This document shows positions 1 through 64,000 of a stretch of DNA of 64,000 bases, piece by piece (the first letter of the stretch is position 1; every line of letters starts with the position of its first letter). A program made the translations under genes and the position numbers. This DNA comes from Cryptosporangium arvum DSM 44712. GTDB lineage: Bacteria; Actinomycetota; Actinomycetes; Mycobacteriales; Cryptosporangiaceae. Below the pieces are notes generated by a model. It did no database searches. It was not told the DNA's origin and worked only from the letters and a program-made list of their open reading frames with translations. Location: NCBI RefSeq assembly GCF_000585375.1, contig NZ_KK073874.1:992001-1056000 (forward strand). The letters are read 5' to 3'.

Positions 1-286
1 GCCGGGGGATGTCACGTAGCCGCGTTCCGCCGCGCAGCGTCACCAGCCCGGTTTCCGCGTCCCCGCGGACGACACCGCCCAGCGCGTCCAGGCTGAGCTG
101 GACGCCGTCGGTCGCGGCGATCGGGGTGAACGAGTGGGCCGCGCCGATCGGCTTGATCCGCAGGCCCCGTTCGCGCGCTTCGCGGACGGTCGCGGCCAGG
201 TCGGCGACGCTGGCGGGGGTAGCCACCTCGGTCGGGGCCCAGTGCTCGTTGCCCGCCCAGTTGGTCGCGGGCGACAACACTGTCAT
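1..286 (-). CDS. FAD-linked oxidase, D-arabinono-1,4-lactone oxidase type (N-terminal fragment)
   Basis: Only the first 95 codons lie in the window; the gene continues beyond base 1. The start is the ATG at 286, with GGAG six bases upstream. The translated start has TNWAGN followed by the stretch EARERGLRIKPIGAAHSFTP, typical of the FAD-binding (PCMH/FAD_binding_4) domain of sugar-1,4-lactone oxidases, where a His near this position carries the flavin. Such enzymes oxidise aldonolactones, with oxygen or a dehydrogenase partner as acceptor. It lies 42 bases downstream of the deaminase/aldolase gene on the same strand, so the two are probably one operon, a pairing I recall from other actinobacteria. 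The substrate cannot be judged from the fragment. Confidence 0.8.
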   Translation of the reverse strand, partial: MTVLSPATNWAGNEHWAPTEVATPASVADLAATVREARERGLRIKPIGAAHSFTPIAATDGVQLSLDALGGVVRGDAETGLVTLRGGTRLRDIPR

Positions 287-328
287 CGGCAACTCCGGGG
301 GTAGTAGGTGCGCTCGGTCTCGGGATGC

Positions 329-1828
329 TCAGAATGCCTTGCCCTCACCCCGGTAGGTGGGAACGACGTCCACCACCCGGTCGCCGTCGACCACGTGCAA
401 CACGTCGACGTGTTCGCAGAGCTCGCCGGCTTTGGCGTGGCGGAACCAGACCCGGTCGCCCAGCTTGAGGTAGGCGGTCGCCTCGCCCTGCAGGGGAGTT
501 TGCACCTCACCGGCCATCTCGGTGGGCGAGAACGTCAGACCCGGTGGATAAACTGGAGTGGGTACGCGGTCGGGGCCGGGCTCACCGGACGCCACCCAGC
601 CGCCACCGGCGACGGTCACCCAGCCCCGTGCCGGTCGGCGCACCACCTGGGTCGCGAACATCGCGGCCGGCCGGGGCGTGAACGCGCGGTAGGTGTCGAA
701 GAGCGTCGGGCCGTAGAGCCCGGAGCCCGCCGCCACCTCGGTCACCGACGGGTCCGCCGCGGTCTTCTCGATGCTCCCGGTGCCGCCCGCGTTGACGAAC
801 CGCAGCGGAGGCCGGTTGACCTGCTCGAGCGTGCTCCGCACGGCCTCGACCATCTTCGCCCGACGTTCGAGCAGGTCGGCCCAGGAGCGACGCTGCATCC
901 AGCGCACCGCGAGCGCGCGGAGGAACCGCCCGGGGTTGTCGCCGACGCCCGCGATCTGGGCTTCGTACGACATCAACCCCGTGATGCGGAAGCCTTTGCG
1001 CAGCGCCACCCGCCGCGCGAGCACTGCCGCATCGGCCGCTGTATGCACTGGAGACCGGCGTACACCGAGGTGGAAACGGCCGAGTTTGAGCGAGGCGTCG
1101 AGGTCGAGGCAGACCTGGAGTTCCGGCCGACGGCCCGGAGGGGCGATCTGATCGATGAGGTCCAGGTGGTCGACCGAGTCGATCATCAGCGTGACCCGCT
1201 CGACCAGCCGGGCCGAGCGGATGAGCTGGGCCAGCGCCGCGCGGTTCGCGGTCGGGTAGGCGACGACGACGTCGCTGAACGCGCTCGCGCCGTCGCCCTC
1301 GGCCAGCCAGAGCGCTTCGGGCAGAGCGTAGGCCAGCACCCCGGCGAACCCGTCGAGCGAGAGCGCCTCGATCAGCGCGGTACGGCAGCGCAGTGACTTG
1401 CTGGCGATCCGGATCGGGGTTCCGGCCGCGCGCCGGGTCAGCGCGACGGCGTTCGCGCGGAACGCGGTGCGGTCGAGGACGGCGAACGGGGGCTCGAGGT
1501 GAGCGGTGGCAGCTTCCAGCCGCGCGAAGATCGCCTCCGGCGTGGTGGAGCGCGGCGGGTCCGTTTCGCCGACCGGCTCCGGGGTATACGGAGCGTGATC
1601 GGCGCGGGCGGAAGACGCGACTCGGACTCCGGTTTCCGCCTCCTGCGGCGTGCCGAAATCGTGGCGCGCCGGGCGTCGACGACGCTGTGTTATCGGAGCA
1701 GACGTCCGATCCGGGGCCGGTTCGGCCGCCTCGACCGGCACCGTCGGCCGGTCGTCCGGGGCGTCCAGCGGGTCTGAAAAACCCTCCTGACCAGGCAATT
1801 CGCTAGGCGGGTCTCCGGGCCGTGCCAT
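329..1828 (-). CDS. Amino acid deaminase/aldolase, fold-type III PLP enzyme
   Basis: The 499-residue protein has an alanine-racemase-like N-terminal barrel (about residues 105-350) and a D-serine-dehydratase-like C-terminal domain. The PLP lysine is probably Lys144 in IRIASKSLRC. Members act on D-threonine, D-serine or related hydroxy amino acids; the substrate here is unknown. The start at 1828 is chosen because GGAGG lies six bases upstream. It gives an unusual N-terminal extension of about 95 residues rich in Pro, Arg and Asp before the conserved domain. It is followed 42 bases later by the FAD-linked oxidase on the same strand. A TetR gene is divergent, with about 240 bp between the two starts. 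Confidence 0.85.
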   Translation of the reverse strand: MARPGDPPSELPGQEGFSDPLDAPDDRPTVPVEAAEPAPDRTSAPITQRRRRPARHDFGTPQEAETGVRVASSARADHAPYTPEPVGETDPPRSTTPEAIFARLEAATAHLEPPFAVLDRTAFRANAVALTRRAAGTPIRIASKSLRCRTALIEALSLDGFAGVLAYALPEALWLAEGDGASAFSDVVVAYPTANRAALAQLIRSARLVERVTLMIDSVDHLDLIDQIAPPGRRPELQVCLDLDASLKLGRFHLGVRRSPVHTAADAAVLARRVALRKGFRITGLMSYEAQIAGVGDNPGRFLRALAVRWMQRRSWADLLERRAKMVEAVRSTLEQVNRPPLRFVNAGGTGSIEKTAADPSVTEVAAGSGLYGPTLFDTYRAFTPRPAAMFATQVVRRPARGWVTVAGGGWVASGEPGPDRVPTPVYPPGLTFSPTEMAGEVQTPLQGEATAYLKLGDRVWFRHAKAGELCEHVDVLHVVDGDRVVDVVPTYRGEGKAF

Positions 1829-2067
1829 CCGGCGCCTCCAGTGCTCGTCCACGGGTCCGGATCGGGCCGGTGCACAGCCTAAGTCTGGCTGTGCCCCTCC
1901 GAAGCGACTTCTCAGTAGATACTCAGGGTGTGACCACAGTCCGACAGACGTCGCAGATCCCCGGAAAGCCGTCAAGGCCACTCGGAGCCCGCGCGGGGGC
2001 TCGGCCCGGGACAAGACGTGGGCCTGAGAGCGGTCCGGGACTTGACGTGACCAAGGAGACGGGGTCG

Positions 2068-2751
2068 GTGGCCCACGTGTGGCTCGCGGAGAGCGCGGGG
2101 TCGGAACCGCTGCGTCGGTTGCCCAGTCAGCAGCGCAGCCGTCAGCGGGTCGAGCGGATCCTCGACGCGGCCGGTGACCTGGTGGCCGAGCGCGGCTACG
2201 AGGCGACGACGACGAGCCTGATCGCCCGCCGGGCCCGGGTCTCGCCGGGGTCGTTCTACCAGTTCTTCGCGGACAAGCGAGCGGCCGTGAAGGCGCTCTC
2301 CGCCCGGAACCTCGCGGTGTTCGCGGAACGGCTGGACGAGGCGCTCGCCGACGACCGGTTCAAGCACTGGTGGGACACCGTCGACGTCGCGTTCGACGTC
2401 TACGTCGACCTGTGCCGTCACCACCCGGGGTTCCGCGCGGTGCGGTTCGGCGACATCGTCGACACCCACCTGCTCGACCCGACGCAGGACAACGACTCGG
2501 TCGTCTCCAGCCGGATCGCGAGCCTGCTGCACGCCCGGTTCGGGGTGCGGGACACCCCGCCGCTGCGGCTCGCGCTGCTGACGACCACGAAGGTGGCGGA
2601 CGCGCTGATCAAGTTCGCGTTCAGCCGCTCGCCGGAGGGGGACGAGGAGGTGCTCCAGCAGGGGCGCCGGATGCTGCGCATCCACCTCGAGGGTTACGTG
2701 CAGGTGGGCGGCACCACCGAGAGCGCGCCGGGCACGACCCACCGGGCCTGA
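2068..2751 (+). CDS. TetR/AcrR family transcriptional regulator
   Basis: The protein has about 227 residues. The N-terminal helix-turn-helix (about residues 20-65) is clear: QRSRQRVERILDAAGDLVAE, then ATTTSLIARRARVSPGSFYQFF. The rest is a ligand-binding all-helical domain. The GTG at 2068 is preferred because AAGGAGA sits nine bases upstream; a GTG at 2047 is an alternative. It is divergent from the deaminase/oxidase operon and may control it. It ends at a strong hairpin shared with the convergent hydrolase gene. Confidence 0.85.
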   Translation: MAHVWLAESAGSEPLRRLPSQQRSRQRVERILDAAGDLVAERGYEATTTSLIARRARVSPGSFYQFFADKRAAVKALSARNLAVFAERLDEALADDRFKHWWDTVDVAFDVYVDLCRHHPGFRAVRFGDIVDTHLLDPTQDNDSVVSSRIASLLHARFGVRDTPPLRLALLTTTKVADALIKFAFSRSPEGDEEVLQQGRRMLRIHLEGYVQVGGTTESAPGTTHRA

Positions 2752-2792
2752 CCGCCGCGCGCGGCGCCTCACCAGGAGGCGCCGCGCGGCGG
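2752..2792. terminator. Bidirectional hairpin terminator
   Basis: A near-perfect inverted repeat, CCGCCGCGCGCGGCGCCTC facing GAGGCGCCGCGCGGCGG around a short ACCA loop, fills the whole gap between two convergent genes. There is no T run, as is common in high-GC actinobacteria. Confidence 0.75.
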
Positions 2793-2793
2793 A

Positions 2794-3795
2794 TCAGCGG
2801 GACAGCTCCCGGGATTCGCCGACGGCCAGATCCCAGAGGTGCTCGCGGGGGCGCTCGGCCGCGGCCCAGGCCTGCTGGGCCTTCTCGCGGGGCTCGGTGA
2901 GCGGCTCACCGGTGAGCACGAACGTGCCCCAGTGCATCGTCGCCATCCGCGTCGCGCCCAGATCGCCGCACGCCCGCACGGCCTCCTCGGGATCCATGTG
3001 GACCGGCTGCATGAACCAGCGCGGGTGGTACGCCCCGATCGGCAGCATCGCCAGATCGATGCCCGGGTACCGCTCGCCGATCTCGGCGAACCAGTTGCCG
3101 TAGCCGGTGTCGCCGGCGAAGTAGATCCGGCGGCCGGCGTCCTCGGTGAGCACCCACCCGCCCCAGAGCGACTTGCAGGTATCGGTGAGCGAGCGCCGGC
3201 TCCAGTGGTGCGCGGGCACGAAATCGAACGTGACGCCGGCCAGCACCGTCGACTCCCACCAGTCGAACTCGGTGACCGCGGTGAACCCCCGCCGGGTGAA
3301 CCACTCGCCGAGCGCGGCCGGGACGAGGACCGGGGTGTCGCGCGGCAGCCGGCGGATAGTGGGCGCGTCGAGATGGTCGTAGTGGTTGTGGCTGATCACC
3401 ACCGCGTCGATCGGCGGCAGCTCGGACCAGGCCACCCCCGGTGGCGTCACCCGGCGGCTCACGCCCGGCATGGCGTCCGACCAGATCGGGTCGGTGAGCA
3501 CCGTGAGGCCGCCGATCTGGACGACGAACGACGCGTGCCCGACCCACGTGACCACGACCTGATCCTGGCCGGTGGCCCGGACGAACCCGGATCGGTCGAT
3601 CGGGATGCGGACGGCGTCGGTGCGGTCGACCCGGGGGCGGCCGCGGCGGAAGAGCTGGAACTGCTCCCGCGGCCCCGGCAGCGGGCTGGTGAGGCGGTCG
3701 GCGAAGGACTCGGGCCAGACCCGCTCGCCACGACGGCGGCGATCGGCGTTCAGGCGGGTGCGACGAGCTCGGGCCAGTCGATCGGCGTCCAGCAT
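2794..3795 (-). CDS. Metallo-beta-lactamase-fold hydrolase (UlaG/NAPE-PLD-like)
   Basis: The 333-residue protein carries the zinc motif SHNHYDHLD (HxHxDH) near residue 133, then FVPAHHWSRR, the metal Asp in FAGDTGYG and a late His in MATMHWGTF. The overall pattern is that of the NAPE-phospholipase D-like and UlaG-like branch, usually cytoplasmic hydrolases of phosphodiesters or lactones. The substrate is unknown. It is divergent from the penicillin-acylase-family gene, with a 233-bp gap that contains two DnaA-box-like sites. Confidence 0.85.
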   Translation of the reverse strand: MLDADRLARARRTRLNADRRRRGERVWPESFADRLTSPLPGPREQFQLFRRGRPRVDRTDAVRIPIDRSGFVRATGQDQVVVTWVGHASFVVQIGGLTVLTDPIWSDAMPGVSRRVTPPGVAWSELPPIDAVVISHNHYDHLDAPTIRRLPRDTPVLVPAALGEWFTRRGFTAVTEFDWWESTVLAGVTFDFVPAHHWSRRSLTDTCKSLWGGWVLTEDAGRRIYFAGDTGYGNWFAEIGERYPGIDLAMLPIGAYHPRWFMQPVHMDPEEAVRACGDLGATRMATMHWGTFVLTGEPLTEPREKAQQAWAAAERPREHLWDLAVGESRELSR

Positions 3796-3913
3796 TGGGC
3801 CAACCCCTCTCCGCCAGCGCCCCGGAGGTGCTCCGGTGACGCGCGCCGGCGACGCTGTCGGCGCTGAGGATCCAGTACGTCCAGGCTAACCGTGGCGGGC
3901 GAGCCCACCGTGG

Positions 3914-3922
3914 TTGTCCACA
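3914..3922 (+). other. DnaA-box-like site TTGTCCACA
   Basis: The nonamer TTGTCCACA equals the DnaA box consensus of high-GC actinobacteria. A second near match, TCATCCACA, is at 3967-3975. Both lie in the intergenic region between the divergent hydrolase genes. Two sites alone do not make an origin. Confidence 0.35.
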
Positions 3923-4028
3923 GGCCCGCTGGGTATCGGATGACTCGTGTTCATCCCGGACCGGGCTCATCCACAGCGTCGGCCGGTACTGGTCAATCCT
4001 GACCCCTCAGGCCTTAAGGTCGCGGTCT

Positions 4029-6662
4029 GTGAACGTCGCTAGGGTTCTGCGCCGGATCGGCCTTTCTCTCCTCGTCGTCCTGGTCGTCGTGGCCAGTGTC
4101 GCCGGGGGCACCGTGTACTTCACGATCCGCGCGTCCCTGCCCGATTACACCGGCACCGTGCGGGTGCCGGGCCTCGACGCCGACGTCCAGGTGTACCGGG
4201 ACGCCCAGGGCATCCCGCAGGTCTACGCGCAGAACGCCGACGACCTGTTCCGCGCGGAGGGCTACCTGCACGCCGTCGACCGGTTCTGGGAGATGGACTT
4301 CCGGCGGCACGTCACGTCCGGGCGGCTCGCCGAGCTGTTCGGCCCGTCGCAGGTCTCCACCGACAAGTACATCCGGACGATGGGCTGGCGGCGCGTCGCC
4401 GAGCAGGAGCTTCCGCTGCTGTCGGCGGAGAGCCGGCGCTGGCTGCAGGCCTACGCCGAGGGCGTCAACGCGTGGATCGGCGAGCACTCCGGCCGCTCGG
4501 CCGGCCTGGAGTACGCGGTGGTGGGGCTGCAGAACTCCGGCTACGAGATCGAACGCTGGACGCCTGTCGACAGCCTCTCCTGGCTCAAGGCGATGGCCTG
4601 GGACCTGCGCAGCAACATGGGCGACGAGCTCGAGCGCGCGCGGTTGCTCGCGTCCGGCCTCGACTGGGAGCAGATCAACGAGCTCTACCCCGCCTACCCG
4701 TACCGGTCGAACCCGCCGATCGTGACGTCCGGTGCGGTCGTCGACGGCACGTTCCAGCCGACGGCCGTCGTGCCGCAGGAGCGGGAGGGAGCGCCGCCCA
4801 CCCGGCGCACGGCCGGCGGCGGTGGTGGCTCACCGGAGACCGGCGACGAGGCCGCCGTCCGGGCCGCGCTCCGCGGTCTCGGCGGCCGGCTCGACACGCT
4901 CGGCGCCGGCCTCGGGAGCCTGCCCCAGCTGCTGGGCACCGGCGAGGGCATCGGTTCGAACTCCTGGGTCGTCGGCGGGAGCAAGACCGCGACCGGCAAG
5001 CCGCTGCTGGCCAACGACCCCCACCTGGGCCCGGCGATGCCGTCGGTCTGGTACCAGGTCGGCCTGCACTGCACCACGGTCGGCGCGGCCTGCCCGTTCG
5101 ACGTGTCCGGGTTCAGCTTCTCCGGGGTGCCCGGGGTCGTCATCGGGCACAACGCCCGGGTGGCGTGGGGCTTCACCAACCTCGGCCCCGACGTCACCGA
5201 CCTGTTCCTGGAGCGTGTCCGCGGCAACACCTACGAGCGTGACGGCGAGCAGGTGCCGCTGGTGACCCGCACCGAGCGGATCAAGGTCGCCGGCGGGGAC
5301 GACGTCACGCTCACGGTCCGTTCCACCGTCCACGGCCCGCTGTTGTCCGATCAGGATGAGGACCTGCGCGCGATCGGTGCGAAACCGGGCGTCGACGCCC
5401 AGGGCGTGCCCACCCAGGAGCCGCAGACCGCCGACCCGGCCTATGCGGTGGCGCTGAGCTGGACCGCGCTCCAACCGAGCCGCACCGCGGACGCGCTGTT
5501 CACCCTGAACCGCGTCGCGAACTTCACCGAGTTCCGCGCGGCCGCGAAGCTGTTCGCCGTCCCCGCGCAGAACATGGTCTACGCCGACGTCGACGGCAAC
5601 ATCGGCTACCAGGCGCCGGGCACGATCCCGATCCGCGGCAGCGGCGACGGCCTGTTCCCGGCGCCGGGTTGGAACCCCAGCTACGACTGGGTCGGCACGG
5701 TTCCGTTCGAGCAGCTGCCGTACACGTACAACCCGCCCGCCGGGTACATCGTCACCGCGAACCAGGCCCCGGTCCGGGAGGGCGCGGGCCCGGTGCTCGG
5801 CTACGACTGGGACACCGGGTACCGCAGCGCGCGCATCGACGCGCTGCTGCAGGCCAAGTCCGCGGCCGGCCCGGTCGACGCGGACGACATGAGCGCGATC
5901 CAGATGGATTCCTGGAGCGCGGCCGCCGCCGAGCTGGTGCCGGTGCTCACGAAGATCGGGGACGTTCCGGCGTCGGCACGCGCGGCCCGGGACCTGCTGG
6001 GCCGGTGGGACCTGCACCAGACCCAGAGCTCGGCCGGGGCGGCCTACTTCAACGCGGTCTGGCGGCACCTGCTGCGGCGCACGTTCGACGAGCTGCCGGA
6101 CGACCTGACCCCCGACGGCGGCGGCCGCTGGTTCCTGGTGGTCAGCAACCTGCTCCGCGATCCCGACTCACCGTGGTGGGACGAGAAGGGCACGAGCGCG
6201 GTCGAGCAGCGCGACGACGTGCTCCGCGACGCCCTCACCGACGCCGCGGACGAACTGACCGGGCGGCTCGGCGACGACGTCTCCGAGTGGCGCTGGGGCG
6301 ACCTGCACACGCTGACGATCCGCAACCAGTCGCTGGGTACGTCGGGCATCGGGGTGATCGAGGCGCTGTTCAACCGGGGCCCGTACCCGGTGGGCGGCGG
6401 GAGCAGCATCGTCGACGCGACCGGGTGGACGCCGGCCGAGGGATACGAGGTGTCCTGGGTGCCGTCGATGCGGATGGTCGTCGACTTGGCTGACCTGGAT
6501 CGCTCACGCTGGGTGAACCTCACCGGCCAGTCCGGGCACGCGTTCTCCGACCACTACACCGACCAGGTTGAACTCTGGCGGAACGGTCGGACAACGCCGA
6601 TGCGATGGGACCGGGAGGAGATCCGGCGCGGGGCGCGGTATGTCCAGAAGCTGACACCCTGA
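4029..6662 (+). CDS. Penicillin acylase family protein (Ntn hydrolase), membrane-anchored
   Basis: The protein has 877 residues, the usual size for the family. An N-terminal hydrophobic segment (about residues 9-30) is a signal anchor, so the enzyme acts outside the membrane. The autocatalytic cleavage site is GIG|SNSWVVGGSKTATGKP, making Ser310 the new N-terminal nucleophile of the beta chain; LLANDPHLG follows as in family members. A Gly-rich stretch (GGGGGSPETGDE) lies in the spacer that is normally removed on maturation. Family members hydrolyse amide bonds of beta-lactams, N-acyl-homoserine lactones or acylated peptides; the substrate here is unknown. The start is a GTG at 4029 with a weak ribosome binding site. 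Confidence 0.9.
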   Translation: MNVARVLRRIGLSLLVVLVVVASVAGGTVYFTIRASLPDYTGTVRVPGLDADVQVYRDAQGIPQVYAQNADDLFRAEGYLHAVDRFWEMDFRRHVTSGRLAELFGPSQVSTDKYIRTMGWRRVAEQELPLLSAESRRWLQAYAEGVNAWIGEHSGRSAGLEYAVVGLQNSGYEIERWTPVDSLSWLKAMAWDLRSNMGDELERARLLASGLDWEQINELYPAYPYRSNPPIVTSGAVVDGTFQPTAVVPQEREGAPPTRRTAGGGGGSPETGDEAAVRAALRGLGGRLDTLGAGLGSLPQLLGTGEGIGSNSWVVGGSKTATGKPLLANDPHLGPAMPSVWYQVGLHCTTVGAACPFDVSGFSFSGVPGVVIGHNARVAWGFTNLGPDVTDLFLERVRGNTYERDGEQVPLVTRTERIKVAGGDDVTLTVRSTVHGPLLSDQDEDLRAIGAKPGVDAQGVPTQEPQTADPAYAVALSWTALQPSRTADALFTLNRVANFTEFRAAAKLFAVPAQNMVYADVDGNIGYQAPGTIPIRGSGDGLFPAPGWNPSYDWVGTVPFEQLPYTYNPPAGYIVTANQAPVREGAGPVLGYDWDTGYRSARIDALLQAKSAAGPVDADDMSAIQMDSWSAAAAELVPVLTKIGDVPASARAARDLLGRWDLHQTQSSAGAAYFNAVWRHLLRRTFDELPDDLTPDGGGRWFLVVSNLLRDPDSPWWDEKGTSAVEQRDDVLRDALTDAADELTGRLGDDVSEWRWGDLHTLTIRNQSLGTSGIGVIEALFNRGPYPVGGGSSIVDATGWTPAEGYEVSWVPSMRMVVDLADLDRSRWVNLTGQSGHAFSDHYTDQVELWRNGRTTPMRWDREEIRRGARYVQKLTP

Positions 6663-6740
6663 CCGGGATTCGGGGGTGTCGCGGGCCGCGTAGGGTGGTT
6701 GCGCAGGGTTGAGTCGTGCCGGAGAAGGAGACTGACGAGC

Positions 6741-6908
6741 ATGGCGTGGGACGACGAGCGTGAGGTCCCGATGATCGACGACACCGACATCGTCGTACTT
6801 CCCGATCAGACCACCGACGACACGGACAGCACCGACTGGCGTGCGGCCACGTCGGGCAAACTCCGTGACCTCGAGCTCATAGAAAACCGCCCACCCCACT
6901 GGGAGTGA
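6741..6908 (+). CDS. Small acidic hypothetical protein
   Basis: This is a 55-residue reading frame whose ATG is preceded by GGAGAAGGAGA about nine bases upstream, a strong ribosome binding site. The product is very acidic (DDERE, MIDDTD, TTDDTDSTD) and ends LIENRPPHWE. No domain was recognised and no membrane segment is visible. It lies 78 bases after the acylase gene and ends 19 bases before the convergent mscL gene. Good codon use and the strong Shine-Dalgarno support it as real; its function is unknown. Confidence 0.6.
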   Translation: MAWDDEREVPMIDDTDIVVLPDQTTDDTDSTDWRAATSGKLRDLELIENRPPHWE

Positions 6909-6927
6909 GCGGTTCGCAGGACACGGC

Positions 6928-7323
6928 CTAGAGGCGGCGTCCGCCGCCGTTCTCGCGGAGCGCGTCCCGGATCTCGGTGAGGAGCACGATCTCCTCGCTC
7001 GGGGCCGCGGGCTCGGGCTCCTGGCCACGGCGGCGCAGCTCGTTGAGCCGGTTCATCGGGGCGACCACGACGAAGTACAGTGCCGCGGCGGTCAGGACGA
7101 AGATGATCATCGCGGTGATGAACGCGCCGTAGTCGAACTTCACGTCGTTGATCTCGAACGTGCCGCCGACCTTCTCGCCGCCGGTGATCAGCTGGATCAG
7201 CGGCTTCAGGAACGAGTTGCCGAACTGCGTGACCAGCCCGGTGAACGCGGCACCGATCACCACACCGACGGCCAGGTCGACCACGTTGCCGCGGCGGATG
7301 AAGTCGCGGAATCCCTTGAACAT
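6928..7323 (-). CDS. mscL: Large-conductance mechanosensitive channel MscL
   Basis: The 131-residue protein has the MscL N-terminus GFRDFIRRGNVVDLAVGVVI leading into the first transmembrane helix (pore-lining), a periplasmic loop with GGTFEINDVKFDYGAF, a second helix FITAMIIFVLTAAALYFVVV, and a C-terminal helix ending in LLTEIRDAL. It opens under membrane tension to release solutes during hypo-osmotic shock. It stands in the same conserved neighbourhood as mycobacterial mscL. Confidence 0.97.
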   Translation of the reverse strand: MFKGFRDFIRRGNVVDLAVGVVIGAAFTGLVTQFGNSFLKPLIQLITGGEKVGGTFEINDVKFDYGAFITAMIIFVLTAAALYFVVVAPMNRLNELRRRGQEPEPAAPSEEIVLLTEIRDALRENGGGRRL

Positions 7324-7397
7324 CGCGCAGTGTCCTCTTGCTCTCGAACGGAGGGGCCGGTTGCTCTATGCCTCGCCGGCGGCCGGCCGAAGCATCA

Positions 7398-8270
7398 TCA
7401 AGGCGACCGCACTGTAACGGAGAGTCGGGCGCCCGGCCCGATCGCCGCCAGGACCGTGGCCTGCGCCGCCGAAGCCGCGAGGTAGAGGAGGCCGTCGGGT
7501 TCGCCGTCGTTGCCGACGCCGCAGAGGACGGCCAGGTCGGACGCGACGACGTCCGCGCGGCCGCCGTTCGAGTGCACGAGCACGTCGACGTGCTGCCCGG
7601 CCCGCAACACCGCGAGCACGGCCGGATCCGGGAGCCGCAGCGCGAAGCCGACCGTCCCCGGCGGAGGGCCGAAATCACCCGCACGGCACGCGGGGACCGC
7701 GCCCGCCTCCCGCGCGCCCGATCCGGTGTGACCCCCGGCCGAACGCGCGCCGCCCGGCCCCGCCGAACGCGCGCCGCCCGGCCCGGCGGAACCCGTGCTG
7801 TTCGGCCCCGCGCCGCCCGGCCCCGCCGAACTCGCGCCGCCCGGCCCCGCCGAACTCGCGCCGCCCGGCCCCGCCGAACTCGCGCCGCCCGGCCCCGCCG
7901 AACTCGCGCCGCCCGGCTCCGCCGAATCCGCGCCGCCCGGCCCTGTCGAATCCGCGCCGCCCGGCTCCGCCGAATCCGCGCCGCTCGGCCCTGTCGAATC
8001 CGCGCCGCCCGGCCCTGTCGAGCTCTCGCCGTTCGAACCTGCTGAGCTCGCGTCGCCCGGGGCCGTCGGCCGGCCAGCGTCCGGTTCCGTCGAGTGCTGA
8101 GCACCCGCTGACGTCGAACTATCGCCTTGACCGGCGTCGGCCCGAGGAAGCAGCAGGATCGCGCCTGCGGCCACCACCAGCGTGACTACGCACGCCGCGC
8201 GCACCCACCCGCGCCGGCCGCCGCGCGGCAGCCAGACCCGGGGCGCGTCCAACCGCTCCGCCCGCCCCAT
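7398..8270 (-). CDS. RcpC/CpaB-like membrane protein with Gly/Ser-rich repeat linker
   Basis: The 290-residue protein has an N-terminal transmembrane segment (AACVVTLVVAAGAILLL), then a long low-complexity linker, then a C-terminal domain with VGFALRLPDPAVLAVLRAGQ, VDVLVH and DGLLYLAASAAQATVLAA. This resembles the second half of RcpC/CpaB Flp-pilus assembly proteins. The SAF domain expected before it is not seen. The linker (about residues 65-175) is built of eight-residue units such as SAGPGGAS and STGPGGAD encoded by 24-bp repeats. The start at 8270 follows a G-rich tract; earlier starts are possible. It lies downstream of the FmdB/Ruc-like gene on the same strand and may share its promoter. 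Confidence 0.65.
   Translation of the reverse strand: MGRAERLDAPRVWLPRGGRRGWVRAACVVTLVVAAGAILLLPRADAGQGDSSTSAGAQHSTEPDAGRPTAPGDASSAGSNGESSTGPGGADSTGPSGADSAEPGGADSTGPGGADSAEPGGASSAGPGGASSAGPGGASSAGPGGASSAGPGGAGPNSTGSAGPGGARSAGPGGARSAGGHTGSGAREAGAVPACRAGDFGPPPGTVGFALRLPDPAVLAVLRAGQHVDVLVHSNGGRADVVASDLAVLCGVGNDGEPDGLLYLAASAAQATVLAAIGPGARLSVTVRSP
7736..8040 (-). repeat. 24-bp coding minisatellite in the linker
   Basis: About eleven imperfect copies of a 24-bp unit (on the plus strand GCCGAACTCGCGCCGCCCGG followed by CCCC) encode eight-residue Gly/Ser/Pro units. Three adjacent copies are almost identical at the DNA level, which suggests recent slippage. Confidence 0.85.
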
Positions 8271-8444
8271 CGCACCCCCCGCCGCATCGCACCCCGCCGC
8301 ATCGAACCTCCCGCGCCGACGGTAGGCACCCGACACGGGCGCAGCCACGCCCGACGAGCGGCCTGTGGACGAACCGCACCCCGGTGGAAAAACGAAACAG
8401 CCGGCCCCCACCTGCTAGGGGACCGGCTGGTAACCGCAGAAAAG

Positions 8445-8798
8445 CTAGACCGCAGCCTTCGACGACGAGGAACTGCTGCTGCCCGACGAAGAGGACGTCG
8501 AGCCCGACGACGAGCTCGAACCCGACGAACCCGACGAACCCGAGCTGTCCGACTTCGTCGAGGAAGACGACGAGGAGTCGGAGGACGAGGTGCTCTTCGC
8601 CGGCTCCGAGCTGGTCGAACCCGACCGCGAGTCGGTGCGGTAGAAGCCCGAGCCCTTGAACACCACGCCCACGGACGAGAACAGCTTCCGCAGCTCGCCC
8701 TGGCACTCCGGGCACACGCTCAGCGGAGCGTCGGAGAACGACTGAACCGCGTCGAGTCGGTGGCCGCAGGCCGTGCACTTGTATTGGTAGGTCGGCAC
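8445..8798 (-). CDS. FmdB-family zinc ribbon protein, Ruc-like redox-regulated chaperone
   Basis: The 117-residue protein begins MPTYQYKCTACGHRLDAVQS with a second pair in LSVCPECQGEL, giving a four-Cys zinc ribbon (Cys8, Cys11, Cys29, Cys32). The last 55 residues are almost only Ser, Gly, Asp and Thr and must be disordered. This architecture, the position beside the folate cyclo-ligase gene and the CIRCE operator upstream match M. tuberculosis Rv0991c (Ruc), which I recall as a chaperone activated by oxidation and under HrcA control. Activity here is inferred. The start is GTG at 8798 with GGAGGAGG upstream. Confidence 0.85.
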   Translation of the reverse strand: MPTYQYKCTACGHRLDAVQSFSDAPLSVCPECQGELRKLFSSVGVVFKGSGFYRTDSRSGSTSSEPAKSTSSSDSSSSSSTKSDSSGSSGSSGSSSSSGSTSSSSGSSSSSSSKAAV

Positions 8799-8823
8799 GG
8801 CCGCCTCCTCCGATGGAACCTGA

Positions 8824-8850
8824 TTGGCACTCAGATCGAACGAGTGCTAA
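8824..8850 (-). promoter_or_regulatory. CIRCE element (HrcA operator)
   Basis: TTGGCACTC, nine bases, then GAGTGCTAA: this matches the CIRCE consensus TTAGCACTC-N9-GAGTGCTAA at 17 of 18 arm positions with exact spacing. It sits 26 bases upstream of the FmdB/Ruc-like start, so HrcA repression and heat induction are expected. Confidence 0.9.
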
Positions 8851-8911
8851 GTGTGCGGTATTCCGCGCCTTCGCGCCAGCGGGTCAGGATTGTCGATCTG
8901 CTCACACCGGG

Positions 8912-9556
8912 TTAATCACGGCCCAATCGCACCCAGCCGCCGCTCGGGGTGATCACGTCGGTGACACGTCGGTCGTGCTCCTCGGTGGGCACCGAGTCGA
9001 ACAGCTCGTCGTCGTGGACGAGCGCGACCAGCGGGGTCTCCGGCGCCACCCGGGCCAGCGCACGGTCGTAGTAGCCGGCGCCGCGGCCGAGGCGCGACCC
9101 GTCCCGGCCCACCGCCAGCGCCGGCACCACGACGAGGTCGACCGAAAGCACCGCGTCGACGCCGAGCGCCGTCGCGGGATCGGGCTCCCACAGGCCCAGC
9201 GGGCCGCGCACCAGCGACTCGTGGTTCTCGTAGGCGGCCCAGTCGAGGTCGCGATCGGCGCGTACCAGCGGGAGCAGCACCCCGATGCCCGCTTCACGCA
9301 GCGCGTCGGGCAACCCCACCCGCGGTGCGCCGGACAGCAGCGGCGGCCCCGGAACGACCCCCGGTTCGGAGCCGATCGGCGCGTACGCCGCGACCGACCA
9401 CCCCCCGCGCTCGTTGAGACCCGCGAGGAGGTGCGCCACCAGGCGGCGGCTCTCGGCCGCTATCCGCGCCGGAGGGAGGTCGGCGAGGCGTCGCGCACGG
9501 GCTGCCCGGCAGCGCGCACGCAGCTCCGCTTTCGCCGCGTGAGCGGGCGCGCTCAT
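8912..9556 (-). CDS. 5-formyltetrahydrofolate cyclo-ligase
   Basis: The 214-residue protein converts 5-formyl-THF and ATP to 5,10-methenyl-THF. The N-terminal basic helix (KAELRARCRAARARR) and the C-terminal signature SRLGRGAGYYDRALARV, with the nucleotide-binding Gly/Tyr residues, are typical, as is DLVVVPALAVG before it. The start at 9556 has AAGGAG six bases upstream. The gene is divergent from the HAMP-GAF gene with only 32 bases between start codons, so at least one promoter must lie inside the neighbouring coding sequence. Confidence 0.92.
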   Translation of the reverse strand: MSAPAHAAKAELRARCRAARARRLADLPPARIAAESRRLVAHLLAGLNERGGWSVAAYAPIGSEPGVVPGPPLLSGAPRVGLPDALREAGIGVLLPLVRADRDLDWAAYENHESLVRGPLGLWEPDPATALGVDAVLSVDLVVVPALAVGRDGSRLGRGAGYYDRALARVAPETPLVALVHDDELFDSVPTEEHDRRVTDVITPSGGWVRLGRD

Positions 9557-9588
9557 CGATGCTCCTTCTCCTCGTTCGGGAGGTATCC

Positions 9589-11073
9589 ATGACCCTACGC
9601 AGGCGACTCGCCGCGGTCCTGTTGTCGGTGGTGCTGGGGCCGTTGCTGCTCGGTGCGCTGGCGGTCGGGATCACCGCGACCCGGTTGGCCGAGGAACGCG
9701 CCACCGAGCGGCTGAGCGCCGCCGCGACCGTCGTCAGCACGGCCGTGAACACGGTCTGCCAGCGTGCCCGGTCGGCGGCGGAGGGGTTGGCGGACGCGAC
9801 CGCGCAGGGCCGGCGGCCGGCGGCCGCGACGAGCTTCCTGGTGACCCGCGGGCTGGCCGAGTCGGCGCGGATCGAGAACATCGCGGGCACCGCGCTCGGC
9901 GTCGCCGGTGACGTGTCGGTGCCGGTCACGCGGTGGGGTGACTGCACGAAGGGAACGCCGCCGGGCAACGACGCGCGGGCGGTGATCGCCGCGGTGGTCG
10001 AACTCCACCGCGCCGACGGCTCGCTCGCCGGCCGGGCCCGCGCCGCGTTCACGGTCACCGCGGCCGACCTCGACGCGCTCGTCTCGGTACCCGGCGTCGA
10101 GGTCACCGCCGTGACCGGAGCTCTACCCGGGGTCGCGAAGAACGCTTCGCCCGGGGCCGCGAAGAACGCTTCGCCCGGCGTCGGGAAGAAGTCGGAAACC
10201 GACGTGCGGTCGGCCACCCTCCGGATGCGGGTGCTCGAACCGGTACCCGGCCGTCCCGTGCGCACGGTGCTGCGCACGCCGGCGCCGGACGCGACCGCGC
10301 TCTACGGGGCGCTCTCCGTGGTCGTGCTGACCGCCGCCGGTGCGGCGCTGTTCGCCGCGAACTCGCTGGCCAAGGCGTTGACGACGCCGCTCGCGGAGGT
10401 CGCGGCCGCCGCGGCGCTCGTCGCCGAGGGTGATCTGGCGGCCCGCGCCCCGGTGCGGGTACTCGACGAGGTCGGGCAGCTGGCCGCGACCTTCAACCGG
10501 ATGACGCGCAGCCTGCAGGCCTACGTGGCCGCGCTGACCGCCGGGCGCGACCAGCTGCGCGGGACGCTCGCGCTGCTCGGCGACACGATGTCGAGCACGA
10601 ACGACGTCGACCGGATCCTCGACGTCGTGCTGGAGAGCGTGGTGGCGACGACCGCGGCCGAGAGCGGCGTCGTGCTGCTGGCCGAGGAGCGTGACCTGGT
10701 CGGGCGACGGTCGCTGGGGCGGCCGCACGACGTCCGGGTCGCGATCGGGGAGGGGCTGCTCGGTGGCGTCGCGGCGACGGGCGAAGCCCGCCACGGCCGG
10801 GAGAACTGCCGGACGTTCATCGCGGTGCCGATCGTCGGCCCGCCGCACCCGCCTGCGCTTCCGGAGGGGCGCCTGCTCGGCGTGCTGGCGCTCCACGACC
10901 GGCTCGGCGGGGACGACTTCGACGACGGCGACCTGCTCACCGTCCGCTCGTTCGCCGGCCAGGTGGCGGTCGCGCTGGAGAACGCGCTCCTGCACCGCGC
11001 CACCGACCCGATCCGACCGCACCGGGCGCTCCGCGCGGTGAGCCGCGCCCTCCGCGCACAACCCACCGGTTAA
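9589..11073 (+). CDS. HAMP-GAF membrane sensor protein without visible output domain
   Basis: The 494-residue protein has a transmembrane helix near residues 10-30, an extracytoplasmic region (to about 235), a second helix (ALYGALSVVVLTAAGAALFA), a HAMP domain ending VGQLAATFNRMTRSLQAYVA, and a GAF domain (about residues 340-480) with VVATTAAESGVVLLA and VRSFAGQVAVALENALLH. No histidine kinase, GGDEF, phosphatase or HTH domain follows; the protein ends about 20 residues after the GAF domain. It may be a truncated receptor or act through a partner. The start at 9589 follows GGGAGG. Residues about 182-197 are a duplicated eight-residue unit. Confidence 0.75.
   Translation: MTLRRRLAAVLLSVVLGPLLLGALAVGITATRLAEERATERLSAAATVVSTAVNTVCQRARSAAEGLADATAQGRRPAAATSFLVTRGLAESARIENIAGTALGVAGDVSVPVTRWGDCTKGTPPGNDARAVIAAVVELHRADGSLAGRARAAFTVTAADLDALVSVPGVEVTAVTGALPGVAKNASPGAAKNASPGVGKKSETDVRSATLRMRVLEPVPGRPVRTVLRTPAPDATALYGALSVVVLTAAGAALFAANSLAKALTTPLAEVAAAAALVAEGDLAARAPVRVLDEVGQLAATFNRMTRSLQAYVAALTAGRDQLRGTLALLGDTMSSTNDVDRILDVVLESVVATTAAESGVVLLAEERDLVGRRSLGRPHDVRVAIGEGLLGGVAATGEARHGRENCRTFIAVPIVGPPHPPALPEGRLLGVLALHDRLGGDDFDDGDLLTVRSFAGQVAVALENALLHRATDPIRPHRALRAVSRALRAQPTG
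10135..10178 (+). repeat. Tandem 24-bp repeat in the sensor gene
   Basis: GCGAAGAACGCTTCGCCCGG occurs at 10135-10154 and again at 10159-10178. Each copy is itself a small inverted repeat (GCGAAG, four bases, CTTCGC). It encodes AKNASPG twice in the extracytoplasmic domain. Confidence 0.85.
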
Positions 11074-11133
11074 CGCCGGCCGACACCTGTGGGCGACGAA
11101 GACGCGCCCGAGTTTGTTGGCTAGTCTCCCGAC

Positions 11134-12060
11134 ATGGTCGAGACTTCCGCCGCAAAGCCCCGTACCACGCGCAAGGCCGTCATTCCGGCCGCCGGGCTGG
11201 GAACCCGATTCCTACCGGCCACCAAGGCCGTTCCGAAGGAGCTGCTGCCGGTCGTCGACAAACCGGCGCTGGAGTACATCGTCGAGGAGTCGGCCGCAGC
11301 CGGCCTCGACGACGTCCTGCTCGTCACCGGTCGCGGCAAGAGCGCGATGGTCGACCACTTCGACCGGCGCCCCGATCTGGAGAAGTCGCTCGAGGAGAAG
11401 GGAAAGACGGCGGAGCTCAACGCGGTCCGCCGGTCGTCCGAGATCGCTTCGATCAACACGTGCCGCCAGGGCGAGCCGAAGGGCCTCGGCCACGCCGTGC
11501 TCTGCGCCGCGTCGCACGTCGGCGACGAGCCGTTCGCGGTGATGCTCGGCGACGACCTGATCGACGCGCGCGACCCGATCCTGCCGACCATGCTCGAGGT
11601 CCAGGAGGAGCACGGCGGCATCGTGCTGGCCCTGCTCGAGGTGCCGCGCGAGCACATCAAGCGCTACGGCATCGTGGCGGTGGAGAACACGGGGCGCACC
11701 GGTGAGGGGCACCTCGGCGACATCGTCCGCGTCACCGACATGGTCGAGAAGCCCGATCCGGACGACGCCCCCAGCAACCTGGCGATCATCGGCCGCTACG
11801 TGCTGCCGGCGGAGATCTTCGAGGCGATCCGCAACACGAAGCCGGGCGCCGGGGGCGAGATCCAGCTCACCGACGCGATGGCCGACCTGCTGAAGGCCGG
11901 CACGCCGGTGCACGGCGTCGTGTTCAAGGGCCGTCGCTACGACACCGGCGCGAAGATCGACTACCTGAAGGCCACCGTGCTGCTCGGCGTCGACCACGAG
12001 GAGCTCGGCTCGGAGTTCCGCGAGTGGCTCACCGACTATGTGAAGACGTCTCTGGCGTGA
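11134..12060 (+). CDS. galU: UTP--glucose-1-phosphate uridylyltransferase
   Basis: The 308-residue protein makes UDP-glucose from UTP and glucose-1-phosphate for cell-envelope polysaccharides. It has the nucleotidyl-transferase signature AAGLGTRFLPATKAVPKELL (from about residue 20), VDKPALEYIVEES, and a metal-binding GDDLID. Length is standard. A TAGTCT -10-like hexamer lies close to the ATG, so the message has little or no leader. The moeA/glp gene starts 14 bases downstream. Confidence 0.96.
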   Translation: MVETSAAKPRTTRKAVIPAAGLGTRFLPATKAVPKELLPVVDKPALEYIVEESAAAGLDDVLLVTGRGKSAMVDHFDRRPDLEKSLEEKGKTAELNAVRRSSEIASINTCRQGEPKGLGHAVLCAASHVGDEPFAVMLGDDLIDARDPILPTMLEVQEEHGGIVLALLEVPREHIKRYGIVAVENTGRTGEGHLGDIVRVTDMVEKPDPDDAPSNLAIIGRYVLPAEIFEAIRNTKPGAGGEIQLTDAMADLLKAGTPVHGVVFKGRRYDTGAKIDYLKATVLLGVDHEELGSEFREWLTDYVKTSLA

Positions 12061-12074
12061 TCATCTCGGGGGGG

Positions 12075-13352
12075 ATGAGCACGGATCTGCTGGGGATGGG
12101 GACCCAGCATTTCCTGGATACGGCGCTGGCCGATCTGCAGCCGCTCCGGCCGTTGCCGATGGCGTTGCTGGAATCGCTCGGCGTGCTGCTGGCCGAGGAC
12201 GTCGTCGCGCCGGGACCGGTCCCGGCGTTCGACGTCGCCGCGGTGGACGGCTACGCCGTCCGGGCCCACGACACGTTGGGCGACGCGCAGTGGTCCGGTG
12301 ATCCGTCCCAACACCACGGCGACGTCAGGCTGGCCGTCATCGGGGACCTGACCGCCGCCTCCTGGGAGCCGGCCACGGTGTCGGCCGGTGCCAGTTACAC
12401 CGTCACGGTCGGAACGCCGTTGCCGGTCGGTGCCGATGCGGTCGTGGCCGGAGAGGTCACCGACGGCGGCCTCGCCCGGGTCCGGATCGGTCGTGTTCCG
12501 CAGCCGGGGGACGGCATCCGGCGGCGCGGCAGCACGGTCGCGGCCGGTGCGGTGCTCGCACCGGCGCGCTCCCGGGTCACCGCGGCGACGATCGCGTTGC
12601 TGGCCTCGGCCGGGGTCGAGTCGGTGCTGGTGTCGCCGCCGCCGCGCGTGCTGGTGGCGGCCACCGGCGACGAGCTGGTGGATTCGTCGCGGCCGGGGTA
12701 CAGCACGTCGGCTCCGGGCCGGATCGTCGACGTGGACTCGCTCGGTGTGGCCGCGGCGGCCCGCGAGGCCGGAGCCCACGCCCACCGGGTCGGCATCGTG
12801 CCCGACGAGGACGAGGCGCTGCGCCGGCTCGTGGAGGACCACGCGCACCGGGCGGACCTGCTCGTCACGACCGGGGGCACCGGCGCGGGTCACACCGACG
12901 TCCTGCGGCGGTTGTTCGGGCTCGACGACGTCGTCCATTTCGAGACGCTGCCGCTGGAGCCTTCGCTCGTGATCGGGTACGGGCGGGTGGGGCCGTCGCG
13001 GATGCCGGTGCTGTGCCTGCCGGGCGACCCGGCGGGAGCGCTGCTCGGGTTCGAGCTCGTGTTGCGTCCGATGTTGCGGCGGTTGGCGGGTGCTTCGTCG
13101 TTGTTCCGCCCGGCGATGCTGGCCGAGCTCACGTCGCCGATCCGGACGATGCCGGGTGTTCGGGAGTTCCGCCCGGCCCGGGTCGTCCGGTCGGGGGAGG
13201 GCGGGTACCTGGCGTCGCCGCTCGCCGGGGGTGAGGCATTTCTCACCGGCTACGCGTCGGCGAACGCGTTGCTGGCGGTTCCGGAGGCGGCGGGCGACGT
13301 CGCGACCGGAACCGACGTGCCGGCTTTCCTCCTCGACGGTGTGCCGGAGTGA
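12075..13352 (+). CDS. glp: MoeA/Glp-type gephyrin-like protein
   Basis: The protein has about 425 residues. MoeA features are AAVDGYAVRAHD near residue 55, the MoCF-like domain with VLVAATGDELVDSSRPG, and a C-terminal domain after RPMLRRLAGA. MoeA inserts molybdate into molybdopterin. In actinobacteria the copy between galU and a rimJ-like gene has been described as Glp, a moonlighting FtsZ-binding division protein working with a membrane receptor (GlpR/SepX). The loop TTGGTGAGHTDVL differs from the usual GGVSVG-x-D motif of catalytic MoeA, which favours a structural role. The start at 12075 follows a run of eight G. Confidence 0.85.
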   Translation: MSTDLLGMGTQHFLDTALADLQPLRPLPMALLESLGVLLAEDVVAPGPVPAFDVAAVDGYAVRAHDTLGDAQWSGDPSQHHGDVRLAVIGDLTAASWEPATVSAGASYTVTVGTPLPVGADAVVAGEVTDGGLARVRIGRVPQPGDGIRRRGSTVAAGAVLAPARSRVTAATIALLASAGVESVLVSPPPRVLVAATGDELVDSSRPGYSTSAPGRIVDVDSLGVAAAAREAGAHAHRVGIVPDEDEALRRLVEDHAHRADLLVTTGGTGAGHTDVLRRLFGLDDVVHFETLPLEPSLVIGYGRVGPSRMPVLCLPGDPAGALLGFELVLRPMLRRLAGASSLFRPAMLAELTSPIRTMPGVREFRPARVVRSGEGGYLASPLAGGEAFLTGYASANALLAVPEAAGDVATGTDVPAFLLDGVPE

Positions 13353-13442
13353 AATCGGTCCGACGGATCCGTTGACCGCCCGTGCGCGTTGGCGCCGGAG
13401 GTGTCTAAGCTTCCGGCACCAGTTACCGCCGCGAGGACGCCG

Positions 13443-14081
13443 ATGACCGCACTGCCCGGCTGGCCGGCCACCCTGGCGGAGGGCCCGGTCGGCCTCCGCC
13501 CCCACCGGATTCGTGATGCCCGCGCCTGGTCCGAGGTCAGATTGGCGAACGAGGAGTGGCTGGCGCGCTGGGAGCCCACCTCGATGCGTCCGTGGGCCGA
13601 CCGGCACCGCACGAGCGACTACTACGAGCTGTACCGCTCGCTGCGACGCGGGGTGCGGCTGGGGCAGATCATGCCGTTCGTCGTCACGTACGAGGATCAG
13701 TTCGTCGGACAGCTGACGCTCGGGAACATCGTGCGGGGTGCGTTCTGTTCGGCGTACGCCGGTTACTGGGTCGACAACCGGGTCGCGGGGCGCGGTGTCA
13801 TCCCGACCGCTCTGGCGATGGCGGTCGACTTCTCGTTCGCGCACGCCGCCCTGCACCGCATCGAGGTCAACATCCGGCCGGAGAACACGTCGAGCCGGCG
13901 TGTCGTCGAGAAACTGGGCTTCCGTCAGGAAGGCTTCCACCCACGCTATCTGCACATCGACGGCGGCTGGCGCGACCACGTCGGGTACGCGTTGACCGTC
14001 GAGGACGTGGCCCCGGCCGGGTTGCTGGCGCGGTGGCGTACGGCGCGGACCGGTTCGTCGTCGGACCCGGCCGCGCGCTGA
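13443..14081 (+). CDS. GNAT acetyltransferase, RimJ/RimL-like
   Basis: The 212-residue protein has the GNAT core: QFVGQLTLGNIVRG, the acetyl-CoA loop YWVDNRVAGRGVIPTALAMA (Q/RxxGxG-type) and HRIEVNIRPENTSSRRVVEK followed by LGFRQEGFHPRY, the usual ribosomal-protein-alanine acetyltransferase ending. The acceptor is unknown. The start at 13443 has a GAGGA-type site just upstream. It lies between glp and the SepX-like gene, as in the mycobacterial galU-moeA1-rimJ order. Confidence 0.88.
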   Translation: MTALPGWPATLAEGPVGLRPHRIRDARAWSEVRLANEEWLARWEPTSMRPWADRHRTSDYYELYRSLRRGVRLGQIMPFVVTYEDQFVGQLTLGNIVRGAFCSAYAGYWVDNRVAGRGVIPTALAMAVDFSFAHAALHRIEVNIRPENTSSRRVVEKLGFRQEGFHPRYLHIDGGWRDHVGYALTVEDVAPAGLLARWRTARTGSSSDPAAR

Positions 14082-14109
14082 GCCGGCGGTTGGGCGCTGA
14101 GTTGCGGTG

Positions 14110-14127
14110 GGGCAGCTGGGGCTGCCC
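14110..14127 (+). terminator. Hairpin after the rimJ-like gene
   Basis: GGGCAGC, TGGG loop, GCTGCCC: a seven-base-pair hairpin 28 bases after the stop codon. There is no T run, so the terminator role is an inference. Confidence 0.45.
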
Positions 14128-14144
14128 TGATTGCCCGGGCGGGA

Positions 14145-14158
14145 GGGACAAATGTCCC
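14145..14158. promoter_or_regulatory. GGGAC-N4-GTCCC palindrome
   Basis: GGGACAAATGTCCC is a palindrome of the form used by DosR/DevR-type regulators (GGGAC, four bases, GTCCC). It lies about 185 bases upstream of the SepX-like gene. Confidence 0.35.
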
Positions 14159-14227
14159 GGCCGGCGAGCTGAATTCTCGATGGTGACCTCCTCTTTTAAG
14201 CGGTTCGGTTGAGGGCGTGAGCGTGAT

Positions 14228-14245
14228 CTTCCTGAGGTCAGGAAG
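14228..14245. promoter_or_regulatory. 18-bp palindrome upstream of sepX-like gene
   Basis: CTTCCTGA-GG-TCAGGAAG has perfect eight-base arms and lies about 100 bases upstream of the start codon at 14343. It looks like a dimeric-regulator operator; the regulator is unknown. Confidence 0.5.
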
Positions 14246-14342
14246 CAGACACGCCCATTGAGTTCCGCAATGTCCTGGACTACCCCTCGTAGCCTCGAAC
14301 TACGAACGTGTAATTCACCCGGAACCGGGGGAGGGAGGGTCT

Positions 14343-15371
14343 ATGCCGTCGTCTGTCCTGCTTGCGTTGGTCGTTGCCGCTGGGGTTTTGATTCTGATGC
14401 CGGCCCTGGCCCACCGCTACGACACCGCCCTGCGGGGTCAGGCGGAGCTCCGTGCTTCGTCGATGCGTGTGCTTCCCCGGGAACGCCGGCGCCGCACCGT
14501 GCCCTCCGGTGGGCCGGTGCGCCCGCCGACGTCGCTCGTGGTGCCCGCCGCCGTGAAGACCGCTCAGGGGGTCTCGGCCGACGGTCGTGATCTGACCGCG
14601 GTGCGGGCTTCGCTGGTGCGTGAGGCTCTCCAGGAGAGCGGAACCTCCCGGGGCCGGGTGCGGGTTCGCCGCCCGGCGAACGTCGACCGCCCGACGAGCG
14701 CGGTTCCGGTCAGCGCGGTTCCGGTCTCCGCGCCGGCCGCGAGCCCGGTGAGCGTCGTTCCGGCTCCGCGCACCGCTCCCGCCGTCGTGTCGGCTGCGGC
14801 CGTGCGGCGGGCCGCGGAGCTCCAGCGGGCCCGTCGGCGTCGGCTCGTGCTGGTGCTCGCGCTGCTGGTCGCCGGCCAGGCCGTGGCCGGGCTGTTCTTC
14901 GGTGCGTCGTTCTGGATCGGGGCGGTCGTGTCGGCCGTCGTCGCGGTCGGGTTGCTGGGCCGCCTGCGTGCGGTCGCCGCGCAGCGTCAGCAGCGTGAGG
15001 CGAAGGAGCGGCAGGCCCAGGTGCTCATCGCCCGGGCCCGCCAGCACCGCGCCGAGGCGTTCGTCCGGCGCGCGCTGCGTCAGGTGCCGGCCGGCGCCGA
15101 GCGGGAGGCGTGGCTCGGCCCGGAGGCGGTCCACCAGGCCGCGGGCTGGCTGTCGCTCTCCCGGGCCGAGCGGGAGCGCCCGGCCCGTGACGTCGTGCGG
15201 GTGCTGGCGGCGGCCGGGCGTGAGGTGTACCTGGCGGCGGACGGCTCGTGGGCGGTGCGGCCGGTTTCGCGGCCGGCTGCCCGCACCCGCGACGCGGCCG
15301 GAGCGACGCCGGCGGCTCGTCGGCAGGCACGGGCCGCAGGTGCGGCGCTGCCGAAGGTCGTCAACGGCTGA
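14343..15371 (+). CDS. SepX/GlpR-like division membrane protein
   Basis: The 342-residue protein starts with a transmembrane helix (SVLLALVVAAGVLILMPALA), then a long basic, Pro/Ser/Val-rich cytoplasmic linker (about residues 25-155), then a helical hairpin of two membrane segments (LVLVLALLVAGQAVAGLFF and ASFWIGAVVSAVVAVGLL), and a basic Gln/Arg-rich C-terminal tail. The topology and position after galU-glp-rimJ match the actinobacterial membrane protein called SepX in Streptomyces and GlpR in Corynebacterium, which links FtsZ and Glp to the membrane at the septum. Identity is from synteny and topology, not alignment. GGGGGAGGGAGG precedes the ATG. Confidence 0.7.
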   Translation: MPSSVLLALVVAAGVLILMPALAHRYDTALRGQAELRASSMRVLPRERRRRTVPSGGPVRPPTSLVVPAAVKTAQGVSADGRDLTAVRASLVREALQESGTSRGRVRVRRPANVDRPTSAVPVSAVPVSAPAASPVSVVPAPRTAPAVVSAAAVRRAAELQRARRRRLVLVLALLVAGQAVAGLFFGASFWIGAVVSAVVAVGLLGRLRAVAAQRQQREAKERQAQVLIARARQHRAEAFVRRALRQVPAGAEREAWLGPEAVHQAAGWLSLSRAERERPARDVVRVLAAAGREVYLAADGSWAVRPVSRPAARTRDAAGATPAARRQARAAGAALPKVVNG

Positions 15372-15418
15372 GGCCCGGCTCGGGGTCGCGTCGCGTCGCC
15401 CGGGGCGCGGTGCATCCG

Positions 15419-15470
15419 CCCGGGGCATTCGTCCGGGGCATCCGGCCGGGGCATCCGGCCGGGGCGGATG
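15419..15470. repeat. Short tandem GC-rich repeats before the tRNA
   Basis: Four imperfect 13-base units (CCGGGGCATCCGG type) stand in the gap between the sepX-like gene and tRNA-Ala. They look like slippage-prone intergenic sequence. Confidence 0.7.
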
Positions 15471-15511
15471 TGAAAGCGGGCCGCGCATCCTGGTAAGGTA
15501 GACACCGGCTT

Positions 15512-15588
15512 GGGGATGTAGCGCAGCCCGGTAGCGCACCTCGTTCGCATCGAGGGGGTCAGGGGTTCGAATCCCCTCATCTCCACCA
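15512..15588 (+). tRNA. tRNA-Ala (anticodon CGC)
   Basis: A full cloverleaf can be drawn: acceptor GGGGATG/CATCTCC, anticodon stem CCTCG/CGAGG with loop TTCGCAT, and T arm AGGGG-TTCGAAT-CCCCT. The loop gives anticodon CGC (codon GCG). The third acceptor pair is G3:U70, the alanine identity element, which confirms the call. CCA is encoded at 15586-15588. Confidence 0.97.
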
Positions 15589-15604
15589 AGCTGTAGCAGG
15601 TCAG

Positions 15605-15637
15605 AGGCCGGTTTCCTCCTCGGAGGGAGCCGGCCTT
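15605..15637 (+). terminator. Terminator after tRNA-Ala
   Basis: AGGCCGG followed by TTTCCTCC, a TC loop, then GGAGGGAG and CCGGCCTT forms a long stem with two imperfect positions, starting 17 bases after the tRNA. Confidence 0.65.
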
Positions 15638-15739
15638 CGTGATTCCTGCGAGGCCGGCGCACGTGCCCTGACGGCGGGGTTCGGTCGGTGAGCGACGGCC
15701 CGGGCGCAGGTCTACCCCGGGCGGTCGCCTCTCACCTGA

Positions 15740-16234
15740 TCAGTGGTCTCGGACTCGGCGGGGCCACCAGCCGGGTACGGCCTCGCGGTAGGCGTCGTAT
15801 TCGGTGCCGAACTGGGCGCGCAGGGTCGGTTCCTCGTAGAGGTGGACGAACGTCGCGGTGGTCGCCGCTATCAAGCCGGCATAGGCGAGCAGGACCGGGC
15901 GGCCGAGGAGCAGGGCCTGGCCGAGGATCGTCGTCACGACCGCGAGGTACATCGGGTTGCGCACGTAGCGGTACAGGCCGCCGACGACCAGATGAGCGGT
16001 GGGCGCGACCGGCGCGGGGGTGCCGAGTCCCTCGTGGACGAACCGCGCGAACGCGTGCAGCAGCACCGCGGCGCCGGCGATGACCAGGACGGCGCCGGCC
16101 ACACGAAGCGGCAGCGGGGCGGCGCCGGTCCGCCAGCCGGTCAGCGACCACGGCACCACCCCGGCGACGGTCCCGGGCGCGATCGCGAAGAACACCCCGC
16201 TCCCCACCGCCGCCACCCGACTACGCATCCCCAC
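15740..16234 (-). CDS. ICMT/PEMT-like membrane methyltransferase
   Basis: The 164-residue protein has about four membrane segments and the C-terminal signature YRYVRNPMYLAVVT followed by EEPTLRAQFGTEYDAYRE. This is the isoprenylcysteine/phospholipid methyltransferase fold, which methylates lipids or lipid-linked groups with S-adenosylmethionine. The preferred start is GTG at 16234, seven bases after GGAG, with ATG at 16228 possible. It overlaps the end of the glycosyltransferase gene by 14 bases, so the two are translationally coupled and probably modify the same kind of hydrophobic target. Confidence 0.8.
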   Translation of the reverse strand: MGMRSRVAAVGSGVFFAIAPGTVAGVVPWSLTGWRTGAAPLPLRVAGAVLVIAGAAVLLHAFARFVHEGLGTPAPVAPTAHLVVGGLYRYVRNPMYLAVVTTILGQALLLGRPVLLAYAGLIAATTATFVHLYEEPTLRAQFGTEYDAYREAVPGWWPRRVRDH

Positions 16235-17582
16235 CCCACTTCTCCGACTCCCGACCGCCCGCCCGCGAGGCTCCCGCCCCGGAGGCTCCCGCCCCGGAGG
16301 CTCCCGCCCTCGGAACGATCGCCTCGCCGTCGAGGATTGCTTCCGCCGCCAGGGCTGCGCCGTCGACGTCGGCGTAGCGGTCGTGGATTCGTTCGGCGGC
16401 TCGGCGGTACGACGGATCGCCGAGCATCCTCCGCGCGACCCTACGCAACCGCGACACCGTCGCCTGCCCGCTCGGCACGCTCCGCGCCGCCCCCAGCCGT
16501 TCGACCAGCGCCACGTTCAGCAACTGCTCCGGCTGCAACGGAATGCCCAGCAGCGGCGTTCCGCTCGCCATCGCGGTCTGCACACTGCCCTGTCCGCCTG
16601 CGGTGACGGCCAGATCGGCCCGCGGCATGATCCGGTGGCTCGGCAGCACCCCGGCCACCAGGAACTTCGCGGTGCCCGTGACGTCGGCGAGCGCGGTTCG
16701 ATCGTGCACCGTCGCCGCGACGAGCACCTTCACCGCGAGCGGAGCGAGCGCCTCCAGCACGCTGCGCACCAACCCCACCCCGCTGGACGTGATCGCGACG
16801 TACACCAGCGGCCCGGGCGCGTCGAGGAACCGCTGCACCTCGTCCGGCACCGGCTGCTCGAGCCGGGCGAACAGCGGACCGGTGCACCGCAGGCGCGTTT
16901 CCGGCCGGTACATCGGCCCCGGAACCCAGCCGTCGACGGCCGCCGCCGGTAGCCCGAGCACCTCGGGTATCTCCGGGACGAGCGTCAGATCACCGAGCAA
17001 CAACGCGGCCAGCCCGGGGACGCCGGGCACACCCAGTTCGGCGGCGACCCGGTTGAACCCGGCGCAGTAGAACGGCAGCCCCGGCACGGTCCGGCCGTAC
17101 CGCCGCCGCACCACGGAACCGGGCATCGCGCGCTGCCACCGGGCGAGTCGTTCGGCGGGCGGCGGCACCAGGCCGTGTTCGAACAGTGGCGGGACGAAAC
17201 TGCCCGCGTGCTCGGTGACCAGCCGGACACCGGCCACCCGGCTGGACAGCAGAGTGGTCAGGGTGAAACCGGTGACGACGGTCGTCACGTCGTGCCGGCG
17301 GAAGTAGTCCACTTCGGCCCGTACGTACGCGCGGAGTTCGTCGTCGGAGTACATGCTCTGGTCGGGGGAGCCGAGGCCGACACCGTCGCGGACGAACGCG
17401 GCCGCTCGCTCCGCGCTCATCGGCGGGCCGATCAGGTCGTAGCCCGGATCGAGCAGGTGCTCGTACGTACCGCCGTGGGTGGCGACCCGCACGTCCGCGC
17501 CGCGGGCCCGCAAGGCCCGTCGTAGCTCGAGCATGCGTGAGGTCTCGGACAGGTAGCCGCAGTGCGGCAGCAGGCAGATCAT
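16221..17582 (-). CDS. Glycosyltransferase, UGT/MGT-like (GT1 family)
   Basis: The 453-residue protein has the two-Rossmann GT-B layout. The donor-binding C-terminal part includes PLVYVAITSSG, VLVAATVHDR, HRIMPRADLAVTAGGQGSVQ and a PLQPEQLLNVALVERLGAAR segment, equivalent to the HGG...QPEQ nucleotide-sugar motif of macrolide glycosyltransferases. It probably attaches a sugar to a small hydrophobic molecule. The last 25 residues include GASGAGASGAGAS from a 15-bp DNA repeat. AGGAG lies eight bases before the ATG at 17582. A MarR gene is divergent and the palindrome between them should control both. Confidence 0.82.
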   Translation of the reverse strand: MICLLPHCGYLSETSRMLELRRALRARGADVRVATHGGTYEHLLDPGYDLIGPPMSAERAAAFVRDGVGLGSPDQSMYSDDELRAYVRAEVDYFRRHDVTTVVTGFTLTTLLSSRVAGVRLVTEHAGSFVPPLFEHGLVPPPAERLARWQRAMPGSVVRRRYGRTVPGLPFYCAGFNRVAAELGVPGVPGLAALLLGDLTLVPEIPEVLGLPAAAVDGWVPGPMYRPETRLRCTGPLFARLEQPVPDEVQRFLDAPGPLVYVAITSSGVGLVRSVLEALAPLAVKVLVAATVHDRTALADVTGTAKFLVAGVLPSHRIMPRADLAVTAGGQGSVQTAMASGTPLLGIPLQPEQLLNVALVERLGAARSVPSGQATVSRLRRVARRMLGDPSYRRAAERIHDRYADVDGAALAAEAILDGEAIVPRAGASGAGASGAGASRAGGRESEKWGGDA

Positions 17583-17606
17583 CGGCCCGCTCCTCTCGGT
17601 CAGAGT

Positions 17607-17624
17607 TAGGTAATATATTGCCTA
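17607..17624. promoter_or_regulatory. MarR-type operator overlapping the marR start codon
   Basis: TAGGTAATATATTGCCTA is palindromic at 16 of 18 positions and AT-rich, in contrast to its surroundings. Its last base is the A of the marR ATG, and it contains TAATAT, a -10-like hexamer placed so that marR mRNA would be leaderless. It lies 25 bases upstream of the divergent glycosyltransferase start. Confidence 0.7.
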
Positions 17625-18064
17625 TGACCGACGAGCAACAGCCCTCAGTGCAGGCTTTCCGGATGGTGCTGCTGGCCGCCCAGCGTCTGCGCTACCTGAT
17701 GGACGCCCGCCTACGGCCGGACGGCGTGACCACGCAGCAAGCCGCGCTGCTGACCGTGGTGACCGCGCTGGGCAACCCGACGCTGGGCGAGGCGTCGGCG
17801 GCGCTCGCCACCACGCACCAGAACACGGCGCAGCTGGTCGCGTCGCTCGAGCGCAAAGGCTGGCTGGTCAGCGAACCGGACCCGGCCGACAAGCGTCGTC
17901 GCCGGTTGACCACGACGGAGAAGAACGCCGCGTACTGGGCGGGCCGGGATCCCGACGATCACGCGGCGGTGACGGAATGGTTCTCGATGCTGACCGACGA
18001 GGAGGTCAAAACGCTTGCCGGGCTGACGTCCCGGCTGGCCCGAGGCCTGGAGACGCAGCAGTAA
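17624..18064 (+). CDS. MarR family transcriptional regulator
   Basis: The 146-residue protein has a winged helix-turn-helix: TTQQAALLTVVTALGNPTLG, SAALATTHQNTAQLVASLER and the wing SEPDPADKRRRRLTTTEK with the conserved Asp-Arg pair. It probably represses itself and the divergent glycosyltransferase/methyltransferase operon and releases on ligand binding. No ribosome binding site precedes the ATG, which fits a leaderless start. It runs convergently into the tandem-GNAT gene with nine bases between. Confidence 0.88.
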   Translation: MTDEQQPSVQAFRMVLLAAQRLRYLMDARLRPDGVTTQQAALLTVVTALGNPTLGEASAALATTHQNTAQLVASLERKGWLVSEPDPADKRRRRLTTTEKNAAYWAGRDPDDHAAVTEWFSMLTDEEVKTLAGLTSRLARGLETQQ

Positions 18065-18073
18065 ACGCCGTTT

Positions 18074-18970
18074 TCAGCGCACGGGCAGCCGGAGCCGCAT
18101 GACCAGCCGCGACAATTTCATTCCGTGCAGGTCGTCGTGGCAATAAACCGTCTCGTAATAGCGGTGCTGGTACAGCTCGACCGCGACCTCGTTGTCGGGG
18201 TCCACCGTGAGCTGCACTTCTTTGCGGCCGACCTCGCGGAAGTAGCGCTCCGCTTCTTCCATCAGCTGCCAGCCGACGTGGCGGCCGCGGTGGAGGGCGT
18301 GGACCGCCACCGACATCACCCAGCCGCGGCCAGGAGCGACCATGTCGAGAACGCCGAGCAGATAGCCCACCACCCGGCGCTCGCTGCCCGTACCGCGTTC
18401 GGCGACCAGGAAACCGGTGCCGAGCACCTCGGCCAGCTGGAGGAAGAACAGGCGCGGGTAGGGATCGCTGCCGAACGCCGAAAGCTCGACCCGGTGGACG
18501 TCGTCGAGGTCGGCCGGGGTGAACTGGCGGACCCGGTACGCGCCGGCCGGAGCGGGGGTGTCGTCCCGGTCGTCCGACGCCTCGGGAGCCGTGGTGGCCG
18601 CGAACACGATCTCCTCGCAGCCGTGGCCACGCAGGTAGGTGGTGGCGACGCCCACCAGCTCGCGCTCGACACGGGCGTGGTTCTTGTCGACCACGAGCGC
18701 GAGCACCACCCCGCGCGCCTCGATCTGGGCGTGCGGGGTCGCCACCGTGTACCCGACGACCCTGGCGTCGGCATCGCGGGCGACGAGGAAGCCCGGACCC
18801 AGAATGTCCGCCAGCTGCGCGATGAGGAACTTCGGATAAGACTCCGAACCAGTGACCGCCGTAGCGAGAGCGTGTACCGCGTCGAGGTCGGTGGACGAGT
18901 ACGGTGAGACCGAATACTCGTCAGTTGCAGCGCTATTTGTCGCTTGCTTCGCCTGCGTAGACGCGATCAC
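18074..18970 (-). CDS. Tandem GNAT-domain acetyltransferase
   Basis: The protein has about 298 residues and two GNAT-like halves. The first (about residues 25-135) has GFLVARDADARVVGYTVATP and ALVVDKNHARVERELVGVAT. The second (about 145-290) has VVGYLLGVLDMVAPGRGWVM, VHALHRGRHVGWQLMEEAER and VDPDNEVAVELYQHRYYETV, with the acetyl-CoA loop GRHVGWQ intact only in the second. The first half is probably regulatory or substrate-binding. The GTG at 18970 has GAAGGA eight bases upstream; a GTG at 19006 would add 12 residues. The acceptor is unknown. Confidence 0.75.
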   Translation of the reverse strand: MIASTQAKQATNSAATDEYSVSPYSSTDLDAVHALATAVTGSESYPKFLIAQLADILGPGFLVARDADARVVGYTVATPHAQIEARGVVLALVVDKNHARVERELVGVATTYLRGHGCEEIVFAATTAPEASDDRDDTPAPAGAYRVRQFTPADLDDVHRVELSAFGSDPYPRLFFLQLAEVLGTGFLVAERGTGSERRVVGYLLGVLDMVAPGRGWVMSVAVHALHRGRHVGWQLMEEAERYFREVGRKEVQLTVDPDNEVAVELYQHRYYETVYCHDDLHGMKLSRLVMRLRLPVR

Positions 18971-19428
18971 GTCGAGGTTTCCTTCTCGATCTCGATAGAG
19001 GCGCACGACGTTACCACCACCCCGAAGACGCGTATGTAACCGGTCGAACGGTGCTGTGGATGAATGGAATCAGTGGACCTCTGCACGGAAACAACCTGGC
19101 AACTTGGTGTCCGTGGGGCCGTCGACGTGTACCGGCAGCCCGTGCCGCCCGACCGCGGGCGGCGCCGGGACCCAAGCGCCGTTCGAGTCACTGCTGTCTA
19201 TAGGCGACATATCCATCATTTGCCGCCCTCAAACCTGCTCACGCCGGTGCCTGATCACCGCACGTACGCGTGATTTTTGTTCGCCCCAGAGTGATGTGTT
19301 TCCACGAAAGTCACCAGTGTCCGAGTTGACGTAATCGCTTGTCGGTCCGCGCCCCGACCTCTTTGTAGTAGCGTGAAACCATCGCGTTCGGACGGTCGGC
19401 TGATGACGGAAAGGGCGGCGATGCTCCA
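18971..19428. other. Intergenic region upstream of the six-gene operon
   Basis: This 458-bp gap is visibly less GC-rich than its surroundings and separates the divergent GNAT gene and the operon. No convincing full gene is seen. Contents: a bulged hairpin ATCACCGC...GCGTGAT at 19254-19274 followed by five T, which could end a small plus-strand RNA, and a short reading frame from GTG 19373 to TGA 19432 (19 codons) whose stop overlaps the operon GTG at 19429 (GTGA). A weak TTGTCG/TTGTAG promoter-like pair lies near 19339-19368. All are tentative. Confidence 0.4.
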
Positions 19429-21261
19429 GTGAGAATGCAGCCCAGGCAGCAAATGCTGGACATCTGGCGGGCGGTTGCCCGGTTGGGTGCTGATTGGGAA
19501 TGGGGCGGCCGGGACGGACGCAATTCGATTTCCGATGCGGAACAGTTGCTCTGTCTCATGCATCCGGCCTCTCTGGTCGACGGCTTCCAACTGGATCGCC
19601 CAGACGACACCCATCCGGACGCACTCGCGGCGCTCCGCGATATGGGCGACAGCATCGAGATCCCACGCAAGCTCATTCGTGTCCTGATCGATTACATGCG
19701 CACCTACACCGACGAGAACGGTGCGCCCGATTTCTCCGGTGGGTCGTATTTCCGCACCGAGGATCCGGATGACAAAGTCACCGACGAGCAGAGCAAAATG
19801 CACGTCGTCGACTCGTACTCGATGTCGATCACGCTCACGCTCGCCACGCTCGGGTTCGCCCGGGTCTTCCGTAGCCGGGTCACCCGCACCGACCTGCGGT
19901 CGCAGGTCGACGAACTGGAGAAGCTGGCGAGCATCCGGCTGAGCGCGGCGATGGTCGGCCTGCTCAGGAGCTTCACGGTCAACGCGTTCGGCGAGGGAAC
20001 GTTGCCCTGGCGCACGCTCATCAACACGGTGCGACGGCGCGGGCAGTCCGACGACCGCGTCGTCTCCGACCTGCAGGAGCGCCTGCAGGAAGTGCGCGCG
20101 GGGCTGCGCGACCTGTCCATCGGGTCCGGCCAAGTCGAGCTGGAGAACTCCAACCTCCTGTTCGAGTGCGGCTGGACCTGGGGAACGCTGCGCGGCGCTC
20201 CCACGATCGAGACCACCGAACCGGTCGGCGTCCAGGGCAGCGGCCTGGCCGAGCGCCGGCCGCTGCTCTACTTCACGACGATCGCGCTCGCCGGCATCGT
20301 CGACCTGACGAAGGAACGCACCCGCGTCCTGCGCCTGCTCAACGAGGAGCAGCAGCGCCTCGCCGCGGCCCTCCAGCTCCGCTACGACCTGACCCGTTCG
20401 TACTGGGCCACGGTCGCCAGTTCGGAGGCCAGTTCCGACGGCGGCGACCGCTGGCCACTGGAGGAACTGCCCTGGCGCACCAGTGACGGCGAGGAGTCCG
20501 ACTACTTCAGTCTCCTGGTGACGTCCCTGGTCACCCACGACCTCTCGAAGCGGAACGCGCCCGACAGCGACCTCCGCCGGGTCCTCTCGGTGCTCGAGGA
20601 GCTGAGCAGCCGGGGCCGGGTGACCCGGCGAGCCCTCACGAACGACGTCGCGCTGCAGCTGCACACGCCCGGCGTCCCGCTGCGGCTCGGCGGCAGCGAG
20701 GGCGAGGTGAATCCGCGTCTGACCTGGGTCGTGTCCGACTTCTCGGTGATGCTCCTCAAACGGGTCGTGACGCTGGCCCTGCGCGCGCGCAGCCCGGAGC
20801 TGCGCAGCCAGCTCACCACCCTCGCCGACCAGGTGTGGGATCACCTGAACAGCCGCCGCATGGACGACGGCGGCGCCGGCGCCCTCTGGGACCAGCCGGC
20901 GGCGATCTTCCAGGTCGGGCGCGAGTTCGACCTGCCGTCCTGGTACCACACCGAACGCGTCATGGAATGTCTCGTGATGCTCGCCGACCTGGTGCTCGCG
21001 CCGCCCGCACGCAGCCAACGGCTGTACGACATCGCCCGGGACCGGATCGCCGAGGCCGAGCAGCTGTTCGACCGGGAGATCTTCGCCGGCTCGCTGGAAG
21101 CGGGGCCGTCGATCCGCGGGAGCATGCAGGAGCTCCGCGCCCACCTGCGGCGAGCGCAGCGGGTGCTGACCGAGAAGCCCGGCACCGCGGACGCGCTGGC
21201 CTCGGAGGTGCTGCGGCGTCTGGACCAGCTGGCCGCCGCCCAACAGAGCGCGATGGAGTGA
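19429..21261 (+). CDS. SCO2524-family-like protein
   Basis: The 610-residue protein is the first gene of a coupled six-gene operon. I recognise the N-terminal pattern PRQQMLDIWRAVARLG, WEWGGRDGRNSISDAEQLLC as that of the uncharacterised actinobacterial SCO2524 family. The protein is largely alpha-helical, with no signal peptide, membrane helix or known catalytic motif. Its C-terminal 100 residues are Leu/Arg/Glu-rich and likely coiled. The conserved N-terminus and length argue for a core structural or adaptor part. GTG at 19429 or ATG at 19435 can start it. The next gene begins four bases after its stop. Confidence 0.75.
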   Translation: MRMQPRQQMLDIWRAVARLGADWEWGGRDGRNSISDAEQLLCLMHPASLVDGFQLDRPDDTHPDALAALRDMGDSIEIPRKLIRVLIDYMRTYTDENGAPDFSGGSYFRTEDPDDKVTDEQSKMHVVDSYSMSITLTLATLGFARVFRSRVTRTDLRSQVDELEKLASIRLSAAMVGLLRSFTVNAFGEGTLPWRTLINTVRRRGQSDDRVVSDLQERLQEVRAGLRDLSIGSGQVELENSNLLFECGWTWGTLRGAPTIETTEPVGVQGSGLAERRPLLYFTTIALAGIVDLTKERTRVLRLLNEEQQRLAAALQLRYDLTRSYWATVASSEASSDGGDRWPLEELPWRTSDGEESDYFSLLVTSLVTHDLSKRNAPDSDLRRVLSVLEELSSRGRVTRRALTNDVALQLHTPGVPLRLGGSEGEVNPRLTWVVSDFSVMLLKRVVTLALRARSPELRSQLTTLADQVWDHLNSRRMDDGGAGALWDQPAAIFQVGREFDLPSWYHTERVMECLVMLADLVLAPPARSQRLYDIARDRIAEAEQLFDREIFAGSLEAGPSIRGSMQELRAHLRRAQRVLTEKPGTADALASEVLRRLDQLAAAQQSAME

Positions 21262-21265
21262 TGCC

Positions 21266-22177
21266 GTGATCGTCTTCGCGACGTCCGACAAAGGCGGCAC
21301 GGGTCGCTCCGTGACGCTGAGCAACCTCGCCTACCGGCAGGCGCTGCGGGGCGCGGACGTCTGCTATCTGGACTTCGACTTCGGCTCGCCGACCGCGGGC
21401 GCGATGTTCACGATCAACGAGGTCGCACGGGGCACGACCGACGGCGGCACGCACTCCTACCTGGACGGGTCGATCACCGACCCCACGCGTCGAGACGTGT
21501 GGACGACGACCGACCGTGACGAACTGCGTGAGCGGCCGCGGGGCTCCGGCCGGCTCGTCCTGCTGCCGGGTGACAGCGGGGGCGGCGAGTTCTCGCGCCG
21601 CCAGAACGACGTCGAGCGCTGCGCGCGGCTCCTGCGCAAGCTGAACGAGCAGTTCGACTTCTGCCTGGTCGACCTGAGTGCCGGCCGGTCGTACGCCACC
21701 GAGCTGGTCCTGCGGGCCGTCGGCACGCCCGAGCTGGCCACGGCCGAGAGCCGCTGGCTGGTCTTCCACCGCTGGACGAGGCAGCACATCATCGCGGCCT
21801 CCGGTCTGGTGTTCGGTGAACACGGTCTGCTGGCCAACGGCGCGGGCGACGCCGAGGGCCGGCTCGGCGCCGCCGTGCGCTTCGTCCGTACGGCGGTCGT
21901 CGACCCGGACTCCCCGCAGCTGGCGGGCCTGCGTCCGGAGCAGGTCGCCTGGCTGCGCAACTGCAACCGGGAGCTCCAGGAGCTGGCCGGCCGGCACAAG
22001 CTGGGCCGGACGAACACGCTCGGCAGCATCCCGCTCGACCCCGTCCTCCAGTGGCGTGAACAGCTGATCCTCGACGACGACGTGTTCGCGAGGCAGGTCG
22101 CGAACCGAGCGACGATCGACGCGTTCGAGGAGCTCGCCGACCGGTTGACCGACAAGGAGAGCTGGGAGGGCCTGTGA
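21266..22177 (+). CDS. SCO2523-family-like variant P-loop ATPase (ParA/MinD fold)
   Basis: The 303-residue protein starts MIVFATSDKGGTGRSVTLSN. This is the deviant Walker A of ParA/MinD ATPases (KGGxGKS/T): the signature Lys9 is kept but the canonical P-loop Lys is Arg14. The Walker A' region is VCYLDFDFGSP and a Walker B-like strand is FDFCLVDLSAGRS near residue 135. This fits the SCO2523 family, known only as a variant P-loop protein. It probably binds nucleotide and may switch or localise like MinD; hydrolysis is uncertain because of the Lys-to-Arg change. It overlaps the next gene by four bases (GTGA). Confidence 0.82.
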   Translation: MIVFATSDKGGTGRSVTLSNLAYRQALRGADVCYLDFDFGSPTAGAMFTINEVARGTTDGGTHSYLDGSITDPTRRDVWTTTDRDELRERPRGSGRLVLLPGDSGGGEFSRRQNDVERCARLLRKLNEQFDFCLVDLSAGRSYATELVLRAVGTPELATAESRWLVFHRWTRQHIIAASGLVFGEHGLLANGAGDAEGRLGAAVRFVRTAVVDPDSPQLAGLRPEQVAWLRNCNRELQELAGRHKLGRTNTLGSIPLDPVLQWREQLILDDDVFARQVANRATIDAFEELADRLTDKESWEGL

Positions 22178-23142
22178 GCACGGTCGAGGCCTCGTACGGG
22201 GAGGCGACCGCACGACGGAAAGTGAAGTCGGTGCCGCTGGCACACCTGTCCGTCGAGCTGGGGCATCTCTACCACGAGGACTTCGACCCGGAGGGCCCCG
22301 CGCTGGCCCGGCACTTCGCGCGGGTCGCGCCGCAGCTGGAGGCCGCGAAGCTGCTCTACGCGCCGCCGAACGGCAGCCGGCTGCGGATGAGCACGTGCTA
22401 TCTCGTCGACGACTACTTCACCGAGTTCGAGTCACCGACCGTCGTCATTCCCGCGCTGCAACAGGCGGCGGCCTCGGCCGGTCTCCGGATCGACTACCTC
22501 GCCCGGGAGGCCGGGTGCGCGTCCGCCGACGGCGTCGACCTGGCCTCGCTGGTGGAGCGGCGGCTGGTTCCCGAGCCGTCGGCCGACACCGACGGATCCC
22601 GGCCGCCGGTGACGCAGACCGGCTGGTTGAGCAACGGCCGACGTTCGCCGGTCGGCGGCGAGGCCATGGGCCGGGTGCCGCGGTGGGGGCCGCCGGAGGA
22701 GAACTCAGCTCGTCGGCATTCGATTTTTGTCGACGTCGAACTGTGGAGCGAAAAGGACGGCGACCGTACGTGGTCGTGCCCCTTTCTCGCGGCGGTCTGG
22801 CAGTTGATGCGATTGGGAATGCTGCGGTTCCACGGCTCTCCTGTGGCGCAACCGCGATCGGTGGATTTGAACTCCGTCCGCGATTGGGACGAACTCCCCG
22901 CAGTCATTCAACTGAACCAGAAAGCGCAGGCTTTCAGCGCGTACCAGACCTTCTCCGTGCTGTCCGGACGCTTCCTCTCGGTCGAACACGCGGTGCGCGT
23001 GATTCTTGAGCAGGTGAGTGTGGACGATGCGGTGCTGACGCAGATAGCAGAGCGTAGTGAGGGTGAGGGATTCGTCCTTCCGGCCGAAATCGTGCGGCGT
23101 ATCAACTACTTTCTGGATGGGAGTATCGCCGGTGATCCGTGA
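22174..23142 (+). CDS. SCO2522-family-like protein
   Basis: The 322-residue cytoplasmic protein has the conserved stretches LAHLSVELGHLYHEDF, RLRMSTCYLVDDYFTEFESP and QTGWLSNGRRSPVGG, which I associate with the SCO2522 family. No signal peptide, membrane segment or known active-site motif is visible. The motif STCYLVDDYF with paired Asp and Thr could be catalytic but this is a guess. GTG start overlaps the ATPase stop by four bases, and the gene ends in GTGA with the next start, so its product is made in step with both neighbours. Confidence 0.72.
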   Translation: MSTVEASYGEATARRKVKSVPLAHLSVELGHLYHEDFDPEGPALARHFARVAPQLEAAKLLYAPPNGSRLRMSTCYLVDDYFTEFESPTVVIPALQQAAASAGLRIDYLAREAGCASADGVDLASLVERRLVPEPSADTDGSRPPVTQTGWLSNGRRSPVGGEAMGRVPRWGPPEENSARRHSIFVDVELWSEKDGDRTWSCPFLAAVWQLMRLGMLRFHGSPVAQPRSVDLNSVRDWDELPAVIQLNQKAQAFSAYQTFSVLSGRFLSVEHAVRVILEQVSVDDAVLTQIAERSEGEGFVLPAEIVRRINYFLDGSIAGDP

Positions 23143-24101
23143 GCCGGCCTGATCTCGGACCGGGGGCGGACGTGTTGATGTTCGGCGAGGTACACACAGA
23201 ACTCCTGTGGCATTCGGCATCGGTGTCGAACGCGTCGGCCAAGAGAATTCTGTCGTTCCGCCTCGGAGACGACATCCGCAGCTCGACCAGACCGACGTCG
23301 TTCGCGATCTCGCCGGACCTTTATGACGGCTTGGATTGCCGAATCGGGGGTGGCGCACGTCATCGGGCCGTGGGCACCGCCGCTTCGTTCGCTTCGATCA
23401 CCGGTGGTCAAATCGCTCAAGCCGTAACGATGACGTCGATCGTGCACGGCGAGAACAATCGGCGGATGCCGTGGTCGTATTACCTGTCGCGGCCGGGGCA
23501 GGTCGAAACGATCGGAAGCGAACCGGACTGGGAGAACCTGGCCGGGGGATGGGTGAGCGCTGACAAAGCCGGCCCGAATCTCGGGGCGATCAGTGACCGG
23601 TTGCTCGACACCGTGCAGATGTCTCCACAGCTGTCCGGTACCGCGGCGGTCCGTCGCACCGGGCGCGCCCGGCTGCGGTGGAGCTACGCGCGCTCGTCGG
23701 AGCCGGTCCGGCTGACCTACTCGCTGGAGTCGGAGGACCTGCGGGTGCTCCGGTTGACCGGTGGTGACCTGCGGCCCCGTGCCGTCGCCGACTTCGCGGC
23801 CGATCTCGCGTTGCACGACTGGCTGCTCACCGCGCTGGTGGAGGCGATCGACCGCAGTGGGCTGGAGGCCGGGGGAGGGCCCGCCACCGTGCAGAGGCTC
23901 CGGCCGGTGATCGTCCACCTGCTGCACCACTGGATGCCGGCCGCGCGGCTCGACGTCGAAGGCACCGAGCTCTGGCGGGGGCTCGACGCGGCCGCGGGTC
24001 TGAGCCGGCAGTGGGAGAGCCTGGTCGCTCGCGTCCGCGACCAGCTGGCACTGTCTACGATCGGCCTGCTCGGCTCGGTCGCGCTGCCGGAGAACGCATG
24101 A
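23139..24101 (+). CDS. SCO2521-family-like protein
   Basis: The 320-residue protein begins with a GTG overlapping the previous stop. Visible features are VLMFGEVHTELLWHSASVSN near the start, a middle section with GGWVSADKAGPNLG, and a C-terminal helical part ADFAADLALHDWLLTALVEA. No known domain was found beyond resemblance to the SCO2521 family. It is soluble by hydropathy. It is followed by the transmembrane gene with an ATGA overlap, suggesting that the four family proteins and the membrane proteins form one assembly. Confidence 0.7.
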   Translation: MSRPDLGPGADVLMFGEVHTELLWHSASVSNASAKRILSFRLGDDIRSSTRPTSFAISPDLYDGLDCRIGGGARHRAVGTAASFASITGGQIAQAVTMTSIVHGENNRRMPWSYYLSRPGQVETIGSEPDWENLAGGWVSADKAGPNLGAISDRLLDTVQMSPQLSGTAAVRRTGRARLRWSYARSSEPVRLTYSLESEDLRVLRLTGGDLRPRAVADFAADLALHDWLLTALVEAIDRSGLEAGGGPATVQRLRPVIVHLLHHWMPAARLDVEGTELWRGLDAAAGLSRQWESLVARVRDQLALSTIGLLGSVALPENA

Positions 24102-25084
24102 GCCGCGACATCGTCGGGAGCTCAGGTGCCTCCCACGTCCGGATCGCCCGCCGAATCCTCGTCTCGCTCGCGATCGGAGCCACCACCTACGGGCTGACCT
24201 CGCTGGCCGACGCCACGTCGAGCAACGACGCCGCGTTGACCGCGTTGACGCTGTCGGTCTTCCTGGGTGGTGCGGTGCTCGTCGTGCAGTTCCTGATGGA
24301 GATCGACGGCCGGCTCCGCGGGCTCGAGGTTCGGCAGGCCGCCCACGAGAGCCGGGTCGAGGGCGTCGTGCAAGGCGCGTTCGCGCAGATCAACGAGGCG
24401 GCCCGGTTATTCGGCCTGCTGGAGGAGACGGCGGCGCGCTCCGACGCGGTCACCCAGATGGTCCGGCACGCGATCCTGATCAAGCCGAGCCAGCCCGGCG
24501 TCGTCTACGACTTCGCGCAGAGCGAGATCGGCCGGACGTCGTCGTTCCTCAAGGCGTTGGCCGCGGGTGAGGCCACCTACGAGGGCGAGGACCGCGACTG
24601 GCTGATCGGGCTGACCGATTGCACCCGTTCGCACATCGACGCCACCAGCTTCGCCACCGTCGACGCGGGTGGGGAGAGCTTCAGCGACGGCTTCTGGCAC
24701 ACGCCGCTCGGCCGCCGATATCTCAAGGCGCAGAGCGACGCCGTGCACGATCGCGGCGTCACCGTGCGCCGGATCTTCATTTTCGACAAACCTGATTTCG
24801 ACGCGGACTCCGACTTCCGCGATATCTGCGCGATGCAGGTCGCGGCCGGTGTCGATGTGCGGGTGCTCGAGCACAACCGGATCAATCAGTCGCTCATGGA
24901 CCTGCGCGACTTCATTCTCTTCGATGGTGGCGTCAGCTACGAGACGGTGGTGTCGGCGAGTCAGCGGGCGTTCGCCTCGCCGTCCATCCTCAACACCAAA
25001 CTGGTCCTGGACATCGGACAGATCCGCAAGCGAGTGGCGGATTTCGAGTACCTCTGGTCGCTCGGAGAGCCGATATCCGGGTGA
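24098..25084 (+). CDS. Two-helix membrane protein with coiled-coil and C-terminal alpha/beta domain
   Basis: The 328-residue protein has two membrane helices (about residues 19-37 and 47-70), a heptad-like helical stretch (DGRLRGLEVRQAAHESRVEG onward), and a cytoplasmic alpha/beta domain with HDRGVTVRRIFIFDKPDF, AAGVDVRVLEHNRIN and DLRDFILFDGGVSYETV. The strand pattern recalls phospholipase-D-like folds, but no HKD motif is present, so it is more likely a sensor or binding domain. ATG overlaps the SCO2521-like stop by four bases. I do not recognise the family; the membrane anchor may recruit the P-loop protein. Confidence 0.65.
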   Translation: MSRDIVGSSGASHVRIARRILVSLAIGATTYGLTSLADATSSNDAALTALTLSVFLGGAVLVVQFLMEIDGRLRGLEVRQAAHESRVEGVVQGAFAQINEAARLFGLLEETAARSDAVTQMVRHAILIKPSQPGVVYDFAQSEIGRTSSFLKALAAGEATYEGEDRDWLIGLTDCTRSHIDATSFATVDAGGESFSDGFWHTPLGRRYLKAQSDAVHDRGVTVRRIFIFDKPDFDADSDFRDICAMQVAAGVDVRVLEHNRINQSLMDLRDFILFDGGVSYETVVSASQRAFASPSILNTKLVLDIGQIRKRVADFEYLWSLGEPISG

Positions 25085-25090
25085 GGGCCG

Positions 25091-25723
25091 ATGATTGATC
25101 CGCACTTCGTGTTCCTGGCGCTGCTGTTCAATTTCCTCGGTGCCGGCATCTATGTGCGTAAAGCGCTGCTCGGTCGGGTCCGGCCGCACCTCGTCACCTG
25201 GTCGCTGTGGGCGGTGGTGCCGTACGTCGCGTTCCTCGCGCAACTGAGCGAGGGTGTGCGCCTCCCGGCGTTCGTGACGCTCGTGGCCGGGGTCAGCCCG
25301 ACGCTGACGCTGCTGGTCTCGGTGCGCAGCCGGACCGCGCACTGGAAGACCTCCCGCTTCGACATCGGGTGCGGCCTCTGTGCCGTGCTCGGCGTCGTCT
25401 GCTGGGCGGTCTTCGCCGATGCCCGCTACGCGCTGGTCTTCGCGATCGTGGCCGATGCGTTGGCGGCCATCCCGACGTTCCGGAAGTCGTTCACGAACCC
25501 GGAGAGCGAGAACTGGGTCCAGTACGCGTGCCTCACCACGAGCAGCGTGATCACGCTGGCGTCGCTGCAGGTGTGGACGTTCGCCGCGTACGGGTGGGCG
25601 GCGTACCTGGCGCTGCTGGGCGCCGGGTTGGCGGCCACCATCGGGCTGCGGGGACGGCGGGCTCGCGCCGACGAGCGGATCGTCGTGCGCCGGGCCACCC
25701 GCCGGGTGAGCGAGCTGCGCTAG
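25091..25723 (+). CDS. Multi-pass membrane protein of unknown function
   Basis: The 210-residue protein has about six to seven transmembrane helices in short loops, beginning DPHFVFLALLFNFLGAGIYV and including RPHLVTWSLWAVVPYVAFLA. The repeated Pro-Trp pattern in the first helices recalls PQ-loop/SemiSWEET-type transporters, but no clear PQ motif is seen. A basic C-terminal tail (RGRRARADERIVVRRATRR) would be cytoplasmic. It is the last gene of the operon, six bases after the previous stop. Its stop codon lies in a CTAG shared with the stop of the convergent MarR gene. Confidence 0.65.
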   Translation: MIDPHFVFLALLFNFLGAGIYVRKALLGRVRPHLVTWSLWAVVPYVAFLAQLSEGVRLPAFVTLVAGVSPTLTLLVSVRSRTAHWKTSRFDIGCGLCAVLGVVCWAVFADARYALVFAIVADALAAIPTFRKSFTNPESENWVQYACLTTSSVITLASLQVWTFAAYGWAAYLALLGAGLAATIGLRGRRARADERIVVRRATRRVSELR

Positions 25724-26196
25724 TTGTCGGGGCTCGGGACGCGGGCTGCGGCGTCCTGCTGGATGCGTGCGGCCTCGCGGAGGAACCGCGCGATCGAGGC
25801 GAGCTCGGCGTCGTCGAACGACTCGTAGAGCTGGTGCAGCTGCCGCCCCAGCTCCAGGAAGTGCGGCCCCATCACCGTCATTCCCTCGTACACCAGCTCC
25901 ACCAGCACGCTGCGCCGGTCGTTCGGGTTGGGCACCCGCCGGGCCAGCCCTCTGCGCTCGAGCCTCGCCAGCAGGCCGGTCACCGACGCCGGCGCCAGCC
26001 CCGACCGTTCGGCCAGCTCGCCGGCGGTGAGCGGGCCGAAGCGTTCGATCAGGTCGAGCGCGCGCTGGTCGGAGGCGGTCAGCCCGGAGAGCGCCGCCAC
26101 GGCCGCGTGGAAGAGCACGGCGGCGGTGGCCAGCGCCCGTCCGCCGTTGTCGAGCTCCCGTACGAGAGCCTCACGCTCCGTTGACATGGCTGTCAT
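25720..26196 (-). CDS. MarR family transcriptional regulator
   Basis: The 158-residue protein has a winged helix-turn-helix: LTASDQRALDLIERFGPLTA, GLAPASVTGLLARLERRGLA and the wing RVPNPNDRRSVLVEL with the conserved Asp-Arg-Arg. It is divergent from the FAD monooxygenase gene, with a GTTCGGCCGAAC palindrome between them, so it probably represses both. ATG at 26196 (or 26187) starts it. Its TAG stop overlaps the stop of the six-gene operon within CTAG. Confidence 0.9.
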   Translation of the reverse strand: MTAMSTEREALVRELDNGGRALATAAVLFHAAVAALSGLTASDQRALDLIERFGPLTAGELAERSGLAPASVTGLLARLERRGLARRVPNPNDRRSVLVELVYEGMTVMGPHFLELGRQLHQLYESFDDAELASIARFLREAARIQQDAAARVPSPDN

Positions 26197-26211
26197 TCTA
26201 ACCTTTACTTA

Positions 26212-26223
26212 GTTCGGCCGAAC
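26212..26223. promoter_or_regulatory. Perfect palindrome between marR and monooxygenase
   Basis: GTTCGGCCGAAC lies midway between the divergent start codons and is a probable MarR operator. Confidence 0.55.
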
Positions 26224-26242
26224 GAAATAAATGGAGGCAGTC

Positions 26243-27421
26243 ATGCGTGTGTTGGTCATCGGTGGGGGCGTGGCCGGGAGCGCGACCGCGATCGCGCTGC
26301 ATCGGGCGGGCATCGACGCGGAGATCTACGAGCGGCATCCGGGCGTCGCCGACGACGTGGGGCTCTTCCTCACGTTCGCCGGGAACGGCATCGACGCGCT
26401 GCAGGTGCTCGGTGCCGCGGAACCGGTCGAGAAGACGGCGTTCCCGACGCCCCGGATGGTGATGCGCAGCGGCACCGGCCGGGTGCTCGGCTCGATGTCC
26501 AACGGCGACGCCAGCCGCACGATCCGCCGCGCGGACCTGTACCGGGTGCTGCGTGACGAGGTGGTGCGCCGCGGCATCCCCATCCACTACGGAAAGGCCC
26601 TGGCCGACGTCGAGCCGAGCGCGACCGGCGTGCGGGCGCGGTTCGGCGACGGCACCGACGCGAGCGGCGACCTGCTCGTCGGCGCCGACGGCCTGCACTC
26701 GCCGACCCGGAACCTGATCGACCCCGACGCTCCGGCGCCGCGGTACGTCCCGGTGCTGAACACCGGCGGGTACGCGCGCGGCGTGGCCGTCGACGCGGAA
26801 CCGGGAACGTTCACGATGGTCTTCGGCAAGCGCGCGTTCTTCGGCTACGTCCCGGCGCCGAACGGGGAGGTGTGGTGGTTCGCGAACCCGCCGTACCCGA
26901 CCGCGCCGTCGGCGGCGGAGCTCGCCGGGATGAACGCCGGTGGCGCATGGCGTCGACGTCTGCTCGAGCTCTACGCCGACGACGCGACGCCGGCCGTGGC
27001 GTTGATCGAAGCGAGCACGAACCCGATGACCGGGTGGGCCACCTACGACCTGCCCGCGGTGCCGAACTGGTACCGCGACCGGATGGTGCTGGTCGGGGAC
27101 GCGGCGCACGCGACCTCACCCTCGTCGGGCCAGGGGGCGTCGATGGCGATCGAGGACGCGGTCGTGCTGGCCAAGTCCCTGCGTGACGTGCCGGACCGGG
27201 CGGAGGCGCTCGCCACATACGTGGGGATCCGGCGGCCGCGGGTGGAGCGGGTCGTGAAAGCCGGTGCGCGGTCGAGCTCGATGAAGGTGGCCGGGCCGGT
27301 CGGGCGGGTCGTGCGTGACGCGATGATGCCGCTGTTCCTGCCGATGGCGTCACGGATGATGAAGACCGAGTGGATGCACCGGTACCACATCGACTGGGAC
27401 GTGCCCGTCTCGGCGGCGTGA
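26243..27421 (+). CDS. FAD-dependent monooxygenase (PHBH-fold)
   Basis: The 392-residue protein has the Rossmann FAD motif VLVIGGGVAGSATAIALHRA at the N-terminus, a conserved arginine region DASRTIRRADLYRVL, the DG motif GDLLVGADGLHSPTR, and the second FAD motif RMVLVGDAAHATSPSSGQGA. These mark a single-component flavoprotein hydroxylase using NAD(P)H and oxygen. The substrate is unknown; the divergent MarR regulator suggests an aromatic or xenobiotic compound. The ATG at 26243 has GGAGG five bases upstream, which is preferred over the ATG at 26231. Confidence 0.88.
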   Translation: MRVLVIGGGVAGSATAIALHRAGIDAEIYERHPGVADDVGLFLTFAGNGIDALQVLGAAEPVEKTAFPTPRMVMRSGTGRVLGSMSNGDASRTIRRADLYRVLRDEVVRRGIPIHYGKALADVEPSATGVRARFGDGTDASGDLLVGADGLHSPTRNLIDPDAPAPRYVPVLNTGGYARGVAVDAEPGTFTMVFGKRAFFGYVPAPNGEVWWFANPPYPTAPSAAELAGMNAGGAWRRRLLELYADDATPAVALIEASTNPMTGWATYDLPAVPNWYRDRMVLVGDAAHATSPSSGQGASMAIEDAVVLAKSLRDVPDRAEALATYVGIRRPRVERVVKAGARSSSMKVAGPVGRVVRDAMMPLFLPMASRMMKTEWMHRYHIDWDVPVSAA

Positions 27422-27444
27422 GCGGTGCCCGGGATACTGGCCCG

Positions 27445-28302
27445 GTGAGTAGTCAGGGAAGGGTGATCCTGGCCGGGGTACCGCTCGGCAACGTCGGGGA
27501 CGCCACCGACCGGCTGCGTGACGCGTTGGCCACCGCTGACGTGATCGCGGCCGAGGACACCCGCCGGGCGCGGCGGCTCGCCGCCGACCTCGGCGTGGAG
27601 CCGGTGGGCCAGATCGTCCGCTACGACGACGTGACCGAGGAGCGCCACACCGACGGCCTCCGGGACCGGGCCGTCGGCGGGGCCACCGTCCTGCTGGTCA
27701 CCGACGGTGGGATGCCCTCCGTCTCGGACCCGGGCTACCGCCTGGTCGTCGCGGCCATCGCCGCCGACGTTCCGGTGAGCGTGCTGCCGGGGCCGTCGGC
27801 GGTCACGACCGCGCTCGCGCTGTCCGGGCTGCCGAGCGCCCGGTTCTGCTTCGAGGGCTTCCCGCCGCGGGAGCCGGGGAAGCGGAGGAGCACCTACGCG
27901 GCGCTGGCGAGCGAGCCGCGCACGCTCGTGTTCTTCGAGTCGCCGCGGCGGATCGGCAAGTCGCTCCAGGACGCGGCGGCCGCGTTCGGCGCCGACCGTC
28001 CGGCCGCGGTGTGCCGGGAGCTGACGAAGACGCACGAGGAGGTCCGCCGCGGGACGCTGGGCTCGCTGGCGGAGTGGGCCGAGGGCGGGCTGCTGGGCGA
28101 GATCACGGTGGTCGTCGGGGGAGCGCCGCCGCCGAGTGCCGACGACGCACCGGACGCCGCCGAGCTGGCACGGCGGGTCGCGCTCGCCGAGGCGGGTGGG
28201 GTGCCGCGCAAAGAGGCGATGCGCGCGGTCGCCCACGCGGTCGGGATCTCACGCAGCGTCGTTTACGACGCCGTTCAAGCGTCGAAGCGTGATATGCACT
28301 AA
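27445..28302 (+). CDS. rsmI: 16S rRNA (cytidine(1402)-2'-O)-methyltransferase
   Basis: The 285-residue tetrapyrrole-methylase-fold protein has GVPLGNVGDATDRLRDAL, AEDTRRARRLAADLG, the signature LLVTDGGMPSVSDPGYRLV and LPGPSAVTTALALSGL, all typical of RsmI. It methylates C1402 in the ribosomal P site with S-adenosylmethionine. The C-terminal segment RKEAMRAVAHAVGISRSVVY is an HTH-like tail common in this family. The GTG at 27445 is seven bases after GATACT, so the mRNA is probably leaderless. The GT2 gene starts three bases after its stop. Confidence 0.95.
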   Translation: MSSQGRVILAGVPLGNVGDATDRLRDALATADVIAAEDTRRARRLAADLGVEPVGQIVRYDDVTEERHTDGLRDRAVGGATVLLVTDGGMPSVSDPGYRLVVAAIAADVPVSVLPGPSAVTTALALSGLPSARFCFEGFPPREPGKRRSTYAALASEPRTLVFFESPRRIGKSLQDAAAAFGADRPAAVCRELTKTHEEVRRGTLGSLAEWAEGGLLGEITVVVGGAPPPSADDAPDAAELARRVALAEAGGVPRKEAMRAVAHAVGISRSVVYDAVQASKRDMH

Positions 28303-28304
28303 AT

Positions 28305-30191
28305 GTGCAGGAAACGCCGATAGGGGAACTGCTCGTCGGTGCCGGCCATCTCACTCCTGAGCAGCTCGACTGGGCGCTGACCACCCAGCGCCGTACCGGC
28401 TCCCGGCTGGGCGCGATCCTGGTCGCCACCGGGCTGGTGCGGCGCCAGGTTCTCTACCGCCTGCTGGCCGACCGCTGGGACGCGCCCTTCGTCGACGTGG
28501 CCGGCAGCTCCCTCGATCCGACGCTGCTCGGCCGCGTCACGCCGGAGGCCCTCGCCGAGGAGGGCTGGATCCCCACCCGCCGCGGCCCCGACGGGGCGCC
28601 GGTCGTCGCCACCGTCGAGCGGCCGACGCCGGCGATCAAGAGCCGCATCGAGAAGGCGCTCGGCGAGCCGGTCCACCTCGGCGTCACTACCGAGGGGGAC
28701 CTGATCCAGGGCCTGCACCGGGGCTACGAGGAGATCATCGCCGACCAGGCGTCGCTCGGGCTCTGGCGCCGTGACGCCGCCCAGTCCGCGCGCACGGTGC
28801 TGTTCCCCAGTCAGAAGGTGCTCGGAGGCGCGTTGCTCGCCCTGATCGCCGGGGCCGCCGTCGCCGCGCCCACGGCGACCGTGGCGGCGCTGATGGCCGG
28901 CCTGTCCCTCGCGCTGCTGGCCGGCGTCGCGTTCAAGTTCGCCGTCTGCATGGTCGGCGCGCGCCACGAACGCTTCGAGACCGTCTCCGACGACGACGTC
29001 CGGGCGCTCTCCGACGAGAACCTCCCGATGTACACGGTGCTCGTGCCGGTGTATCGCGAAGCCAACGTCGTCAAGGACCTGCTGGCGAACCTCGGGGACC
29101 TGGACTGGCCCAAGGAGCGCCTCGAGGTACTGCTGCTCCTCGAAGCCGACGACACCGAGACGATCGAAGCGGCCCGCGCGGCCGATCCGCCGGCCACGTT
29201 CACCTTCGTCGTCGTGCCCGACGACCTCCCGAAGACCAAGCCCAAGGCCTGCAACGTCGGCCTCTACCTCGCCCGCGGCGACTTCCTGGTGATCTACGAC
29301 GCCGAGGACCGACCCGACCCCGACCAGCTCAAGAAGGCGCTCATCGCGTTCCGGCGCGGCGGCGACGACCTGGTGTGCGTGCAGGCCGCCCTGAATTACT
29401 GGAACGCCGAGGAGAACTGGCTGACCAGGATGTTCACCCTCGAGTACTCGTTCTGGTTCGACTACATGCTCCCCGGCCTGGAACGCCTCCGGCTGCCGAT
29501 CCCGCTCGGGGGAACGTCGAACCACTTCCGGGTCGACGCGCTGCGCGAGCTCGGCGGCTGGGACCCGTTCAACGTGACCGAGGACGCCGACCTGGGGATC
29601 CGCGCCGCCGCGCTCGGCAAGACCGTCGGCGTCGTCAACAGCACGACGTACGAGGAGGCCAACCGGGCCGAGGGCAACTGGATCCGGCAGCGTTCCCGCT
29701 GGATCAAGGGGTACCTGCAGACGCTGCTCGTCCACGCGCGACGCCCGCGGGCGCTCGTGCGCCACGCCGGCCTGCGTCAGGTGAGCGCGTTCCTGCTGTT
29801 GATCGGCGGGACGCCGGCGACCTTCCTCGCCACGCCGCCGCTCTACCTGCTGTTCCTGGCCTCGATGGTCCTGAGCCCGACCACGCTCGCCGGCCTGTTC
29901 CCCGGCTGGGTTCTCTGGATCAGCCTGGTCAACCTGCTGCTCGGCAACGGGCTGATGATCTACGTGTCGATGATGGGCGCGTTCAAGCGTGGCCGCTACG
30001 CGCTGGTGCTCTGGGCGCTCGTCAACCCCGTCTACTGGCTGCTCCACTCGATCGCCTCGTACAAGGCCGTCTGGCAGCTGATCACCAAGCCCCACTACTG
30101 GGAGAAGACGCTCCATGGCCTCAGCACTGTCGCTCCCGGAGGTGCGGGCGCCGGCGTCACCGGGCTGGAGAAGCAACCGGTGGCCGGCTGA
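28305..30191 (+). CDS. MshEN-domain glycosyltransferase family 2 (polysaccharide synthase-like)
   Basis: The 628-residue protein starts with an MshEN/GspE-N-like domain. Residues 6-28 and 34-57 form two copies of the RLGxxLxxxG(x6)LxxxLxxQ-type pattern that binds cyclic di-GMP in MshE. Then come membrane helices (about 172-218), a GT2 domain with YTVLVPVYREANVV, IYDAEDRPDPDQL (metal-binding DxD-type), VTEDADLGIRAAALG and QRSRWIKGYLQTLL (QxxRW), and C-terminal membrane helices. This resembles processive synthases such as NfrB/BcsA-type enzymes, so it probably makes or exports an exopolysaccharide under second-messenger control. It overlaps the next gene by 77 bases. Confidence 0.85.
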   Translation: MQETPIGELLVGAGHLTPEQLDWALTTQRRTGSRLGAILVATGLVRRQVLYRLLADRWDAPFVDVAGSSLDPTLLGRVTPEALAEEGWIPTRRGPDGAPVVATVERPTPAIKSRIEKALGEPVHLGVTTEGDLIQGLHRGYEEIIADQASLGLWRRDAAQSARTVLFPSQKVLGGALLALIAGAAVAAPTATVAALMAGLSLALLAGVAFKFAVCMVGARHERFETVSDDDVRALSDENLPMYTVLVPVYREANVVKDLLANLGDLDWPKERLEVLLLLEADDTETIEAARAADPPATFTFVVVPDDLPKTKPKACNVGLYLARGDFLVIYDAEDRPDPDQLKKALIAFRRGGDDLVCVQAALNYWNAEENWLTRMFTLEYSFWFDYMLPGLERLRLPIPLGGTSNHFRVDALRELGGWDPFNVTEDADLGIRAAALGKTVGVVNSTTYEEANRAEGNWIRQRSRWIKGYLQTLLVHARRPRALVRHAGLRQVSAFLLLIGGTPATFLATPPLYLLFLASMVLSPTTLAGLFPGWVLWISLVNLLLGNGLMIYVSMMGAFKRGRYALVLWALVNPVYWLLHSIASYKAVWQLITKPHYWEKTLHGLSTVAPGGAGAGVTGLEKQPVAG

Positions 30192-31221
30192 CCCGGCGGC
30201 CCGCTGGCTGCTGCGGCTCAGCTTCGCCGCCCCGCTGTTCCTGCTCGCCACCTGGGCGGACACCTACGGGTACCGGAGCGGGGTCCACACGCGCCTGGAG
30301 CGGCGGGCCGACGCGGTCGTCGACGGCGGCGCCGCGCTCGGCGGGCTGGAACACGCCTATCCGCCGGTCCCGACGTTCCTGGCCGGCGTGCTGCCCGGCG
30401 GCGAACTCGCGCTCAGCGCCGTGGCGGCGCTGTTCGCGGGGGTGCTGCTGCACGTGCTCGCGGAGCGGCTGGTGCTGCGTCGGGTGCCGCTCGTCGTCGC
30501 GGTCGCGCTGCTGGCGTCGCTCGTCGCGGCCCCGGTCGCGGCCTACCTCGCGTCCGAGGCGCTGCCGTCGATCGCGATCACCGCGCTGTTCGCGCTGGCG
30601 ATCGACGGGTTCACCCGGTTCGTCATCGACAAGGACACCGAGGGCGGGTTCGTGGCCGGGCTCTCGGTCGCGCTGGCCGCGGGCTTCGACTCGGTCGCGC
30701 TGGTGTTCGCGCTGGCGCTGGCGGTGGTCGCACCGTCGATCGCCGGGGCCCGGTACCGGTCCGAGCGGGGGTCGGCGACCGCGACGCTCGCCGTGGTGCT
30801 GTTCCCGATCGGGTTCGTGACCGTGGCGTGGCTGTTCGTGCAGTGGCGGTTCACCGGGATGCTTCCGACGGTGGCGTTCACGTTCCGCGGTGGTGTGCTC
30901 GAAGGCTTCGACGCCGCCGCGCGCACCGTGCTGACCGCGGTCGGCCACGCCCCGCTCTACGTGCTCGGCGCCGGGCTCGCGGCGTGGCGGCGGCCCACGT
31001 CGCTGGTGGCCTGTCTGGCGCCGGTGATCGCGCTGCTGTTCGCGGCCTGGCTCGGCGTCGGGTACTCGCCGGGGCTGGCGTACGTGCTGCTGGCCTACAC
31101 CGCCGTGATCACGGTTCGCCGTCCGGAGAACCGGGTCGTGGCCGTTCTTCTGGTGGCCGCCGCGATCCTGCAGATCACGCTCGCCTGGTGGTCGCCACCG
31201 GTGCGCCTGCCCTGGTGGTGA
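30115..31221 (+). CDS. Polytopic membrane protein (glycosyltransferase-associated)
   Basis: The 368-residue protein has about eight to nine transmembrane helices. An early extracytoplasmic loop contains GYRSGVHTRLERRADAVVDG. The start ATG is preceded by GGGAGAAG and lies 77 bases inside the GT2 gene, in another frame. No GT39/GT83 catalytic Asp pair is evident in the first loop, so enzymatic function is uncertain. The coupling suggests it works with the MshEN-GT2 synthase, perhaps in export or as a membrane partner. It ends eight bases before the convergent gene. Confidence 0.65.
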   Translation: MASALSLPEVRAPASPGWRSNRWPADPAARWLLRLSFAAPLFLLATWADTYGYRSGVHTRLERRADAVVDGGAALGGLEHAYPPVPTFLAGVLPGGELALSAVAALFAGVLLHVLAERLVLRRVPLVVAVALLASLVAAPVAAYLASEALPSIAITALFALAIDGFTRFVIDKDTEGGFVAGLSVALAAGFDSVALVFALALAVVAPSIAGARYRSERGSATATLAVVLFPIGFVTVAWLFVQWRFTGMLPTVAFTFRGGVLEGFDAAARTVLTAVGHAPLYVLGAGLAAWRRPTSLVACLAPVIALLFAAWLGVGYSPGLAYVLLAYTAVITVRRPENRVVAVLLVAAAILQITLAWWSPPVRLPWW

Positions 31222-31229
31222 CCGCCGGT

Positions 31230-32057
31230 TCAGAACAGCGCGGCGACGACGGGGATCAGCGCGAGGAGGGCGGGGCCGCCGAGCGAGAGCGCCCAGAGCG
31301 TCGCGACCCGCTGCGTCCCCTCGCGGCGCAGGCGCGGCACGCCGGTCGCCGCGCCGACCCCGGCGCCGCACGCCACGACGAGGACGAACCCGAGCATCCA
31401 CCGCAGGTGCAGGCCGGCCACCGGGCTCGCGTACGCGACGTCGTCGCCGTCGAGCATCCGCGCCTCGACCGTCGTTCCCGGCTTCCGGTCGGACCGGTCG
31501 ACGTCGACGAGCCGGACGGTCCGGGCGCCGACGAGGCCTTCGCAGCGGTCGTCGCACCGCACGACGGTGACCTTCTCCGTACTGCCGACGCCCTGCGCGA
31601 GCCAGAACGGCGCCGCGCTGACCCAGCCGAAGAACGCGGCCACCAGCCCGAGCGCCAGCGCCGCCGCGAGCCCGGCGCCGGGCGGCCGCAGCGGCAGGGC
31701 CGGGCCGGTCCGCGGAGCCGGTTCGGGAAGCGCCACCTGATGGGCCGCGACCCGGCGGGCGGCCGGTGCGCCGGGACGTTCGGTGTGGAGGCGGTTGCGC
31801 AGCACCAGCGCCAGGCCTTCGTCGACGAAGCGGTCCGAGCCCGGGGGCGGTCCCGGCGGCTCCTCCGGCAGGTCGAGCGGCAGCGGCACCGCACCTTCCA
31901 TTTCGTGCGGTGCGTCCGGTTCGACGTCGGCCGGGAACTCCTCCTGGTCGACGGGCGCGGCCGGGGCCGGACCGTCCCAGTCGAACAGAACCGGCTCGGC
32001 CGGTGGCGTGGCGAGTGTCGGCACCTCGGTCGACAGCGCCTCGTTGCTGATACCCAC
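31230..32057 (-). CDS. Hypothetical membrane protein, Pro/Glu-rich N-terminus
   Basis: The protein has about 275 residues. The first 110 are acidic and Pro-rich (FDWDGPAPAAPVDQEEFPAD), with no fold visible. A membrane helix (GLAAALALGLVAAFFGWVSA), an extracytoplasmic loop with a CDDRC cysteine pair, and two further helices follow. The loop may be disulfide-bonded. The start is uncertain: GTG at 32057 is used here, and a TTG at 32078 is possible. It is divergent from metG. The family is not recognised. Confidence 0.6.
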   Translation of the reverse strand: MGISNEALSTEVPTLATPPAEPVLFDWDGPAPAAPVDQEEFPADVEPDAPHEMEGAVPLPLDLPEEPPGPPPGSDRFVDEGLALVLRNRLHTERPGAPAARRVAAHQVALPEPAPRTGPALPLRPPGAGLAAALALGLVAAFFGWVSAAPFWLAQGVGSTEKVTVVRCDDRCEGLVGARTVRLVDVDRSDRKPGTTVEARMLDGDDVAYASPVAGLHLRWMLGFVLVVACGAGVGAATGVPRLRREGTQRVATLWALSLGGPALLALIPVVAALF

Positions 32058-32163
32058 GGAGCAATTGGAACCCGGCAACCACCGGTAATGCCGGATAGTG
32101 ACCGTTTTCGGCGTGGCGTGCGGCGGGGGAAAAGCCGTCCTACCGACGCCCTAGGCTTAGAGC

Positions 32164-33954
32164 ATGACCCGTCACATCCTCACTGCGGTCGCGTGGCCCT
32201 ACGCCAATGGCCCGCGGCACATCGGCCACGTCTCCGGATTCGGCGTCCCGTCCGACGTCTTCAGCCGGTACCAGCGCATGGCGGGCAACAAGGTCCTGAT
32301 GGTCTCGGGCACCGACGAGCACGGGACGCCGATCCTGGTGCAGGCCGAGCAGGAGGGCGTCACCGCCCGCCAGCTCGCCGACCGCTACAACCGGGTGATC
32401 GTCGACGACCTGCAAGGCCTGGGTCTGAGCTACGACCTCTTCACGCGTACGACCACGCGCAACCACTACGCGGTGGCGCAGGAGCTGTTCAAGACCCTGC
32501 ACCGCAACGGGTACATGATCGAGAAGACCACGAAGGGGGCGATCAGCCCGTCGACCGGGCGCACGCTGCCCGACCGGTTCATCGAGGGCACCTGTCCGAT
32601 CTGCGGGTACCCGAGCGCGCGCGGCGACCAGTGCGACAACTGCGGCAACCAGCTCGACCCGACCGACCTGATCGACCCGCGGTCGAAGATCAACGGCGAG
32701 ACGCCGCAGTTCGTCGAGACCGAGCACTTCTTCCTCGACCTGCCTGCGCTGGCCGAGGCGCTCGGGTCCTGGCTGCAGACGCGTACCGACTGGCGGCCGA
32801 ACGTCCTCAAGTTCTCACTGAACCTGCTGGACGATCTCAAGCCGCGGGCGATGACCCGCGACATCGACTGGGGCGTCCCGGTGCCGCTTCCCGGCTGGGA
32901 AGACAACCCCAACAAGCGGCTCTACGTCTGGTTCGACGCGGTCATCGGGTACCTGTCGGCGTCGGTCGAGTGGGCCCGCCGATCGGGCGAGCCCGACGCG
33001 TGGAAGTCCTGGTGGTGCAACCCCGAGGCGTCCTCGTTCTACTTCATGGGCAAAGACAACATCACCTTCCACTCGCAGATCTGGCCGGCCGAGCTGCTCG
33101 GTTACAACGGGCTCGGCGCGCGCGGCGGATCGCCGGGGGAGTACGGCACGTTGGAGCTGCCGACCGAGGTCGTCTCCAGCGAGTTCCTCACGATGGAGGG
33201 CAAGAAGTTCTCGTCGTCGCGCCGGGTCGTGATCTACGTGAACGACTTCCTGTCCCGCTACGACGCCGATTCGCTGCGGTACTTCATCGCGGCCGCCGGC
33301 CCGGAGAACCAGGACACCGACTTCACCTGGACGGAGTTCCGGCGGCGCAACAACGACGAGCTGGTCGCGGGCTGGGGCAACCTGGTCAACCGGTCGATCT
33401 CACTGGCGGCCAAGAACGTCGGTGCGGTGCCGACGCCCGGCACGCTCACCGAGGCCGACGCGGCCCTGCTCGACACGTCGAAAGCGGCGTTCGCGTCGGT
33501 CGGGGCGCTGCTCGAGCGGTCGCGGTTCAAGGCGGCGATCGGCGAGGCGATGCGTGTCGTCGGCGAGGCGAACAAGTATCTGTCCGATCAGGCACCGTGG
33601 TCGCTGAAGGACCCCTCGACGCACGAGCGCCGGGACACGGTGCTGCACACCGCGCTGCAGGTCGTCGACGACTGCAAGGCCCTGCTGACGCCGTTCCTGC
33701 CGCACTCGGCGCAGAAGGTGCACGAGCTGCTCGGGGAGAGCGGCGTGTGGTCGGGTTCGCCGGAGATCCGCGAGGTGTCCGAGGACGGCGGGCCGGACTA
33801 CCCCGTCATCCAGGGCGACTACGCGGCGGCGGCGGCGCGGTGGGCGTCGCGGCCGATCGAGGTCGGGCGGCCGCTGGCCCCGCCGAAGCCGGTGTTCAAG
33901 AAGCTCGACGAGTCGATCGTGGACGACGAACTGGCGCGGCTGGGGGGCGAGTGA
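32164..33954 (+). CDS. metG: Methionyl-tRNA synthetase
   Basis: The 596-residue class I synthetase charges tRNA-Met. The HIGH motif is [10 protein letters not shown] (residues 19-22), the KMSKS-type motif is GKKFSSSRR near residue 348, and a zinc knuckle [20 protein letters not shown] lies near residue 145. No C-terminal EMAP-like tRNA-binding domain is present, as in the mycobacterial enzyme. A TAGGCT -10-like box is just upstream of the ATG. The stop overlaps the tatD start by four bases (GTGA). Confidence 0.97.
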
Positions 33955-34781
33955 GTCCTCGCTCCGGGGAAGCTCCGCCGTCTCCGGCGCCCCTCGGCGT
34001 GCCCGTGCTGGACAGCCACACCCACCTGGACATCCAGGGAGGTGACCCCGCCGCGGCCCTGGAACGGGCCGCGGCGGTGGGTGTCACCCGGGTCGTGCAG
34101 GTGGGGTGCGACGTGCCGTCGTCGGTGTGGGCGGCCGACCTGGCCGCCGCGCATCCGTCGGTGGCGGCCACCGTGGCGCTGCACCCGAACGACGCGCCCG
34201 CCCCGGTGGGGGCCGCGAGCCTCGACGCCGCGCTCGACGAGATCGCCGCGCTGGCGGCCCGGCCCGAGGTGCGCGGCATCGGGGAGACCGGTCTGGACTA
34301 CTACCGCACCGGCCCGGAGGGCGTCGCGGCACAGGAGAAGTCGTTCCGGGCGCACATCCAGCTGGCCAAGCAGCACGACAAGGCGCTGGTGATCCACGAC
34401 CGGGACGCCCACGCCGACGTCTTCCGGGTGCTGGAGTCCGAGGGCGCGCCGTCGCGGGTGGTGTTCCACTGCTACTCGGGGGACGCCGAGATGGCGCGGC
34501 GGTGCGCGGACGCCGGCTACGTGATGAGCTTCGCGGGCAACATCACGTTCAAGAACGCGCAGAGTCTGCGTGACGCCGCCGCGGTGGCGCCGAAGGACCT
34601 GCTGCTGGTGGAGACCGACGGGCCGTTCCTGACGCCGATGCCGTACCGGGGGCGGCCCAACGCGCCGTACCTGATCCCGCTGATCGTGCGCGCGCTCGCC
34701 GAGGTACGCGGCGAGGACGTGGACGAGCTCGCCGCCGCCATCTGGTCCACCGGAGAACGGATCTTCGGCCCCGCGGCCTGA
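33951..34781 (+). CDS. tatD: TatD family metal-dependent hydrolase (DNase)
   Basis: The 276-residue TIM-barrel enzyme has the metal ligands in [36 protein letters not shown] and [10 protein letters not shown], as in TatD 3'-5' exonucleases. It probably acts in DNA repair or turnover. It begins with a GTG overlapping metG and follows it as in mycobacteria. It ends four bases before the convergent TetR gene. The first 15 residues ([13 protein letters not shown]) precede the fold and may be a non-conserved extension. Confidence 0.95.
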
Positions 34782-34785
34782 TGTC

Positions 34786-35382
34786 TCACGGTCGGCCCGC
34801 GCTGACGTAGGTGCCGGCGCGGGCGGCGGCGATGGCCGCGGTCACGGCGGTGTCGGCGTGGTGGGGTTCGAGCGGATCGCCGACGAGCAGGCGGTAGTAG
34901 AGCGGGGCGCTCACGGCACGGACGACCTCGGACGCGCTGGTGTCCGCGGGGAGCTCGCCGCGCCTGACGGCGGCGCTCACGCACGGGGCCCATTCGGCGA
35001 TCCGGGTCGCGTAGAACCCGTGCAGCGCGGCGGCGGTCTCCGGGTCGGTGAGGGCCGCCGCGAGGAACGCCCGGAACAGCGGACCCTGGCGCGGGTCGGT
35101 GAGCGTGCGCTGCACCAGCCGCGCGTTCTCACGCAGGTCCGCCTCGAGCGACCCGGTGTCCGCGCGCGGCCGCGACTGCGCGGCCATGTCCACCAGCAGG
35201 TCGGCGACGAGCGCCGGAACTGTCTTCCACCGCCGGTAGACGGTGGTCTTCCCGACGACGGCGCGCCGGGCGACGTCGGCCAGGTCGAGCCCGGCGAACC
35301 CTTTCTCGATGAGCGCGTCCTCGGCCGCCCGCAACACCGCGGCGCGGACCCGAGCCGTGCGCCCACCCGGCCTCTCGCTCAT
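34786..35382 (-). CDS. TetR family transcriptional regulator
   Basis: The 198-residue protein has the DNA-binding segment VLRAAEDALIEKGFAGLDLA, DVARRAVVGKTTVYRRW and a C-terminal helical domain of the TetR_C type seen in AcrR-like regulators. It is divergent from an aldo/keto reductase gene, and two related 24-bp palindromes fill the gap between them. One overlaps its own start codon. It therefore probably represses itself and the reductase. Confidence 0.9.
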   Translation of the reverse strand: MSERPGGRTARVRAAVLRAAEDALIEKGFAGLDLADVARRAVVGKTTVYRRWKTVPALVADLLVDMAAQSRPRADTGSLEADLRENARLVQRTLTDPRQGPLFRAFLAAALTDPETAAALHGFYATRIAEWAPCVSAAVRRGELPADTSASEVVRAVSAPLYYRLLVGDPLEPHHADTAVTAAIAAARAGTYVSAGRP

Positions 35383-35405
35383 TAACGGAACTCCAGTCCC
35401 TTTAG
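35382..35405. promoter_or_regulatory. TetR operator copy 1
   Basis: TTAACGGAACTCCAGTCCCTTTAG overlaps the first base of the tetR gene. It has the symmetric form TTAA-n-GG-n-ACT-nn-AGT-n-CC-n-TTA and shares 19 of 24 bases with copy 2. Confidence 0.7.
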
Positions 35406-35424
35406 CGTGGTAGCTTCGATCCTG

Positions 35425-35448
35425 TTAACGGGACTCTAGTGCCATTAA
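35425..35448. promoter_or_regulatory. TetR operator copy 2
   Basis: The 24-bp site from TTAACGGG to GCCATTAA is symmetric at 18 of 24 positions (TTAA-n-GG-n-ACT-nn-AGT-n-CC-n-TTAA). It ends 11 bases before the reductase start and lies 43 bases, about four helical turns, from copy 1. Confidence 0.75.
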
Positions 35449-35459
35449 GGGGCTTGAAG

Positions 35460-36509
35460 ATGGAGTATCGACGACTCGGAGCGTCCGGGCTCGAGGTGCC
35501 CGCGCTGAGCTTCGGCGCCGGAACGTTCGGCGGCCGGGGGCCGCTGTTCGGCGCGTGGGGCCGTACCGGAGTGCCGGAGGCGCGGCGGCTCGTCGACCTC
35601 TGTCTGGAGGCCGGCGTCACGATGTTCGATACCGCCGACGTCTACTCGGACGGCGCCTCGGAGGAGGTGCTCGGCGCCGCGATCAAGGGCCGGCGCGACG
35701 CGGTGCTCCTCTCGACCAAGACCGGGCTCCCGACCGGCGAGGGGCCGAACCGGGCCGGTACCTCGCGCCGGCGCCTGATCGAGTCCTGCGAAGGCGCGTT
35801 GCGACGGCTCGGCACCGACGTCATCGACGTGTTCCAGCTCCACGCGTTCGACGCCGGGACGCCGATCGAGGAGGTGCTCGCGACACTCGACGAACTGGTG
35901 CGTGCGGGCAAGGTCCGCTACGTCGGAGTGTCCAACTTCGCCGGCTGGCAGCTGATGAAGTCGCTCGCGGTCGCCGACCGGTACGGCTGGCCGCGGTACG
36001 TCGTCCACCAGGTGTACTACTCGCTGGTGGGGCGCGATTACGAGTGGGAGCTGATGCCGCTCGCCGCCGATCAGGGCGTCGGCGCGACGGTGTGGAGCCC
36101 GCTCGGCTGGGGCCGGCTGACCGGCCGGATCCGCCGTGGCGCTCCGGTGCCGCCCGGCAGCCGGTTGCACGACACCGCGTCGTTCGGGCCGCCGGTCGCG
36201 GACGAGGACGTGTACCGGATCGTCGACGTGCTGGACGAGATCGCCGCCGAGACCGGCCGGACCGTGCCGCAGATCGCCCTCAACTGGCTGCTGGCTCGGC
36301 CGACCGTGGCGTCGGTGACTGTGGGTGCGCGCAACGAGGAGCAGCTGCGTGAAAACCTCGGTGCGGTCGGGTGGTCGCTGACCGCCGAACAGGTCCGGCG
36401 GCTCGACGCGGCGAGCGCCAGGACCGCTCCGTACCCGTACTTCCCCTACGAACGCCAGGCCGGTTTCGCTCGCGTCAATCCGTCCCTATTGGCCGGTTCG
36501 CGCGCATGA
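35460..36509 (+). CDS. Aldo/keto reductase
   Basis: The 349-residue NADPH-dependent oxidoreductase has the AKR barrel. The catalytic tetrad region includes FDTADVYSDGASEEVLG (Asp and Tyr), LLSTKTGL (Lys) and DVFQLHAFD (His), and the cofactor-binding end is ASVTVGARNEEQLRENLGAV. It resembles the K-channel-beta-subunit/YajO-like branch. It reduces aldehydes or ketones; the substrate is unknown. The ATG at 35460 follows AAGGGG. It is the regulated target of the divergent TetR. Confidence 0.92.
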   Translation: MEYRRLGASGLEVPALSFGAGTFGGRGPLFGAWGRTGVPEARRLVDLCLEAGVTMFDTADVYSDGASEEVLGAAIKGRRDAVLLSTKTGLPTGEGPNRAGTSRRRLIESCEGALRRLGTDVIDVFQLHAFDAGTPIEEVLATLDELVRAGKVRYVGVSNFAGWQLMKSLAVADRYGWPRYVVHQVYYSLVGRDYEWELMPLAADQGVGATVWSPLGWGRLTGRIRRGAPVPPGSRLHDTASFGPPVADEDVYRIVDVLDEIAAETGRTVPQIALNWLLARPTVASVTVGARNEEQLRENLGAVGWSLTAEQVRRLDAASARTAPYPYFPYERQAGFARVNPSLLAGSRA

Positions 36510-36747
36510 GGCTCGGTGGCATCACGGTGAGGAGGACCACGGAAACGCGGCGGTAGGGAGACACAAATCGGGCGCCGACGAGCCCAGATGTCGTGAATGC
36601 GCGGTGTCGACCGGGTAGCAGCGTGGTGAATCGCAACGTATGGTGGCCCGTCGGGTCGCCCGGTGTGTTCCGGACGCCTCGAACCGCCGGGATGGACCGC
36701 ACCATCGCAACACCGTCCTGCCCGGGCCCTGTGAAGTCTGGAGTCGG

Positions 36748-37860
36748 GTGCAGTACGGCTCGCCACGCGCGAAAAAAGTTGCCACAGGAATCAAGATCGC
36801 CTCGGTCGCGGCGTTACTGGCCGGAGGAGGTGCCTGGGTAGCCACCGATCGCGCAGTGACCCTCCGTGTTGACGGAGAACAGCGGACGGTGCACACCCAC
36901 GCGGACGACGTCCGCGGCGTGCTCGCCTCCGCCGGCGTGAAGGTCGGTGACCGTGACGAGGTCATCCCGGCCGTCGATGCCGAAGTCCGCAAGGGCGACA
37001 CGATCGAGGTCGACCGGGCGCGGAAGCTCCGCGTCACCGTCGACGGCACGACCAAGGAGGTGTGGGTCACCGCACCGACCGTCGACGAGGCTCTCGACGA
37101 ACTGAGTATGGGGCGACGGGACGTCAAGCTGTCCGCGTCGCGCCACACGCGCCTTCCCCTCGACGGCGCGCGGCTCAACGTCGACACCCAGAAGCAGGTG
37201 TCGGTGAAGGCGGACGGTCGGACGACGACCGCGACCACCTACGCGGCGACCGTGCGCGACCTGCTCGCGGAGCGGGGCGTGACGCTCGACGTCGACGACC
37301 GGGTGACGCCGACGGCGGTCACCCGGCTGGTCGCCGAGCAGCACGTGACCGTGCAGCGGATCGCGACGAAGACCGCCACCGAGACGGTGACGATCAAGGC
37401 GCCGGTGCGGACGCGGAAGGACTCGAGCCTGACGGTCGGCACCTCCCGGGTGGTCACGCCGGGGCGGCCCGGGCAGGCCAAGCAGGTCGTCCGGTACGTC
37501 TACACCGACGGCAAGGTCACCTCCAAGCAGTTGCTGTCCAAGACCGTGGTGACCGCGGCCACGACGAAGGTCGTGGCCAAGGGCACGAAGAAGGTCACGT
37601 CCGCGTACGTGCCCGGCGGTACCGGGTTGAACTGGGCCGCGCTGGCGAAGTGCGAGTCGGGTGGACGACCGGGAGCGGTGTCGCCGAACGGCACCTACCA
37701 CGGGCTGTACCAGTTCAGCGTGGGTACGTGGCAGCGGATGGGTGGATCGGGGCTGCCGTCGCAGGCGTCGGCCTCGGAGCAGACGATGCGCGCCCAGATG
37801 CTCTACAAGGCCGCCGGTGCCGGGCAGTGGCCGGTCTGCGGGTCGCGGCTCTTCTCCTAG
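36748..37860 (+). CDS. rpfB: Resuscitation-promoting factor RpfB
   Basis: The protein has about 370 residues. An N-terminal signal or anchor ([20 protein letters not shown]) is followed by three DUF348 domains (near residues 36-77, 93-133 and 148-190), a G5 domain (about 205-285) and the C-terminal Rpf lysozyme-like domain [20 protein letters not shown] with the catalytic Glu and two Cys. It cleaves peptidoglycan glycan strands and promotes growth resumption. The GTG at 36748 has GGAG five bases upstream; upstream in-frame codons lack a signal peptide. No c-di-AMP riboswitch was seen in the 238-bp leader. Confidence 0.93.
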
Positions 37861-37870
37861 AGTTACCCGG

Positions 37871-38725
37871 GTGTCTAGTGACGACGGGCTGCTCGGCCCG
37901 GCCGAGATCCGTACGCTCGCCGCGCGCCTGGGGGTTCGTCCCACCAAGACGCTGGGGCAGAACTTCCTGCACGACCCGAACACGATTCGACGCATCGTCC
38001 GGACCGCGGAAGTCGGTCCGGACGATGTCGTGTTGGAGGTGGGGCCCGGGCTCGGTTCGCTGACGCTCGGGTTGCTCGGGGCCGCCGGGTCGGTGGTGGC
38101 GGTCGAGATCGATCCGGTGCTGGCGTCGGCGCTGCCGTCGACGGTGGCGTCGCGGATGCCTTCGCTGGCCGACCGGCTTTCCGTCGTCGAGGCCGACGCG
38201 ATGTCCGTCGACCTCTCGGGTCTGCGTCCGACCGCGCTGGTGGCGAACCTGCCGTACAACGTGGCGGTGCCGGTCGTGCTGCACCTCCTGGAGACCGTGC
38301 CGTCGCTGCGTAGCGCGCTGGTGATGGTGCAGGCGGAGGTGGCGGACCGGCTCGCGGCGCCGCCCGGTTCCCGGACGTACGGGGTGCCGAGCGCCAAAGC
38401 CGCCTGGTACTGCGCGGTCTCCAAGGCGGGGTCGGTCCCACGAGCGGTGTTCTGGCCGGTTCCCAATGTGGATTCGGGTCTGGTGCGGCTGGTGCGTCGG
38501 GACCCGCCCGACGGTTCCCGGAAAGACACGTTCGCGGTGATCGACGCGGCGTTCGCCCAGCGGCGCAAGACGCTGCGTGCCGCGCTGGCCGGCTGGGCCG
38601 GAGGCGCCCCCCGGGCCGAGGAGGCCCTGCGAGCGGCGGGGGTGGATCCGACCGCCCGCGGCGAGACGATCGACGTCGGCGGGTTCGCCCGGATCGCGAG
38701 CGCTCGTCACGTCTCTCACAAATAG
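37871..38725 (+). CDS. rsmA: 16S rRNA (adenine(1518)-N6/adenine(1519)-N6)-dimethyltransferase
   Basis: The 284-residue KsgA-type enzyme has [18 protein letters not shown], the S-adenosylmethionine motif [21 protein letters not shown] and the catalytic NLPY in [13 protein letters not shown]. It dimethylates two adenines near the 3' end of 16S rRNA in small-subunit assembly. It starts with a GTG ten bases after rpfB, in the conserved rpfB-rsmA arrangement. In many relatives ispE follows directly; here two secreted-protein genes lie between. Confidence 0.96.
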
Positions 38726-38796
38726 GGCTATTGGTATTTAGAAAAGCATACGGTGCTAATCTCCCCGGCAGTGCTGAATAGCTTTCGGGGGGAAGC

Positions 38797-40986
38797 ATGC
38801 ACGTACGTAGAGCTTTGGCGTTCGGCCTCGGCCTCGCCACCGCGGTCGCGCTCGTGGGAGTGCCGGCCCCGGTGTGGGCGGCGCCGCCGACGATCACCGT
38901 CCAGCCGACCGTCGAGGCATCGCCGGCCGGGGGAAACATCGAACTCACCGTGGGCGCCACCGCGCCCGGGGGTGGCTCGCTCAACTACCAGTGGCTGTAC
39001 GAGCTGATCAAGGGGTCAGGGGTCTGGCTGCCCGTGCCCAACTCGCTCCTCGGCGTCGGGGTGTCCGGAGCGAACACCGACACGCTGAAGCTCAACGGCG
39101 TGTTGACCGCGCTCAACGCGATCGGGCTGAAGGTGCAGGTCACCGCGGCCGGGGAGAGCGCCACCTCGGACCCGGTCGGGGTCGTGGTGGGTGACCCGCC
39201 GACGATCGGCGCGGTCGCCCAGGTCGAGTCCAGGGCCGTCTCCGGCGGAGACGTGCACCTGACCGCGACCGCTGCCGGCGCCTCACCGCTGGTCTACAGC
39301 TGGCAGGTGCTCAAGCCGGCGGCGCTGCTCTCGCGGTGGACGTCGCTGACCAACGGATCGGGCGTCTCCGGCGCCCGTACCGCGACGCTCGCCCTGTCGA
39401 ACCTGACCGCCGACGTCGCCAAGAACTCCTACCGGCTGGTCGTGACGAATCCGGTCGGCGTCGACATCTCCGATCCGGTGAAGATCGACGTCGGCGTGGC
39501 GCCGACGGTGACCAACCCGGTCGACGCGGCCGCGGCGGGCGGCTCGGCGACGTTCAACTCCACGATCGCCGGCAACCCGGTGCCCAGCGTGAAGTGGCAG
39601 AAGCGGGCCTCCGTCAACGACGCCTGGGTCGACCTGACGTCGGACGCCGGCACCGTGAGCCTCGCCGACAACGTCTCCACGGTGAAGCTGGGCAAGCTCA
39701 CGACCAGCGACAACGGATCCCAGGTCCGGGTCGTCGCTTCGAACAGCTTCAACGAGACCGCGACGTCGCAGCCGGCCACGATCACGGTGGCGGGCTCGAA
39801 GCCGACGATCACCGACCCGGCGAACATCATCACGCTCGGCGTCGGCAACCTCCTGTCGGTGAACGTCACCGGCGACCCGGCGCCGGCTGTGACCTGGCAG
39901 CGCAAGTCGCCGGCCAGCGGATCGTCGTGGGAGGACCTCTCGGGCGTCGGTACGCTGGTGCCGACCGGTGTGTCGACCTGGCTCGCCTCGATGCCGCTGT
40001 CCGGGCTGACGTCGGCGTTGAGCGGCTACAAGTTCCGGGCCGTGGCCCGCAACGCGGTGGACACCGTGGTGTCGGATTCCTCGACGCTGGTGGCCGGGCT
40101 GCTGCCGACGGTGACGAACCCGGCCGACAAGACGGCATCCGCCGGGGCCGCGTCGATCTCGGTGAACGTGACGGGTGACCCGGCGCCGACCGTGACCTGG
40201 CAGCGTCGGCTGGCCGGTGTGAACGCGGCGTGGGAGGACCTGGCGGGGCAGGGCACGGTCTCGGCCGGGGTGGCGACCTTGCCGCTCTCGTCGGTGACCT
40301 CGGCACTGAACGGCTCGCGCTACCGGGCGGTCGTCAAGAACACGGTCGGCCAGGTCGTCTCCGACGCCGCGCAGCTGTTCGTGGGGGCCGCGCCGGACGT
40401 GTCCAACCCGACGTCGCAGACGGCGCTGCTGGGCACCGCGATGTTCAGCGCGATCGTGACCGGTGATCCGGTGCCGACCGTGCGCTGGCAGGTGCTCGAC
40501 ACGTCGTCGAACGCACGCTGGACGAATGTGGCTACCGGGGGACTGTTCGTGGCCGGGGTCGCCACGTTGACGCTCACCGGGCTGACCAAGGCCCAGAGCG
40601 GTAACAAGTACCGCGTGGTGGCCACCAACGGCATCCAGCCGGACGCGACCTCCGACGCCGCCGTGCTGACGGTGTCCGGCACGCCGCTGTCGATCACGAA
40701 CCCGGCCTCGGCGGTCACGTCGGCACTCAACGGCTCGGTGACGCTGTCGGTGGCGGCGTCGGGAGAGCCGGCGCCGTCGGTCCAGTGGCAGTCGCTGGCG
40801 CCGACGATCGGGTCGACGTGGACGAACCTGAGCAACGGTGCCGGGGTCGCCGGGGCGACGACGTCCCAGCTGACGTTGTCGCTGCTGACCGCGCTGCGCA
40901 ACGGCTACCGGTACCGGGCGGTGGCCACGAACGGCAGTGAGACGGCAACGTCGTCGTCCTCGCTGCTCACGGTGAATATCGTCTAG
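38797..40986 (+). CDS. Secreted multi-Ig-like-domain protein
   Basis: The 729-residue protein has a Sec signal peptide (ALAFGLGLATAVALVGVPAP, cleavage after VWA) and about seven Ig-like repeats of about 100 residues. Each starts with a PTVTNPAD-like strand, has a WQ near its middle (VTWQRR, VKWQKR, VRWQVL) and ends YRAVVTN-like. No LPxTG, membrane anchor or enzyme motif is present, so it is probably released or held by interaction with the wall. It is likely an adhesin or sheath component. GGGGGGAAGC precedes the ATG, a leader shared with the next gene. Confidence 0.8.
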   Translation: MHVRRALAFGLGLATAVALVGVPAPVWAAPPTITVQPTVEASPAGGNIELTVGATAPGGGSLNYQWLYELIKGSGVWLPVPNSLLGVGVSGANTDTLKLNGVLTALNAIGLKVQVTAAGESATSDPVGVVVGDPPTIGAVAQVESRAVSGGDVHLTATAAGASPLVYSWQVLKPAALLSRWTSLTNGSGVSGARTATLALSNLTADVAKNSYRLVVTNPVGVDISDPVKIDVGVAPTVTNPVDAAAAGGSATFNSTIAGNPVPSVKWQKRASVNDAWVDLTSDAGTVSLADNVSTVKLGKLTTSDNGSQVRVVASNSFNETATSQPATITVAGSKPTITDPANIITLGVGNLLSVNVTGDPAPAVTWQRKSPASGSSWEDLSGVGTLVPTGVSTWLASMPLSGLTSALSGYKFRAVARNAVDTVVSDSSTLVAGLLPTVTNPADKTASAGAASISVNVTGDPAPTVTWQRRLAGVNAAWEDLAGQGTVSAGVATLPLSSVTSALNGSRYRAVVKNTVGQVVSDAAQLFVGAAPDVSNPTSQTALLGTAMFSAIVTGDPVPTVRWQVLDTSSNARWTNVATGGLFVAGVATLTLTGLTKAQSGNKYRVVATNGIQPDATSDAAVLTVSGTPLSITNPASAVTSALNGSVTLSVAASGEPAPSVQWQSLAPTIGSTWTNLSNGAGVAGATTSQLTLSLLTALRNGYRYRAVATNGSETATSSSSLLTVNIV

Positions 40987-41007
40987 TTGGCCACTGTGGA
41001 CGATCGG

Positions 41008-41042
41008 AGCTGCCGGGTTCGGCACCGCTGAACCCGGCAGCT
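41008..41042 (+). terminator. Intrinsic-type terminator
   Basis: AGCTGCCGGGTTC, nine-base loop, GAACCCGGCAGCT: a perfect 13-base-pair stem 22 bases after the Ig-protein stop codon, followed by ATTCGTT. Confidence 0.8.
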
Positions 41043-41134
41043 ATTCGTTAACGGCGTTGATTTTTATTAGTGCATATCACTCGTGTCTTCTTCTGCCTGT
41101 TTCCGTAGACGGATATGCGTGGCGTGAGAAGCCG

Positions 41135-41147
41135 ATAAGTCACTTAT
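41135..41147. promoter_or_regulatory. AT-rich palindrome upstream of Ig/VCBS gene
   Basis: ATAAGT-C-ACTTAT, a perfect 13-base palindrome in an otherwise AT-rich 150-bp leader, lies about 80 bases before the start at 41226. It is a possible operator. Confidence 0.45.
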
Positions 41148-41225
41148 GTCCGGATAGTGCTAGCGTGCGACGAGAACTCCCGATCACCGTCGGGAGAGTG
41201 AAGTCAAACTCATGGGGGGAAGAGC

Positions 41226-44200
41226 ATGGGGGCACACGCGCGTCGCGCGTCCCACTGGCGAGCACCCGCAGCCGCTGCCGTCGTCGGCACCGTGGCTGCG
41301 ATGCTTGCTAGTCCACCCGCCTCGGCGGTCAACCTTGTCGGTGACACGGGCTACGGCAACCTCAAGGGCGCCGCGTTGGCCGGCTGGTCCGACACATTGG
41401 GAATTTCTGCCGTTCAGCTGGCGAGCGGTAAGCGTCTGGTCCTGAGCCAGGCGCCGGCGTCGACTCCGGGCGGGACGCCCGGAGCGATCTCGCTCACGCA
41501 GTTCAAGGCCGACGGCACCCTCGACACGTGGGGCACGGGCAGCAGCGGCCGGGTGGACCTCACCAACAACGGCACCACCACGGCCGGCGTGACGGTGTCC
41601 GAGCTCCTGGTCAACACCACCGACAACTCGATCTGGGTGGTCGGCAAGAAGGCCAGCGACATCGTCACCTGGCACCTCGACGCGACGGGTCTTGCCCTTG
41701 CGGGCGGTTCCGTGCTCACGGGCAACGTCGCGACGACGGGTATCGCGGCCGGTTACGCGCCGGGCTTCTTCATCGTCGACGCGGCGCTGGACAGCAACGG
41801 CAAGCTGGCGGTCGCGGTGCAGGCGTCGAGCACGACGCTGAGCCCGACCAACTACGCCCGGGTCTACAAGCTCCTGGCCACGGGCGCGCTGGACACGGCC
41901 AACTTCAACACGACGAGTGGCTACGTCGACGTTCCCGCGGCAGCCGGTCGGAAGGTGCTGTCGCTGGGCGGCATCGGCTATGGCGCCTCGGACGTTCTCT
42001 TCGGCACCGCCCAGGTATCCGGCGCCACTGCGAGCGACGACACGGAGTCGTCGGTCTACCGGATCGCCTCGACTGGCGTCGCCGATACGACGTTCGGTAA
42101 CACGACGAACTCCAGCGGCTCTGGTGAGTCGATCGCCATCGAGGCTTACGCCGAGGCGCAGTCCCCGAAGTGGCAGAACGAGTCGCTCTCCGACGTGATC
42201 GCGGTGGACTCCAACGCGAACCTCCTGGTCTCCGGAAAGGCCGGTAACGGCTACTTCCTCGCGAAGATCAACACCGCGACCGGGCAGGGCGACCTGCAGG
42301 GCGCATTCGGCAACGACGGTGTGACCTCGATCGCGGCCAGCCCGGCCGGTGCGGGCGACCCGGAGATCGCGGTCGGCGGCAGCCCCACGCGCTACTGGCT
42401 GGCCAACGACGCGGCCGACGGCACCGCCGAGGTGTTCCGCTGGACGCTCTCCGGTGGCATGGACCCGGCCTTCGGGAACAACGGCTACCAGCGTCTGCAG
42501 TCCAGCGACTTCGGTCACCTGGGCAGCGTCACGGCCGAGCCGATCACCTTCTCGGCCACCTCCACGACCACCGCGCCGATCAACACGCCGATCGTCGGTG
42601 CCGGTACCAACCGTCAGGTGACGGGTGGCTACCGCTACGACGCGGCCGGATGGAAGCTGGTCGCGCCGTCGGCTCCGCCGGTGATCACCGCGCCGACGAT
42701 CAGCTCGGACAACGCGGCTACGCCGATCGCCTCGACCGGTGTCGACGTCGGTGACACCCAGCAGTTCTCGGTCACCTTCACGAGCAACGTCACGCCGACG
42801 ATCGAGTGGCAGTGGGCGGCTCCGGGCTCGACCAACTGGCAGCCGGTGCAGAACGGTGGCATCTACAACATCGCCACCACGTACACGCCGACTTCGACCT
42901 ACGCGACGACGCTGAAGATCTTCACCAGCTCGACCGCGCAGAACGGAACACAGTTCCGCGCAGTGGCGACCAACAGCGCCGGCACGAAGGTGTCCGCGGT
43001 GGGCACGCTGCCGATCAAGGGCTACCCCGTGATCACCACGCAGCCCGCCGGTGACTCGGTCTTCGTCGGTGCGACGAACGTCAAGTTCTCGGCCGGCTTC
43101 ACCGTGCCCGGTGGCTCGGCCGTCACGTCGGCTCGCTGGCAGGTCCTGAAGGTCGGACACAACGACTGGGAGGACGCCAGCGGCACGAACTACGTCACCA
43201 GCTCGCCGGTGGCCACCAGCCCGTCCGTCCTGACGGTCGCGAAGGTGGACTCGTCGCTGAACGGCGCCAAGTTCCGCGCCATCATCGGCACGGCGACCGG
43301 CAGCGTGGCGTCGAACGTGGCCACGCTGCAGATCACCGGCGCGCCGGTGATCTCGCACCAGCCGGAGAACACCTCGGTCGAAGAGGGCAAGGAAGCCACC
43401 TTCTGGGTGCAGGCGTCGGGCAGCAGTGCGCTGACCTACCAGTGGCAGTGGAGCAAGAGCGGCGCCGACGACTCGTTCGCGGCGGTTCCGGGCGGCACCA
43501 GCCCGACCCTGAAGTGGCCGAACGCGAAGCTGTCGGACAGCGGCACCTACTTCCAGGTGAAGGTCACCGACGCCAACGGGAACTTCGAGTACTCGTTGAA
43601 GGCCAAGCTGACCGTCACCGCGAAGGGCGCTGTCCACGCCCCCGCGTGGGGTGACTACGACGGCGACGGCAAGACCGACATCGCCAGCTTCAAGGACGGC
43701 TCGTTCTACTGGAACGGCGCCGAGAAGCCGGAGACGTTCGGCCAGGCCGGGGACAAGCTGATCGTGGGCAACTTCGACAGCGACAAGGCGGCCGACAAGG
43801 CTGTCGTCCGCGGCAACACCTGGAAGACGGACGGCAACCCGGACGTCTCGTTCGGCAAGTCGACCGACTGGCCGGTCTCGGGTGACTTCGACGGCGACGG
43901 CATGACCGACGTCGCCGTGTGGCGTCCTTCGAACGGCACCTGGTACGTCAAGGGCGGCATGACCGTCGAGTACGGCAAGGCGGGCGACATCCCCGTTCCG
44001 GCCGACTACGACGGTGACGGGTCCGACGAGATCGGCGTGTGGCGTCCCTCGAACGGCACCTGGTACGTCCTCGGTATGAAGGCCATGTCCTGGGGCAAGG
44101 CCGGCGACATCCCGGTCCGCGGCGACTGGAACGGCGACGGCAGCGGCGACATGGCCGTCTACCGTCCGTCGACCTCGACCTGGTACCCGATGGGGGCCAA

Positions 44201-44372
44201 GTCGGTGCAGTACGGCCGGGCGGGCGACGTCCCGCTGGCCGGTGACTTCAACGGTGACGGCAACTCGGACATCGCCGTCTACCGTCCGTCCAACACCACC
44301 TGGTACTTCACCACGATGGACGCGGTGAAGTTCGGTGGCTCGGGCTGGTGGCCGGTGACCGGCGTCAAGTGA
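41226..44372 (+). CDS. Large secreted protein: delta-60-like propeller, Ig-like domains and VCBS/FG-GAP repeats
   Basis: The 1048-residue protein has a signal peptide (cleavage after PPASA), an N-terminal delta-60-like region (about residues 35-480, with GNNGYQRL and IAVDSNANLLVSG), three Ig-like domains (about 480-800; WQWAAPG, ARWQVLKVG, YQWQWSKSG) and a C-terminal FG-GAP/VCBS block. The block has repeated calcium-loop motifs GDYDGDGKTDIA, GDFDGDGMTDVA, ADYDGDGSDEIG and GDFNGDGNSDIA, each followed by WRPSNGTWY or YRPS. Such blocks bind calcium and fold as propellers. It is probably a surface adhesin or matrix protein. GGGGGGAAGAGC precedes the ATG. Confidence 0.82.
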   Translation: MGAHARRASHWRAPAAAAVVGTVAAMLASPPASAVNLVGDTGYGNLKGAALAGWSDTLGISAVQLASGKRLVLSQAPASTPGGTPGAISLTQFKADGTLDTWGTGSSGRVDLTNNGTTTAGVTVSELLVNTTDNSIWVVGKKASDIVTWHLDATGLALAGGSVLTGNVATTGIAAGYAPGFFIVDAALDSNGKLAVAVQASSTTLSPTNYARVYKLLATGALDTANFNTTSGYVDVPAAAGRKVLSLGGIGYGASDVLFGTAQVSGATASDDTESSVYRIASTGVADTTFGNTTNSSGSGESIAIEAYAEAQSPKWQNESLSDVIAVDSNANLLVSGKAGNGYFLAKINTATGQGDLQGAFGNDGVTSIAASPAGAGDPEIAVGGSPTRYWLANDAADGTAEVFRWTLSGGMDPAFGNNGYQRLQSSDFGHLGSVTAEPITFSATSTTTAPINTPIVGAGTNRQVTGGYRYDAAGWKLVAPSAPPVITAPTISSDNAATPIASTGVDVGDTQQFSVTFTSNVTPTIEWQWAAPGSTNWQPVQNGGIYNIATTYTPTSTYATTLKIFTSSTAQNGTQFRAVATNSAGTKVSAVGTLPIKGYPVITTQPAGDSVFVGATNVKFSAGFTVPGGSAVTSARWQVLKVGHNDWEDASGTNYVTSSPVATSPSVLTVAKVDSSLNGAKFRAIIGTATGSVASNVATLQITGAPVISHQPENTSVEEGKEATFWVQASGSSALTYQWQWSKSGADDSFAAVPGGTSPTLKWPNAKLSDSGTYFQVKVTDANGNFEYSLKAKLTVTAKGAVHAPAWGDYDGDGKTDIASFKDGSFYWNGAEKPETFGQAGDKLIVGNFDSDKAADKAVVRGNTWKTDGNPDVSFGKSTDWPVSGDFDGDGMTDVAVWRPSNGTWYVKGGMTVEYGKAGDIPVPADYDGDGSDEIGVWRPSNGTWYVLGMKAMSWGKAGDIPVRGDWNGDGSGDMAVYRPSTSTWYPMGAKSVQYGRAGDVPLAGDFNGDGNSDIAVYRPSNTTWYFTTMDAVKFGGSGWWPVTGVK

Positions 44373-44399
44373 CGCTGATCTAGAACCACCACGTAGTAA

Positions 44400-44433
44400 G
44401 GCGGGGCCCACCCTCACGGGGGTGGGCCCCGCC
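44400..44433 (+). terminator. Strong hairpin terminator
   Basis: GGCGGGGCCCACCC, a short loop, GGGTGGGCCCCGCC: a 14-base-pair stem 27 bases after the VCBS-protein stop codon. It separates this gene from ispE. Confidence 0.85.
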
Positions 44434-44495
44434 GCGTGTCTCCGGGGACGGGTGGTGCAGGGGCAACCGGTAGCCTGGGGGCGCACGCTCGTTCG

Positions 44496-45403
44496 ATGGA
44501 GGAGTATCCGCTGACCGTTCCGTCCCGTTCCGCGGTTCGCGTCCGGGTCCCGGCCAAGATCAATCTGCATCTGGGTGTCGGGCCGCTGCGCGACGACAAC
44601 TTCCACGATCTGGCGACCGTTTTTCATGCCGTGTCGCTCTACGACGAGCTGACGCTGGAGTGCGGCCCGCCGGGTGTCCGCCTGGTCCTGCAGACCCCCG
44701 ACGACGACGTCCCGACCGACGAGCGGAACCTCGCGGTGAGGGCGCTGACGGTCCTCGCGGAGTACGCCAACATCGAGCCGGCGGTCACGGTGCGGCTGCG
44801 CAAGGGCATTCCGGTGGCCGGGGGCATGGCCGGTGGTTCGGCCGACGCCGCGGCCGCGCTGATCGCCGGCGACGCGCTGTGGCAGCTGGCCACGCCCCGG
44901 GAGAAGCTGCACGAACTCGCCGCGCGGCTCGGGTCCGACGTGCCGTTCGCGCTGCTCGGCGGCGACGCGCTCGGCACCGGCCGGGGCGAGCGGCTGACCC
45001 CGCTCACCCACCCGTACCAGCGGCACTGGGTGTTCGTCACGGCCGCCGAGGGGCTCTCCACCCCGGCCGTGTACGCCGAGTCCGACCGGATCCGCGGCCC
45101 GGTCGAGGCGTCCGACCCCGAACCCGTGATCAAGGCCCTCGACGAGCCGGATCCGCAGGCGCTCGCCGACGCGCTGTGCAACGACCTCCAGGCCGCCACG
45201 CTGGCCCTGCGTCCGGAACTGCACGACGTCATCGCGGCCGGGGAGGCCGCCGGCGCGCTGAAAGGCATCATCTCCGGCTCGGGTCCCACGTGCGCCTTCC
45301 TCGTGCGGGACGCCGCACACGCCCAGCAGGTGGCTGAACGATTGAATTACCCGACAAAAACCGCGCACGGCTCGGTCGACGGCGCACAGCTGGTGACGCA
45401 CTA

Positions 45404-45404
<1 letters not shown>
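44496..45404 (+). CDS. ispE: 4-diphosphocytidyl-2-C-methyl-D-erythritol kinase
   Basis: The 302-residue GHMP kinase of the MEP isoprenoid pathway has PAKINLHLGV at the N-terminus, the ATP loop PVAGGMAGGSADAAA and the C-terminal ISGSGPTCAFLV. It phosphorylates CDP-methylerythritol. The ATG at 44496 is chosen; a GGAGGAG lies just inside the gene rather than upstream. A TAGCCT -10-like box is about 22 bases before it. Its stop overlaps the ABC-F start by one base (TAGTG). Confidence 0.95.
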
Positions 45405-47194
<1,790 letters not shown>

Positions 47195-47301
47195 TCCACC
47201 GCACGGATTCACCGGATCGACGACACCTGGTCGACGGTCAGCCGATGAGATCGGGCAGAATCCACAAACCGAGTCTGGCGCAGAAATTGGGAGGACCCCG
47301 A

Positions 47302-47784
47302 ATGTCCCACCTACCGGTCGACCATCCGCTTCGTGGCCTGTACCGGGGCCTGACGATCGTCACCGGTGCGGCCTCCATCGCGTTCGGCGCGACCGCGCTG
47401 GCCACGACGTCGGGCAATGGCTTCACCGACCCCGAAGGCGAGAAGGTCTGGGGCCTGATGGCCGCCAACCCGGCCGCCGGCGTGCTCTGGATCGTCGTCG
47501 GCGCGATCGCGGTGCTGGCCGCGCTGGCCGGTCGCAACATCGACGCGAAGGTCAACTCGGTTCTCGGCCCGGTGCTGTGGGTCGTCGGGACGATCGGCCT
47601 GTGCCTGATCCGGGGGGAGAACAACTTCCTCGCGTGGTCGGTCACGAACGTCTGCGTGATGTACCTGCTCGGCACGCTCTGGTTCACCGCGGCGCTCTAC
47701 AGCGGCGTCTCCGGTTCGCAGCCGGTCAGCCGCCCCGAGGCGGCGGGCCGCGTGGCCGAGGAAGCTCTCGGCGCCGCCAAGTAG
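47302..47784 (+). CDS. DUF4383-like four-helix membrane protein
   Basis: The 160-residue protein has four transmembrane helices (TIVTGAASIAFGATALATTS, GVLWIVVGAIAVLAALAG, VLGPVLWVVGTIGLCLI, VTNVCVMYLLGTLWFTAALY). The NP and helix spacing recall DUF4383. The function of that family is unknown. ATG at 47302 follows GGGAGGA. It ends at a perfect bidirectional hairpin shared with the convergent TetR gene. Confidence 0.75.
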   Translation: MSHLPVDHPLRGLYRGLTIVTGAASIAFGATALATTSGNGFTDPEGEKVWGLMAANPAAGVLWIVVGAIAVLAALAGRNIDAKVNSVLGPVLWVVGTIGLCLIRGENNFLAWSVTNVCVMYLLGTLWFTAALYSGVSGSQPVSRPEAAGRVAEEALGAAK

Positions 47785-47790
47785 CTCATT

Positions 47791-47822
47791 GAACGGCCGG
47801 CCCGGGAACGGGCCGGCCGTTC
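47791..47822. terminator. Bidirectional terminator
   Basis: GAACGGCCGGCCCG, GGAA loop, CGGGCCGGCCGTTC: a perfect 14-base-pair stem between two convergent genes. Confidence 0.88.
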
Positions 47823-47828
47823 GTGTGT

Positions 47829-48476
47829 TCAGTCTTCGGCGACCCGCAGCCGGGGCTTGGCGTCCAGGTTCGACAGGCCGTTCCACGCGAGGTTGACCAG
47901 GTGGGCGGCGACGACCTCTTTGTTGGGCTTGCGGGCTTCGAGCCACCACTGACCGGTGAGCGCGACCATGCCGACGAGCGCCTGGGAGTAGATGCCGGCG
48001 AGCTTGCTCTCGTAGCCGCGCCGCTTGAACTCCTCGTCCAGGATGTGCTCGGCCTGGCTGGCGATGTCGCTGATCAGGCTGGAGAACGTGCCGGCCGAGG
48101 TGGCCACGGGGGAGTCGCGCACCAGGATGCGGAAACCGTCGGTCTCGTCCTCGATGTAGGTCAGCAGCGCCAGGGCCACCTGCTCCAGCAGGATGCGCGG
48201 GTGGCTGCTGCTCAGCGCGTTGGTGATCGTCTCGAGCAGGTGGCGCATCTCGCGGTCGACGACGACCGCGTAGAGGCCCTCCTTACCGCCGAAATGCTCG
48301 TAGACCACCGGTTTGCTGACGTGGGCGCGGGTGGCGATCTCCTCGATCGACGTCGCTTCGAAACCACGGTCGGCGAAGAGCTTCCGGGCGATCGTCAGCA
48401 GTTGTTCGCGTCGCTCCTTGCCGGTCATCCGGACCCGGGCTCCGCGGCCGGACGGGCTGCGTTCCTGATCGGTCAC
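47829..48476 (-). CDS. TetR family transcriptional regulator
   Basis: The 215-residue protein has a basic N-terminal arm and HTH (KERREQLLTIARKLFADRGF, TSIEEIATRAHVSKPVVYEHF), then a ligand domain. It occupies the place of Rv1019 near glmU in mycobacteria. GTG at 48476 follows AGGA. A GTCCGGCCGGAC palindrome at 48492-48503, just upstream, could be an autoregulatory site. It lies downstream of the desaturase gene on the same strand, separated by a terminator, and is a candidate regulator of it. Confidence 0.88.
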   Translation of the reverse strand: MTDQERSPSGRGARVRMTGKERREQLLTIARKLFADRGFEATSIEEIATRAHVSKPVVYEHFGGKEGLYAVVVDREMRHLLETITNALSSSHPRILLEQVALALLTYIEDETDGFRILVRDSPVATSAGTFSSLISDIASQAEHILDEEFKRRGYESKLAGIYSQALVGMVALTGQWWLEARKPNKEVVAAHLVNLAWNGLSNLDAKPRLRVAED

Positions 48477-48530
48477 ATCAACATCCTGTCAGTCCGGCCG
48501 GACCACGTGTGCGGACCGCCCCCGAACACA

Positions 48531-48559
48531 ACAGCCCCCGCGTGGGACGCGGGGGCTGT
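48531..48559 (-). terminator. Terminator after desaturase gene
   Basis: ACAGCCCCCGCGT paired with ACGCGGGGGCTGT around a short loop, ten bases beyond the desaturase stop codon on the minus strand. Confidence 0.8.
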
Positions 48560-48569
48560 CACGGGGTGC

Positions 48570-49565
48570 TCAGGCGGCTTCGGCCACCGGCTCGTTCCGG
48601 CGGGACTCGAAGCGCTCACGCTTGGGCCAGCGGACGTCCCACACCCAGCCGGCCTTCTCGAACAGCCAGATCAGGCGGGCCGAGGTGTCGATCTGACCCT
48701 TGTCGACGCCGTGCCGGGCGCAGGTCGGATCGGCGTGGTGGGAGTTGTGCCACGACTCGCCGAAGCTCAGGATCGCCAGCGGCCAGAAGTTGTGCGCCTT
48801 GTCGTTGGAGCGGTACGGCTGCTCACCCACGACGTGGCAGACCGAGTTCACGGCCCAGGTGACGTGGTGCACGAGCGCGATCCGCACCAGACCGGCCCAG
48901 AAGTACGCGGTGACCGCGCCCCACCAGGACCAGGTGACCAGACCACCGATGAGGGCCGGGCCAAGCAGCGAGAACAGCATGATCGGCACGAAGTTCTTCT
49001 GGATGCGCCGGATGTCGGGGTCGCGGATCAGGTCCGGGGCGAACCGGCGCGCGTTGGAGTTGTCCCGCTCGAACAGCCAGCCGACGTGCGCCCAGACCAG
49101 GCCCTTGAACAGGCCCTTGGTCGACTCGCCGAAGCGCCACGGCGAGTGCGGGTCGCCCTCCTGGTCGGAGTACTGGTGGTGACGCCGGTGGTCGGCGACC
49201 CAGCGGATCGGCGCGCCCTCGACCGACATGGTGCCGGCGACCGTCAGCGCGATCCGCATCCAGCGCTTGGCCTTGAAGGCGCCGTGCGTGAGGTAGCGGT
49301 GGAAACCCACGGTCACGCCGAAGCCGGTGACGACGTAGAACACCGCGAAGATCGCGACGTCCACCCAGGTGAGGCCCCAGCCCCACGCCCACGGCACCGC
49401 CGCGATCACCGCGACGAACGGCACCACGACGAAGAACCAGAGGAACGCGATCTCGATGTTGCCCTTGCGGCCGAAGATCAGCGGACGCTGACCCGATCGC
49501 TTGGGAGCCTCGGCGGCCGCCGGAGTGGCGGTCTCCTCAGCAGCCGTTGCGGACGTCGGAGTCAA
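48570..49565 (-). CDS. Acyl-CoA delta-9 desaturase
   Basis: The 331-residue membrane di-iron enzyme introduces a double bond into saturated acyl-CoA. The three histidine boxes are HRYLTH, HRRHHQYSD and HNSHHAD. Membrane pairs are visible before box 1 and between boxes 2 and 3. It resembles mycobacterial DesA3, which works with a flavodoxin-type reductase not seen here. The start is a TTG at 49565 after GGGGAAGG. A CCTACG/CGTAGG palindrome 70 bases upstream suggests TetR-type control by lipid supply. Confidence 0.93.
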   Translation of the reverse strand: MTPTSATAAEETATPAAAEAPKRSGQRPLIFGRKGNIEIAFLWFFVVVPFVAVIAAVPWAWGWGLTWVDVAIFAVFYVVTGFGVTVGFHRYLTHGAFKAKRWMRIALTVAGTMSVEGAPIRWVADHRRHHQYSDQEGDPHSPWRFGESTKGLFKGLVWAHVGWLFERDNSNARRFAPDLIRDPDIRRIQKNFVPIMLFSLLGPALIGGLVTWSWWGAVTAYFWAGLVRIALVHHVTWAVNSVCHVVGEQPYRSNDKAHNFWPLAILSFGESWHNSHHADPTCARHGVDKGQIDTSARLIWLFEKAGWVWDVRWPKRERFESRRNEPVAEAA

Positions 49566-49634
49566 TGGCCTTCCCCTTCAGCTTCGAGAACCAGTCACGT
49601 GGACGCCGGATCGAACCGACGCCTACGGAAGCGT

Positions 49635-49654
49635 AACCTACGCCCCCGTAGGTT
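49635..49654. promoter_or_regulatory. Operator-like palindrome upstream of desaturase
   Basis: AACCTACG-CCCC-CGTAGGTT has perfect eight-base arms. A further CCTACG half-site is at 49622-49627. It is a likely TetR-family operator for the desaturase gene. Confidence 0.65.
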
Positions 49655-49735
49655 TGGCAAGGCCGACGCTCTGAATCGGGGCCGGGGGATATCGCCAGCC
49701 GCCCGAGGCGTGGCTGTGGAAGAATCAAGGAGCAT

Positions 49736-49807
49736 TCGGCCGTGGTGTAATAGGCAGCACAGCGTCTTTTGGTGTCGCTTGTCCGGGTTCGAATCCTGGC
49801 GGCCGAG
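49736..49807 (+). tRNA. tRNA-Gln (anticodon TTG)
   Basis: Acceptor TCGGCCG/CGGCCGA is fully paired. The anticodon arm GCGTC-TTTTGGT-GTCGC gives anticodon TTG (codon CAA) with one T:T mismatch in the stem, and the T arm is CCGGG-TTCGAAT-CCTGG. The discriminator is G, as in other tRNA-Gln. CCA is not encoded. It precedes glmU as in mycobacteria. Confidence 0.95.
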
Positions 49808-49918
49808 CCCCTTCTGGCCCCGCTCTCACTTTGGGTGAGCGGAGCCGTGCTCACTTCGAGCTACAGCTAGCATGCGGGCGGAGTGATCACTGCCGCCTAA
49901 ATCCCCAGGAGACCCGTT

Positions 49919-51373
49919 GTGACGAGCCCGGCCCGACCGGCTGCCGTCGTGGTCCTCGCCGCCGGCGAAGGCACCCGGATGAAGTCCGACACCCCGAAGG
50001 TCCTTCACGAGCTGTGCGGACGCAGCTTGGTGGGGCACGTGCTAGCGGCCGCCGGCCGGCTCGAACCGGCCCACCTGGCGGTGGTGGTCGGCTACCAGCG
50101 TGAGCGGGTCGCCGCGCACGTCACCGGCGTGAACGAGCGCATCGTCACCGCGGTGCAGGACCAGCAGAACGGCACCGGCCACGCGGTCCGCTGCGCGCTC
50201 GCCGAGCTGCCCGACCTGGACGGGCCGGTCGTCGTGCTCAACGGTGACACCCCGCTGCTCACCGCCGAGACGCTGCAGGCACTGGTGTCCACGCACGTTG
50301 AGGCCGGCAACGCGGCCACCGTGCTCACCGCGTCGGTGCCCGACCCCACCGGTCTGGGCCGCATCGTCCGCGACACCGACGGCCGCGTCCAGCGCATCGT
50401 CGAGCACCGCGACGCCACCGCCGAAGAGCGCACGATCGCCGAGATCAACTCGGGCATGTTCGCGTTCGACGCCAAGCACCTGCGCGCGATGCTCGACCGG
50501 CTCACCACCGACAACGACCAGGGTCAGGAGTACCTCACCGACGTCCTGGGCCTGCTCGTCGAGGACGGGCACCCTGTCGCCGCGATGGTCGCGCCCGACT
50601 ACCGCGAGACGCTCGGCTGCAACGACCGGGTCGAGCTCTCGGCGCTGCGTGCGCTGCTGCGCGACCGGCTGGTCACGGTCGCGATGCGCGCCGGTGCCAC
50701 CGTGATCGACCCGGCCACCGTCTGGCTCGACGTGGACGTCGTGCTCGGCCGGGACGTCGTCGTGCACCCCAACGTGCAGCTGCGTGGCGCCACCGTGATC
50801 GAGGACCGCGCCGAGGTCGGCCCCGACACGACGCTCGTCGACACCAGGGTCGGCGCCGGTGCCACGGTCGTGCGCACCCACTCCAACCAGGCCGAGATCG
50901 GCCCCGAGGCAACCGTCGGCCCGTTCGCGTACCTGCGGCCGGGTTCGGTTCTCGGGCGCAAGGCCAAGGTCGGTACGTACGTCGAGACGAAGAACGCGAC
51001 GATCGGCGAGGGCTCGAAAGTGCCGCATCTCACGTATGTGGGCGACGCCACGATCGGTGAGCACTCGAACATCGGCGCGGCCAGCGTCTTCGTCAACTAC
51101 GACGGGGTGAACAAGCACCACACCACGATCGGCGACCACGCCCGCACGGGTAGCGACACGATGTTCATCGCTCCGGTGAACGTCGGCGACGGCGCCTACA
51201 CCGCGGCCGGCTCGGTCATCACCGACGACGTCCCCCCGGGTGCCATGGCCGTCGCGCGGTCCCGCCAGCGCAACATCGAGGGCTGGGTCGAGCGCCGCCG
51301 GCCGGGCACCGCGGCTGCCGACGCGGCGGCGGCTGCTCGGCGCGTCGCGTCCGAGGAAGGTACGGTCGAATAG
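49919..51373 (+). CDS. glmU: Bifunctional GlcNAc-1-P uridylyltransferase / GlcN-1-P acetyltransferase
   Basis: The 484-residue protein makes UDP-GlcNAc for peptidoglycan. The N-terminal pyrophosphorylase has [20 protein letters not shown] and [10 protein letters not shown]. The C-terminal left-handed beta-helix acetyltransferase has hexapeptide repeats from about residue 265, with [34 protein letters not shown] and the catalytic-region H in [13 protein letters not shown]. The GTG at 49919 is preceded by AGGAG. prs follows 89 bases later. Confidence 0.97.
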
Positions 51374-51462
51374 TCGTTTCGTCCTGCCGCATCCGCGCAG
51401 TGACCACCGAGTACCCCCCTCATCCTCCGCCGCCCGGCCGCACTGAAAGCGACGCAGAACCG

Positions 51463-52440
51463 ATGGCTATTCATGCCAAGAGCCGGAAGAGTTTGGTGCT
51501 CCTGACCGGTCGAGCCGCACCGGAGCTCGCCGCGGAGATCGCTGTCGATCTCGAAACCCACGTGACGCCGACGCGTGCGCTGGAGTTCGCGTCCGGTGAG
51601 CTCTTCGTGCGGTTCGAGGAGTCGGTCCGCGGGTCGGACGCGTTCATCATCCAGAGCGTGTGCGCACCGGTGAACCAGCACCTCATGGAGCTGCTGCTGA
51701 TGCTGGACGCGGCGAAGCGCGGCTCGGCCAAGCGGGTCACGGTCGTGCTCCCGTGCTACCCGTACTCGCGGCAGGACAAGAAGCACCAGGGGCGGGAGCC
51801 GATCTCCGCCCGCCTGGTCGCCGATCTGCTCAAGACGGCCGGCGCCGACCGGATCCTCACCGTCGATCTGCACACCGCCCAGATCCAGGGGTTCTTCGAC
51901 GGACCGGTCGACCACCTCTTCGCGCTGGATCTCCTGGCGAACTACGTCAAGGAGAAGTACGCCGGACGCGAGCTGACCGTGGTGGCGCCCGACTCCGGGC
52001 GGGTGCGTGTCGCCGAGCGCTGGACCGACGTGCTGGGCGGCACGCCGCTGGCGTTCATCCACAAGACGCGTGACCCGCTGGTGCCGAACCAGGTCGTGAT
52101 GAACCGGGTCGTGGGTGAGGTCAAGGGCCGCACCTGCATCCTGGTCGACGACATGATCGACACCGGCGGCACGATCGCCAAGGCCGCCGACGCGCTCAAG
52201 GAAGAGGGCGCGGCCGACGTGGTGGTCGCGGCCACTCACGGGGTGCTCTCCGACCCGGCCACCGAGCGGCTCAAGAACGGACCGATCAGCGAGGTGATCC
52301 TCACCAACACGCTGCCGATCGGTCCGGAGAAGGAACTGGACAAGCTGACCGTGCTCTCGATCGCCCCGTTGATCGCCCGCGCGATCCGCGAAGTGTTCGA
52401 CGACGGCTCGGTCACGAGCCTCTTCGGTGGAGCCAGTTAG
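51463..52440 (+). CDS. prs: Ribose-phosphate diphosphokinase (PRPP synthetase)
   Basis: The 325-residue enzyme makes PRPP from ribose-5-phosphate and ATP. The signatures are PCYPYSRQDKKHQGREPISA, DLHTAQIQGFFDGPVDHLFA, the flexible-loop HKTRDP and the PRPP-binding CILVDDMIDTGGTI. ATG at 51463 gives the usual family length; an in-frame GTG at 51400 would add a 21-residue Pro-rich extension, and neither has a clear ribosome binding site. It lies downstream of glmU as in other actinobacteria. Confidence 0.96.
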   Translation: MAIHAKSRKSLVLLTGRAAPELAAEIAVDLETHVTPTRALEFASGELFVRFEESVRGSDAFIIQSVCAPVNQHLMELLLMLDAAKRGSAKRVTVVLPCYPYSRQDKKHQGREPISARLVADLLKTAGADRILTVDLHTAQIQGFFDGPVDHLFALDLLANYVKEKYAGRELTVVAPDSGRVRVAERWTDVLGGTPLAFIHKTRDPLVPNQVVMNRVVGEVKGRTCILVDDMIDTGGTIAKAADALKEEGAADVVVAATHGVLSDPATERLKNGPISEVILTNTLPIGPEKELDKLTVLSIAPLIARAIREVFDDGSVTSLFGGAS

Positions 52441-52502
52441 AGACCGGCTGACCCCGGGTTCGTCTTGTACGGCCTGGGCAAGATAGGATAGTCGGGTTGC
52501 CC

Positions 52503-52588
52503 GGCGAGGGGGCTGTGTCGCAGGCTCCGTGATCGACGCGCTGATTGTGGATGCGTCGTCTGCGGTGCCCACGACACGGCCCCTCGCC
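52503..52588 (+). promoter_or_regulatory. Structured leader upstream of rplY
   Basis: GGCGAGGGGGCTGTGTCG (52503-52520) pairs with CGACACGGCCCCTCGCC (52572-52588): 17 pairs with one bulged G, enclosing a 51-base region with its own hairpin CGACGC/GCGTCG (52534-52539 with 52553-52558). A TAGGAT -10-like box at 52484-52489 would place the transcript start just before it. The loop is too large for an ordinary prs terminator. It could be an RNA control element of rplY. Confidence 0.6.
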
Positions 52589-52632
52589 CAACAAGCCATC
52601 GATACTCACGCTTGCGTTCGAGGAGTTAAGTC

Positions 52633-53256
52633 GTGTCCGAGGTCCGAATCGCCGCCGAGCCGCGCACTGAGTTCGGCAAGGGCGGCGCACGTCGCACGCG
52701 CCGGGCCGGAAAGATCCCCGCCGTGCTGTACGGGCACGGGCAGGCGCCTCGTCACATCGCGTTGCCCGCCCGTGAGTTCACGAACGCCATCAAGCATGGC
52801 GCCAACACCCTGCTGACGATCGAGGTCGACGGCGGCAAGGAGCTCGCGCTCGCCAAGGCCGTCCAGCGCGACCCGATCAAGCAGTCCATCGATCACGTCG
52901 ACCTACTGCTCGTCCGCAAGGGCGAGAAGGTCACGGTCGAGCTCGCGGTGGTTCTCGCCGGCGAGGTCGAGCGGGGCGGCCGGGTCAACCAGGACCTCAC
53001 CTCGCTCACCGTCGAGGCCGAGGCCACGAACATCCCCGACGGCGTCGAGGTCAACATCGACGGCCTGCAGATCGGTCACCAGCTGCTCGCCAAGGACGTG
53101 GCGCTGCCCAAGGGCGTCACGCTGATCACCGACCCGGAGGCCGCGGTCGTCGGCGTCGTCGCTCAGCAGAGCGCCGCGCAGGCCGAGGCCGAGATCGAGG
53201 CCGCCGAGGCCGAGGCCGGTATCGAGCGCGACGAGAAGCAGACCGCCGACGCCTGA
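52633..53256 (+). CDS. rplY: 50S ribosomal protein L25/general stress protein Ctc
   Basis: The 207-residue protein is the long (TL5/Ctc) form of L25: an N-terminal 5S-rRNA-binding domain (EFGKGGARRTRRAGKIPAVL, then YGHG) and a C-terminal beta domain (LTVEAEATNIPDGVEVNIDG), with an acidic Ala/Glu-rich tail (QAEAEIEAAEAEAGIERDEK). GTG at 52633 has AGGAG 8-9 bases upstream. It stands between prs and pth as in mycobacteria and follows a strongly folded leader. Confidence 0.96.
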   Translation: MSEVRIAAEPRTEFGKGGARRTRRAGKIPAVLYGHGQAPRHIALPAREFTNAIKHGANTLLTIEVDGGKELALAKAVQRDPIKQSIDHVDLLLVRKGEKVTVELAVVLAGEVERGGRVNQDLTSLTVEAEATNIPDGVEVNIDGLQIGHQLLAKDVALPKGVTLITDPEAAVVGVVAQQSAAQAEAEIEAAEAEAGIERDEKQTADA

Positions 53257-53274
53257 TCCTCAACCAGCCACACC

Positions 53275-53307
53275 CCGGCCGGAGTCCCGTAACAGGGCTC
53301 CGGCCGG
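53275..53307 (+). terminator. Hairpin between rplY and pth
   Basis: CCGGCCGGAGTCCC, a seven-base loop, then GGGCTCCGGCCGG with one mismatch. It lies 18 bases after rplY and 19 before pth, so it may only partly terminate. Confidence 0.65.
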
Positions 53308-53326
53308 TCTCGTGAGGGAGTAAAGA

Positions 53327-53902
53327 ATGGCCGACGGCCCCTGGCTCGTCGTCGGGCTGGGCAACCCCGGCCCCAAGTACGCCGGCAACCGGCACAACGT
53401 CGGGCAGATGGTCGTCGACCTGCTGGCCGAGCGGATCGGCGGCCGGTTCACCAAGCACAAGTCCCGGGCCGAGGTCGTCGAGGGCCGCCTCGGCGGTCAC
53501 CGGGTGGTGCTGGCCAAGCCCCTGTCGTACATGAACGAGTCCGGGGGCCCGGTCGCCGGCCTGCGCAGCTACTACCGGGTTCCGCCGGAGCAGACGATCG
53601 TCGTCCACGACGAACTCGACATCCCGTTCGACAGCGTGCGGCTCAAGCGCGGCGGCGGCGACAACGGGCACAACGGCCTGCGGTCGATCTCGAGTTCGCT
53701 GGGCACGAAGGACTACCTGCGGGTGCGCGTCGGCATCGGGCGTCCGCCCGGCCGTCAGGACCCGGCCGACTTCGTGCTGCGTGACTTCAGCTCCACTGAG
53801 CGCAAGGACCTGCCGCTCCTCGTCGACAACGCCGCCGACGCCGCCGAGGCACTTCTGGGCGCCGACCTGGCCACCGTGCAGAACACGTTCCACGCGAGGT
53901 AG
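53327..53902 (+). CDS. pth: Peptidyl-tRNA hydrolase
   Basis: The 191-residue enzyme frees peptides from stalled peptidyl-tRNA. It has [19 protein letters not shown] with the catalytic His, [21 protein letters not shown] with the conserved Asp, and [19 protein letters not shown]. The length is standard. AGGGAG precedes the ATG. It is followed after 29 bases by the sigma operon. Confidence 0.97.
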
Positions 53903-53905
53903 ATG

Positions 53906-53918
53906 CGCGTTTAACGCG
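53906..53918. promoter_or_regulatory. Palindrome at the sigma-operon promoter
   Basis: CGCGTT-T-AACGCG is a perfect 13-base palindrome directly before TATATT (53919-53924), a -10-like hexamer eight bases from the ATG at 53932, which suggests a leaderless, regulated transcript. Confidence 0.5.
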
Positions 53919-53931
53919 TATATTGTCCGGT

Positions 53932-54327
53932 ATGTCGGGTGAGACGGTTGATCAGCTCTGGAACTCACTGGTCGACCAACACATGGACGCCATCTGGGGT
54001 ATCGCGACCACGGCCGGGCTCGATCTCGCCGAGGCGTCGGTCATCTCGCAGCTGACCTGGCTCCGGATGGCCGAGCGCTGGACGACCGTCCGTGCGCTCG
54101 CCCGCACCAAGGACCCGTCGCTGCACCCGGTGGAACAACCCACCACCCAGGTCGACGAGTGGATCCTGCACACCGCCCGCTCGGAGGTCGACGCGTGGCT
54201 GCGTGACGAGCGGCGGCGCAGCCGGGAGGCGCTGTTCGCCGACGGCGGTGTCGTCCGGATGGCGCCCGGCTTCCAGCCCGCCGAGCCCGGCTTCCAGCCC
54301 GCCGACGCCGGCGGACCGACTCGATGA
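53932..54327 (+). CDS. Sigma2-domain-only protein
   Basis: The 131-residue protein resembles sigma-70 region 2 only: LWNSLVDQHMDAIWGIATTA, ASVISQLTWLRMAERW and DEWILHTARSEVDAWLRDER. These align by eye with WDALVDAYGGLIWAVARNHR, DVSQTTWLRLVENI and VGAWLATTARRECLRLL of the sigma factor encoded next. No region 4 is present, and the C-terminus has a PGFQPAEPGFQPA repeat. It overlaps the sigma gene by four bases (ATGA). It may modulate the sigma factor or core polymerase. Confidence 0.65.
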   Translation: MSGETVDQLWNSLVDQHMDAIWGIATTAGLDLAEASVISQLTWLRMAERWTTVRALARTKDPSLHPVEQPTTQVDEWILHTARSEVDAWLRDERRRSREALFADGGVVRMAPGFQPAEPGFQPADAGGPTR

Positions 54328-55064
54328 CCGACTCGGCCCGCATCGTCCGACTCGCCCCGCCGGCGCCGGAGACCGAGCCGCTGCCGGAGCTCGAGGCGGA
54401 CGAGGTCGAGGGCCTCACCGAGCTGATCGACGCCGACGAGACCGTCGCTCCCCGCCCGGCCGGGATCCGGAGGGCGAACCTCACACCCGACGAAGCCGCG
54501 ATGCTCGTCGGCGCGGCGGCCGGTGGTGACCGGAGCGCCTGGGACGCCCTCGTCGACGCGTACGGCGGCCTGATCTGGGCCGTCGCGCGCAACCACCGGC
54601 TCAGCCCCGGCGACGCCGGTGACGTCAGCCAGACGACGTGGCTGCGGCTGGTCGAGAACATCGACCGGCTGAGCGACCCCGCCCGGGTCGGGGCCTGGCT
54701 GGCCACGACGGCCCGCCGGGAGTGCCTGCGACTGCTGGGCCGCTCGAAACGCACGGTGCTCTCCGGCGAGGAGCTCGATCCGGGCACCGACCGGCTCCGG
54801 CTGGCGGCACCCGAGGCGGACGCCGCGCTGCTCGCCGCCGAACGCGACGCCGAGATGCGTAGCGCGTTCGGCCGCCTCACGCCCCGCTGCCGGGAGTTGC
54901 TGCAGATGTTGCTGCTCGACCCGGCACCCAGCTACGAGGAGATCTCCGCGGCGCTGGACATCCCGGTCGGCAGTATCGGCCCCACCCGTGGCCGGTGCCT
55001 GGAGAAGCTGCGAGGAATCGTGGAAGGCACGGGTATCAATCCGGCGGCGGCCGGCTCTTCCTAG
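54324..55064 (+). CDS. RNA polymerase sigma factor, ECF-type
   Basis: The 246-residue protein has an acidic N-terminal extension of about 60 residues, then sigma2 (about 65-140: AGDVSQTTWLRLVENIDRLS, VGAWLATTARREC) and sigma4 (about 170-230: FGRLTPRCRELLQMLLLDPA, YEEISAALDIPVGSIGPTRG, RCLEKLR). It directs transcription of an unknown regulon. No classical anti-sigma factor gene is adjacent; the sigma2-only protein and the downstream gene are candidates for control. Confidence 0.88.
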   Translation: MTDSARIVRLAPPAPETEPLPELEADEVEGLTELIDADETVAPRPAGIRRANLTPDEAAMLVGAAAGGDRSAWDALVDAYGGLIWAVARNHRLSPGDAGDVSQTTWLRLVENIDRLSDPARVGAWLATTARRECLRLLGRSKRTVLSGEELDPGTDRLRLAAPEADAALLAAERDAEMRSAFGRLTPRCRELLQMLLLDPAPSYEEISAALDIPVGSIGPTRGRCLEKLRGIVEGTGINPAAAGSS

Positions 55065-55073
55065 GAGGTAGCA

Positions 55074-55559
55074 GTGTCACCGGAACCGTTGCGCAGGGCC
55101 CACTCCGCCGAGGAGGACGCCCGCCCGTGGGATGTCCGGGTGGACGAAGGAGGGCCCGTGAACGTGGTGCCAGAGTCGGTGCGGGACGCCGCGCGTCGTG
55201 CGTTCGACGCGCGACCGGTCGACACGCTCGTCGCGGACCTGATGTTCGATTCGATCCTGGACCACGACCGGCGGGCCGCCGCGGACCCCACCGTGCGCAC
55301 GATGCGTTTCGGGCACCGGAGCGGCGGGGCCGACCTGCGCGTGACCGACCAGGGCAGCGGGCGCCGGATCAGCCTCGAGGTGCTCCCGGCCCAGCGGGCG
55401 TCGGCCGAGGTCAGGTGCGCAGGCAGCACGTTCACGATCACGACCGACGACGACGGGCGCGCGGAATTCGACGTCCCGATCGGGCTGTTCAGTCTGGTGC
55501 TGCGGCCGCTGCGCTCACCGCAGGCGAAACCGTTGCAGACGTCGTGGGTCCGGCTGTGA
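55074..55559 (+). CDS. Sigma-operon-associated hypothetical protein
   Basis: The 161-residue protein starts with GTG nine bases after the sigma stop, with GGAGG upstream. A segment AARRAFDARPVDTLVADLMF recurs in small proteins I have seen beside such sigma factors, often followed by a CHAT-domain gene; no CHAT gene follows here. The second half is beta-rich (ISLEVLPAQRASAEVRC). It has no membrane segment. It may sense a signal for, or be regulated by, the sigma factor. Confidence 0.7.
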   Translation: MSPEPLRRAHSAEEDARPWDVRVDEGGPVNVVPESVRDAARRAFDARPVDTLVADLMFDSILDHDRRAAADPTVRTMRFGHRSGGADLRVTDQGSGRRISLEVLPAQRASAEVRCAGSTFTITTDDDGRAEFDVPIGLFSLVLRPLRSPQAKPLQTSWVRL

Positions 55560-55664
55560 CCGGACACCGACCCCCATGTTCACCGGACCCGTCACCCACT
55601 AGCCTCGAAATAACCAGCGCCGTGTGGTGTCGAAAGAGCGGCACCGGGTTCAGGGGGTAGCTCA

Positions 55665-56447
55665 GTGACTTCGGACGCGGACACCGAGACCATCGCAGCC
55701 CGGATGACCTGCGATTCCGACGTCGAGTTAGCGCGTCTGCTGGCGACTCACGCCGGGGTGATCCTGCTCCGCCTGCGCAAGGGCAAGCGGGTCCCGGCGA
55801 GCCGCCTGAAGGCGGACGGTGACCGGCGGTCGCACGATTTCCTCACCGCGGCGCTGGCGAAGCTGCGCCCGGGCGACGCGGTGCTGTCCGAGGAGGGCGC
55901 CGACGATCACGCCCGGCTCGAGGCCGGGCGCGTCTGGATCGTCGACCCGCTCGACGGCACCCGGGAGTACTCCGAGCTCGACCGGGACGACTGGGCGATC
56001 CACGTCGCGCTGTGGGAGAACGGCGAGTTGACCGCGGGCGCGGTGGCACTGCCCGGCCTCGGCCCGACGCTCACCAGCGAACTGTCGCCCCGGCCGCGCC
56101 CGGCGGCGGCACAGCCACGCATCCTGGTGAGCCGCAGCCGCCCGCCCGCGTACGCGGAGACGGTGGCGGAGAAGCTCGGCGCCGAGCTCGTACCGATGGG
56201 CTCGGCGGGCGCCAAGGCGATGGCGGTCGTCCGCGGCCAGGCCGAAGCGTACCTGCACGACGGCGGCCAGTACGAGTGGGACTCGGCGGCGCCGGTGGTG
56301 GTGGCCAGGGCGGCGGGGCTGCACACGTCCCGGGTGGACGGCAGCCCGCTGCGCTACAACAACCCCAACCCGTACCAGCCCGACCTGCTGATCTGCCGCC
56401 CCGAGCTGGCCGACCCGATCCTGCAGGCGATCGCCACGGCGAAGTGA
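55665..56447 (+). CDS. cysQ: 3'(2'),5'-bisphosphate nucleotidase (inositol monophosphatase family)
   Basis: The 260-residue Mg-dependent phosphatase has VLSEEGADD, the signature WIVDPLDGTREYSE and the C-terminal DGGQYEWDSAAPVVVA (WDxAA). It hydrolyses PAP/PAPS of sulfate assimilation, or inositol phosphates. The sulfotransferase 1.8 kb further on uses PAPS and makes PAP, so the activity would fit the setting. GTG at 55665 starts it. It ends at a hairpin shared with the convergent gene. Confidence 0.88.
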   Translation: MTSDADTETIAARMTCDSDVELARLLATHAGVILLRLRKGKRVPASRLKADGDRRSHDFLTAALAKLRPGDAVLSEEGADDHARLEAGRVWIVDPLDGTREYSELDRDDWAIHVALWENGELTAGAVALPGLGPTLTSELSPRPRPAAAQPRILVSRSRPPAYAETVAEKLGAELVPMGSAGAKAMAVVRGQAEAYLHDGGQYEWDSAAPVVVARAAGLHTSRVDGSPLRYNNPNPYQPDLLICRPELADPILQAIATAK

Positions 56448-56449
56448 AC

Positions 56450-56475
56450 GGGGCCCGGCACCGGCCGGGCCCCGC
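56450..56475. terminator. Bidirectional terminator
   Basis: CGGGGCCCGGC, ACCG loop, GCCGGGCCCCG: a perfect 11-base-pair stem between convergent genes. Confidence 0.85.
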
Positions 56476-56480
56476 CTCGT

Positions 56481-58232
56481 CTACCAGCCGCCCCAGGGGT
56501 CGCCCCAGTCCGACCACGGCTCACGCTCGTGGCCCCAGTCGTCCTCGGCCCACGGGTCGGGCTGTTCGGCGCTGCGGCCGACCGTCGCGGTCACGGCCGG
56601 TGAGGCCGCACCCGCGGTGCCGTGCCCGTCGACGGCGCGCACCGTGTAGCGCACCGACGTCCCCGCGGTGAGGCCCCGGTCGACGAACGAGTAGGTCTTC
56701 TTCGTCTCCCACGGCTTGGCCGAGCCGTTCACCCGGTATACCACGGTCGATCCCCGGTAGACCTGATAGGTCACGGTCGGGTCGTCGAGGTCCTCGACCC
56801 CGCGCCAGGTGACCGTCACCTGGTCCTGCCCGCTGTTCTGCACCGTCGGCGCGGCCGGCGTCGACGGGGCGATCGACTTCGCGGTGAGCGTGAAGCGAGT
56901 CAGGCCCTGCTGCGGCTTGTTGTTGACGGTGGTGAACTGTCCACCGACCCAGATCGACCGGCCGTCGCTGGCCAGCGCCCGCGGCCCCAGCTTCGACACT
57001 GACCGGGTCGCCGGGATGTTCGGGTCACCGCCGTTCGTCGACGGGAACCAGTACTGGATCGACGTGCTCGAGCCACGCGTGGTCTGGGCCAGCAGCCGGT
57101 AGTAGCGCGGCTCCGGCATGTCGGTGGCCTGCTCGGGGAAGCCGCCGTCGGTGTCGTTGCAGTTGTGCGCGTGCGAGCCGGTGTAGAGCAGGTCGCCGTG
57201 CAGCGTCGCGGCCCAGCTGGCCCCGAGGCAGCTGTCGAACCACTTCAGCCGACCGGTGCCCGGATCGACCGCGGCCCGCCCGTCCCACGTCCCCTCGCCG
57301 TTCGCCGTCATGTAGACCGCGTTGCCGTCCGCCACCAGGTCGGTGATGTAGGACGTGCGTGGCACGCCCCGCCACGCCCAGGCGGTGCTCCGCCCGGTGG
57401 TCGGGTTCACCCCTCCGAGGGCGTGCTGGGCGACGCCGTTGAGCCGGTTGTAGTTGCCGCCGACGACGAGGCGGCTCTGGTCCGCCGAGAGGCTGAGCGC
57501 GATCACCTCGGCGTCCGCGCTCGCGTTGAACGCGGTGAGCGCACCGCTCGACCGGTCGAACGCGGCCAGGCGGGTACGGGCCGCGCCGCCGGCCTGGGTG
57601 AACAGCCCACCGGCGTAGACGGCCCGCGAGCCGACGGCCAGCGCGCGCACGCGTGAGTTGATCCCGGTCGGGGTGAAGCCGGCATCGAGCGGGGCGTTGT
57701 CCCGGGACACCCCGAACGCCGCGATCTTGGTCCGGACCTGCCCGTCGACGTGCGTGAAGTCACCGGCGACGTAGATCGACGACCCGTCGGGCGACGCCTT
57801 GATCCGGTAGATCGTGTCGCAGCTGTAGACCTGCGAGTCCCAGTCGACGTCGCAGCTGACGTCGGGCTTCGCGCCGCTGAACGTGTGCTGCGGCGAGGTG
57901 AACTTGTGCGAGAGCGGCAGCAGGTCGCCGCTGTTCGCGTCGAACGCGGCCAGGTTGTCTCGGGCGACCTCACGCGTGCCGGGCGCGGCGCCGGGCGGTC
58001 GGACGGTCGAGAAGTTCCCGCCGATGTAGATCACGCCGCGGACGTAGGTGACGGCCCAGACGATGCCGTTCGTCTGCCACGTCGGCTGGGCGTCGGCGGT
58101 GAAGACCTTTGTCGACGCCGTGCCGGCGGCGGTCGCGGGGCCGGACGGGACCAGCCCGATCGCCGCGCACAGCAGTGCCAGCGCGGCTGCGGCGCGCCGT
58201 AGTCGTACGCGGGGGTTGGAGGGAGGACGCAC
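56481..58232 (-). CDS. Secreted beta-propeller protein with FN3 domain and Trp-rich tail
   Basis: The protein has about 583 residues. A signal peptide (RRAAAALALLCAAIGLVPSG, cleavage after ATA) is followed by a repeat region with blades such as VIYIGGNFSTV, SIYVAGDFTHVDG and AVYAGGLFTQAGG (delta-60-like propeller, about 40-450), an FN3 domain (about 460-550: DQVTVTWRGVEDLDDPTVTY) and a tail rich in Trp, Asp and Pro (WAEDDWGHEREPWSDWGDP). Two Cys pairs suggest disulfides. GTG at 58232 follows AGGAGAAAA. It probably belongs to the surface cluster as a secreted carbohydrate- or wall-binding protein. Confidence 0.8.
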   Translation of the reverse strand: MRPPSNPRVRLRRAAAALALLCAAIGLVPSGPATAAGTASTKVFTADAQPTWQTNGIVWAVTYVRGVIYIGGNFSTVRPPGAAPGTREVARDNLAAFDANSGDLLPLSHKFTSPQHTFSGAKPDVSCDVDWDSQVYSCDTIYRIKASPDGSSIYVAGDFTHVDGQVRTKIAAFGVSRDNAPLDAGFTPTGINSRVRALAVGSRAVYAGGLFTQAGGAARTRLAAFDRSSGALTAFNASADAEVIALSLSADQSRLVVGGNYNRLNGVAQHALGGVNPTTGRSTAWAWRGVPRTSYITDLVADGNAVYMTANGEGTWDGRAAVDPGTGRLKWFDSCLGASWAATLHGDLLYTGSHAHNCNDTDGGFPEQATDMPEPRYYRLLAQTTRGSSTSIQYWFPSTNGGDPNIPATRSVSKLGPRALASDGRSIWVGGQFTTVNNKPQQGLTRFTLTAKSIAPSTPAAPTVQNSGQDQVTVTWRGVEDLDDPTVTYQVYRGSTVVYRVNGSAKPWETKKTYSFVDRGLTAGTSVRYTVRAVDGHGTAGAASPAVTATVGRSAEQPDPWAEDDWGHEREPWSDWGDPWGGW

Positions 58233-58239
58233 TTTTCTC

Positions 58240-59163
58240 CTATCGGTCCCAATCAAAGGGCGTTCCGAGCAGTTCGGTGAGGCGGGCGTTGAAAGGGCGG
58301 TAGTAGTCGACGAGCCGGGCCCTGGTCGCCGCGGACATCGGCGGCACCGGGAGCTTGTTGTGGTGGGCCAGCCGGGGCGGCTCGACCACCGGCAGGCTCA
58401 GGAACTCCTGCACCGCGCGATACGCGCCGTTCGCGTCCGAGCGCAGGTCCTCGAACGGCAGGATCAGCAGCTGGTCGCGGCCGAACCGGTCGAGCCAGGG
58501 GACGAGTTGCTCGGCGTAGCGGCCCCGGGCCAGGTAGCTGTGCCAGTCGTGGTGGGCCGAGTAGTAGCCGGGATCGGTCAGGATTCGCTCGGTCTCGCCC
58601 CGCAGGCGCTCGTCCTCGGCGTCGATCGCGGCCTCGAACGTCGGGAGGCCTTCGGCGTTCGAGCCGCGCCGCTCCCAGTAGTTCGAGTAGGCCCGGTCCA
58701 CCGGGTTGCGCAGCAGAACGATCAGCCGCGCTTTGGGCACCGTGTGCCTGACCCGCTCCGGGGCCAGTGGGTGGAACAGGTAGTACGGGCTCGCCTCGCC
58801 GGTCAGCGGTCGGATCCCGCTGCGCTGGGCGGCCCGCTCGAGGGCGGTGTGGCTGGGGAAGTGGGAGCGGTACCAGCGCTCGCCCCGGCCGTAGTGGATG
58901 TCGAAGTAGTGCGGGCTCTTGATCTGCTGGAGCGACGGGAACATCGGCGCGACGTTCGGGTGGCGCACCAACCAGTTCCACACCGACGTGGTGCCGCCGC
59001 GCTTGGTGCCGATGATCAGAAAGTCCGGGAGCGCACGCTGCTCCGCGGTGTGCTCCCCGAAGCGGCGCACGGCCCGGCGGACGGCCCGCTTCACCGGCCG
59101 GGGCACGTGACGCTTCGCGGCACGCAGCGGATCGGGAACCTCGACGTGGCGAAGCATGCTCAT
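58240..59163 (-). CDS. Sulfotransferase (PAPS-dependent)
   Basis: The 307-residue protein has the 5'-phosphosulfate loop PDFLIIGTKRGGTTSVWNWL and the 3'-phosphate-binding motif VLLRNPVDRAYSNYWERRG, as in heparan-type and Stf0-like sulfotransferases. It transfers sulfate from PAPS to a hydroxyl or amine, here probably of a glycan, given its neighbours. AAGGAGAACCG precedes the ATG at 59163, which overlaps the flippase stop (ATGA). The secreted propeller gene starts eight bases after its stop. Confidence 0.9.
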   Translation of the reverse strand: MSMLRHVEVPDPLRAAKRHVPRPVKRAVRRAVRRFGEHTAEQRALPDFLIIGTKRGGTTSVWNWLVRHPNVAPMFPSLQQIKSPHYFDIHYGRGERWYRSHFPSHTALERAAQRSGIRPLTGEASPYYLFHPLAPERVRHTVPKARLIVLLRNPVDRAYSNYWERRGSNAEGLPTFEAAIDAEDERLRGETERILTDPGYYSAHHDWHSYLARGRYAEQLVPWLDRFGRDQLLILPFEDLRSDANGAYRAVQEFLSLPVVEPPRLAHHNKLPVPPMSAATRARLVDYYRPFNARLTELLGTPFDWDR

Positions 59164-60770
59164 CGGTTCTCCTTGCTGGATCGGGGGCCCACCTTCGGGC
59201 GGCGCGGTCGCAGTCGGTCGAGGGGGAGTGCCGCCGCGAGGTCCGCGAGCGAGAACTCCTCGCGGTGGCGCCACAGCAGCGCGAGGTACCCGGCCGTGCC
59301 GAGCAGGACCACGACGACGGCGGCCGGGAAGTCGTGCCCGGCGACCAGTTGGTAGAGCCCGGCCGGGACGACGAAACACAGGGCCCCGACGACCGCCGCG
59401 CGCACGAGCGGACGGGACAGCGTCCGGACGCCCACCGAGCGTCGGACGATCAGGGTCACCGCGATGTTCTCGCCGACCACCGCCGCGCCCTTGGCGATCG
59501 CCGCGCCCAGGACGCCGTAGCGGGGGATCAGCACGACCGCGAGCACCACGCTGAACGTCAGCGACGCCGCGGTGACCACCAGGGTGAGCGTGGAGCGACC
59601 GCTCATCAGCAGCAGCGTCGACACCGGGCCGGTGGCCAGATTGACCAGGGTGGCGGCGGCCAGGATCGCCAGCGCCGCGCCGCCGGCCTGGAAGCCAGGG
59701 CCGAACATCCGCAGCACCTCGGTCGGCCAGGCGGCGAAGACCAGGTAGAGCGGGAACGAGACGACGGTGATCCAGACCGACGCGGTGCGGTGCAGGTGCT
59801 CGACACCGTCGAGATCGCCGACCGTGAGGAGCCGGGCGAGCGTGGGGGCGATCGCCAGCCGGAGGGCCTGCAGGGCCAGCGTCCCGGCGAGAGCCAGGCG
59901 CAGCGCCGCGTTGTAGATACCCGCCTCGGCGACGCCGGCCAGCGCGCTGACCAGGATGATCCCGGAGTGCATCCCGGCGATCTCGCACGCCGACGCCGCC
60001 GCCCGCGGCGTCGCGAACCGCCACAGCTCGCGCCAGGTGGCTTTCGCGCCCACGTGCTCGGTGGACGGTTCGTCGCGGACGGAGCGGAGCGCGCGGTGGG
60101 CGAGGACGGCGGCCCAGAGGCCGCCGAGGACGGTCGGGACCGCCCAGGCGATCGTCGTCCACAGGACCGGGCCCGCGGTGAGCTCGGCGCCCGGCCACCG
60201 GCGGTGGGCCACGGCCAGCGCGATCCCGACGAACGCGCAGCGCAGGGCCGGTTTGGCGATGCTCTCGACGACGGTGAGCGGCACCACGCTGCCCAGGCCC
60301 CTGGTGACGGCGAGCGCGACGTACCCGGTCGCGGCCAGCGGCACGGTGGCCACACCGACCCGGATCAACCACACCGCACCGGCGGGGGCCGGGTGTTCGA
60401 AGACGACGTCGACCAGGTGCGGTGCGGCCCACCAGGCGAGCGCGGCGAGCAGCGTCGTTCCGGCGAACACCGGTGCGAGCGCGGCCACGGCGGCGGCGTC
60501 GATGTCCCGGGCGCGGCCGAGTGCCCGCAGCCGCGGCGCCATCCGGACCAGCGCGGTGTCGGTGCCGAACCGCCCGGCGACCGCGAGCGTCATCGCCACC
60601 GCGACGACGACCGAGAACGCGCCCGCGCCGGCCGCGCCGAGCCCCCGGCTGACCTGGACGACGAGCGCGAACCCGAGGACGGCGGAGGCCGCCGACCCGA
60701 TCAGGCTGATCGTGCCCGCCCGGGCGATGCCCCGCAGTTCGGCGCTGCGCCGGTCCTCGACCGCGGTCAT
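59160..60770 (-). CDS. Polysaccharide flippase (Wzx/MATE-like)
   Basis: The 536-residue protein has about 12-14 transmembrane helices, with RAGTISLIGSAASAVLGFAL at the N-terminus and the paired-helix pattern of the MOP/PST exporter superfamily (PLVRAAVVGALCFVVPAGLY late). A basic C-terminal tail is cytoplasmic. It moves lipid-linked oligosaccharide across the membrane. ATG at 60770 overlaps the polymerase stop by four bases, and its stop overlaps the sulfotransferase start. Confidence 0.85.
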   Translation of the reverse strand: MTAVEDRRSAELRGIARAGTISLIGSAASAVLGFALVVQVSRGLGAAGAGAFSVVVAVAMTLAVAGRFGTDTALVRMAPRLRALGRARDIDAAAVAALAPVFAGTTLLAALAWWAAPHLVDVVFEHPAPAGAVWLIRVGVATVPLAATGYVALAVTRGLGSVVPLTVVESIAKPALRCAFVGIALAVAHRRWPGAELTAGPVLWTTIAWAVPTVLGGLWAAVLAHRALRSVRDEPSTEHVGAKATWRELWRFATPRAAASACEIAGMHSGIILVSALAGVAEAGIYNAALRLALAGTLALQALRLAIAPTLARLLTVGDLDGVEHLHRTASVWITVVSFPLYLVFAAWPTEVLRMFGPGFQAGGAALAILAAATLVNLATGPVSTLLLMSGRSTLTLVVTAASLTFSVVLAVVLIPRYGVLGAAIAKGAAVVGENIAVTLIVRRSVGVRTLSRPLVRAAVVGALCFVVPAGLYQLVAGHDFPAAVVVVLLGTAGYLALLWRHREEFSLADLAAALPLDRLRPRRPKVGPRSSKENR

Positions 60771-62161
60771 ACCGGGACCCGGTCCCTCGACGCCGTGCGC
60801 CCGGCCGCGAGCAGCAGGCCGGCGACCGACCACGCGGTGATCATCAGCACCGGGTTGCGGATCGGGTAGTCGACCATGAGGTGCACGGACAGCGCCGTGA
60901 GCGCCCCGGTGCTCCCGGCCACGAGCCCGAGTGCCCGCCGGGCCGCTCCGGCTCCCACGGCGGGTTCGGCTTCCGCGTGGGGCCCGGCCCCCGCCCCGGC
61001 CCCGGCCTCGGTCTCGGTCCCGGCCGCGGCGCGGCGGAGGCGGCGGGCGCTGACCAGGGCGGACAAGCCGCAGCTCCCGGCGAACCCGACGCCCGCGAAC
61101 AACCCGACGACGCCGGTCTCGGCGCCGATGTGCAGCAGCGCGTTGTGGGCGTGCAGCCGGGGCGCGAACTGGATCACCGACGGCGACTCGGCCGCGAGCG
61201 TGCTGAACGATCCCGGCCCGTTGCCCAGCACCGGGTGCAGCCGGAACTGACGCACGGCTTCCCGCCAGGTGATCGGCCGGACGTCGTGAGGGTTCGCGGC
61301 CCGGTCGTCGATCACCGCGATCCGATCGGCGACGACCTCGACCAGCCCGGCCGCCGGCCCGCCACGCACCTCGGTCGGAGCGGTGAGGCTCACCAGCACA
61401 CCGGCCGCGACGAGCGTCGCTCCCAGCGCGGCCCCGGCCAGCAGCGTCCGCCGCACCGCGGAGTGCATCAACGCGACGACGATCAGTCCGGCCGCGGTGC
61501 CCAGCCACGCCCCCCGGCTCAGCGACAGCACGAGCGCGGCCGCCGCGCCCGCCCCACCGCCGGCGGCGAGCACGCGCTCCCAGCGGTGCGGCGCCGCGAG
61601 GAACCAGCCCACCGCGAGCAGCACGATGAGCGCCGCGTAGCACCCGAACTGGTTGGGGTCGGCGAAGATCGACTGCGCCCGGTTACGGACGACGGCACCC
61701 CCGTAGACCGGTTTCAGCTGCTCGGCCTGGCTCAGGATCGGCAGCGTGACGGTCAGCGAGCCCACCACCGCGGTGCCGACGAGCGCACGCAGCCGCGCGG
61801 GTGAGGTCGCCACCAGCAGCACGGCGACGAGGAGCAGCAGCCCGGCCGCGTAGGTCGCGGTGACCTTCGTGCCGCGCAGCGGGTTCGCGGCGACGAGCGT
61901 CGACGCCGCCGCGGCGGCCACGAGCCCGGCGCCGAACCAGAGCGGCGCGACCGTCGTGCGGCGGTCGAGCACCGCGCCGACCGGTAGCCGTCCCGCGAGC
62001 ACCCAGGCCGCGGTGACGGCGATCGCCGACACGCAGACCAGGTGGATGACCTCGAGCGTGCCGCCGGTGCCGGGCAGGGGCCGGTCACCGACCGCGGGAC
62101 CGGCGAACACCAGCGCCACCGCGATCAGCGGCAGTGCTGCGCGTACCGGAGGTCCGGTCAC
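60767..62161 (-). CDS. O-antigen ligase/polymerase-like membrane protein
   Basis: The 464-residue protein has about ten to twelve transmembrane helices and the large loop of the Wzy_C (O-antigen ligase) family: RNRAQSIFADPNQFGCYAAL, VLSLSRGAWLGTAAGLIVVA and PITWREAVRQFRLHPVLGNG, then HAHNALLHIGAETGVVGLFA. These contain the Arg and His residues conserved in the family. It polymerises or ligates lipid-linked glycan on the outer face of the membrane. GTG at 62161 overlaps the glycosyltransferase stop by four bases. Confidence 0.85.
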   Translation of the reverse strand: MTGPPVRAALPLIAVALVFAGPAVGDRPLPGTGGTLEVIHLVCVSAIAVTAAWVLAGRLPVGAVLDRRTTVAPLWFGAGLVAAAAASTLVAANPLRGTKVTATYAAGLLLLVAVLLVATSPARLRALVGTAVVGSLTVTLPILSQAEQLKPVYGGAVVRNRAQSIFADPNQFGCYAALIVLLAVGWFLAAPHRWERVLAAGGGAGAAAALVLSLSRGAWLGTAAGLIVVALMHSAVRRTLLAGAALGATLVAAGVLVSLTAPTEVRGGPAAGLVEVVADRIAVIDDRAANPHDVRPITWREAVRQFRLHPVLGNGPGSFSTLAAESPSVIQFAPRLHAHNALLHIGAETGVVGLFAGVGFAGSCGLSALVSARRLRRAAAGTETEAGAGAGAGPHAEAEPAVGAGAARRALGLVAGSTGALTALSVHLMVDYPIRNPVLMITAWSVAGLLLAAGRTASRDRVPV

Positions 62162-64000
62162 GGTTCCGCCTCGATGACCTGCCCGGCACCGGCCGGTTCG
62201 AGCGGTGGGCCCTCGAACCCGCGCGCGAGCGGGCGGGGGATCACCGTCCAGGCGTCGCCGTCCCAGCCGTAGGCCCAGTGCTCGGGGGCCGTCCGGTCCT
62301 CCGCGGGTGGGGGCTCGGCGTCGTACCGGCCGGTGGCCGTTCCCAGCAGCGCCTCGGCGGTGCCGACCAGCTTCGCGCCGTCCTTGAGCAGCGCGGCCAA
62401 CGGCACCAGCGGGATCACCAGCGGTGACTGCCCCCGGCGCAGCACGCGGGCGACCGGGAGCGAGAAGTACCCGGCCGCACCGGCCAGTGCCAGCAGCCGC
62501 CCGGTGCGCCCACCCCAGGTCAGTGCGGCCGCGGCGCCGAGATACCCGCCGAAGCGGATGGCGTCGCGGCGCAGCAGCCACCCCGAGCGGCCGGTGCCAC
62601 CGCCCCGGCCGTAGCCGCGGAACTGCACGAACGCGGCGCCGACGTCGTGGCGTTGGTACCAGGTGACGGCGGCGTCGAGCGTCAGCGTGGTGCGGGCGCC
62701 GAGCTCGCGGACCGCGCGTCCGAACGCCTCGTCCTCGGCGGTACGGAGGTTCTCCGGGAAACCTCCGGCGGCGTGCCAGACCTCCCGGGTGAAGCCGACC
62801 GACCGGCCGTCGACCCTGGCGGCGGAGAACGCGCGCCCGAACAGCCGTCCGTAGATCGCCCGGAACGCGGTCCGGCGGCGGAGCTCGACCGGGTCCGGCC
62901 AGTTCATCGCGGCCATCGCCGGCTCGAACCAGCGGTCGGGCCGGACCGCGGCCGAGTACACGCCGACGTACAGCTCGACCGGCCGCTCCGACGGGTGCTC
63001 GCCGCCGCCGAGCGGGAGCCGCCGGGCCGCCGCGGCGGTCTCGGCGGCGGCCGCGCGGAAGCCGTCGAGCCAGCTCGCCGACGGGGTGCAGCCCGCGTCG
63101 GTGCAGGCGATGAACTCGTGGCTGGCCGCGGAGACGCCCCGGTTGCGGCTGTAGCCGATGCTGCCGCCGCCGTGCCGGACCAGCCGGATGCGGGGGTCCT
63201 CGGTGTGCCAGGCGGCGATCCGTTCCGCGGTCCCGTCGGTGGAACCGCCGTCGACCAGCACGTATTCGTCGTTCGGGCCGAGCTGGGCGGCGAGCGTCCC
63301 GATCAGGCCGTCGATCGCCGCGGCCTCGTCGAGCACCGGGCTGACCACGGTGACCGGCGGTGCGTCGGCCCGGTTCAGCCCGGCGCCGGGTCGGTGGGCC
63401 ACCTCGGCCAGTACCGCGGCGAAGCGCGCGGCCTGGGTGGTGGCGTCCGGGTGGTCGGCCGCGCGGCGGCGGCCCTCCGCGCCCAGCGCGGCCCGTACCT
63501 CGACGTCGCTCAGCGCGCCCAGCGCACCGGCGAGGGCCGGCGGGTCCGCCGGCGGCACCAGCAACCCGGCCGACCGGCTCACCGCGCCGAACGGCCGCGC
63601 TCCGACGCGACGCGCGACCGGGCCGCCGTCGTCGACCGCGATCACCGGGACGCCGGCCAGCTGGGCCTCCAGCGCGGTGAGCCCGAAGCCCTCCCGGCCG
63701 GGCGTGCGTGGGCCGTCGGGGCGCGTGAGCACCGCGACGGCGTCGGCGCCGGTCAGCAGACGCCCGACGGCGGGAATGCTCTGGCGCAGGTGCACCCGGT
63801 CGGCGACGCCCCAGTCGGCGGCCAGCGAGGCCAGCCGGTCGCGTTCGTGCGGCCGGGTCGGGTCGTCCGGGCCGACGGCCAGCAGGTCCCAGTCGCGCGC
63901 CTGGGGCTCGGCGAGCGCGCGGATCGCGGTGTCGACACCCTTGTACGGCACGAACCGGACCGGCATCGCGAGCAGCAGGCGTTCGCCGGCCGGGACGTTC
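62158..64000 (-). CDS. GT4-GT2 fusion glycosyltransferase (partial)
   Basis: At least 614 residues are visible and the gene continues past the right edge. The first part is the donor-binding half of a GT4 enzyme (GERLLLAMPVRFVPYKGVDT, GFGLTALEAQLAGVPVIAVD). A GT2 domain follows (VTVVSPVLDEAAAIDGLIGT, YVLVDGGSTDGTAERIAAWH, ACTDAGCTPSASWLD, TAEDEAFGRAVRELG). After a weakly hydrophobic segment the tail ends with EHWAYGWDGDAWTVIPRPLA. Two transferase activities in one chain suggest consecutive steps in building a repeat unit. It is the upstream gene of the visible polysaccharide operon. Confidence 0.85.
   Translation of the reverse strand, partial: NVPAGERLLLAMPVRFVPYKGVDTAIRALAEPQARDWDLLAVGPDDPTRPHERDRLASLAADWGVADRVHLRQSIPAVGRLLTGADAVAVLTRPDGPRTPGREGFGLTALEAQLAGVPVIAVDDGGPVARRVGARPFGAVSRSAGLLVPPADPPALAGALGALSDVEVRAALGAEGRRRAADHPDATTQAARFAAVLAEVAHRPGAGLNRADAPPVTVVSPVLDEAAAIDGLIGTLAAQLGPNDEYVLVDGGSTDGTAERIAAWHTEDPRIRLVRHGGGSIGYSRNRGVSAASHEFIACTDAGCTPSASWLDGFRAAAAETAAAARRLPLGGGEHPSERPVELYVGVYSAAVRPDRWFEPAMAAMNWPDPVELRRRTAFRAIYGRLFGRAFSAARVDGRSVGFTREVWHAAGGFPENLRTAEDEAFGRAVRELGARTTLTLDAAVTWYQRHDVGAAFVQFRGYGRGGGTGRSGWLLRRDAIRFGGYLGAAAALTWGGRTGRLLALAGAAGYFSLPVARVLRRGQSPLVIPLVPLAALLKDGAKLVGTAEALLGTATGRYDAEPPPAEDRTAPEHWAYGWDGDAWTVIPRPLARGFEGPPLEPAGAGQVIEAEP

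Follow-up and report, generated by a model that had tools for sequence, protein, structure and literature searches.

A four-protein SCO2524-SCO2521 core with an exchangeable partner in Cryptosporangium arvum: a candidate modular signalling system of actinobacteria

Four consecutive genes of Cryptosporangium arvum DSM 44712, encoding members of the SCO2524, SCO2523, SCO2522, and SCO2521 families, may be the fixed core of a modular conflict-type (immune-like) signalling system of actinobacteria, in which the gene on the SCO2521 side would be an exchangeable sensor or output. We hold this reading, which is drawn by analogy, with moderate confidence. Among the observations that count for it, the core genes are kept together, the protein in the slot beside SCO2521 is swapped, and genes of the DUF6879 family, which fills the slot here, also stand beside NB-ARC genes. 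The slot of gene 5 and its partner exchange are the new elements. The features lie in the window, a 64,000-nucleotide stretch of contig NZ_KK073874.1, and are as follows.

18074-19006, minus strand: two-domain GNAT acetyltransferase, divergent, upstream of the operon (Pfam Acetyltransf_1, 8.1e-20)
19429-21261, plus strand: gene 1, SCO2524-family core protein, 610 aa (NCBIfam NF040567, 818.9 bits)
21266-22177, plus strand: gene 2, SCO2523-family variant P-loop protein, MinD/ParA-like, 303 aa (NF040564, 475.5 bits)
22174-23142, plus strand: gene 3, SCO2522-family core protein, 322 aa (NF040566, 432.3 bits)
23139-24101, plus strand: gene 4, SCO2521-family core protein, 320 aa as listed (NF040565, 290.6 bits)
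24098-25084, plus strand: gene 5, predicted membrane-anchored DUF6879 protein, 328 aa (Pfam PF21806 above cut-off; TM segment at residues 45-63)
25091-25723, plus strand: gene 6, predicted multi-pass membrane protein, 210 aa (no NCBIfam or Pfam match)

The initial annotation described six genes at 19429-25723, separated by 4 and by 6 bases at two junctions and overlapping by 4 bases at the other three. The ORF coordinates, all on the plus strand, agree, and the operon is supported. Its assignment of genes 1-4 to the four SCO families was confirmed by an NCBIfam HMM search, in which all four scored far above the cut-offs (SCO2524_fam, 300 bits; SCO2523_fam, 200; SCO2522_fam, 200; SCO2521_fam, 150). 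The matches are far beyond chance, span nearly the full profile length, and follow the identical gene order. NCBIfam gives these families names without function, and its one-line descriptions contain no gene 5 (DUF6879), partner swap, or GNAT link. Gene 4 may truly start at GTG 23172 instead of 23139, because most of the 30 aligned SCO2521 homologues begin at the motif MLxxGEVHTGLL, which lies 11 residues inside the window ORF. With that start, one of the three overlaps would turn into a 29-base gap. A promoter scan found none, and terminator-like sites numbered 3 against 2.7 expected.

The five families (SCO2521-2524 and DUF6879) are encoded at 427 places in the scanned GTDB contigs, and 80 of these loci entered the comparison. 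Among 133 clusters, whose contents were counted in six frames and whose rows are related, SCO2523 was present in 132, SCO2522 in 129, SCO2521 in 127, and gene 5 in 91. In 118 of 132 clusters, SCO2524-2523-2522 are direct neighbours in collinear order, and SCO2523 and SCO2522 overlap by exactly 4 bases in 95 of these 118. The window shows the same arrangement, with SCO2521 next in line. Within the class, SCO2522 and SCO2524 occur in the identical 37 of 394 genomes. The neighbourhood survey, which had been named as a possible refutation, found the genes kept together. The claim that all six products are made in fixed ratio did not hold as a general rule: SCO2521 is on the same strand as SCO2524 in 58 of 132 clusters, opposite in 56, and uncalled in 18 (opposite in 56 of the 114 with the strand called). 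Where gene 5 adjoins SCO2521, it is on the SCO2521 strand in 74/74 cases. Siblings carry several copies, which was counted for the favoured reading: G003 has three, and G001 has two that are full-length plus a third split into two pieces.

Of the proposed six-gene unit, the four core genes and gene 5 stand and gene 6 does not. Its homologue was found in a single sibling genome of the same genus among 80 named and 20 further loci, and it was rejected as a core part. Gene 6, with four strong TM segments by hydropathy, is probably a lineage-specific passenger.

We read gene 5, at the same moderate confidence as the system as a whole, as the exchangeable partner of the core. Its product matches Pfam DUF6879 over residues 195-314 (29.5 bits; gathering cut-off, 23.9) and has one strong TM segment by hydropathy. 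A PLD-like fold, suggested only by the look of the sequence, is not put forward here. In the 133 clusters, the slot holds the DUF6879-TM protein in 91, a protein family termed NACHT32 in 22, a two-TM protein in 4, and none of these in 16; DUF6879 and NACHT32 never occur together (0/133). NACHT32 joins a DUF4062 domain to a STAND ATPase and HEAT repeats, with the DUF4062, NPHP3_N, and HEAT profiles above cut-off and NACHT below it (23.3 against 26.7 bits). In Planotetraspora thailandica, one cluster of the 133, the slot is occupied by a NACHT-FGE protein (NACHT, 44.1 bits, above cut-off), and the genus mates have DUF6879 there. Two candidates for further slot proteins were rejected: a 433-aa protein (TM plus glyoxalase; L193) sits on the far side of SCO2521, and a TIR-Roc gene (L088) lies 2.9 kb away on the other strand of a cluster that has DUF6879. 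The initial annotation had overlooked that gene 5 is replaceable, as well as the STAND-type substitutes, the KGGTGR P-loop without the usual second lysine, and the relation of the divergent GNAT gene to one near clusters in other genomes.

Several observations on the slot were counted against the favoured reading. The clusters with NACHT32 form almost a single clade, with 2 changes among the DUF6879/NACHT32 rows; hence the mutual exclusivity reflects one or two events instead of 22. A search of 46 chosen genomes with the first 700 residues of NACHT32 gave 18 one-piece matches, of which 16 are in the cluster, a result counted for the favoured reading. Counted against it were the NACHT32 relatives off the cluster, in one piece in G554 and G635 and in pieces in G696, G651, and G003. 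Among 16 genomes without SCO2524, two (G055 and G551) gave matches of 39-40% over residues ~160-700, and none matched the first 150 residues. A relative of the TM protein f96 of L060 coexists with DUF6879 in L067, and many of the 16 partner-less clusters show no recognised replacement. By analogy with modular conflict systems, the clusters show a constant core with an exchangeable effector or sensor in one slot, with few independent STAND gains.

DUF6879 genes recur in other settings. The window genome has two more, each directly upstream of an NB-ARC-TPR gene, and a helicase that carries a REase domain lies near one of them. In a cluster of a sibling species, a TIR-domain gene that also matches PADLOC ThsB (2e-11) lies 63 bp upstream, which was counted for the favoured reading.

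The initial annotation named a ParA/MinD-fold protein, and profile matches of gene 2 to MinD-type families support this. MinD/ParA ATPases carry the deviant Walker A motif KGGxGK(T/S) with a catalytic lysine. SCO2523 shares the K-G-G start, but its P-loop is KGGTGRS in place of KGGxGKS; K9, GGTG, and R14 are invariant in 31/31 aligned members. Since the Walker A lysine is an invariant arginine, SCO2523 probably does not hydrolyse nucleotides. SCO2523 is related to the KGGVGR family, whose one above-cut-off member in the window genome combines TIR and TPR domains with an AAA match below cut-off, which was counted for the favoured reading. The link is loose, and was counted against, because weak KGGVGR matches appear in 14/14 control genomes (above cut-off in 0/14).

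The C-terminal ~82 residues of SCO2524 recur in a repeat protein adjoining Trypco1 and trypsin-like genes (44.8 and 41.5 bits). The recurrence was counted for the favoured reading, and its rarity against: outside the SCO2524 family, the segment is found at these two related loci of one genus (family f33) and as one marginal match in 394 genomes. As a candidate adaptor domain shared by core and effector (EAD principle), the segment recurs at the two Trypco1 loci only. The alignment of SCO2522 shows invariant polar residues (H24, E28, H31, D79, D80, D107, R111, E112, and H182), and a profile search at E up to 1 found no PDB relative. PDB profile searches with SCO2522, SCO2521, DUF6879, and SCO2524 gave no useful match; the best, at 0.011, aligned a short stretch of SCO2524 to YacP.

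We infer complex formation, an adaptor role, nucleotide sensing, a trigger, and an immune purpose. The cytosolic core would keep the system at rest and would couple to the partner via SCO2521. SCO2524 would be a scaffold with its helical C-terminal segment as adaptor, SCO2523 a P-loop protein that binds nucleotide, and SCO2522 possibly an enzyme. Because the predicted partner in the window is a membrane-anchored DUF6879 protein, the membrane would be the site where a trigger is sensed or answered; STAND-type proteins take the slot in some relatives.

STAND/NACHT defence proteins include Avs- and bNACHT-like proteins, and STAND-type proteins elsewhere oligomerise when an invader is sensed. NACHT32 and the NACHT-FGE protein are like them in domain content, whereas the window partner is a DUF6879 membrane protein without an ATPase domain. 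PADLOC-DB 2.0.0 matched, among genes 1-6, only SCO2523 to the candidate PDC-M28B (1.4e-5), with no named system, and matched neither NACHT32 nor the NACHT-FGE protein at 0.001; this silence was counted against the favoured reading. So was the absence of SCO2522 matches in 72,556 plasmid and 50,697 phage records, in which it differs from many mobile defence systems.

The NTP-dependent ternary conflict systems, as presented in the main text of Kaur et al. (2020; PMC7159879), share with the present clusters a fixed core with a variable partner and a MinD/ParA-like domain that is predicted to be inactive. Both have STAND and FGE-type partners, multiple copies in a genome, and multicellular hosts. 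Unlike them, the core here lacks a MoxR AAA+ or vWA protein; neither was matched in genes 1-6 by Pfam or NCBIfam. The term 'SCO25' is absent from that main text.

The main rival is developmental or growth-control signalling of filamentous actinobacteria, in which the core and membrane partner relay an envelope or hyphal-growth signal and the SCO2525 methyltransferase and GNAT modify a component. We regard it as a tentative possibility. SCO2525 of S. coelicolor is reported to be a methyltransferase that normal growth requires or that acts in morphogenesis, a phenotype counted against the favoured reading, and sco2521-sco2526 is reported among the operons of the HupS regulon. A SCO2525 gene is present within 9 kb of 72/133 clusters and is the immediate upstream collinear gene in 57/131. 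However, the cluster is patchy, occurring in 22/121 genomes of family f33 (presumably Streptomycetaceae), 37/394 of the class, and 112/200 of family f15 (taken as Micromonosporaceae), which is odd for a development essential, and its partner is swapped for STAND-type and two-TM proteins. SCO2525 gave no match in the window genome, but the same search was silent in every control genome, so absence is not proven. As to the GNAT, a related gene is within 9 kb of 21/133 clusters. The window GNAT was matched by the neighbour-GNAT profile at 3.5e-27 before its own inclusion and is related to the near-cluster GNAT of Frankia, Kibdelosporangium, Actinocrispum, and family f33 genomes.

A biosynthetic or envelope-modifying operon, with SCO2522 as enzyme, the methyltransferase and GNAT as tailoring enzymes, nearby FAD oxidases, and the membrane proteins as exporters, is improbable. 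The invariant polar residues of SCO2522 fit it, as do the ThiO/DAO-like FAD enzymes near many clusters (f6 in 55/133, f8 in 28/133). However, f6 and f8 are different families in different host groups with syntenic-looking flanks, and together with the flanking metabolic genes f9-f13 they were set aside as likely host-group synteny. The core also has no known pathway enzyme by NCBIfam or Pfam, and the STAND proteins in the slot would be left unexplained. A membrane-linked signalling system, as in the initial view, was judged likelier than metabolism. A selfish addiction-type unit with the partner as toxin and the core as antidote would suit the helix-turn-helix genes that adjoin DUF6879 genes elsewhere (in at least 7 of 27 stretches inspected by eye), a setting that Kaur et al. 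read as toxin-antitoxin-like for DUF397. It is unlikely given a core of four large conserved proteins, the lack of a SCO2522 match in the plasmid and phage records searched, and 16/133 clusters with none of the three partner families.

Returning to the modular conflict-type reading, the clusters could, somewhat more speculatively, represent an unrecognised class of actinobacterial innate-immune-like system, in which a four-protein core with a hydrolysis-dead MinD-like switch would license interchangeable partners: a membrane DUF6879 protein in the majority of the lineages seen, and an NLR-like STAND protein elsewhere. The STAND substitutes look like immune sensors of animals and plants. If true, DUF6879 and the SCO2521-2524 families would be joined in one mechanism, and five families named by locus or DUF numbers alone would gain their first testable mechanism. 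If the slot truly ties these families to STAND proteins, it would open a new route to the coupling of immune-like switches and membranes in multicellular bacteria, and to why the adjoining methyltransferase gene affects growth of S. coelicolor.

The window covers positions 992001-1056000 of a single-contig genome of 9,195,993 bases. The six genes of the cluster (19429-25723, plus strand), their strand, and their junctions, as described in the initial annotation, were borne out by an open reading frame check. Its assignment of the first four products to the SCO2524, SCO2523, SCO2522, and SCO2521 families agreed with the NCBIfam profiles, at 1.9 to 2.7 times the cut-offs. In the Pfam search, gene 5 scored over the DUF6879 cut-off; gene 6 had no family match in NCBIfam or Pfam. 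The start of gene 4 is in doubt: because most aligned homologues start 11 residues further in, its overlap with gene 3 may instead be a 29-base gap. Two genes follow downstream of the cluster (25720-27421), a MarR-like regulator encoded on the minus strand and one resembling FAD monooxygenases; by eye, similar genes adjoin DUF6879 in the sibling genome G001.

Genes were called with our own script in 80 named loci, 20 stretches, and 60 further stretches, all hand-chosen and non-random; two of the 60 were KGGVGR places of the window's genome with no cluster. A called SCO2524 of at least 540 aa gave 153 clusters, and 132 were kept after copies more than 97% alike were dropped. The window's own SCO2524, called just under 540 aa through the choice of a late start, was added by hand to the later count (n = 133). 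SCO2524-2523-2522 were adjacent and collinear in 118/132 clusters; the core stays together, and this neighbourhood comparison does not refute the initial annotation. The 2523/2522 overlap was exactly 4 bases in 95 of these 118. Relative to the core, 2521 was on the same strand in 58 clusters, on the opposite strand in 56, and not called in 18 (n = 132). Co-transcription of all genes, from which a fixed product ratio had been proposed, is therefore not a general rule. When adjacent, 2521 and the DUF6879 gene shared a strand in 74/74 cases; thus, the two form a sub-unit whose orientation changes as one.

Partners were counted by six-frame search within 9 kb of SCO2524 in 133 clusters. 2523 was present in 132, 2522 in 129, and 2521 in 127; SCO2525 was near 72 clusters and the acetyltransferase gene GNAT near 21. 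The partners found were a DUF6879-TM protein (91 clusters), NACHT32 (22), and a two-TM protein (four, all of one clade). DUF6879 and NACHT32 never occurred together (0/133). Sixteen clusters had none of the three partners, in at least one case (L091) owing to a contig end. NACHT32 is a protein of approximately 1450 aa with DUF4062, a STAND ATPase, and HEAT repeats by Pfam; NPHP3_N was over its cut-off (27.6 vs 24.8) and NACHT under (23.3 vs 26.7). Its gene takes one of two positions, either in reverse orientation between 2522 and 2521 or following an inverted 2521. Across 46 hand-chosen genomes, a search with the N-terminal 700 residues returned 18 matches in one piece, of which 16 lay in the cluster; relatives in pieces were found once in a cluster (G687) and three times outside (G696, G651, and G003). 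In 16 genomes without SCO2524, the first 150 residues had no match, and residues ~160-700 were matched at 39-40% in two (G055 and G551).

In Planotetraspora thailandica, a NACHT-FGE protein (NACHT 44.1 bits, FGE 144.1, each over cut-off) stands in DUF6879's stead and converges on the 2521 end; four genus mates in the SCO2524 tree have DUF6879. Microbispora corallina lacks DUF6879, and the start of its SCO2524 gene is overlapped by 4 bases by the gene of a protein whose single TM segment is weak; a relative of this protein occurs along with DUF6879 in another cluster (L067). Two genomes of one genus (L163 and L200) carry a slot protein of 263 and 299 aa, respectively, with one or two TM segments. 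L177, L187 (outside the 132-cluster set), and L188 lack DUF6879 and carry a divergent protein of ~1600 aa, which is WD40-repeat-rich in L177, the one scanned. No replacement was recognised in the remaining partner-less clusters. In the window's genus, a TIR-domain gene lies 63 bp upstream of one SCO2524 (L123). Various clusters (L043-L120) also had a ThiO/DAO-like FAD oxidase nearby, from either of two distinct families: f6, chiefly in Micromonosporaceae, and f8, chiefly in Streptosporangiaceae.

The independence of these swaps was counted on a SCO2524 tree of 130 rows, with L199 and L191 excluded as odd. DUF6879 presence needs at least 13 changes, 12 of them forced by starred branches. NACHT32 needs 2 changes when compared with the rows that have DUF6879 and 3 when every row is included; hence, its mutual exclusion with DUF6879 represents one or two events, and a naive Fisher test on the clusters is not valid. 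The repeated event is DUF6879 loss, sometimes with another protein substituted.

Two other DUF6879 genes were found in the window's genome (contig C1):

2487500-2495500 (L213): stand-alone DUF6879 gene directly upstream of an NB-ARC-TPR gene
3306000-3314000 (L214): stand-alone DUF6879 gene directly upstream of an NB-ARC-TPR gene

NB-ARC scored 40.1 and 37.2 bits against a cut-off of 23.5, and one neighbourhood includes a helicase with a REase_MTES_1575 domain. Each pair is possibly a separate two-gene conflict unit. In 27 DUF6879 stretches from relatives, some of them SCO2521-2524 clusters, an NB-ARC-like ATPase was seen by eye downstream in at least three and a helix-turn-helix protein in at least seven. 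Among general families, SCO2523 is nearest to KGGVGR, which it matches below the cut-off (46.4 vs 90 bits) and which also matches weakly in 14/14 control genomes. A single KGGVGR member in the window's genome exceeds the cut-off; it combines TIR with TPR domains and has a sub-threshold AAA match. This protein (L196, C1:573000-587000), called at 1288 aa, adjoins a second protein without a Pfam match, and the two look like a conflict-type locus of their own. At two loci, both from one genus, a repeat protein encoded next to Trypco1 and a trypsin-like protease contains the C-terminal ~82 residues of SCO2524; searching the whole class added one marginal match. Trypco1 was over cut-off in L142, where it was tested, and the best NCBIfam match of the protease, Avs1b, was far under cut-off. 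In both loci (L141 and L142), the repeat protein is of ~420 aa and ends in the SCO2524 segment.

SCO2524 was found in 7 genomes among the window's genome and 60 relatives. In the class it occurred in 37/394 genomes (8/138 genera), and SCO2522 in the identical 37; the families therefore travel together. Micromonosporaceae (f15) had it in 112/200 genomes and 30/44 genera, 111 over cut-off. In f33, Streptomycetaceae by inference, 22/121 genomes matched, one through the shared end segment only. A GTDB contig scan gave 427 relatives, of which the best 80 were taken further. Two siblings in the window's genus carry multiple copies: G001 has two full-length copies and a third that is split in two, and G003 has three. 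Cluster copies there (L121-L124) are neighbouring and opposed, and the cluster is gained and lost within the genus.

The main alternative is a role in development or growth control. The case for it comes from three papers on S. coelicolor: one places sco2521-sco2526 in the HupS regulon and terms SCO2525 necessary for normal growth (PMC11472566), and SCO2525 is elsewhere termed morphogenetic (PMC6344877) and linked to SAM (PMC3017869). A literature search, with subscription papers and supplements outside its scope, found one publication on SCO2521-2524, three on SCO2525/2526, and none on KGGVGR or DUF6879.

We favour a conflict-type signalling system with a fixed core and an exchangeable partner. 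PDB profile searches gave MinD-type matches for SCO2523 and no useful match for SCO2522, SCO2521, SCO2524, or DUF6879. SCO2523 has the P-loop KGGTGRS; its R14, in the place of the Walker-A lysine, is the same in all 31 proteins of the alignment. Because loss of that lysine should stop hydrolysis in MinD/ParA proteins, SCO2523 would be expected to act as a nucleotide-bound switch or scaffold. Systems of multicellular bacteria with constant cores, variable effectors, and MinD/ParA-like domains predicted to be inactive are described by Kaur et al., 2020 (PMC7159879). Beyond gene content, we infer that the SCO2521-2524 cluster may share their logic, in which case the partner would act as a sensor or output of the core.
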